Source: Candidatus Kapaibacterium sp. (lineage in GTDB: Bacteria; Bacteroidota; Ignavibacteria; Kapaibacteriales; Kapaibacteriaceae). Taken from it: a DNA stretch of 34,877 nucleotides. The notes beneath the pieces are model-generated. The model ran no database searches and was not told the DNA's origin. It saw nothing but the letters and a program-made list of their open reading frames with translations. The stretch is from contig VFFB01000014.1 of the NCBI GenBank assembly GCA_018882585.1, forward strand, positions 1-34,877, written 5' to 3'. The translations under genes and the position numbers were made by a program. Shown here in pieces: positions 1 to 34,877 of the stretch. The stretch's first letter is position 1; every line of letters begins with the position of its first letter.

Positions 1-660
1 GGCCTAAACCGCATCCGTGCCGAATTCATCAATCCTGACGGTTCATACGGGGCGATGTGCGGAAACGGAGGTCGTGCGATCACGGCATTTGCAAAGGCCA
101 TGGGACTGCGCACCGATGCCGATACTGACATTCTGCTCACCCTAAGCGGCGAGCGTTACACGGTGCGGTTTCGTGACGACAACACCATCGAGATCGACTT
201 CCCTGCTCCGCGCGCCGAACAGGACCTTCCGGTCGCAAGTCTTGAAGGCATTGATATACCTGCTTACTATGTCGACGTGCATTCCGATCACGTCGTCATC
301 GACGCCGATCCCCAACGGGTCGACCCTCGCCCCCTTCGACATCATCCGCACTTCCCTCGCGGCGTGAATGTAAACATGGTGCAGGTGATAGGGGGCGTCG
401 TACAACTGGCGACGTACGAGCGAGGCGTCGAGGGCGTGACCGGCGCCTGCGGCACCGGTGCCCTGAGCACGGCTCTGGCCCTGTGGCGCAGCGGACGATG
501 CGGCGACGACGTCTATCTTGTGCCTCCAAGCGGCCGGGCGCTCGAAGTGGCCATCCATCACACAGGCGCAACCGTCACAGGGCTCACGCTTCGCGGCGAC
601 GCGCTGGAAGACGCACCACCTGTTGAGTTTGATATGCAACACCGCACCTATATCCCATGA
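1..660 (+). CDS. dapF: Diaminopimelate epimerase, 5'-truncated by window edge
   Basis: Frame is open from position 1 (GLNRIRAEFINPDGSYGAMCGNGGRA); DapF active-site motifs MCGNGGR and GACGTGA; stop at 658-660. Confidence 0.95.
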   Translation, partial: GLNRIRAEFINPDGSYGAMCGNGGRAITAFAKAMGLRTDADTDILLTLSGERYTVRFRDDNTIEIDFPAPRAEQDLPVASLEGIDIPAYYVDVHSDHVVIDADPQRVDPRPLRHHPHFPRGVNVNMVQVIGGVVQLATYERGVEGVTGACGTGALSTALALWRSGRCGDDVYLVPPSGRALEVAIHHTGATVTGLTLRGDALEDAPPVEFDMQHRTYIP

Positions 661-1826
661 CCGATACCATCCTTGCTCGCATCCGTGCCGAGTTGCCGTC
701 AATGATCGAGACGCGCCGGCACCTACACCGTCATCCTGAGCTGTCCTTCCAGGAGTTCGAAACGTCGGCCTTTATCAAGCAACGCCTGGATGCACTTGGC
801 ATCTCCTGGCGCAGCGTCGCAGGCACGGGCGTCGTGGCCCATATCGGATCGGGTGATCGCTGCGTTGCCCTGCGGGCAGACATCGATGCCCTACCCATGC
901 ACGAGGAGACAGGACTGCCCTATGCATCGACCATGCCCGGCGTGATGCATGCGTGCGGGCACGATATGCACACAACGATGTTGCTGGCTGCGGCAGCCGT
1001 GCTGAAGGAACAGGAATCGTCGCTGGGTGGCGTGGTCAAGCTGCTGTTTCAACCCGGCGAAGAGCTGACGCCCGGCGGCGCCAGCATGATGATCGCCGAT
1101 GGGGCGTTGCAAGACCCCGTGCCATCGATGGTCTTTGGTCAGCACGTCTATCCCGATGCACCCATCGGCGAGCTCGGATTCGTTGCCGGCCCCATGATGG
1201 CCGCAGCCGACGAACTGTATTGGACGATCACGGGCTTTGGCGCTCATGCCGCACAGCCGCATCAGGGGCGCGACCCCATCATGGCCGCAACGGGGCTGGT
1301 GCACCATCTGCAAACCCTGATCACGAAACGCAAGAATCCGCTCGATGCCGGCGTGATCACCGTGACCAGCATTCATGGCGGAACGGCCACCAACATCATC
1401 CCTGACATGGTCGAGATGAAGGGAACGCTTCGATCGTTCAACCAGGAGTGGCGCGAGCAGGCATGGGCCTTCATCGAAGAGCAGTCTGTTGCCTATGCCA
1501 CGTTGCACGGCTGCGAGGCCAAGATCGAGATCCGCAAGGGCTATCCGCCGCTGGTGAACAGCGAGCATGCAGTCGCATTTGCCCGTAGCGTGGCGACCGG
1601 ACTTTCGTTGGCCACCACCGATTTCGAACCGAAGATGTGGGCCGAAGATTTTGCATTCTACACGCAGGTTGCACCAAGTTGCTTCTGGACGCTCGGTGTC
1701 CGCCCGGACGGCCTTGATCGCATGCCCGGACTGCACAACCCGCGGTTTGCCCCCTCGGAAGAGGCGATGATGACTGGAGCAGCGCTGATGGTATGCGTAG
1801 CAACAATGGCATTGGAGACGACATGA
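657..1826 (+). CDS. M20-family amidohydrolase (IAA-amino acid hydrolase/N-acyl amino acid or N-acetyl-DAP deacetylase-like)
   Basis: RRHLHRHPELSFQE, ALRADIDALPMHEETG, HACGHDMHTTMLL, FQPGEE; ATGA overlap with dapF. Confidence 0.9.
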   Translation: MTDTILARIRAELPSMIETRRHLHRHPELSFQEFETSAFIKQRLDALGISWRSVAGTGVVAHIGSGDRCVALRADIDALPMHEETGLPYASTMPGVMHACGHDMHTTMLLAAAAVLKEQESSLGGVVKLLFQPGEELTPGGASMMIADGALQDPVPSMVFGQHVYPDAPIGELGFVAGPMMAAADELYWTITGFGAHAAQPHQGRDPIMAATGLVHHLQTLITKRKNPLDAGVITVTSIHGGTATNIIPDMVEMKGTLRSFNQEWREQAWAFIEEQSVAYATLHGCEAKIEIRKGYPPLVNSEHAVAFARSVATGLSLATTDFEPKMWAEDFAFYTQVAPSCFWTLGVRPDGLDRMPGLHNPRFAPSEEAMMTGAALMVCVATMALETT

Positions 1827-2311
1827 CCTATCCACCTACACCGCAGGCAAGTCCGCTGCACCACCGGAATCTTGTCTTCACGATGGCCTACTCGATCCTT
1901 GCCGCAGGCGTTGGGGTCGGCCTTCGAGCGCTGATCGGTCGCGACCTGGGCTTGTTCCATCTTGTGACACTCGCCCCAACCTCGCTCTTTCTCATCACTG
2001 TTCCTCCGGTGTTCGCCGAGTACCGATACTGGCTGAAGAGGCTTGCGTGGTGGACCTTCGCTGCAGCACTTGGACTGACCGTGTGGATGGGTACGCTGAT
2101 GCTTCTTGACGGATTCCCCGCGCTGCTACAGCTTGTGGCTGGCACCGTCCTAGCGGAAATCGTGCTGATCGGAACGCTGCAGTTCGGATGTGAGCGCAAT
2201 CCCCATGTCACATGGAAAACCATCGTGATCATGGCCGTAGGGCTCGGATTGATCTATGCCCTCATCATGCTGTTCTCGGACCGTCTGTTTGGCTTTATCA
2301 GCGCTTCGTAA
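1823..2311 (+). CDS. Small polytopic membrane protein of unknown function
   Basis: In-frame ATG at 1823 overlaps the preceding stop (ATGA); about four hydrophobic segments. ORF track start (1793) is probably too early. Confidence 0.7.
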   Translation: MTYPPTPQASPLHHRNLVFTMAYSILAAGVGVGLRALIGRDLGLFHLVTLAPTSLFLITVPPVFAEYRYWLKRLAWWTFAAALGLTVWMGTLMLLDGFPALLQLVAGTVLAEIVLIGTLQFGCERNPHVTWKTIVIMAVGLGLIYALIMLFSDRLFGFISAS

Positions 2312-2317
2312 TGGCTA

Positions 2318-3577
2318 TCAGGCCAGACCACGGTCGGCGGCTGGACGTCGCAGCGTAAGCATCGTGATCTCGGGCGGAATGCCTATGCGCATGGGAGGGC
2401 CAACGGTGCCAATGCCGCGGTTGACGTAGACATGTTGGGCGCCAATGGCATACAAGCCTGCCCACTGCTTATAGACGTATTGTGCCGGACTCCATTCGAA
2501 GCCCATGAGTTGCACGCCAAGTTGTCCACCGTGCGTATGGCCGGCAAGCATAAGCCCAACGGGACTTCCTACAACTTCGCGTTCCCAGAACGTCGGGTCG
2601 TGGGCAAGCAGGATCACGGCATCCTCTTCGGTTGCGTCGCCCAGAGCCTGCTCCAGACGCGCAAACCGCTGTTTAAACCCAGTATTGTCCGTACCGGCAA
2701 TGACAAGGCGCTCGCTGCCGGCCGTCAGAATGCGACGCTCATTCACGAGCAGGTCAATGCCCCTTGACCGAATGGCCTTGACCAGGTCGGCGTGCTCGGC
2801 ATCGGTGTTGTAGTGGTCGTGATTGCCGAGCGAGGCGTAGACGCCTTCGGGCGCATGCAGCCGTTGAAGTTCACCATCGATGACGGCAAGCTCCGAGGGC
2901 TTTGCATTGACAAAATCGCCTGTGATGGCGATCATGTCGGGCTTGTGCATTGCCAGAATCCGCCGCACCTCCTGGAATGGTCGATGATCCGGAAAGGAAC
3001 CTGCATGGATGTCACTGATCTGGGCAAGCCGCATCCCCTCGAAGGCACGCGGCAGGTTGGGGATCACGACATCGAGTTCGTAGACCTGAAAATCGTACAG
3101 TGTCCGATACATGCCATTTCCAACAAGCACATACGGAACGGCCGAGAGCGACCAGCCGGCCTTCCCGAAGAAGTCACGTCGCGTCATGACCGAGGCGTCT
3201 TCGGCAGACGCCACGACGTCGCTGTCCGTACTGCGAAAACGCCGCATCAGCCATGACGCTGCAGCCTTGCAGGCACGCACTGCATCCTTCACCAGCAGGA
3301 CGATACCAATGGCCAGTTTGGGCATAGACCAAAGGGTGAACAGACCCATCAGCACAACATCCACGCCATCCATTCGGAAAAAGTGGCGGCGGTACACCAC
3401 GTACCAGTACAGGCTGAACATCGTAAGCGACGTCAGCCACATTGACCGGTGCCACCAGCGGTTCATGGAATGTCGTTGCACAAATCGCGTCCAGTGTCCC
3501 AGCACATAGGCGTCCAGCGCCATCAGCACCAGTCCCAGCACGATGGAAAACGCAATGATGTTCGGTTGTTCTTTCAT
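2318..3577 (-). CDS. Membrane-anchored metallophosphoesterase (YkuE-like)
   Basis: N-terminal hydrophobic helices; LAQISDIHAGSF, ITGDFVN, SLGNHDHY, LLAHDP, LAGHTHGGQLG metallophosphatase motifs; ATGA overlap with upstream gene. Confidence 0.9.
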   Translation of the reverse strand: MKEQPNIIAFSIVLGLVLMALDAYVLGHWTRFVQRHSMNRWWHRSMWLTSLTMFSLYWYVVYRRHFFRMDGVDVVLMGLFTLWSMPKLAIGIVLLVKDAVRACKAAASWLMRRFRSTDSDVVASAEDASVMTRRDFFGKAGWSLSAVPYVLVGNGMYRTLYDFQVYELDVVIPNLPRAFEGMRLAQISDIHAGSFPDHRPFQEVRRILAMHKPDMIAITGDFVNAKPSELAVIDGELQRLHAPEGVYASLGNHDHYNTDAEHADLVKAIRSRGIDLLVNERRILTAGSERLVIAGTDNTGFKQRFARLEQALGDATEEDAVILLAHDPTFWEREVVGSPVGLMLAGHTHGGQLGVQLMGFEWSPAQYVYKQWAGLYAIGAQHVYVNRGIGTVGPPMRIGIPPEITMLTLRRPAADRGLA

Positions 3578-4494
3578 GCAGACGGAGTCGTCTTCAACGT
3601 GATAAACAGCGCGGTTGCTTCGGCCACCAGGTCATTCGTGTTATCGTCCCGGATCTCCCCTCGGAGCATGTTCTTGCGGCCGCGGATCTCTTCGACCCAT
3701 GCTTTGATGTTGTACGTGTGGTGAACAAGCATCGGACGTCGGAAGTTCACCTGTAGTGATGCTGTCGGTGCCTTGATCGAGCGCCGACTCAGACACTTCC
3801 CCATCGTCTCGTCAAGCAACAGCGACACGTAGCCGCCGTGTACGGTTTGCAGCGAGCCGTGCATGCGCTCGTCAGGCACCAGCCATGTCCGCACGCAATC
3901 ATCTGCCGTATCATACACGAAGCTCAGACGCAACGACGATGGATTAGCCCCACCACATCCAACGCACATGTTCTCCGCTCGTGGACGGATGATCTCATAC
4001 CGGGCATCATCAAGGGGGCGAAGCGGGACCATTGCTCGCGATACTTCATCGTGATAGGCAAAGAGCGGGCCCCACGGCGTGATGCGTTCGGCCACCGACA
4101 TTGCCACGCTGGGAGCCAGGCGTCCGTAGTCGCCCACGGGTGCGACGTGATACAGCACACCGTCGGCCGTATATGCCAACGCAGATGGTTGAAACCGTAC
4201 CGTCAGACCTGCGGCATAACCAAGGTCTGTACCATCGAAGCGCGTGAACACAATGGGCGTATCGGCGGGACGGAAGAAGTTCATCTCGTCGCCGCACCTG
4301 GCCACGTACGGATAGTCGGGGTAGAGTGGATTAGCCGTCCGAGCCAGCCGCCGAAACGCGTAATCCAGAAACCACGGATCGTCGTGTACGGCCCCATCTA
4401 ACGTCAGGACGCCACGATCCGACACGTCGTAGAAGAATTCGCGTTTCATGGGTTGCTGAGACATTTCCGACGCCATTGACGATGCAAGACGCAC
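3574..4494 (-). CDS. Two-domain protein: N-terminal DUF4505/UPF0598-like domain fused to C-terminal PaaI/THEM4-type hotdog thioesterase
   Basis: N-terminal KREFFYDVSDRGVLTLDG...YPYVARCGDEMNFFRPADTPIVFT resembles the UPF0598 consensus as I recall it; C-terminal CVGCGGANPSSLRLSF...VHGGYVSLLLDETMGKCL...ASLQVNFRRPM is typical of hotdog thioesterases. The N-terminal start could be one of the downstream Met codons. Confidence 0.8.
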   Translation of the reverse strand: MRLASSMASEMSQQPMKREFFYDVSDRGVLTLDGAVHDDPWFLDYAFRRLARTANPLYPDYPYVARCGDEMNFFRPADTPIVFTRFDGTDLGYAAGLTVRFQPSALAYTADGVLYHVAPVGDYGRLAPSVAMSVAERITPWGPLFAYHDEVSRAMVPLRPLDDARYEIIRPRAENMCVGCGGANPSSLRLSFVYDTADDCVRTWLVPDERMHGSLQTVHGGYVSLLLDETMGKCLSRRSIKAPTASLQVNFRRPMLVHHTYNIKAWVEEIRGRKNMLRGEIRDDNTNDLVAEATALFITLKTTPSA

Positions 4495-4513
4495 ATTCGC
4501 GTAGTTGTGCTCG

Positions 4514-6160
4514 TTACATCACCTCGGGAGCGCCAACGCCCAGCACGGCAAGTCCGTTGCGCATCGCGCGACGGGTCACCTCGGCAAGAAGCAACCTTGC
4601 CCCTTGCACTGCAGGCTCGGAGCCCAGAATACGGCAGTCGTGATAGAAGTTGTGGTACGCTGCAGCAAGGTCGCGCAGGTATTCGGCCACAGTATGTGGT
4701 TCGAGCTGGTCGGCAGCACGCTCAACAACCTGCCGGAAGCGGGACAGAAGCGTGATGAGTTCGAGCTCGCGTTCATGTGCCAACACGTGCAGGTCGGCCG
4801 ACTCGTCAACGGCAATGCCCTGCTCGGCGGCCTTGCGAAGGATCGAGGCGATCCGGGCGTGCGCATACTGCAGATAGAAGACGGGATTCTTGTCGCCTTC
4901 TTCCTTGGCCAGACCAAGGTCGAACTCAAGGTGTGTACCGGCGGCCCGCATCACGAAGAAGAACCGTACCACGTCGGCGCCGACTTCGTCGATCAGCTCG
5001 TCGAGCGTGAACGACTTACCGGAGCGCTTCGAGAACTTCACGACCTCGCCGTTTTCCACGAACGTGACCATCTGGTGGATGACGACGCGAACCTTCGAAG
5101 CGTCCTGTCCAAGTGCCGTAACGCCTGCAAGCACGTCCGGTATGGTCGCGATATGATCGGCGCCAAAGATGTCCACCAGCATATCATAGCCCTGGGCGAG
5201 CTTACCTGCATGGTAAGCGATGTCGGGCAGACGGTACGTCGGTTCACCCGACGATTTCACGATAACCTTGTCCTGTTGTTGTCCAAGCTCAGTAAGTGCA
5301 AGCCACGTTGCTCCGTCCTTTTCGTACACAAGTCCCCGCTGGCGCAGGGCTTCGATCGTGGCTGTGATCTTCCCTTCGGTGTACAGCGAGTCCTCGTTGA
5401 AAAACACGTCGTGGTGGATGTTCAGCGAGTCGAGTGTCTTCTTGATCAGGTCGAAGCACCATTGCTCGCCGGCGCGCCGACAAAACGCACGGCGTTCGTC
5501 ATCCGAGCAGGCCTCGTATGCATCTTGTCGCGTGGCCACGATGTCATCGGCGATGGCATGGATGTACTCTCCGTGGTAGCCATCCTCGGGGAACGGGAAC
5601 TCCGGGTCGCCAAGACGATGACGGACGCGAGCATCAATACTCTCGCCCAGTTTATTCATCTGGTTACCGGCATTGTTGAAGTAGTATTCCCGCGTCACCG
5701 CGAAGCCGCACCAGGCCAGCAGATTCGCAATGGTGTCACCAACGGCACAGTTTCGGCCGTGGCCGGCGTGCAGAGGGCCCGTCGGATTTGCGCTCACGTA
5801 TTCGACGTTCACGGTACGTCCGCCTCCGATATCCGATCGGCCCACGTCTGCACCCTGCTCGATCATCGTTCGCAGCATATCGTGGAACGCGGCAGCGTCG
5901 AACGTGATATTGATGAAGCCGGGGCCGGCGATCTCGATGGATTGCACGAAGGGCACGTCATTACCAAGCGCATCGACGATCGACTGTGCGATCGCCCGGG
6001 GATTACCTCGCATCGACTTGGCAAGGGCCATGGCAACGGTGGTCGAAAGGTGTCCCTGCCCTTGTTGCCGTGGGATCTCGAACACCACGTTTGTATCCGA
6101 AGGGGCGTTGATCGACGCCAGTGCGCGCTGCAGGTGTGACTCGACGTACGTGTGAAGCAT
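4514..6160 (-). CDS. argS: Arginyl-tRNA synthetase
   Basis: NVEYVSANPTGPLHAGHGRNCAVGDTIANLL (HIGH-type motif), KFSKRSGKSFTLDELIDEVGADVVRFFFVMR, C-terminal DALR-like anticodon-binding region. Confidence 0.97.
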   Translation of the reverse strand: MLHTYVESHLQRALASINAPSDTNVVFEIPRQQGQGHLSTTVAMALAKSMRGNPRAIAQSIVDALGNDVPFVQSIEIAGPGFINITFDAAAFHDMLRTMIEQGADVGRSDIGGGRTVNVEYVSANPTGPLHAGHGRNCAVGDTIANLLAWCGFAVTREYYFNNAGNQMNKLGESIDARVRHRLGDPEFPFPEDGYHGEYIHAIADDIVATRQDAYEACSDDERRAFCRRAGEQWCFDLIKKTLDSLNIHHDVFFNEDSLYTEGKITATIEALRQRGLVYEKDGATWLALTELGQQQDKVIVKSSGEPTYRLPDIAYHAGKLAQGYDMLVDIFGADHIATIPDVLAGVTALGQDASKVRVVIHQMVTFVENGEVVKFSKRSGKSFTLDELIDEVGADVVRFFFVMRAAGTHLEFDLGLAKEEGDKNPVFYLQYAHARIASILRKAAEQGIAVDESADLHVLAHERELELITLLSRFRQVVERAADQLEPHTVAEYLRDLAAAYHNFYHDCRILGSEPAVQGARLLLAEVTRRAMRNGLAVLGVGAPEVM

Positions 6161-6169
6161 GATGTCGTA

Positions 6170-6577
6170 TCAGACAGTTCGTTTGGAAAGGGTGATGGCC
6201 TTGGCGGCACCTGCGGGTGTCAGCGTATAGGCTTTCGCGTCGCCCCACAGTCGCTCCAGCTTGTAGAAGTCTCGAGCCTCGGGGAGCATGACGTGAACAC
6301 AGATGTCAAAGAAATCCAGGATAACCCACGATCCCGATGTCTTCCCGGTGATGCGGGCATTTCCCATGCCGAGGCCTTTGCAGGCAACGGCCACTGCGTC
6401 GGTCACAGCGCGGACCTGGGCATCAGAATCGGCCGTGACGATCACGAAGAAAGCAGCCGGCGCGTGTTCGATCTCGTTCATGTCGAGGATCACGATATCG
6501 TGAGCCAGCTTGTCTTGGGCGACACGTGCACAGAGCACGGCCTGACCTTTTTGCGACCTTGGTTTTGAGTATGCCAC
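6170..6577 (-). CDS. rsfS: Ribosomal silencing factor RsfS
   Basis: KLAHDIVILDMNEIEHAPAAFFVIVTADSDAQVRAVTDAV...GSWVILDFFDICVHVMLPEARDFYKLERLWGDA is characteristic of RsfS/DUF143. Confidence 0.93.
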   Translation of the reverse strand: MAYSKPRSQKGQAVLCARVAQDKLAHDIVILDMNEIEHAPAAFFVIVTADSDAQVRAVTDAVAVACKGLGMGNARITGKTSGSWVILDFFDICVHVMLPEARDFYKLERLWGDAKAYTLTPAGAAKAITLSKRTV

Positions 6578-6610
6578 CGATGTTGGTTCAGTCTGTGAGA
6601 GAAGATTGTT

Positions 6611-7054
6611 TCATTCCTGGAAGGGTGCGAGGGCCGCAATATCGCTCCCAAGCACCACGCTAGCGCGGACAAACAACATTGAATCGATTCGAGGCTCGAC
6701 AAGGGAGTCAGCGATGCCGAGCACCTTGGCGACCTTCACGCAGGACGAACGGTCGCCCATGCGGTCCAGCACGCTCGACTGTTGTTGCGGGACGGGCGAC
6801 GTCGAGAGCTCGACGACGTCGAATCCCCGCTCTCGCAAATAGGTCAGCACGCGTTTGCCTGCGCCGCGCACGCCAGACGCGTTGACGATCTCGCATTGAA
6901 TCACCGTTTTGACCTCGCCGGCGTCTTCAACGAACGGCGTCACAGGAGGGTACAGCATCCGTTGCACGAAGGCGCCCACCAGCAGCACGACCACTGCGGC
7001 CAGCGTTCCGATGACCGTCCACCAGGCGATCGTTCGACGAGCCAGACGCCTCAT
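6611..7054 (-). CDS. Single-TM protein with LytR_C (LytR/CpsA/Psr C-terminal) domain
   Basis: N-terminal TM helix followed by VIQCEIVNASGVRGAGKRVLTYLRERGFDVVEL, typical of LytR_C; ATGA overlap with the sigma factor gene. Confidence 0.8.
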   Translation of the reverse strand: MRRLARRTIAWWTVIGTLAAVVVLLVGAFVQRMLYPPVTPFVEDAGEVKTVIQCEIVNASGVRGAGKRVLTYLRERGFDVVELSTSPVPQQQSSVLDRMGDRSSCVKVAKVLGIADSLVEPRIDSMLFVRASVVLGSDIAALAPFQE

Positions 7055-7692
7055 GCCTCAGCGTCTCCACGCATGTAGTCATCAAAGATCATTTCATGCC
7101 GCACAAGCTGCTTGTACAGCATCTTGCGGGCACGGAACAGATGTGCCTTGACGGTACCAAGGGGATGTCCCAGTCGGTCGGCAATCTCCTGGTAGTCCAG
7201 CTCCTCCTCATGTCGCAGCCGAATCACCTCGCGGTACTTCTCGGGAAGCGTCCGCAGTGCCTGCTGCAGCTTTTCTGAGCGCTCGCTTGCAAGGGCCTGC
7301 ACATCGGGCGTCGGGCCGTGATCACGTGGATCAACGAACATCTGCCCACCGTCCTTTGTCGTGACCGGTGCATCCAGCGACACCGGTGTCAGCCGTTGGC
7401 GACGCAGATGGTCGATGCACTTGTTCGATGCGATCTTGAACAGCCAGCGCGAGAACGGATACTCGAATCGAAACGATGGCAGGGCCGCAAATGCCTTTGC
7501 GAAGGTCTCCTGCGTGATATCCCTGACGTCCTCCTCGTTCCGAATCATCTTCCGGATCAGAAAGGAGACGATCTTTCGGTACTTGCGTTCTAGCGCAGCA
7601 AACGCGTCGGTGTTGCCGCCAAGGACGTCGCGGATAACGGCCTCATCCTGCGCCGACGAATCGTCGATCTCGTCCCGAATCGTGTCAGTCAT
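7051..7692 (-). CDS. ECF-type RNA polymerase sigma-70 family factor
   Basis: Region 2: DITQETFAKAFAALPSFRFEYPFSRWLFKIASNKCIDHLRR; region 4: LPEKYREVIRLRHEEELDYQEIADRLGHPLGTVKAHLFRARKMLYKQL. Confidence 0.93.
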   Translation of the reverse strand: MTDTIRDEIDDSSAQDEAVIRDVLGGNTDAFAALERKYRKIVSFLIRKMIRNEEDVRDITQETFAKAFAALPSFRFEYPFSRWLFKIASNKCIDHLRRQRLTPVSLDAPVTTKDGGQMFVDPRDHGPTPDVQALASERSEKLQQALRTLPEKYREVIRLRHEEELDYQEIADRLGHPLGTVKAHLFRARKMLYKQLVRHEMIFDDYMRGDAEA

Positions 7693-7714
7693 AGATGGCC
7701 CTGGCGGGCATATG

Positions 7715-7801
7715 CGGAAAGGGCGGGATTCGAACCCGCGGTACCGTTACCGGTACACACGCTTTCCAGGCGTGCCAATTCAACCACTCTTGCACCTTTC
7801 C
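7715..7801 (-). tRNA. tRNA-Ser(GGA)
   Basis: Minus strand GGAAAGG...CCTTTCC acceptor stem, G discriminator, anticodon arm CACGC-CTGGAAA-GCGTG (GGA), long variable arm TACCGGTAACGGTA, T arm GCGGGTTCGAATCCCGC; CCA not encoded. Confidence 0.96.
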
Positions 7802-7910
7802 GTAGACAGCGAATATAACACCTTGCCGGTCTTCCCCGAAGAAGGACCGCTAAGTGACCGGTATGCAGTCGTGTATCAAGGCTTTACGAATGAACGCAAA
7901 TTCTGTACAA

Positions 7911-7932
7911 CTTCGTAACTTCACGTACGAAG
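7911..7932 (+). promoter_or_regulatory. 7-bp perfect inverted repeat upstream of the LD-carboxypeptidase gene (possible operator or 5'UTR hairpin)
   Basis: CTTCGTA-acttcacg-TACGAAG, 21 nt between repeat end and start codon at 7954; TTACGAA also occurs at 7884-7890. Confidence 0.35.
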
Positions 7933-7953
7933 CGGAATTCTACCGTTACAGCT

Positions 7954-9045
7954 ATGCCCCAACGATTACAACGACGTGCATTTCTCCACACGCTTACCGG
8001 AGCTGTCATGGCACCGGCCATACTGCGTGCGGCCGGAGACAGTCGTGCAGCGCTTGATTCGGCACCAGCCGCGACGCGCCGCCCTGCTGCGATGTCCATG
8101 GCATCGTTCCGCCTTCCGGAGGGAATCCGAAAGGGGCAGACCATCGGCGTTGTGGCACCTGCTAGTGGCGTCATGCCCAGAGAGGTCAGGGACTTCGTCA
8201 GCCTCTGCGACCAGTGGGGCGTACACGTCAAATTAGGGTCGAACATTGGCAAGCGCTCGGGCTACCTTGCTGCATCCGATCAGGATCGTGCCGACGAACT
8301 CATGCGATTCATCGAAGACCCCTCGATCGATGCCATCGTCAGCGGACGCGGCGGTTACGGCGTCATGCGCATACTTCCCATGCTTGACTTCGAATCGATC
8401 AAGCAGGCCGGCAAGCTCATCATGGGCTTCAGTGACATCACCGCACTGCTGATCGCAGTAAATCAGCTCAGTGGTCTTGTAACCTACCATGGCCCTGTGG
8501 CGTCGAGTACCTTCGACGACTTCACGACGACCTCGGTCACGAACGTAGTGCGCCAGAGCGAATCGGGATCTGCCAAATCCGACGTGTCGGCCATGTACTG
8601 CGATGCCAAACTCAAGGTGCTTCACGCAGGAACGGCAAGCGGCCGTCTCACCGGCGGCAACCTCACGATGATCGCCAGTACGTTGGGTACGCCCTACGAG
8701 ATCGACACACGAGGCGCGATTCTCTTTTTGGAAGAGATCAGCGAGGAACCCTATCGGATCGACCGGATGTTGACCCAGCTTCGACTTGCCGGCAAGCTGC
8801 AATCCTGCGCTGCGATCGCCATTGGAAACTTCCGAGACTGTGAGAATCGCCCCGGCCGCTTTCCGGAGCCGTCGTATTCACTCTCGCAAGTACTGCATGA
8901 GTTGATCGGCGATCTTGGCATTCCGGCAGTCTACGGACTCCCATTTGGACACGTACGAAGCAAATTGACCATACCACTCGGCATTCAAGCCGAGTTGAAT
9001 GCAACGGACCGTTCACTCCGTCTGATGGAGCCGGCGGTCATCTGA
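7954..9045 (+). CDS. LD-carboxypeptidase (peptidase S66, muramoyltetrapeptide carboxypeptidase family) with Tat-like signal
   Basis: QRRAFLHTLTGAVMAPAILRAA twin-arginine leader; GQTIGVVAPASGVMP, ISGRGGYGVMRILPMLDF, LIMGFSDITALLIA, YHGPVASS, TGGNLTMIASTLGTPYE, ILFLEEISEEPYRIDRMLTQL. Confidence 0.92.
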   Translation: MPQRLQRRAFLHTLTGAVMAPAILRAAGDSRAALDSAPAATRRPAAMSMASFRLPEGIRKGQTIGVVAPASGVMPREVRDFVSLCDQWGVHVKLGSNIGKRSGYLAASDQDRADELMRFIEDPSIDAIVSGRGGYGVMRILPMLDFESIKQAGKLIMGFSDITALLIAVNQLSGLVTYHGPVASSTFDDFTTTSVTNVVRQSESGSAKSDVSAMYCDAKLKVLHAGTASGRLTGGNLTMIASTLGTPYEIDTRGAILFLEEISEEPYRIDRMLTQLRLAGKLQSCAAIAIGNFRDCENRPGRFPEPSYSLSQVLHELIGDLGIPAVYGLPFGHVRSKLTIPLGIQAELNATDRSLRLMEPAVI

Positions 9046-9089
9046 TCACAACGAACATGAACTACAAGCACCAGCAACATCGAGGTCGT

Positions 9090-12000
9090 ATGAACTTCCT
9101 TGCTTCACTTTTTCGCACTGCCGTGTTGGCCATGCTGTGCATGGTCGGCGTTGGGTCCGTTCGTGCACAGATCTTCAACGTGTACAACGTCAATGCCTCG
9201 GCATTCCCGAAGATCACGGCGGATTACGTGGCACTGGATGCCCTTGGCAATCCGATCCCCAATCTGACGGCCGCGGATTTTGCAATCCGCGAGACGCCGA
9301 ACGGAGTGCCGACGCGTGACCTGACGGCGACGCTGAAGCACAACTGCAAGGACATCACGACCGATCCTCAGTCATCGATCTTGATCATCCTTGACCGGTC
9401 GTTCTCGATGAATGACAAGGTTCAGCCGCTCAACAAGCGTCGCTGGGATTATGCCCGCGATGCCGTCAAGGCCTTTGTCGGGAACGTCAATTTCACCGGC
9501 GAGACACGTGTTGCCGTGGTGTCATTCGCTTCGAATTACGAAACGTGGGTCCCGTGGACGAGCAATCCGAATGAGATCCGAGACACCCTTGACCGACGCG
9601 AGCCCGGAGGTGTCACGAACTATCGTGCGCCGTTCCGAATGGATGACCCCAACAACGTCTTCAAGCTGTTCGCCCAACGACCTGCAAATCTGCCACGGTT
9701 CGTGTTCTTCCTGACGGACGGCCACCCCAACCCAGGCTTTGAGTCCGATGCCGAAGGACTCCGCTGGGCCGACTCCGTATCGAAAGAATGCCAGAAGAAC
9801 AACATCCGATTCTACGGTGTGACGATCCTTGAACAGACGACGCACTATACCCTGTCCAACATCGCACAGGCAACCGGCGGCAAGGCCATCGTCACAAACG
9901 AGCAGAAACTCGTCGACCTGTTTGGCTACCTCGCTCTCGAAACGCAAGTCCGTCGCATTTGCTCGCTCGAGTGGACAACACAGGCTGCCTGCGGCGAAGC
10001 TTCTCGGGACCGAGTTGCCAGCATCACGCTGAAGCGAGGCAACCCCAATCCGACGATGGACGTTAACTATACGGCACCACCGACGGCTGTTGCCCGCGTC
10101 GACATTAGTAATCCGGTCTTGTACTGCGGAGATCCGCCAGCGGGGGGCACTGCCAATGCTGACGTAACCATCACGGCCGTTGGAGCGCCGTTTACGTTCA
10201 CCGGATTCACGGTGACGCCACCGACGTATTTTTCGGTGGTCGACTACAACGTGCCCAACAATCAGCAGACGGCTCCCGCCTCGATCACGATCGCACCGGG
10301 GCAGAAGCGCACGTTCCGCATTCAGTTCAAGCAGGGCACGCTTCGGCAGTTCCGTGCGGCTCAGCTCCTGCTTGAAGGCACGCCCTGCTCGCAGATCATC
10401 TCACTCGTTGGCGGCACTGGACAGATCCTGCTGAACTCACCCGTGGGCGGTGAACTGTTCTCGACTTGCGATACCGTTACGATCAAGTGGGCAGGCGTCT
10501 TGCCAACGGACGAAGTGACGATCCAGTTCTCCGAAGACGATGGCAACACGTGGAACACGATAACCACGACGGCAAAAGGTCTGTCCTACAAGTGGCTCCC
10601 CCCACGGTCCGGCCAGCGCTACCGCATCAAGGTGATCTACGATCCGAAGCCGGACTACACCTGGGCTACGCAGCTTGGTGCCGCCAGCGCCGAAACCTCG
10701 AACTCGATCTCTGTCTCCGAGGATGAACTACGGGTCTACGTGGCCGGCTGGTACGATGGCCCCTCGAAGTTTGGAAGCCAGGTTGTGAGCAACGTCGACG
10801 GCAACGTCGACGGATTCATGACCGAACTTGATGGCGACGGTCGTGTCGTGAAGACGACACTCCTTACCGGTAACGGCAATAACGACGAGAAAGTGATCGG
10901 TGCCATCGTGGACAAGGAGGGTTTTGTTTACGTGGCAGGCCACTTCGAATCGCAGGCCGCGACGTACGGATCCATCGGTATCAACCTGCAGGGGCCGAAC
11001 GACACGAAGAATGTCTTCGTCATGAAGCTCGCTCCGACGGGTAATCAAATGAACTCCGCCCAGATCGGCGGTTCGTCAACACAGCGGTCAACCGTCGAGA
11101 TCACGGACTTCGGCATCGAGTACAACGCCGCCGGACGCCCCCGACTGACGGTCGTAGGACGCTATCAGAAGTTCGCTCGTGCCGGTGCCGACAAGAACGG
11201 CAACTTCATTCAGGTCGGACCGGTGACGTCAACGAACTGGATCAACTTCTACGCTGTCTACGACGAGAACCTTGTCCCATTGTCGATCACCAATGGCCCC
11301 CGCCCCGGCGGTCCCGCCTACTGCGCAAAGACGGTGACTCGCGGGACGTGGACGTACGAGACCGGCACGTATACGGCGCCCAAACCATTCGGATCCCTGC
11401 CCGGACTGCCACACAGTGGCAAGACCGACGTGTTTGTCTCCAAGTACGGTTCGATGCCCACATCAAGCAAGGCCAGCGACTCGTCGTTCAAGGTACTTTC
11501 GCCAACGATCGTGTTCTCTCCGGCAACGGTCACTGTCGACCCCATCGTTCAGGGCTCGTCAACTGCCAAGACGTTCCCCGGTATCCTTCAGAATACCGGA
11601 CCGTTCGACATCGTACTCTGCAATCCTACCTTCTCAGGACCGAATGCCGGAGACTTTGCCATCGTAGGCAAGCTGGGCGGCGTGACGCTACGCCGGGGTC
11701 AGTCCCTTGGTATCGAGATTGCCTTTACCCCGCAGGGTACCGGCCCCCGTACGGCAACGCTCTCGCTGTGCGGCTCTTGCAACGCGCTTGCAACGCTTGT
11801 CATCAACGGCGAAGGCCTGGCCCCATGTGCCTGGTCACTGCTGTCGCCCGTCAACGTCGGTACCGTCGTCAAGGGACAATCCAACACGCTCACAAAGGTC
11901 CAGATCCTTCGGAACGACGGTCCCAACCCCCTTGCCGGAAACCTGCAGTATGTAAGCGGTTCCACAGACATCACGATCACGAAGGGTCTTGGCGCGTTCT

Positions 12001-13808
12001 CGATCCCGTCAGGCCAGTACCTCGAAGTTGATGTCACCTTCACGCCAAGCGGCGCCGGTCCTGCCCAGCGATTCATCAACTTCAACCTGCCATCGGGATG
12101 CGGAGCCGCCATCGGCCTGCTGACTGCGCAGGGTGTCGATCCGGTAATCACCATCGATTCCGTCGACTTCGGCAACCGTCGCGTGCTCACGGTCAACACG
12201 GATACCATCCGCGTAACGAACCGCACGCCGTTGCCCGCTCGCGTGGCGACTCTAGCGCTTTCCGACCCGACGAATGCCCACCTGAAGTTTACACTGCCAA
12301 CCACACCGTTCTCCTTGGCGCCCGACGAGTCGAAGGACATCATTGTGGTCTACACGCCACAGGACCGCTCACAGCAGAGCGTGAATGTGACAGCCACGAT
12401 CGAGGGCAGCGGAGCGACCATCGTTGGCAATGCCCGCGGCGGCGGTATCCTGCCGGCCATCGATGCCAAAGGCTATGCATTCGCACCGTGGACGGTGGGC
12501 CAACAATCTCCCGAGCGCGGAACGGTGACCATCCGCAACACGGACGCGGCAACACCGCTGAACCTCTACTCGATCGCCTTCTCGGGTGCAGCCACAGACT
12601 TTGCCTGGAGCACTCCGCTGCCCCAGATGCCTGTCAACCTGGCTCCGGGTGCTTCCCTGACGCTGGACGTACTGTTCACACCACAGGCACAAGGCGATCG
12701 CGAGATCGACGTCTGCATCGAGCATGATGCCAAGCCGGGACCGGACCCGATCCCACCCTATGCCAAGACGTGCGTCAAGGTGACGGGCATTGGTACCGTA
12801 CCGTCGAAGCTCAGTCCCGTGAACTTTGGAGACGTCCTGACGTGCGCCACGAAGACGGATTCGCGCACCATCGTGATCCAGAACCAGCATCCTACGCAGA
12901 CGCTGACGATCTCGCAGGTCGTGCAGAGCGGTCAGGTCAATGCGTTTGTCGTGCTGCTGGCTGCGCCCCTCACATTGCAGCCCGGCGCGCAGACGACGAT
13001 ACCGGTGCGCTTCGCGCCGCCCACACCCGGTGTATTCAGCGCTGCGTACGAACTCAAGAACGATCAAGGTCTCGACCTGGTCATCAACCTCTCAGGCACT
13101 GGCGTAACAGCCCCCGTCAAGGCCAATTTTGGCACCATCGGTCGCGGCGAAGTCGGCAAGAAGGTCGCAATGCCCATCAGCATTGATGTTGGCAGCATTG
13201 ACACGGTTGCTGTGCGTTCGCTAGACCTGACCGTGACCTTCTCGGAAACCGTACTGGCCTTTGCCGGCTTTGATTCAACGGCACAGCAGGCAGGATGGAC
13301 GTTCACTCCCGACGTTGCAACCCCGGGCCGCCTCGGTATCGGCGCTACGGGGTCGAATGGGGTCGCACCGGGCACCTTTGTAACACCAACGTTCGAGGTC
13401 TACCTGAACGCCGATTCTACGCTTCCGGTAAGCTTGGCGCTGGCGACGAAGGACTATGCATGCCTCGTGCCGACCGGAGACCAGAGCAAGGTCACGATGC
13501 AGCTGACATGCTTTGCCGAAGGACGTCTGATCAAGGTTGGGGCTGCCGGATTCGGCCTGAAGGAACCGATCCCCAATCCGGCCGGCGATGTGGCTGTCAT
13601 CCCCTACTCGACAGGTCTCGAAGTCGAAACGGTCTTTGATGTGATTGACGGCGTCGGCAACGTCGTCAAGCAGATCGTCACTCCCGCCCTTCCGTCTGCC
13701 ACCTACGAGCTCAGTCTGGATGTGTCCAACCTTGGCAGCGGCGTCTACTACGTCCGTATGACCTCGGGTCCGTTCGTCTCCAGCAGAACGCTGATGGTCG
13801 TGCGTTAA
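9090..13808 (+). CDS. Large secreted multidomain protein: VWA domain, SBBP-like repeat region, ASH/choice-of-anchor-D repeats, cohesin-like domain, T9SS C-terminal sorting domain
   Basis: Signal peptide MNFLASLFRTAVLAMLCMVGVGSVRAQ from ATG 9090; MIDAS-like ILIILDRSFSMND; VYVAGHFESQAATYG; repeated 'GP...FTPQGTGPRTATL', 'FTPSGAGPAQRF' type modules; C-terminal EPIPNPAGDVAVIPYST...LGSGVYYVRMTSGPFVSSRTLMVVR. Confidence 0.88.
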   Translation: MNFLASLFRTAVLAMLCMVGVGSVRAQIFNVYNVNASAFPKITADYVALDALGNPIPNLTAADFAIRETPNGVPTRDLTATLKHNCKDITTDPQSSILIILDRSFSMNDKVQPLNKRRWDYARDAVKAFVGNVNFTGETRVAVVSFASNYETWVPWTSNPNEIRDTLDRREPGGVTNYRAPFRMDDPNNVFKLFAQRPANLPRFVFFLTDGHPNPGFESDAEGLRWADSVSKECQKNNIRFYGVTILEQTTHYTLSNIAQATGGKAIVTNEQKLVDLFGYLALETQVRRICSLEWTTQAACGEASRDRVASITLKRGNPNPTMDVNYTAPPTAVARVDISNPVLYCGDPPAGGTANADVTITAVGAPFTFTGFTVTPPTYFSVVDYNVPNNQQTAPASITIAPGQKRTFRIQFKQGTLRQFRAAQLLLEGTPCSQIISLVGGTGQILLNSPVGGELFSTCDTVTIKWAGVLPTDEVTIQFSEDDGNTWNTITTTAKGLSYKWLPPRSGQRYRIKVIYDPKPDYTWATQLGAASAETSNSISVSEDELRVYVAGWYDGPSKFGSQVVSNVDGNVDGFMTELDGDGRVVKTTLLTGNGNNDEKVIGAIVDKEGFVYVAGHFESQAATYGSIGINLQGPNDTKNVFVMKLAPTGNQMNSAQIGGSSTQRSTVEITDFGIEYNAAGRPRLTVVGRYQKFARAGADKNGNFIQVGPVTSTNWINFYAVYDENLVPLSITNGPRPGGPAYCAKTVTRGTWTYETGTYTAPKPFGSLPGLPHSGKTDVFVSKYGSMPTSSKASDSSFKVLSPTIVFSPATVTVDPIVQGSSTAKTFPGILQNTGPFDIVLCNPTFSGPNAGDFAIVGKLGGVTLRRGQSLGIEIAFTPQGTGPRTATLSLCGSCNALATLVINGEGLAPCAWSLLSPVNVGTVVKGQSNTLTKVQILRNDGPNPLAGNLQYVSGSTDITITKGLGAFSIPSGQYLEVDVTFTPSGAGPAQRFINFNLPSGCGAAIGLLTAQGVDPVITIDSVDFGNRRVLTVNTDTIRVTNRTPLPARVATLALSDPTNAHLKFTLPTTPFSLAPDESKDIIVVYTPQDRSQQSVNVTATIEGSGATIVGNARGGGILPAIDAKGYAFAPWTVGQQSPERGTVTIRNTDAATPLNLYSIAFSGAATDFAWSTPLPQMPVNLAPGASLTLDVLFTPQAQGDREIDVCIEHDAKPGPDPIPPYAKTCVKVTGIGTVPSKLSPVNFGDVLTCATKTDSRTIVIQNQHPTQTLTISQVVQSGQVNAFVVLLAAPLTLQPGAQTTIPVRFAPPTPGVFSAAYELKNDQGLDLVINLSGTGVTAPVKANFGTIGRGEVGKKVAMPISIDVGSIDTVAVRSLDLTVTFSETVLAFAGFDSTAQQAGWTFTPDVATPGRLGIGATGSNGVAPGTFVTPTFEVYLNADSTLPVSLALATKDYACLVPTGDQSKVTMQLTCFAEGRLIKVGAAGFGLKEPIPNPAGDVAVIPYSTGLEVETVFDVIDGVGNVVKQIVTPALPSATYELSLDVSNLGSGVYYVRMTSGPFVSSRTLMVVR

Positions 13809-13839
13809 ACGCCCGCCGTCACCATGATTGCACTCTCCC

Positions 13840-13869
13840 AGCGGCCCACCACGGTGGGCCGCTTTCGTT
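13840..13869 (+). terminator. Intrinsic-type terminator hairpin downstream of the VWA/T9SS gene
   Basis: AGCGGCCCACcacgGTGGGCCGCT perfect 10-bp GC-rich stem with 4-nt loop, followed by a short, imperfect T-rich tract (ttcgtt). Confidence 0.75.
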
Positions 13870-13928
13870 AAACCGCCATTCCTGATCTTGCGTCTGTGCG
13901 CCTTTCGTCGATTTCCCGGGAGTCCTTG

Positions 13929-15485
13929 ATGCGTATCATCGTAGCCACAAGCCTTGCTCTCACATTTTCGACCGTGATGTCTGCCCGTGAGACGCCAACG
14001 TGGAGCCGTGACGTAGCGCCGATTATCTATCGCGCATGCGTCTCGTGCCACCATACGGGAGGCATTGCCCCCTTCCCGCTGACAACATTCGAGGAAGTGA
14101 TGTCTATGGCCCAAGCCGTGAACGAGGCCGTGGTCACACGTACCATGCCACCGTATCCGGCTGACCTTACCTATCGGCGTTATGCCCACGAGCGAGCGTT
14201 GTCGAATGACGAGATCACGGCCATCACGGAATGGGTGGCCATGGGCACGCCGGCTGGCGATCTGACGCAGGCCCCGCCGCCCCCACGGTTCGATGACGGA
14301 CCGGCACTGAAGTCTCCGGATCTGGTCGTTACCATGCCGAGATACACTTCGAAGGCGGCCAACAACGACGTCTATCGGTGCTTCACCATGCCAACGAACG
14401 AGTCGGTAGACCGCTATATCGATGCGATCGAGATCGTCCCCGGCAACTCGTCCATCGTTCACCACGTCTTGGTCTTCATCGATACGGCATCGACAACGGC
14501 AGCGCTGGATGCTCAGGACCAGGAACCGGGATATGTTGGATTTGGGGGCGTTGGTTCAACCACGGCAGAACTCGCTGCCGTGTGGGCGCCGGGAGCCACG
14601 CCAACCGTCTTCCCTTCGGGCTTCGGCATCCGACTGCCGAAACGTGCACGTGTCATCTTTCAGATGCACTATCCGGCCGGCACGCAGGGCGAGACCGATG
14701 CAACGTCGATCCGTCTGCGGTATGCCACTCATCCCGCCGTACGTCCCGTCATGATCTCGGCAGTATTGAACCACGAGAACATCGTCAACAAACCATTCCG
14801 CATTCCCGCCAATCAGGTCAAGACGTTCCGGCAGCAGTACACCGTCCCTGCCGACGTATCCGTGCTGGCCGTCGCACCGCACATGCACCTGCTTGGCAAG
14901 AGCGCCAAGGTATGGGTGCGTACTCCGGCATCCGATACGATCCCGATCATTTCCATCCCGCATTGGGACTTTCATTGGCAGATCGCCTACGTCTTCCCAA
15001 CCATGTTGCGTATCACCAAGGGATCGGTACTTGAGTCGCAATTCACCTACGACAACACGTCGTTGAACGAACATAATCCAAGCACTCCACCGGCCGATGT
15101 CCAACGCGGCGAGTCGACTACGGACGAGATGATGCTGACGTTTTTCTACTATGCGCTGTATAGACCCGGCGACGAGAACATCAGGCTTGACGTGGCACTT
15201 ACCCCAACATCGGCAAGTTCCGATACCGACGCAGGCTCATCCTGGAGCGCGATGCCTAATCCCACCACGGGCACGGCATGGATCCGCGGAGTTCGCGTAC
15301 AAGGGCAGCAGGCTTCGATTCGCGTTGTCGATGCCATGGGACGAATCGTCTTCACGGACACCCGCGACGCATTGCAGGACGCCTCCGTGACGATCCCCGT
15401 ACCGGGCCTGACATCCGGCGCATACAACGTTATTGTCACTGACGGACCAAGCATGCAGACGATTCCGTTACGCGTCCTGAAGTAG
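13929..15485 (+). CDS. Secreted cytochrome c/copper type II monooxygenase (PHM-like) protein with T9SS sorting domain
   Basis: Signal peptide MRIIVATSLALTFSTVMSA from ATG 13929 (ORF track uses GTG 13896); heme motif CVSCH; SSIVHHVLVFID, VIFQMHYPAG and APHMHLLGKSAKV His motifs of the Cu-monooxygenase fold; C-terminal MPNPTTGTAWIRGV...LTSGAYNVIVTDG. Confidence 0.82.
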   Translation: MRIIVATSLALTFSTVMSARETPTWSRDVAPIIYRACVSCHHTGGIAPFPLTTFEEVMSMAQAVNEAVVTRTMPPYPADLTYRRYAHERALSNDEITAITEWVAMGTPAGDLTQAPPPPRFDDGPALKSPDLVVTMPRYTSKAANNDVYRCFTMPTNESVDRYIDAIEIVPGNSSIVHHVLVFIDTASTTAALDAQDQEPGYVGFGGVGSTTAELAAVWAPGATPTVFPSGFGIRLPKRARVIFQMHYPAGTQGETDATSIRLRYATHPAVRPVMISAVLNHENIVNKPFRIPANQVKTFRQQYTVPADVSVLAVAPHMHLLGKSAKVWVRTPASDTIPIISIPHWDFHWQIAYVFPTMLRITKGSVLESQFTYDNTSLNEHNPSTPPADVQRGESTTDEMMLTFFYYALYRPGDENIRLDVALTPTSASSDTDAGSSWSAMPNPTTGTAWIRGVRVQGQQASIRVVDAMGRIVFTDTRDALQDASVTIPVPGLTSGAYNVIVTDGPSMQTIPLRVLK

Positions 15486-15539
15486 GACGGGTTGCTTCGT
15501 ATCTTCGCATGAAGAACTCAACCCAACGGAGCGTACGTC

Positions 15540-16604
15540 ATGATCGATCGCATCACCGAAGCCCTTGGCGACAAGGCCTCGTATTACCTTGATCATACCT
15601 GCACGACGATTCCGCACGCTGCTCTGCACGTCCCGTCGCCTGATGTGGTCGACCGCATCTTTACGGCATCAGACCGCAACTCGCGCGTTCTGCACAACCT
15701 GCACTGGATGCACGCTACGGGTCGGCTTGCCAACACTGGCTACGTGTCCATCCTGCCGGTAGACCAAGGCATCGAGCACAGCGCCGGAGCATCGTTTGCC
15801 AAGAATCCGATGTACTTCGATCCCGAAAACATCGTGCGCTTGGCCATCGACGGTGGCTGCAATGCCGTGGCATCGACCTATGGCGTGCTTGGCGCCGTTG
15901 CCCGTAAGTATGCCCACAAGTTTCCGTTTGTGGTCAAGATCAACCACAACGAACTGCTGACGTATCCCAACAAGTTCGACCAGATCATGTTCGGCACGGT
16001 CAAGCAGGCAGCCGATATGGGCGCTGCCGCCGTCGGCGCAACCATCTACTTTGGCTCGCCCGAGAGTGGACGCCAGATCGTCGAGATCGCCCAAGCCTTC
16101 GCACTTGCTCACGAACTTGGCATGGCCACCATCCTGTGGTGCTACATCCGTAACAGCGCATTCAAGAGCGACAAGGATTATCACGTCGCCGCCGATCTTA
16201 CCGGTCAGGCCAATCATCTTGGTGTCACCATCGAAGCCGACATCATCAAGCAGAAGCTGCCCGAGAACAACGGGGGCTTTCTGGCACTCAACACCGGCGA
16301 CTCGTCGTATGGTAAACTCGACAAGCGTATGTACGACGAACTGTCAAGCGACCATCCGATCGACCTTTGCCGCTATCAGGTAGCTAACTGCTACATGGGC
16401 CGTATCGGCCTGATCAACTCGGGCGGACCGTCCGGCTCGAACGACATTGCCGAAGCCATCACGACGGCCGTGATCAACAAGCGTGCCGGCGGCATGGGCC
16501 TCATCTCGGGTCGCAAGGCCTTCCAAAAACCATATGCCGACGGTGTGGCCATCTTGCACGCCATCCAGGACGTCTATCTCACGTCCGAGGTCACCGTCGC
16601 CTGA
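15540..16604 (+). CDS. fbaB: Class I fructose-bisphosphate aldolase (DhnA/FbaB type)
   Basis: [87 protein letters not shown]. Confidence 0.9.
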
Positions 16605-18370
16605 TGTCCTCAACCGCACCTCGCCAAGGGGCATTGACGGAACTCAAGCGACTGCTGCCATACGTCAAACGGTATGCAAGGCTTGTGTGGCTGGGCCTGC
16701 TCTTTATTACCCTGTCCAACGTCTGTTCGACGACCATTCCACGTGTTGTCGGCGCAGCGATCGATGCCCTGAAGACCAACGTGATCGACGACACGTCGAT
16801 GTTGCTCATGGTTGGACAGATCCTAGGGCTGACCATAGGCAGTGGCTTCTTCATGTGGGCCACGCGCCGAACGATCATCGTGATGAGCCGTTATGTCGAA
16901 GAGGATCTTCGGAACGACTTCACGGCGGCACTTCAGCGACAGTCGCAGCGATTCTTCCACGAGCGCTCGACGGGGCTGATCCTTGCCCACTTTACAAGTG
17001 ACATCGGCTCGGTACGTGAGTTCATCGGTCCGGCCATCATGTACTCGGCCAACACCGTCACCACCTTTGCCTTCGCCCTTTCGTGGATGCTTAGCATCAA
17101 CGTCCCGCTCACCGCATCCATCGTCCTGCCCGTGCCCCTGCTTGCCTGGGCCACGTATCGGTTGGGACGCATGATCCATGAACGCTACAAGGTCGTGCAG
17201 GAACAGTACGAGCATATCACGACGCAGGCGCAGGAGACCTTCTCGGGCGTACGCGTCGTGCGCGCCTACGTCCGCGAGGAACAGGAGTCGCGACGGTTCG
17301 ATGATCTGTCGGAGACGTACTATCGCAAGAACATGCGCCTTGCCCGCGTGAACGGCCTGATGATGCCGTCGATGACCGTTCTGTTCAACATCACCTATCT
17401 GATGGTCATCGGCTTCGGCGGAATGCTGGTGATGCGCGATCGTCTCTCCGTTGGCGATCTCACGCAGTTTTTCATCTACCTGAACCAGCTGCTGTGGCCC
17501 ATCGCTGCAATCGGCTGGGTCACAGGCATGATCCAGCGCGGTGCCGCTTCGATGGGACGTCTCGGCACGTTCATCGACGCCGTACCCGATATCGCCGATG
17601 GCCCATCGACGAATACCGACATCAAGGATCTCAAGGGATCGATTCGCTTCAGCGGAGTGTCGCTACGGCACGGTGCGACGACCGTGCTTGACAACATCAC
17701 GATCGACGTTCCTTCAGGGACTTCGCTGGGCATCGTCGGACAGGTCGGCTCCGGGAAGTCATCCATGGCCTCGCTCCTGCCTCGACTGTACGACGTTTCG
17801 GAAGGCTCGATCGCGATCGATGGACATGACATACGCACGATACCATTGCATGTGCTGCGGGGTGCCATCGCCATGGTGCCGCAAGAGGCTTTTCTGTTTT
17901 CGGATACCATCCGAAACAACGTCCGATTCGGACGTCCCGAGGCTTCCGACGCCGACGTGGAACAGGCTGCACACGTGGCGCAACTCGACGCCGACATTAC
18001 CAACCTGCAGAACGGCTACGAGACCCTTGTTGGCGAACGGGGCGTTACCCTCTCGGGCGGCCAGAAACAGCGCACGGCCCTTGCCCGTGCAATCCTGAGC
18101 GACCCCGCCATTCTGATATTGGACGACTCACTTTCGGCCGTTGATACGGATACGGAAGAACGGATCCTTCGTGGCCTGGCGTCCGTGATGCAGCATCGAA
18201 CAACCATCATGATCGCCCATCGCATTTCGACCGTCCAGCACTGCGACACGATCATCGTCCTGCACGAAGGCAAGATCATCGAACGCGGCTCGCACGCCGA
18301 GCTACTTGCGCTCGGCGGACAGTATGCTGATATGTATGAACGTCAACTCCTCCTGGAGGAACTCGCATGA
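16604..18370 (+). CDS. ABC transporter, fused permease/ATP-binding exporter (MsbA/MdlB-like)
   Basis: TM domain; Walker A GQVGSGKSS, Q-loop VPQEAFLFSDTIRNN, signature LSGGQKQRTALARAI, Walker B AILILDDSLSAVD, H-loop IAHRIST; 1-nt overlap with aldolase stop. Confidence 0.95.
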   Translation: MSSTAPRQGALTELKRLLPYVKRYARLVWLGLLFITLSNVCSTTIPRVVGAAIDALKTNVIDDTSMLLMVGQILGLTIGSGFFMWATRRTIIVMSRYVEEDLRNDFTAALQRQSQRFFHERSTGLILAHFTSDIGSVREFIGPAIMYSANTVTTFAFALSWMLSINVPLTASIVLPVPLLAWATYRLGRMIHERYKVVQEQYEHITTQAQETFSGVRVVRAYVREEQESRRFDDLSETYYRKNMRLARVNGLMMPSMTVLFNITYLMVIGFGGMLVMRDRLSVGDLTQFFIYLNQLLWPIAAIGWVTGMIQRGAASMGRLGTFIDAVPDIADGPSTNTDIKDLKGSIRFSGVSLRHGATTVLDNITIDVPSGTSLGIVGQVGSGKSSMASLLPRLYDVSEGSIAIDGHDIRTIPLHVLRGAIAMVPQEAFLFSDTIRNNVRFGRPEASDADVEQAAHVAQLDADITNLQNGYETLVGERGVTLSGGQKQRTALARAILSDPAILILDDSLSAVDTDTEERILRGLASVMQHRTTIMIAHRISTVQHCDTIIVLHEGKIIERGSHAELLALGGQYADMYERQLLLEELA

Positions 18371-19728
18371 ACATCCATGATTCCGTCCTCAGCCTGATCG
18401 GCAATACACCCCTCGTCCGCCTCAACGGCCTTGCCGCAGGTATCGACGCCACCATTCTGCTCAAGCTTGAGAGCTTGAACCCCGGTGGTTCCGTCAAGGA
18501 CCGCATCGGCATTGCCATGCTCGAAGCCGCCGAGCGTGACGGACGCATCAAGCCCGGCGACATGATCATCGAGCCGACCAGCGGCAACACCGGAATCGGT
18601 CTTGCCCTGGCAGCCAGGCTGAAGGGCTATAACTGTCTGTTCGTCATGACCGACAAAGCGTCGCAGGAACGCGTGCGCTACCTGAAGGCCCTGGGCGCCG
18701 ACGTGCTCATCGTGTCGAGTGCGGCAAAGCAGAGCTCGCCGGAGTATTACTGGAACACGGCAAAGCGTCTTGCCGATGAGCTCCCCAATGCGGTGATGCT
18801 CAACCAGTATGACAATCCGGCGAATCCCGCCATTCACGAGCTAACGACCGGACCCGAGATCTGGCGTGATACGGATGGACGTGTCACCCACTTCGTGGCA
18901 GGCATGGGAACGGGCGGCACCATTACCGGCACCGGCCGCTACCTGAAGCGTATGAATCCGGCCATCAAGGTCATCGGTGCCGACCCCGTAGGGTCGGCCA
19001 TCAAGACATTCAAAGAGACGGGACGTCTTGTCGAAGCCCTGCCCTACCTTGTCGAAGGCGTCGGCCAAGAGCGCATCCCGCTGAATCTCGACGTGCATCT
19101 GCTTGACGAGATCATCAACGTGAGCGACAAGGATGCGTTCATGACGGCAAGAGCTCTCGTGCGCGACGAAGGCATCTTCTGCGGTGGTTCATCGGGCATG
19201 AATGTAGCAGCTGCGTTGCAGCTGGCTCGCACGCTTCCAGCCGAGTCCATCGTCGTTGCCATCATCTGCGATACCGGTGAGCGCTACCTTACGAAGCACC
19301 ACAATGATGAGTGGCTGAAGGAGAAAGACCTGCTGTCGAACGATCGCCTGATGGTTCGCGATGTACTGGCGGCAAAGCGTACACGCGGTACCCTGCCATC
19401 CGTGGTCAGCGTCAGCTCGACAGCGTCGATCCACGAAGCACTTGCCCTGATGGGCTCCTACGAAGTATCCGACATGCCGGTTATCGACGACGATCATGTC
19501 GTTGGTACCGTCCGCGAATCGCGTCTGATGGGAGCGGTGATCAACGATCGCACCATCATCGAGCAGAGCATTGCCCCCCTGATGGACAAACCTTCACCGG
19601 CGATCGATGCTCACAACGATGTGCAGTCGGCCATCATGGCCCTGAAGGATGCACCGATGCTCGTTGTGATGGAGTTTGGACGCGTGGCAGGCGTGCTGAC
19701 CAGGCACGACGTGATCGGCTACCTTTGA
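18367..19728 (+). CDS. Cystathionine beta-synthase (PLP domain plus C-terminal CBS pair)
   Basis: IGNTPLVRLNG, NPGGSVKDRIGIAML, EPTSGNTGIGLA, AGMGTGGTITGTGRYLK, EGVGQERIP; C-terminal MVRDVLAAKR...SDMPVIDDDHVVGTV CBS repeats. Distinguishing from a cysteine synthase with CBS domains needs a phylogeny. Confidence 0.88.
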   Translation: MNIHDSVLSLIGNTPLVRLNGLAAGIDATILLKLESLNPGGSVKDRIGIAMLEAAERDGRIKPGDMIIEPTSGNTGIGLALAARLKGYNCLFVMTDKASQERVRYLKALGADVLIVSSAAKQSSPEYYWNTAKRLADELPNAVMLNQYDNPANPAIHELTTGPEIWRDTDGRVTHFVAGMGTGGTITGTGRYLKRMNPAIKVIGADPVGSAIKTFKETGRLVEALPYLVEGVGQERIPLNLDVHLLDEIINVSDKDAFMTARALVRDEGIFCGGSSGMNVAAALQLARTLPAESIVVAIICDTGERYLTKHHNDEWLKEKDLLSNDRLMVRDVLAAKRTRGTLPSVVSVSSTASIHEALALMGSYEVSDMPVIDDDHVVGTVRESRLMGAVINDRTIIEQSIAPLMDKPSPAIDAHNDVQSAIMALKDAPMLVVMEFGRVAGVLTRHDVIGYL

Positions 19729-19741
19729 TCGACCTGGGCGC

Positions 19742-20260
19742 CTACTTGGTTGACCGCGGTCGCTTGACCGTCGAAAGAACCTCCAAGGCCGAAGCAATTC
19801 GCGTTGGAGAGGTATCGTCGAGCCACATTGCTCTGCACACGTAGGCTGTGTCCCCTTCGATCGCAACAATGACACGCGTGTTCATCATGGCATCACCGTA
19901 GGCGGACCGAAAATCAGAGACCGATGCCGGCAGCCCGTCCCACGTGGTGTCTCTCGGACTCCATCCGGTCATGGCATCCGACATCTGCCATTGGAGCGAA
20001 TACATGGCCTTCATATATGGCTGCAGTCGCTTCCGCTCGCCGGAAACAGCTTCGACAAGTACGGAGACGGTCGGAGGGTATGCATCACCTTCGGACGGTG
20101 CAGAGGCAGACACGACGTAGGGTTCTGTACGAGCCTCCCACGTTGCCGGGGCCGACAACACAACCTGTCGCGTGCCGTTCATGTGCGTCAACGTATCCAC
20201 AGCCCAGAGCAGGGCGGGAACAAGGGCAACCGTCATTGCGATGAGCAGTCGGCGCTTCAT
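19742..20260 (-). CDS. Hypothetical secreted or membrane-anchored protein
   Basis: ATG at 20260 (MKRRLLIAMTVALVPALLWAV signal/anchor) overlaps the stop of the upstream gene; continuous ORF. Confidence 0.6.
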   Translation of the reverse strand: MKRRLLIAMTVALVPALLWAVDTLTHMNGTRQVVLSAPATWEARTEPYVVSASAPSEGDAYPPTVSVLVEAVSGERKRLQPYMKAMYSLQWQMSDAMTGWSPRDTTWDGLPASVSDFRSAYGDAMMNTRVIVAIEGDTAYVCRAMWLDDTSPTRIASALEVLSTVKRPRSTK

Positions 20261-21078
20261 GCTTCGGACTTCCACCACGTGAGATCCACAGCATCCTCAC
20301 CACCGTCGACGCCAAGCTGCTCGCCGTTGATCCACTGTGCTTCGTCGCGGATCAGCAGCGTAAGCACCGACGCAACATCCTCGGGCTTCGTAAGCCGGTG
20401 CGACGGATTGCGCATCATGGCATAGCCCATGATGACATCGTTACCGGGGATCTTCGACAGAGCGGGTGTCTCGGTAACACCGGCGCGGATGGTATTGGCC
20501 GTGATGCCAAGAGGTCCGAGCTCGAGGGCCAGCTGGCGACAGTACGACTCGAGCGCAGCCTTCGCAGCCGATACGGCGCCATACATGGGCAGCACACGGG
20601 CAGAACCGGCACTGGTCAGACCAACGATTCGACCGCCGTGCGTCATCAGTCCGTTGCGCAGCACATCCTGTGTCCAGTACACAATACTATTCGCCATGAC
20701 ATCCAGCGTCATCTCGAGGCTCTTCTGCGAGATCGTCTGCGACATGTCCGTAGCAACGAGCTCCTTGAGTGTGCCGAACGCCAACGAATGCAGCATCATT
20801 CGAATGGTAGCACCCGGATGCGCGGTAAACTCGGCGGCGACGGCAGCAAGCACGTCGGCGCGACGCTCCGCATCGGCAGCATTCACGTTGAAGAACATGT
20901 GCCTGACGCCCAACGCATCAAGCTCGGCTTTGAGCTCATCGACCTGCTTGATGCCTGCCGCACGGTCAAGGTGCACGCCGATGATATGATATCCCTGCGA
21001 TGCAAGGGCCGTGGCAGCTGCGCGACCAAAACCGCTGGAAGCGCCAAGGATCAAGACATACTGATTTGCCGGTGCCAT
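20257..21078 (-). CDS. SDR family oxidoreductase with FabI/FabL-type enoyl-ACP reductase features
   Basis: LILGASSGFGRAAATALA cofactor motif; HSLAFG; Y-x6-K (YGAVSAAK) rather than classical Y-x3-K; start ATG at 21078. Confidence 0.82.
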   Translation of the reverse strand: MAPANQYVLILGASSGFGRAAATALASQGYHIIGVHLDRAAGIKQVDELKAELDALGVRHMFFNVNAADAERRADVLAAVAAEFTAHPGATIRMMLHSLAFGTLKELVATDMSQTISQKSLEMTLDVMANSIVYWTQDVLRNGLMTHGGRIVGLTSAGSARVLPMYGAVSAAKAALESYCRQLALELGPLGITANTIRAGVTETPALSKIPGNDVIMGYAMMRNPSHRLTKPEDVASVLTLLIRDEAQWINGEQLGVDGGEDAVDLTWWKSEA

Positions 21079-21118
21079 GAATTCGTTCGTTCGTGAGCAA
21101 TGCGTGGCTGCAAAAATA

Positions 21119-21799
21119 TCATTCCTTTGCCACGCCGAACGGCAATGGCGTCGTCCGCAGAAAGATGTACGGCCCGGCAGTCGAGCCCCACACCTGTTCA
21201 TTGGCCGGGTTATAGCCCCGGTCCCACGACACGATACGGTCGTAGGAGATGGTCACCTCCGACGTTGCATAGCTTGCACCGCGCAGGTCGCTTGCACAGG
21301 CCATTCCCATGGTTCTGCCGATGTACGAGGCGAAGTCGGCCTGCAGGAAGACCTCGCAGCCGCGCCGCTTGACCAGCTCACTCGGCGACTTGTCGTCGAT
21401 CAACGTCGTGTCTTTCCATGCCCCTATCACATCCTCGGGCTTCTTGAAGGTGTAAACGGCACTTTCGATCATGCCCTGTTCCACTCTTCGCACGTTGTAC
21501 ACGCGCTGACGATATGGACGATCCTGCGCCGCGGCCATGGCCTGCTCGACATAGAACCAGGCTCCGTCAGTACGGTCGTACCAGATACGCTTCATATGCA
21601 GCACAACGTGCTGAAAGGACGTATCGGCCTTGCTTTGCGCTTCGCTCGAGAACGACCCGTCCATCCACGGCAGCAGGCGCTCGAAGTCGACGTCACGTTT
21701 GGCCGGCTGCGTCTGTGCATGCACCGGAAGTCCGATACCCACAGTCATCATCATGACAAGGATCCCGTAACGCCACCATCGGCACTGTTGCTTGTTCAT
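21119..21799 (-). CDS. Secreted CpcT/CpeT-family (chromophore lyase-like) protein
   Basis: Signal peptide ending VHAQ; WFYVEQAM...PYRQRVYNV...GCEVFLQADFASYIGRTMGMACASDLRGASYATSEVTISYDRIVSWDRGYN...VWGSTAGPYIFLR fits the CpeT family pattern. Confidence 0.82.
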   Translation of the reverse strand: MNKQQCRWWRYGILVMMMTVGIGLPVHAQTQPAKRDVDFERLLPWMDGSFSSEAQSKADTSFQHVVLHMKRIWYDRTDGAWFYVEQAMAAAQDRPYRQRVYNVRRVEQGMIESAVYTFKKPEDVIGAWKDTTLIDDKSPSELVKRRGCEVFLQADFASYIGRTMGMACASDLRGASYATSEVTISYDRIVSWDRGYNPANEQVWGSTAGPYIFLRTTPLPFGVAKE

Positions 21800-21817
21800 C
21801 GTACTTGGTCAGATTGG

Positions 21818-23617
21818 TTACTGAAATCGCCGCAGCAGCTCATCGTACTGCACGATGATGTACGTCGGACGGCCTTTGGCCGTGACATGCGGAACGGCGC
21901 AGGCAAACAGGTCCCGGACCAATTGCTGCTGCTCGTTGTGCCCAAGACGATCACCCCGGCGTATGGATTGTCGGACAGCCAGTACGGCGGCCATTGCTTC
22001 CCGCCGACGCTCGGCAGGTCCCGGACCAAGGTCGGCAAGGGATCGCAGCATGTCCAGCAACGTCGCCTCCTCAGTTCCGGCGTGCACGTCGGACGGCACG
22101 GCACGCACCGTCACGGTAACAGCTTCGTCCGCTTCGACGTCGAACCCCATAGACCTGATCGCTTCGCCATGCTCGCGCAGCAGCGCCATTTGATCGGCCG
22201 CCACACGGAACGTCACGGCAAACATCAAGGTCTGCTCCACAGGTCCGTCCGCATGACGCGCCAGCAGTCGCTCAAACAGCACCCGCTCGTGTGCAGCCTG
22301 CTGGTCGATCACAACGATGCCTTCGTCACTGGCTGTCACGATGTAGGCTACGCCAGCCTGCAGCACCTCACGTTGCACGGGATCGACGGATCGCCCAGCA
22401 CCCGCCATCAGGTCCTCGAAGGCATTCCGCACCGCGCCCGTAAAAGTCTGTGATTGCGATGGTGCTTGTCCCTGCCATGATCCGCCACCGAATGAACGTC
22501 CGCCAACAGGAGTTATCTCGCCCGTCAACCTGTTGACGATCATGCCTCCGTCACCGGATGTCATGTTCAGTGACTGTAAGGGGCGTTGTGCCAGCCCTAG
22601 GTCGGCCGTGAACGTCGGCACGACGTTCGCCTTCTGCAATGCCGATGCGGCGGCCTGCTGCATCAGTAGGTAGACCGTGCGCTCGTCGTCGAACTTCACT
22701 TCATGCTTTTGCGGGTGGACGTTGACGTCGACCCGCGAAGGATCGACCGTCAGGTGCAGCACAAACACCGGATGCTGCTGTCGGTCAAGCACGTGTTCGT
22801 AGGCCGTCGTCACCGCATGGGCAAGCGAACGACTCGCAATAGGCCGGCCATTCAGAAACAGGTACTGTCCATTGCGCTGCTGTCGGGCCACGGACGGTCG
22901 ACCAACGTAGCCGTGTACGCTCACGCCGCCCTCTTCGGCATCGACGCTCAGCAGGTCCTGCGTCGCGTCGATGGCAAGTATGTCGCCGATTCGCTCCTGG
23001 AGCGACGACGGCTTGACGTCGAACACCAGCACGTTGCCATCGTACAGGACGACTCGCCGGTCTGGCCGCGCCAGGGCCAGCTTCTGCATCGTCTCGCTGA
23101 CGTGTCGGAATTCCGTCAGGTCACTCTTGAGGAACTTACGTCGGGCCGGCACATTATAAAACAGGTTACGGACCATCACCTGCGTGCCGACGTCGCATGC
23201 CGTTGCCGTTACGCCAATGTGTTGCCCCGGCCTGGACGATAGCGTCCACCCCGTTGCTTCGTTCGTCCGTCGTGTGCGGATCTCGACGTCGGCGACAGCC
23301 GCCACCGAGGCAAGTGCCTCACCTCGGAAGCCAAGGGTACGAATGGCATGCAAATCATCGCTCGACGAGATCTTGCTTGTGGCATGTCGGATGGTGGCCA
23401 GCTCAAGGTCGGCCTTCGACATGCCGATGCCGTCGTCGATCACTTGGATGAGTTGTTTGCCAGCCTGTTTTACGACGACGGTAACCGAGGTGGCACCAGC
23501 ATCTATTGCGTTCTCGACCAGCTCTTTGACAACCGATTCAGGACGCTGCACGACTTCGCCGGCGGCGATCTGATTCGCTAGATGGTCTGGCAGGATATGG
23601 ATCGTTGCGTCGGTCAT
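21818..23617 (-). CDS. mutL: DNA mismatch repair protein MutL
   Basis: IHILPDHLANQIAAGEVVQRPESVVKELVENAIDAGAT, DDGIGM, LGFRGEALASVAAVA, GTQVMVRNLFYNVPARRKFLK, DVNVHPQKHEVKF; start ATG 23617 overlaps crtC-like stop. Confidence 0.96.
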   Translation of the reverse strand: MTDATIHILPDHLANQIAAGEVVQRPESVVKELVENAIDAGATSVTVVVKQAGKQLIQVIDDGIGMSKADLELATIRHATSKISSSDDLHAIRTLGFRGEALASVAAVADVEIRTRRTNEATGWTLSSRPGQHIGVTATACDVGTQVMVRNLFYNVPARRKFLKSDLTEFRHVSETMQKLALARPDRRVVLYDGNVLVFDVKPSSLQERIGDILAIDATQDLLSVDAEEGGVSVHGYVGRPSVARQQRNGQYLFLNGRPIASRSLAHAVTTAYEHVLDRQQHPVFVLHLTVDPSRVDVNVHPQKHEVKFDDERTVYLLMQQAAASALQKANVVPTFTADLGLAQRPLQSLNMTSGDGGMIVNRLTGEITPVGGRSFGGGSWQGQAPSQSQTFTGAVRNAFEDLMAGAGRSVDPVQREVLQAGVAYIVTASDEGIVVIDQQAAHERVLFERLLARHADGPVEQTLMFAVTFRVAADQMALLREHGEAIRSMGFDVEADEAVTVTVRAVPSDVHAGTEEATLLDMLRSLADLGPGPAERRREAMAAVLAVRQSIRRGDRLGHNEQQQLVRDLFACAVPHVTAKGRPTYIIVQYDELLRRFQ

Positions 23618-24627
23618 TGGCGTAGCCACGGTGTTCGAAGGAAGGGTCGGATCCACGATGCGCCATAGCGCTGGACGTGCATATCCTCGCTGATGCCCGG
23701 CATCGGGCCATCGGGTCCGACAAACATCGCAAGGTATCGCCGATAAAACGGTCCATCATCCAGCACGCGCTGCTGTTGAACGTCGAACAGCTCAGTGTTG
23801 GAGCGGATGCTGATCCGGCGGGCAACGTTCAAACCCATGTACGTCGGCCTGTGGCGTGCTGATGTCACGACCGGATGTTCCCAGGCATGGATTCCGTCGG
23901 CATCGACATTCGCAGCATACACGAAGGGCTCCGTAGCATCAGGAGTGGCCAGATAAACCAAGCCACTGTCGGCATGCAACGTCCGGCCCCAGTACCACGA
24001 GCGAAAATCGTCCTGCATCGCACGACGGCCCATGTTGTGATCATGGTAGGCCATGCCCTGCCATTGCACATGGCTTCGGGTCTTGCCATGGTCCATGATC
24101 GTCATCGTTGCCGACAGTCGCGCAAGGGGCGCAGCGAGCACCCAGGCATGTGCGGCGGTGAACTCCGAATCGTCGGACGCTACGCGCCCAACACGGTCGA
24201 AGGTTGCTTCGATGACAACCCGTCGGGGTGACTCCGGATGGGCCGTATCAATGCGTAACGCCCAGCGGCCTTCGTCGGTCTTCTTCAGCGTGCATGGTCC
24301 AACGCGCACATCACATTCCGTGGTCGAGAACGCCGTTTGTGCAGCGTCAACGCCTCGGAAGGCCTGAAACAGGCGTCTGCCATGATAGTACACGCTGACG
24401 GCAAATCCACAGTGGTCCAACGGTGCAGGTGCCCTGCCTGCGGCCATTGCCGCAAGGTAGTCCGGCGACATCGGCATGCCGCGAAACAGAATGGCAACCA
24501 TGCCCCATGCACCGTCGTCGGACAGTGCATCGACGTACCACCACTCGTATGCACCGGGCATGTCAAGGGTGTGACATCTGTCGTGAGCGTCACCGGTGAA
24601 TACCTGCATGGTTGCGTGCGTTGGCAT
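23614..24627 (-). CDS. CrtC-like carotenoid 1,2-hydratase/hydroxyneurosporene synthase family protein
   Basis: GAYEWWYVDALSDDGAWGMVAILF N-terminal and MAYHDHNMGRRAMQDDFRSWYWGRTLHADSGLVYL motifs of the CrtC/AttH family. Substrate not provable from sequence. Confidence 0.8.
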   Translation of the reverse strand: MPTHATMQVFTGDAHDRCHTLDMPGAYEWWYVDALSDDGAWGMVAILFRGMPMSPDYLAAMAAGRAPAPLDHCGFAVSVYYHGRRLFQAFRGVDAAQTAFSTTECDVRVGPCTLKKTDEGRWALRIDTAHPESPRRVVIEATFDRVGRVASDDSEFTAAHAWVLAAPLARLSATMTIMDHGKTRSHVQWQGMAYHDHNMGRRAMQDDFRSWYWGRTLHADSGLVYLATPDATEPFVYAANVDADGIHAWEHPVVTSARHRPTYMGLNVARRISIRSNTELFDVQQQRVLDDGPFYRRYLAMFVGPDGPMPGISEDMHVQRYGASWIRPFLRTPWLRQ

Positions 24628-24672
24628 GACGTCAAAAATACCACGCGCCGATGTCGTAGGTTTACAGGTACC

Positions 24673-25821
24673 ATGATCGACCTGTACGACCCACTGTCAC
24701 TCTACAACGTCATTGTCACGGCTGTACTGGCCGTGCTGGCCGGCATCACCACGTGGAACCTGTTCCGCTTTCAACGTCTGGCCAGGCGACCTCCAACACC
24801 GTCGGCTGATGCGCCTCGCGTATCTGTCATGGTCCCGGCACGGAACGAGGAGCGCTGCGTCGAGGCTTGCGTGACGTCGCTGTGTGAACTCGACTATCCG
24901 AATCTCGAGGTGTTGGTGCTTGACGATGGCTCGACCGATGCAACGCCAGCGATCCTGGCACGACTGGCAGCGCGCTATCCCGAGCGGTTGCGGGTCCTGC
25001 AAGGCACCTCCCTGCCCCCTGACTGGGTAGGAAAGTCATGGGCCTGCCATACACTTTCCCAGCATGCCACGGGCGACGTCTTGATCTTCACCGACGCGGA
25101 CACGGTGCATGGCCCCTTGATGGCGGCAGCCGCCGTCGATCAGCTGCAACGGGCTCGACTGGACATGTTCTCGATGATTCCGTACGAGGAGATGGAGACA
25201 TTCTTCGAGCATGCCGTGATCCCGATGGTTCACCTGCTCTACTTCGCCTATCTGCCCAACAACCTCATTCACGACAGTCCCCGCGTATCGGTATCGGCGG
25301 CCAACGGACAGTTCATGTGCTTCCGAAGAACGGCCTATGATGCCTGCGGAGGCCACACGGCAGTGCATGACTCCATGGTCGAAGACGTCTTCCTGGCCAA
25401 GGCGGCTAAACGTGCCGGCCTGCGCATTGCCTTGGTCGATGGAACGGCCCACGTGTCCTGCAGAATGTACACGTCGGCCCGCGCCGTTGTCCATGGCTTC
25501 TCCAAGAATTTCTTTCCCGCCACGAACTACAATCTGCCGCTAACGTTGTTCTTCATCGTCCACCTGTTGGCCCTGTACACTGCACCCGTTGCCATGTTGG
25601 CAGGGGGCGTTGCATGGCCGCTGCCCGTCGTCCAGCTTGCGCTGGCAGGCTACATGCGCCTGGCCATCGCCTTGCGCTGTCGGATGCCGCTTTGGCATGC
25701 CCTCCTGCAACCTGTCACGGCCGTCTTGGCCGCTGCGATAGGAGCGAACTCCATCCGCTGGGCATATTCATCAACTGGCCCTCGATGGAAGGGCCGCAGC
25801 TACGCTTTTCAACGACGGTGA
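24673..25821 (+). CDS. Membrane GT2 glycosyltransferase (CruC/CrtQ/HpnB-like)
   Basis: VSVMVPARNEERCVEACVTSLCELDYPNLEVLVLDDGSTDATPAIL; PPDWVGKSWACHTLSQHATGDVLIFTDADT; GGHTAVHDSMVEDVFLAKAAKRAG; TM helices at both ends. ATG at 24673 is preferred over the ORF-track start. Confidence 0.87.
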   Translation: MIDLYDPLSLYNVIVTAVLAVLAGITTWNLFRFQRLARRPPTPSADAPRVSVMVPARNEERCVEACVTSLCELDYPNLEVLVLDDGSTDATPAILARLAARYPERLRVLQGTSLPPDWVGKSWACHTLSQHATGDVLIFTDADTVHGPLMAAAAVDQLQRARLDMFSMIPYEEMETFFEHAVIPMVHLLYFAYLPNNLIHDSPRVSVSAANGQFMCFRRTAYDACGGHTAVHDSMVEDVFLAKAAKRAGLRIALVDGTAHVSCRMYTSARAVVHGFSKNFFPATNYNLPLTLFFIVHLLALYTAPVAMLAGGVAWPLPVVQLALAGYMRLAIALRCRMPLWHALLQPVTAVLAAAIGANSIRWAYSSTGPRWKGRSYAFQRR

Positions 25822-25823
25822 CC

Positions 25824-26225
25824 ATGGACAGACCCTCGACGTCGGAGCAGTGGATAGATCTGCTGCTGTTACGCACCACTGCGCCGGACTATGCCACGCA
25901 TCAGCCCTACTACACCACGGGCAGCATCGTCAGCGCGGCCATCGTGCGTGTGGCGCTCATAGGCATCGGTGGTATCGTGGCTCGACAGTACATCGACGGC
26001 GCCACGCTGTGGTATGCCGTGTTGTTTCTGATGTGGGCGCTGGGCGCCTACCCTGCGTATCGGCAGTACCAGGAGTTCAACACGAGGATCGACAAGATGT
26101 CGGAGGACACGCTATGTGGCAAATGCAGGTACTTCGACCCAACGAACCAGTTGTGCACCATTCTGGACGAACATGTGGTAGACGACATGCCGCCCTGCGA
26201 GGGTGAGGCCTGGGAACCGCGCTAG
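25824..26225 (+). CDS. Small membrane protein with C-terminal Cys cluster
   Basis: ATG at 25824; two hydrophobic segments followed by LCGKCRYFDPTNQLCTILDEHVVDDMPPCEG. Confidence 0.7.
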   Translation: MDRPSTSEQWIDLLLLRTTAPDYATHQPYYTTGSIVSAAIVRVALIGIGGIVARQYIDGATLWYAVLFLMWALGAYPAYRQYQEFNTRIDKMSEDTLCGKCRYFDPTNQLCTILDEHVVDDMPPCEGEAWEPR

Positions 26226-26248
26226 CACATGTGACAGCCGTACGGAGT

Positions 26249-27616
26249 CTACTTGCGGGGTTGAATATCAGTTAGGACGTAGGCACCTGCAGGATCGACC
26301 ATGAACGTAAAGACCTGGTTGACCTTGTTCGTGTAGGTCCAGGTTTCGACGGCCCGCCCGTCCGATGACATGGACTTGGTGACGGACGTTGCAGGCCCAT
26401 GCAGGATGTAGATCTTGCCTCGGTCAGACTTTGCTCCGTCCGGCTCCTGGATCGAGCTGTAGGCGTAGAAGGCTGCATCCACCCGACGATAGTATTCGGC
26501 AAGGTGTTCGTTGAAGGTCGTTGCCGGCGTTGGATCATGCTTTCGCCAATAATCCATCAGACGCTCCCGACGTTCGGCATCGTTGCCATCGGTAATGTCG
26601 TCAAACTCCTGGTCTGTCAGCACGTAATTGCACAGTTCGATGGCATAGCCGGCATTTCGCAGCGATAGCGGCATCTTCTCCCAGTAAACTCTGAACGTCA
26701 GTCGGATCGTATCACCCTCGCCCCTTGGAATCACCTCCAGCGTGTAGGATGCAGGTACCATGCTGGTAACGGCGATCGGGATTCGGAGCAGAGCAGCTTC
26801 GGCGGTGCTGTTGCCGTGCACCAGCGACAGCAGTGGCCTATCGTTGCTGCTGCGGGCCGACACTACGGGGATGACGCCGGGTTCCGAACGGGCCTCGCCA
26901 CGCACGTCGCCAACACGCCACCATCGGATCTCGCGATCGCCCCATGGCTGCTGGCGGATCACGTAGTCGTACATGCGCGGACGAACGTCGCCAACCATCA
27001 TCAGGGCTACAACATCAGTTGGCTGGAAGGGCACATTGCCGTTGTTCACAAAGGGACGAAAGCTGTCCGTCTCGCCATTGGTTGCCGGTTCGGCAACAAT
27101 AGGCGGAGCAAGCATGCCTGCGGTCTTTGCCGCCCTGACAACCTTGATGGTGGGCAAGGTGATCTTGCGCTGTGTGCTTTCCTTGGTGGTCACAACTTCG
27201 AGGGTCACCTTGCGTTCGCCCGGCGGAGCCGTGAACGAGATCCATCCGTAGTGGAATGCCTTGCGCGCATTTGTCTCTTCGAACGTGTTGACGTAGGCTG
27301 TACCCGTCCACGGCAGACGCTGGCGGATCACGCCGATACCGTCGCGCACTTCGGCCGACACCTTCATGTCCGCCTTGAAGTTTCCGCCAATGTCATTCGG
27401 ATCGACCACCTTGGTGAATGTCAGCATGTCGTTCGACATCCGGAAGAATACGGTCACCGTGGCCGAGTCTCCGGATGACGTTGGCACAACGATGGCGTCG
27501 GCAAACAGCCGGTCGTCGGTATCCGCATACACGGTCTGCTGCTGTTGCACCCTGCGCTGCTGTGCCGACGCAGTCATGCCGAACATCAGAAGGGTGAGAA
27601 CGAAAAAGTACTTCAC
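26249..27616 (-). CDS. GWxTD-domain-like secreted protein
   Basis: Signal peptide MKYFFVLTLLMFGMTASAQ; C-terminal YVLTDQEFDDITDGNDAERRERLMDYWRKHDPTPATTFNEHLAEYYRRVDAAFYAY...DRGKIYILHGPA matches the family pattern. Confidence 0.82.
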   Translation of the reverse strand: MKYFFVLTLLMFGMTASAQQRRVQQQQTVYADTDDRLFADAIVVPTSSGDSATVTVFFRMSNDMLTFTKVVDPNDIGGNFKADMKVSAEVRDGIGVIRQRLPWTGTAYVNTFEETNARKAFHYGWISFTAPPGERKVTLEVVTTKESTQRKITLPTIKVVRAAKTAGMLAPPIVAEPATNGETDSFRPFVNNGNVPFQPTDVVALMMVGDVRPRMYDYVIRQQPWGDREIRWWRVGDVRGEARSEPGVIPVVSARSSNDRPLLSLVHGNSTAEAALLRIPIAVTSMVPASYTLEVIPRGEGDTIRLTFRVYWEKMPLSLRNAGYAIELCNYVLTDQEFDDITDGNDAERRERLMDYWRKHDPTPATTFNEHLAEYYRRVDAAFYAYSSIQEPDGAKSDRGKIYILHGPATSVTKSMSSDGRAVETWTYTNKVNQVFTFMVDPAGAYVLTDIQPRK

Positions 27617-28041
27617 GGTGCGTGCTCCTGCAGGAAATCTCGGAGTATGACGGCGGCGGCGACCTGATCTTTGACGCCCTTCTGTTGGCGGCGCTTCTTT
27701 GACATACCGCCCGAGCGCATGATCTCGTGTGCTCGCTGCGTCGAAAACGCCTCGTCCGTCTCCAGCACCTCAACACCGACGTGCGATCGAAGTTCCACGA
27801 TGAACTGCAGGCATCGCTCAATGATGGGCGAGGTGGTATCGTCGTGACGCCGAGGAACACCAACCACGATCATATCGATGCGGTCGTCGGCTACACGGCG
27901 TGTGATCGACGTCCACACGTTGTCGTCGTTCGGGATAACGGGCCGCGTCGAAACCACGATATGCAGTTCATCGCAGACGGCCACGCCAATGCGGGCATCG
28001 CCATAGTCAAGTGCCATGATGCGCTTACCACGATACGTCAT
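27613..28041 (-). CDS. ruvX: Holliday junction resolvase-like RuvX/YqgF
   Basis: RIMALDYGDARIGVAVCDEL, VVGVPRR, ELRSHVGVEVLETDEAFSTQRAHEIM, KGVKDQVAAAVILRDFL. Confidence 0.92.
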   Translation of the reverse strand: MTYRGKRIMALDYGDARIGVAVCDELHIVVSTRPVIPNDDNVWTSITRRVADDRIDMIVVGVPRRHDDTTSPIIERCLQFIVELRSHVGVEVLETDEAFSTQRAHEIMRSGGMSKKRRQQKGVKDQVAAAVILRDFLQEHAP

Positions 28042-30338
28042 ACGGCATCCACCGTGGTTGGTTCGGCTGCATACTCGGCATTGCGCAGCCGGCCACCCTC
28101 CATGCCATGCGGGAAACGAAACACAACCTGGGTTCCTTCGCCGGGCTGACTGGTCACGCGCAGCGAGCCCTGATGCTGCTGCACCACGTGCTGCATGATC
28201 ATGGTGCCGATGCCGGTGCCACTGCCGTCGCTTGACGTGGTAAAGTAGGGCTTCATCATGCTTGCCATCGTGTCGGCATCCATGCCGACGCCGGAATCGC
28301 TGACCTTGATGTAGACATTCGAGCGATCAAACCAGGTGGCGATCTCGATGGTCCCCGGTTCGCCGCGAAGCGCCTTGATGCCATTCTCGATGGCATTACG
28401 CACGGCTCGCGAAACCTTGAGTCGATCGACCAGCATCATCGTTCCTCGCAGCTTCATCGAGAACGTCACATGCGGGAAGACCGACGGGTCGAACTCCTGC
28501 CGCAGGTCTGTACACAGTTCTGCCGAGTGCACCATCGTGCGGTGGAGACCTTCACTGCGGCCGACGCTTACCAGGTCACGGACGCGCTGGATGAGGATGC
28601 CCACCTGAAACAGAATGCGTCTGCGTCGCTCGGCATCGGCACCGGCACCACCATCCAGCTGTTCGGCATTCAACCTGATCGTTGAAAGATTTGTCTGCAT
28701 GTCGTGCGCCAATTGCGCCCAGTTCACCAGCCGACGCCGTTCGAGCGCCTCGGTAATGTCGACACCCGTGATCACGGCTCCGTTGTATCGGCCAAGGCCC
28801 GTGCGAAGCGGCACCGACGTGAACATGTACTCGCGCTGGACACCGGCATCATCGATCGTGACGCGGTCGGTCATGGACGTCTGGCCCGACTGCGACGCCG
28901 TGACGAAGTCGAGCAGGCCTCGTACACCGTCGTGCAAGGCGTAGCCGCGGAACAGTCGTCGCATGGGTACGTTTGCCGTGATGCCCAGAACGTCAGCGGC
29001 ACGTTCGTTCGTACGGAGGAGACGTCCGGTAGCATCGACGTGCAGCACCATACCGGAGCCGGGCAGCTCCATCATGGCGTCGATCAGACGCCGCTGACGC
29101 CGAATGCGCCGCCACAGAGCAAGCACTATCACGATGAGGGCAAGGGGCACGGCCACACCAAGAACGTCACGCACAAAGCGGAACGCCCACCAGAATGGCT
29201 GATCGACGCGTTCAAGAACAACGGCTCCGCGGGCATCACCAACAAACAGGAGTCCGGCCGGGGCCGAAACAACGTCGCTGCGTTCGCCGGCGAGCTGCAC
29301 GGTGTCGACGCTGGTGATCGAACCAAGGTGATCGACGGAGACGATGCCGGCATCCATGATGATCACGCAGCCAGCGTCGACCAGATGTAGCCGCAGCGGA
29401 CGTCCAAGGTCCGGCGGCAGCGCAGCCCTGTGGGTGACCGTTCGGCCGATGCCCAGCAACGGACTGAGCTCGACTGCATGACCGCTGCCGTACGGCTGGA
29501 TGGCATAGGCCACCGGTCCGGCCGATGATGGCGCCACGGCGAGCAGCGATGCAGCCACGTTGACCGTGGCGAACTGCGTGACCGATGTTTCGGGATTCAC
29601 GATCGTGATCTGCGTTCCGCGGGCGGCCTCGAGCGGCGTCAACACGACGAGTTCACGATCCAGTTCGACGATGGTTGCCGCATCGGCAACCGGAACGCTG
29701 GGTGCGATCCGTGCACGCATGAAGGTGTCGAGAACCGCAAGGTATCCAACGGGTCCGGCACGGTAGACGTATCCAAGACCGTACTGCCGTTGTCCCAGCA
29801 CCGAAAAGCCGCTCACTCCGCGCTCGACAAGGGTGACAGAACCTGTCGCAGGACCAAAGGTCCACAATGCGTCACCGGCAAGGACGCACACAAGGTCTCG
29901 GCGGGTGTCGCTGGCAAGCGTCACTCGTTCAGGGGCGGCCACGCCTGCACCCACAGCAGGTACATCTGTCTGCCGAATGACACCCAAGGTATCATCAAGC
30001 ACGACAAGTACGATGCCCTGCGCGCTCCGTGCTGCAACAACAAGACGTCCCCTGTGCACGATGGCTGCTCGCACGTCGGCACCCGGCAGTGCCGATGCCG
30101 TTACGCGCTGACGCTCATCCGTCACGAGCAGCGCCGGCCGGGCAGACTCCCACGCCGGACGCGGCTGTACGACGATCACATGTCCACGTTGCGACGGATG
30201 CGGCAACGCCGCGCCGCGCTCGATGGTCTGCACGCGTCGGTATGACACCGGATATGCCGCTTCAGCCATGACGTTTGTCAAGGTCAGCAGCAGCGCCATC
30301 GCCGTGATGATCGGTCTTATCGTGGTTGCAGCTCGCAT
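28038..30338 (-). CDS. Sensor histidine kinase: extracytoplasmic domain, TM, PAS, HisKA, HATPase
   Basis: Signal/anchor from ATG 30338; TM VAVPLALIVIVLALW; PAS GSGMVLHVDATGRLLRTNERAADVLGI; H-box NWAQLAHDMQTNLSTIRLNAEQL; N-box NAIENGIKAL; G boxes VSDSGVGMD, GSGTGIGTMIMQHVVQQHQGSLRVTSQPGEGTQVVFRFP. Confidence 0.9.
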   Translation of the reverse strand: MRAATTIRPIITAMALLLTLTNVMAEAAYPVSYRRVQTIERGAALPHPSQRGHVIVVQPRPAWESARPALLVTDERQRVTASALPGADVRAAIVHRGRLVVAARSAQGIVLVVLDDTLGVIRQTDVPAVGAGVAAPERVTLASDTRRDLVCVLAGDALWTFGPATGSVTLVERGVSGFSVLGQRQYGLGYVYRAGPVGYLAVLDTFMRARIAPSVPVADAATIVELDRELVVLTPLEAARGTQITIVNPETSVTQFATVNVAASLLAVAPSSAGPVAYAIQPYGSGHAVELSPLLGIGRTVTHRAALPPDLGRPLRLHLVDAGCVIIMDAGIVSVDHLGSITSVDTVQLAGERSDVVSAPAGLLFVGDARGAVVLERVDQPFWWAFRFVRDVLGVAVPLALIVIVLALWRRIRRQRRLIDAMMELPGSGMVLHVDATGRLLRTNERAADVLGITANVPMRRLFRGYALHDGVRGLLDFVTASQSGQTSMTDRVTIDDAGVQREYMFTSVPLRTGLGRYNGAVITGVDITEALERRRLVNWAQLAHDMQTNLSTIRLNAEQLDGGAGADAERRRRILFQVGILIQRVRDLVSVGRSEGLHRTMVHSAELCTDLRQEFDPSVFPHVTFSMKLRGTMMLVDRLKVSRAVRNAIENGIKALRGEPGTIEIATWFDRSNVYIKVSDSGVGMDADTMASMMKPYFTTSSDGSGTGIGTMIMQHVVQQHQGSLRVTSQPGEGTQVVFRFPHGMEGGRLRNAEYAAEPTTVDAV

Positions 30339-30787
30339 ATGCAATACGCCTGTACGCCCTCGAGACGTCCCACAAACCCAACACGTTCGGACGTCGTGGC
30401 CTTCAGACTGACGCGTTCCACAGGCAGTCCACATAGCTCGGCGATGCGGTCGCGCATGGCCTGCTTGTAGGGCAGGATCTTGGGCCGTTCAAGAACAAGC
30501 GTCGCATCAAGATTCACCAGCGCGTAGCCGGCCTGGGTGATGATGTTCACGGCGTGTTCTACAAACTGACCACTCGGAGCGCCTTTCCAGCGCTGGTCGG
30601 TATCCGGAAAATGCTCTCCGATGTCGCCCATCGCGGCCGCTCCAAGTATCGCATCAACGATGGCATGCAGCAGCACATCGCCATCGCTGTGCGCCACCGT
30701 ACCGACGTCCGAGGCAATATCAATGCCCCCTAGGATCAGTGATTCGCCAGGCGCGAGTCGATGCACATCATATCCAAAACCTACCAT
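30317..30787 (-). CDS. ispF: 2-C-methyl-D-erythritol 2,4-cyclodiphosphate synthase
   Basis: VGFGYDVHRLAPGESLILGGIDI, AHSDGDVLLHAIVDAILGAAAMGDIGEHFPDTD; start ATG 30787. Confidence 0.96.
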   Translation of the reverse strand: MVGFGYDVHRLAPGESLILGGIDIASDVGTVAHSDGDVLLHAIVDAILGAAAMGDIGEHFPDTDQRWKGAPSGQFVEHAVNIITQAGYALVNLDATLVLERPKILPYKQAMRDRIAELCGLPVERVSLKATTSERVGFVGRLEGVQAYCICELQPR

Positions 30788-30840
30788 CGTTTCATTTCTC
30801 GTGTTTGAGGATTCGCCAAAATACGTGAGGTTTGCCACCT

Positions 30841-32085
30841 ATGCCTATCGATCCCACAGGAATTGAATCCGTCAGCGTCAGCGAACTGACGCACGCCATC
30901 CGAGCTCTGCTCACGGAAGGTATTGGTGACGTGATCGTCCAGGGCGAGATCTCGAACTTCAAGGCGCATTCAAGTGGCCATCGGTACTTCACGCTCAAGG
31001 ATGCCGACGCACAGATCGCCTGCGTGATGTGGCGTACACGATCGTTGGCAATCGTACCGCAGGACGGCATGCAGGTCATCCTGGGAGCCAGGCTCACCGT
31101 CTACCCTCCGCAGGGCAAGTATCAGCTGGACGTGACCTGGGTGCGTGCCTATGGCGTAGGTGCACTGCAACGCGTACTTGAGGAACGCAAGCGACTGTTT
31201 GCCGCCAGAGGATGGTTCGACTGGCAACGGAAGCGTCCCCTTCCTGAACTGCCAATGGTCATCGGTGTGGTCACATCGCCCACGGGAGCGGCATTGCAAG
31301 ACATCCTCCGCACCGTGGGTCTGCGATTCCCAGCCGCACGCATCATCGTCCGTCCGGCCCTCGTTCAAGGTCAGGGGGCAGCGGAAGACGTGGCGGCCGC
31401 CATTGAGGAACTGCAGGACAGCGAAGCAGACGTTCTGATCGTTGGTCGCGGCGGCGGTTCGATTGAAGATCTTTGGGCCTTCAACGAAGAAGTGGTCGCC
31501 GAGGCCATCATCAACTCTGCCATTCCGGTGATCAGTGCCGTTGGACACGAGACAGACGAGACGATCTCGGACCTCGTGGCTGACATGCGGGCCGCCACAC
31601 CCACACATGCTGCCGTCCTTGCCACGCCGGTGACTGTCGACGACCTTGTGTTCGGCATCGACGATGCGCGCATGCGCATGACGCGCAGCGTTGCCCGACG
31701 CATCGACGAGTTGCGGCAACTTGCTGGACGATTCACCGACGGCTCGACCCTGCGGCGTCTGCAAGAACGACTGCTCCAGCGGCAACAGCGCATCGATGAA
31801 CTCAGCAGCCGTTATCACCGAAGCATCCACACAACGATCGACCGTCTGTTGCGGCGTGTCGATCATCAGTCTGCCCTGCTAACAACCCTGCATCCCCTTG
31901 CACCACTGCGTCGCGGCTTTGCCGTGGTGGAACGCCAAGGCGTGGTACTGGCGCCGGCCGACGAGCTTCGCGACGGCGAACTGGTCACCGTGCGGCGGTA
32001 CCTGCAAACTGCCCAGGTGACGGTGACGGCAACCCAATCCCTTGCACAACCTGAAGGACCATCCGATGAAGAAACAGGAAGCTAA
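30841..32085 (+). CDS. xseA: Exodeoxyribonuclease VII large subunit
   Basis: VQGEISNFKAHSSGHRYFTLKD, IGVVTSPTGAALQDIL, LIVGRGGGSIEDLWAFNEE, ISAVGHETDETISDLVADMRAATPTHAA. Confidence 0.96.
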   Translation: MPIDPTGIESVSVSELTHAIRALLTEGIGDVIVQGEISNFKAHSSGHRYFTLKDADAQIACVMWRTRSLAIVPQDGMQVILGARLTVYPPQGKYQLDVTWVRAYGVGALQRVLEERKRLFAARGWFDWQRKRPLPELPMVIGVVTSPTGAALQDILRTVGLRFPAARIIVRPALVQGQGAAEDVAAAIEELQDSEADVLIVGRGGGSIEDLWAFNEEVVAEAIINSAIPVISAVGHETDETISDLVADMRAATPTHAAVLATPVTVDDLVFGIDDARMRMTRSVARRIDELRQLAGRFTDGSTLRRLQERLLQRQQRIDELSSRYHRSIHTTIDRLLRRVDHQSALLTTLHPLAPLRRGFAVVERQGVVLAPADELRDGELVTVRRYLQTAQVTVTATQSLAQPEGPSDEETGS

Positions 32086-32269
32086 ACCAGATGAGCGTCC
32101 GCTGGAGGAGCGGCTGAAACGACTCGAGGAGATCGCCAAGCTGCTGGACGTTGGCGATCGGCCACTGGACGAACAGCTGCGATTGTACAGCGAGGGAATG
32201 ACGTTGGCAGAAGCCTGTCGCGCCGAACTTGAACAGGCACAACTCAAGGTCGAAGAGCTGTCGAAGTAA
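32066..32269 (+). CDS. xseB: Exodeoxyribonuclease VII small subunit
   Basis: ATG 32066; RPLEERLKRLEEIAKLLDVGDRPLDEQLRLYSEGMTLAEACRAELEQAQLKVEEL is the XseB pattern; overlaps the xseA 3' end by 20 nt. Confidence 0.9.
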   Translation: MKKQEAKPDERPLEERLKRLEEIAKLLDVGDRPLDEQLRLYSEGMTLAEACRAELEQAQLKVEELSK

Positions 32270-33271
32270 CTACTCGCAGCGTACAGGTCTTGTCATCAGC
32301 TCATAGAGCGCTGTTCGCGGATCAAGCCCCTCGAACATGATCTGATAAACCTTTGTACTGATGGGCAACTCAATGGCCCGCTCGGACGCGATCTCCATGA
32401 CGGCCTTTGTCGTCGGAACGCCTTCGGCAACGGCGCTCATGTTGCCCAGCACCTCTTCGAGTGCTCGGCCGCGTCCGAGTTGCTCTCCCACGAAGCGATT
32501 GCGCGAGTGCTTGCTGTCGCAGGTAACCACAAGGTCGCCCAGACCGGCCAGACCATAGAACGTAGCTTTCTCGGCGCCCATGGCACAGCCGAACCGAGCG
32601 ATCTCTGCAAGCCCACGCGTAACGAGCGCAGCCTTTGTGTTGTCGCCCATGCCAAGACCATCGATCATGCCCGCAGCAATGGCAATGACGTTCTTCATTG
32701 CCCCGCAGATTTCGACGCCGACAACATCACCGCTAGTATAGACGCGGAACACATCCGTGTTGAAAATGTCCTGCACAAGATCGGCAGCCCGGGCATCGCT
32801 CGACGCTGCCACCACGGTGGTCGGAATACGCCTACCAACCTCTTCGGCATGGCTTGGTCCGCTCAGCACGACATATGCCGAAGGCTTGGCACCAAGATCG
32901 TCAAGGATCTCACTCACGCGCAGATGCGTTCCCTGCTCGATTCCCTTCGATACATCGACAAGAATTGCCCCGTTCAGAATGTCGATGTTCGGTCCAAGCG
33001 TCGGCCGGATGAACTGTGTGGGAATTGCGACGACGATCACCGGACAATCCGCGCAGGCGTCCATCGATGTGGTGGCCGTGATACGATCCGGCAACGTGAC
33101 GTTTGCAAGGTACGGGTTTGCATGATGCTGATTGATCTCGCGAACAACCAGGTCTTCGCGTGCCCACATGAGCACGTCATGGCCGGCATCGGCGGCGACC
33201 AGTGCCAGGGCCGTGCCCCAGGCTCCCGAGCCCAGGATGGCAATGCGCGAAACAAACTCCGTTGGTATCAT
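32270..33271 (-). CDS. gpsA: NAD(P)H-dependent glycerol-3-phosphate dehydrogenase
   Basis: IAILGSGAWGTALALVAADAGHDVLMWARE, GPSHAEEVGRRIPTTVV, GVEICGAMKNVIAIAAGMIDGLGMGDNTKAALVTRGLAEI, GLGDLVVTCDSKHSRNR; start ATG 33271. Confidence 0.96.
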   Translation of the reverse strand: MIPTEFVSRIAILGSGAWGTALALVAADAGHDVLMWAREDLVVREINQHHANPYLANVTLPDRITATTSMDACADCPVIVVAIPTQFIRPTLGPNIDILNGAILVDVSKGIEQGTHLRVSEILDDLGAKPSAYVVLSGPSHAEEVGRRIPTTVVAASSDARAADLVQDIFNTDVFRVYTSGDVVGVEICGAMKNVIAIAAGMIDGLGMGDNTKAALVTRGLAEIARFGCAMGAEKATFYGLAGLGDLVVTCDSKHSRNRFVGEQLGRGRALEEVLGNMSAVAEGVPTTKAVMEIASERAIELPISTKVYQIMFEGLDPRTALYELMTRPVRCE

Positions 33272-33942
33272 CGCTTGAACAGCCGCACCTTTTCGAAACG
33301 GTTTTCTGTGCCGTTGATGAGACGCCTGATGTTGGATCGATGGGCGTACATCACAACGATGGCCACGACGCACAGAAATGGCAGCAGTACGTCGTAGTCA
33401 TTCACATGCGCTCCAAAAATATGATGTCTGACGAACACAGAAAGCGGGACAATGACGGCACCGACAATACTGCCAAGAGATACGTAGCCGGTCGAGAGCA
33501 ACAGCAGCAGGAATACCACCGCCGCGACGCCAACGTCGATCGGCGCGATCGCCAACAGCATTCCCAGCGACGTGTTCACACCCTTGCCCCCCTTGAAACC
33601 GGTGAAGGCAGAGAACACGTGTCCGATCACGGCACTGGATCCGGCAATGATGCGCAGGGTAACGGTGTCGGTCAGCGGATCCGGACCGGGAGTGGCAGCC
33701 ACCGAACCAAGAAACAATGCAACAAGGATCGCTGCGACGCCTTTCAGGATGTCGACAATCTGGACAAGGAGACCCCACTTGAAGCCAAGCACACGCATGA
33801 CATTTGTGCTGCCGATATTACCGCTCCCCATGGTGCGGATATCCTTTCCAAATCGAACCTTCCCTACCACAAGTCCGGTAGGAAACGATCCGATCAGATA
33901 GCTCGCAACGACAATGCCGATCAGCCGCCAGTGCGGTTCCAT
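33268..33942 (-). CDS. plsY: Acyl-phosphate glycerol-3-phosphate acyltransferase PlsY
   Basis: YLIGSFPTGLVVGK, DIRTMGSGNIGSTNVMRVLG, GHVFSAFTGFKGGKGVNTSLGMLLAIAP; 4-nt overlap with gpsA. Confidence 0.95.
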   Translation of the reverse strand: MEPHWRLIGIVVASYLIGSFPTGLVVGKVRFGKDIRTMGSGNIGSTNVMRVLGFKWGLLVQIVDILKGVAAILVALFLGSVAATPGPDPLTDTVTLRIIAGSSAVIGHVFSAFTGFKGGKGVNTSLGMLLAIAPIDVGVAAVVFLLLLLSTGYVSLGSIVGAVIVPLSVFVRHHIFGAHVNDYDVLLPFLCVVAIVVMYAHRSNIRRLINGTENRFEKVRLFKR

Positions 33943-34086
33943 GTTGCCCTTTTTTCCATAGGAAAAGTGTCACGATGATACAACGACAGGTGTCGGGGAA
34001 TTGTAGAATCCTGTCATAGGATGTTGGCAAATGAAAGAGTTTTGTATTCGTCATAGGGGCGGTGAATATGCCAGAAAGACATAACC

Positions 34087-34877
34087 ATGACAGATGATAC
34101 GAAGGCGATCACGCGCCGAAGACTTGACGAGATCGACCGGGAACTTGCCGAACTGCGAAAGGATCACGCTGACCTGCGGGCGCGGTGGGAGACCGAGAAG
34201 GCGCATATCAAGACGCTTCGAGACCTGAAGGCCGAGATCGATGGCGTCAAGCAGGCGGCCGCAGAGGCCGAACGGGATGGCGACTACGGACGTGTTGCCG
34301 AGTTGCGCTACGGCACCTTGCTTGAACTTGAGCGGCGCCTGGCATCGGCCACTCAGGAGATGACCGAACTGCAGAAAAACGCCACGCTGCTGAAAGAGGA
34401 GATCGGAGCCGAAGATATTGCCGATGTCGTGGCAAAGTGGACGGGCATTCCCGTTCAGCGTATGCTGGAAAGCGAACGGTCCAAACTGCTTCACATGGAA
34501 GAGCGGCTGCACGAACGCGTCATCGGACAAGACGATGCCGTGGTCGCCGTGTCAAATGCCATCCGACGCTCGCGGGCCGGACTGCAGGACGCCAAACGAC
34601 CGATCGGGTCGTTCATCTTTCTTGGCACGACCGGCGTCGGCAAGACCGAAATGGCACGGGCCCTTGCCGAGTTTTTGTTCGACGACGATGCGGCACTCGT
34701 GCGCATCGACATGTCGGAATACATGGAAAAGCACGCCGTCTCGCGTCTGATCGGCGCCCCGCCCGGCTACGTGGGATACGAGGAGGGAGGTCAACTTACC
34801 GAAGCAGTACGCCGTCGTCCGTACAGCGTCGTCCTGCTCGACGAGGTCGAGAAGGCTCACCCCGACGTCTTCAATGT
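34087..34877 (+). CDS. ClpB-type chaperone lacking N domain and first AAA+ module (starts in the middle domain); 3' truncated by window edge
   Basis: ATG 34087 [23 protein letters not shown]...[17 protein letters not shown]...[23 protein letters not shown]...[84 protein letters not shown]. In-frame TGA at 34063-34065. Not in the supplied ORF track, presumably because it has no stop in the window. Confidence 0.88.

Follow-up and report, generated by a model that had tools for sequence, protein, structure and literature searches.

What can a bacterial gene that carries a DUF4505 (UPF0598) domain and a hotdog thioesterase in one reading frame tell us about C8orf82, the human member of the DUF4505 family? 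Translating the minus strand at 3574-4494 of the window (the whole 34,877-nucleotide stretch of DNA that was analysed) gave 306 codons from a GTG at 4494 with no internal stops, the same translation as the uninterrupted 306-aa ORF of an earlier sequence-only reading, whose coordinates and quoted motifs we also located where it had placed them. Because relatives begin at matching MxREYYY-type residues (MVRDYYY, MMRDYYY, MKRDYFY) and the ATG at 4449 gives MKREFFYD here, this ATG is, by alignment, probably the likelier start. Searching Pfam, we found the N-terminal half, which that reading had likened to DUF4505/UPF0598, to score significantly on this family's model (PF14956; E 3.3e-16, 60.0 bits against a gathering cut-off of 27.3, aa 12-137), and the 3' half, which it had called a PaaI/THEM4-type hotdog, to exceed the cut-off for 4HBT (PF03061; E 5.9e-9, 36.6 bits against 20.6, aa 216-286). 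The features of the gene are as follows.

3574..4449, minus strand: DUF4505-hotdog fusion, probable CDS of 291 aa; start taken from alignment with relatives, the frame reaching back to GTG 4494
4030..4446, minus strand: DUF4505 (PF14956) half (Pfam match 4084-4461), from the Pfam score, AF2 and the fold match to 2re3/2ra9
4255..4287, minus strand: E-x3-phi-x3-D-x-P motif (EMNFFRPADTP), common to DUF1285 (EKVGIRVxDAP)
4147..4164, minus strand: DGVLYH motif of DUF4505, with G, Y and H near-invariant
3592..4002, minus strand: hotdog half (4HBT, THEM4/PaaI-type; 4HBT core 3637-3849), from Pfam and from PDB sequence and fold matches
3952..3966, minus strand: CVGCG motif at the start of the hotdog half; its two Cys are invariant in the family alignment (A5)
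3811..3840, minus strand: HGG-x6-Asp, presumed thioesterase active site, from the phmmer alignment to 4gah/4ae8, with invariant H, G, G and D

The source genome is a 2.79-Mb draft in 200 contigs, which lends some weight to the idea that the fused frame arose by chance or through faulty sequencing or assembly. We consider this explanation exceedingly improbable, and it is ruled out because the fusion recurs in tens of genomes of seven families, each assembled separately and one of them (G059) a single contig. Scanning one genome per species across 85,462 species with two strict peptide patterns, which divergent members may escape, we recovered 24 loci labelled mostly Candidatus Kapaibacterium, Ignavibacteria or Bacteroidetes; the fused frame is complete in 23 (in L028 the 5' end is cut off), and the hotdog HGG motif is present in all 24. 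Within the order Kapabacteria the fusion occurs in 49 of 124 genomes, so the absence from relatives that the sequence-only reading would have taken as a sign of artefact did not materialise; 46 of these genomes pass the Pfam DUF4505 model, and three more (G297, G300, G302) add a fusion with a diverged DUF4505. The carriers belong to families f1, f2, f3, f40, f42, f44 and f45, and no DUF4505 matches were seen in families f4, f41 and f43 of the order.

Using a sensitive profile, we found DUF4505 confined to this order among 396 genomes of the phylum, with no stand-alone DUF4505 in those 396 genomes, no DUF4505 among plasmid records and no close stand-alone hotdog within the order. Except where a contig breaks off within the gene, both halves always share one frame. 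Hotdog matches of at least 136 bits in the order's genomes all lie in fused frames, a 77-aa hotdog piece in G225 (81 bits) lies at the end of its contig, and those weaker matches that were examined are separate PaaI-like genes. Since the strong hotdog matches are all fused and stand-alone DUF4505 was not found in the phylum, the two domains are apparently obligate partners within the reach of our searches. We regard the fusion as real, conserved and apparently undescribed: a new arrangement of known families rather than a new system.

The PaaI/THEM4-type hotdog domain that makes up the C-terminal half retains the full HGG-x6-Asp, in which H, G, G and D are invariant across 18 diverse family members; the Asp of this motif is the catalytic acid in THEM4/PaaI-type enzymes. 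Its top PDB sequence match is THEM4 (phmmer, 9e-9), a human mitochondrial acyl-CoA thioesterase, and an AF2 model built with 11 relatives (pLDDT 91, pTM 0.81) has human THEM4 (1e-11), 2ov9 and THEM5 as its top PDB folds, so that fold and motif are shared with THEM4, THEM5 (ACOT15) and PaaI, the best PDB matches being 4gah, 4ae8, 2ov9 and 4ae7. Unlike THEM4, to which identity is only about 20%, the fusion has DUF4505 where THEM4 has its own N-terminus, and unlike THEM4 and PaaI it carries a CxGCG-x2-NP segment ahead of the hotdog fold. Among NCBIfam substrate models the hotdog half fell below the cut-offs of TIGR00369 (21.3 against 36.6), PaaD (14.4 against 118.9), MenI and YbgC/FadM.

For the DUF4505 half, all 31 sampled relatives match PF14956 at E up to 1, and the AF2 model built from them (pLDDT 93.9, pTM 0.87) is predicted to share the fold of DUF1285 (PF06938). 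Its significant Foldseek matches among PDB chains are DUF1285 structures only (2re3_B 1.1e-5, 2re3_A 2.8e-5, 2ra9 1.5e-4), with a Foldseek probability of 1.00 for 2re3/2ra9 and 0.11 for the next match. In 2010, DUF1285 and UPF0598 were placed in one superfamily on the strength of personal communications from Aravind and Grishin (PMC2954204), a statement for which the match of our model to 2re3/2ra9 therefore provides independent support. Searches by sequence did not bring out the relationship: the fusion protein had no DUF1285 sequence match in Pfam up to E 1, a DUF1285_N search of the source genome was negative, and a DUF4505 profile run against PDB sequences returned nothing useful. Direct comparison of the DUF4505 and DUF1285 profiles lent it weak sequence support, with P 0.0026 and a score of 26.5 where 30 shuffles reached at most 18.0, but an HHalign probability of just 11.6%. 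The two families further share an ungapped E-x3-phi-x3-D-x-P/A, which 29 of 31 DUF4505 and 10 of 10 DUF1285 sequences contain, compared with 3.4% of shuffles; this pattern was picked post hoc from the alignments. Near-invariant polar residues in DUF4505 are D, E, D, H and R. A stand-alone 168-aa DUF1285 gene (L146:8085-8591, minus strand) was seen in G282, a genome of family f43 without the fusion and the sole DUF1285 carrier among 297 phylum genomes.

Unlike the fused DUF4505, DUF1285 is mostly stand-alone and proteobacterial, and in several alphaproteobacteria it has a CoA pyrophosphatase as neighbour. Plasmid-collection records of Sinorhizobium, Rhizobium and Sphingomonas have a CoA pyrophosphatase (NF007980, above cut-off) and a CCA tRNA nucleotidyltransferase directly after DUF1285, and tblastn showed the same trio, with a Nudix gene of that kind, in Shinella, Methylobacterium, Azospirillum and Tistrella; these loci were reached via the Nudix gene first, and the frequency of the arrangement among DUF1285 genes is not derivable from them. 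An unbiased DUF1285 search also gave Paracoccus and Acinetobacter copies without a CoA pyrophosphatase neighbour, the Acinetobacter copy adjoining ETF-ubiquinone oxidoreductase and murI. We take 1dqa to be HMG-CoA reductase and 1dm3 to be thiolase, both CoA-using enzymes. These are two of the eight IsoCleft look-alikes given by the DUF1285 authors, who suggested that the interdomain cleft takes a nucleotide-type ligand and found no residue strictly conserved there (PMC2954208), so that the ligands of DUF1285 and DUF4505 may differ. The same authors reported Nudix hydrolases near most DUF1285 genes and took them as a sign of oxidative-stress signalling (PMC2954208). Reading the CoA link into this fold is our own reinterpretation, drawn from the annotation of the Nudix gene as a CoA pyrophosphatase; this adjacency would therefore link two branches of the fold to hydrolases of CoA derivatives.

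The two halves share a history. Their pairwise identities are correlated (r 0.745 with L043 left out; 0 of 2000 permutations), as expected from an old fusion passed on as a unit. At the locus left out of that comparison (L043/L060; G199, family f40) the frame is open and the DUF4505 half keeps 18 of the 18 most conserved columns, while in the hotdog half 8 of 23 remain, HGG is gone and Pfam gives no match. None of the other frames encodes a hotdog, which rules out a simple frameshift. Because the thioesterase site was lost while DUF4505 stayed intact, DUF4505 probably has a function in its own right, to judge from this one draft genome, and would thus be independent of catalysis in cis; since other genomes of the genus are without the gene, the copy may also be decaying. 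The reverse pattern was observed in genus g143 (L123, L124, L125, L066), where the hotdog is well kept and the DUF4505 half is strongly diverged, with the CG of its CGxE motif gone; outright loss of DUF4505 in this genus was ruled out, the domain being merely diverged.

Around the fusion, the window holds three genes on the same strand.

2318..3577, minus strand: calcineurin-like phosphoesterase, YaeI/LpxG-like, with a hydrophobic N-terminus; downstream of the fusion with a 4-base overlap
4514..6160, minus strand: argS, separated from the open frame by 19 bases on its upstream side; a neighbour conserved there within the family
6170..6577, minus strand: rsfS (ribosome silencing factor), preceding argS in the same conserved block

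The order rsfS-argS-fusion-phosphoesterase is that of family f1, usually with a LytR_C-like gene and a sigma factor ahead. The phosphoesterase is the most persistent neighbour of the fusion and also lies downstream of it in f2 (genus g5) and f3, and pncB is downstream in f40. Directly upstream stands dtd in f42, f44 and f45 and tsaD in f2 (g5), so that tRNA-related genes recur beside the fusion (4514-6577; L062, L063, L070, L072, L076, L081, L086), a theme that we spotted after the fact. A locus labelled Bradyrhizobiaceae (L027, JAGFIZ010000017.1), whose genome is without DUF1285, carries the block sigma-lytRC-rsfS-argS-fusion-phosphoesterase and, because this gene order is that of Kapabacteria, is probably a mislabelled MAG of Kapabacteria type. 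The idea that the phosphoesterase acts as LpxG in lipid A synthesis, which would point to an acyl-ACP substrate, loses weight: all 12 genomes tested, some of them without the fusion, carry a distinct LpxH-like gene, and the source genome has one as well. We also saw LpxC in frames of about 470-540 aa in these genomes (G000:C140:4023-4910), probably as an LpxC-FabZ fusion.

Taking these observations together, we tentatively propose a THEM4-like thioesterase equipped with a CoA-nucleotide-type ligand module, DUF4505, which would stand alone in animals as C8orf82. The hotdog half would oligomerise and hydrolyse a CoA thioester in the manner of THEM4/PaaI, its HGG segment positioning the thioester carbonyl and its Asp activating water. 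DUF4505 would be the binding module, taking a nucleotide-type ligand into its interdomain cleft. This ligand would most likely be CoA or acyl-CoA, bound by its nucleotide end, or a breakdown product, and the module would so either deliver substrate to the thioesterase or sense CoA status for it. In animal mitochondria the same module would occur without the enzyme, as C8orf82, and the THEM4/5-type thioesterases would be distinct proteins. In favour of this proposal are domain scores above cut-off, the THEM4 match, the invariant site, the shared history of the halves and fold matches to DUF1285 only, and its CoA element is strengthened because the fold of DUF4505 is that of DUF1285, which adjoins CoA pyrophosphatase. 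It is weakened because the NCBIfam thioesterase models fall below cut-off, because the DUF1285 cleft has no strictly conserved residue, because L043 keeps DUF4505 without the hotdog site, because the recurrent upstream neighbours are tRNA-related and not lipid genes, and because the Paracoccus and Acinetobacter contexts of DUF1285 are without CoA pyrophosphatase.

Several of these points would fit a rather unlikely alternative, in which DUF4505 has a separate nucleotide-binding or enzymatic role, perhaps connected with tRNA, with translation quality control or with oxidative stress, and in which fusion does no more than couple the expression of two functions. Retention of DUF4505 in L043 after loss of the hotdog speaks for such a role, as do the upstream argS (f1), dtd and tsaD genes, the CCA tRNA nucleotidyltransferase adjoining DUF1285 and the oxidative-stress signalling suggested by the DUF1285 authors (PMC2954208); however, the tRNA theme is post hoc and housekeeping genes often lie in operons, the L043 case comes from one draft genome of a genus whose other members are without the gene, and the complete cases are all fused to a hotdog of shared history. 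That DUF4505 is instead a passive appendage, helping the protein to oligomerise, to stay stable or to dock onto the adjacent membrane phosphoesterase without a ligand of its own, we judge quite unlikely. Hotdog domains commonly bear unrelated accessory domains, and the persistence of the phosphoesterase, with its 4-base overlap here, would suit docking; yet the near-invariant D, E, D, H and R, kept in L043 where the hotdog no longer works, suggest a specific site and not a passive scaffold.

Returning to the thioesterase with a CoA-nucleotide-type ligand module, we consider a wider generalisation of it unlikely: that the DUF4505/DUF1285 fold is a CoA-nucleotide-binding module working with hydrolases of CoA derivatives across distant organisms, with a thioesterase in cis in Kapabacteria, a CoA pyrophosphatase neighbour in alphaproteobacteria and, in animal mitochondria, C8orf82 working with THEM4/5-type thioesterases or other acyl-CoA enzymes.

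Metazoan DUF4505 proteins are stand-alone and the family is conserved in animals; human C8orf82 (Q6P1X6) presumably belongs to it (DUF4505/UPF0598, PF14956). The human protein is listed as a mitochondrial matrix protein (PMC7066081), whereas the Kapabacteria domain occurs in bacteria, joined to a thioesterase. We found no functional study of C8orf82 among 5.39 million open-access papers. The sequence-only reading had called the fusion a possible Rosetta stone for this family: the fusion and both domains were borne out, while the step from DUF4505 to acyl-CoA or acyl-thioester metabolism stays conjectural because hotdog domains are promiscuous fusion partners. The function of C8orf82 is not revealed by the fusion, which is a first testable lead and not yet proof. 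The obligate-looking THEM4-like fusion and the link of DUF1285 to CoA pyrophosphatase yield a short list of ligands (CoA, acyl-CoA and 3',5'-ADP), and where oxidative-stress signalling had been the earlier suggestion for this fold, the DUF1285 link makes a specific CoA hypothesis testable. Elsewhere in the window, positions 9057-13808 encode a 1583-aa protein with a von Willebrand-A-like start, repeats and a C-terminus like a secretion sorting domain.
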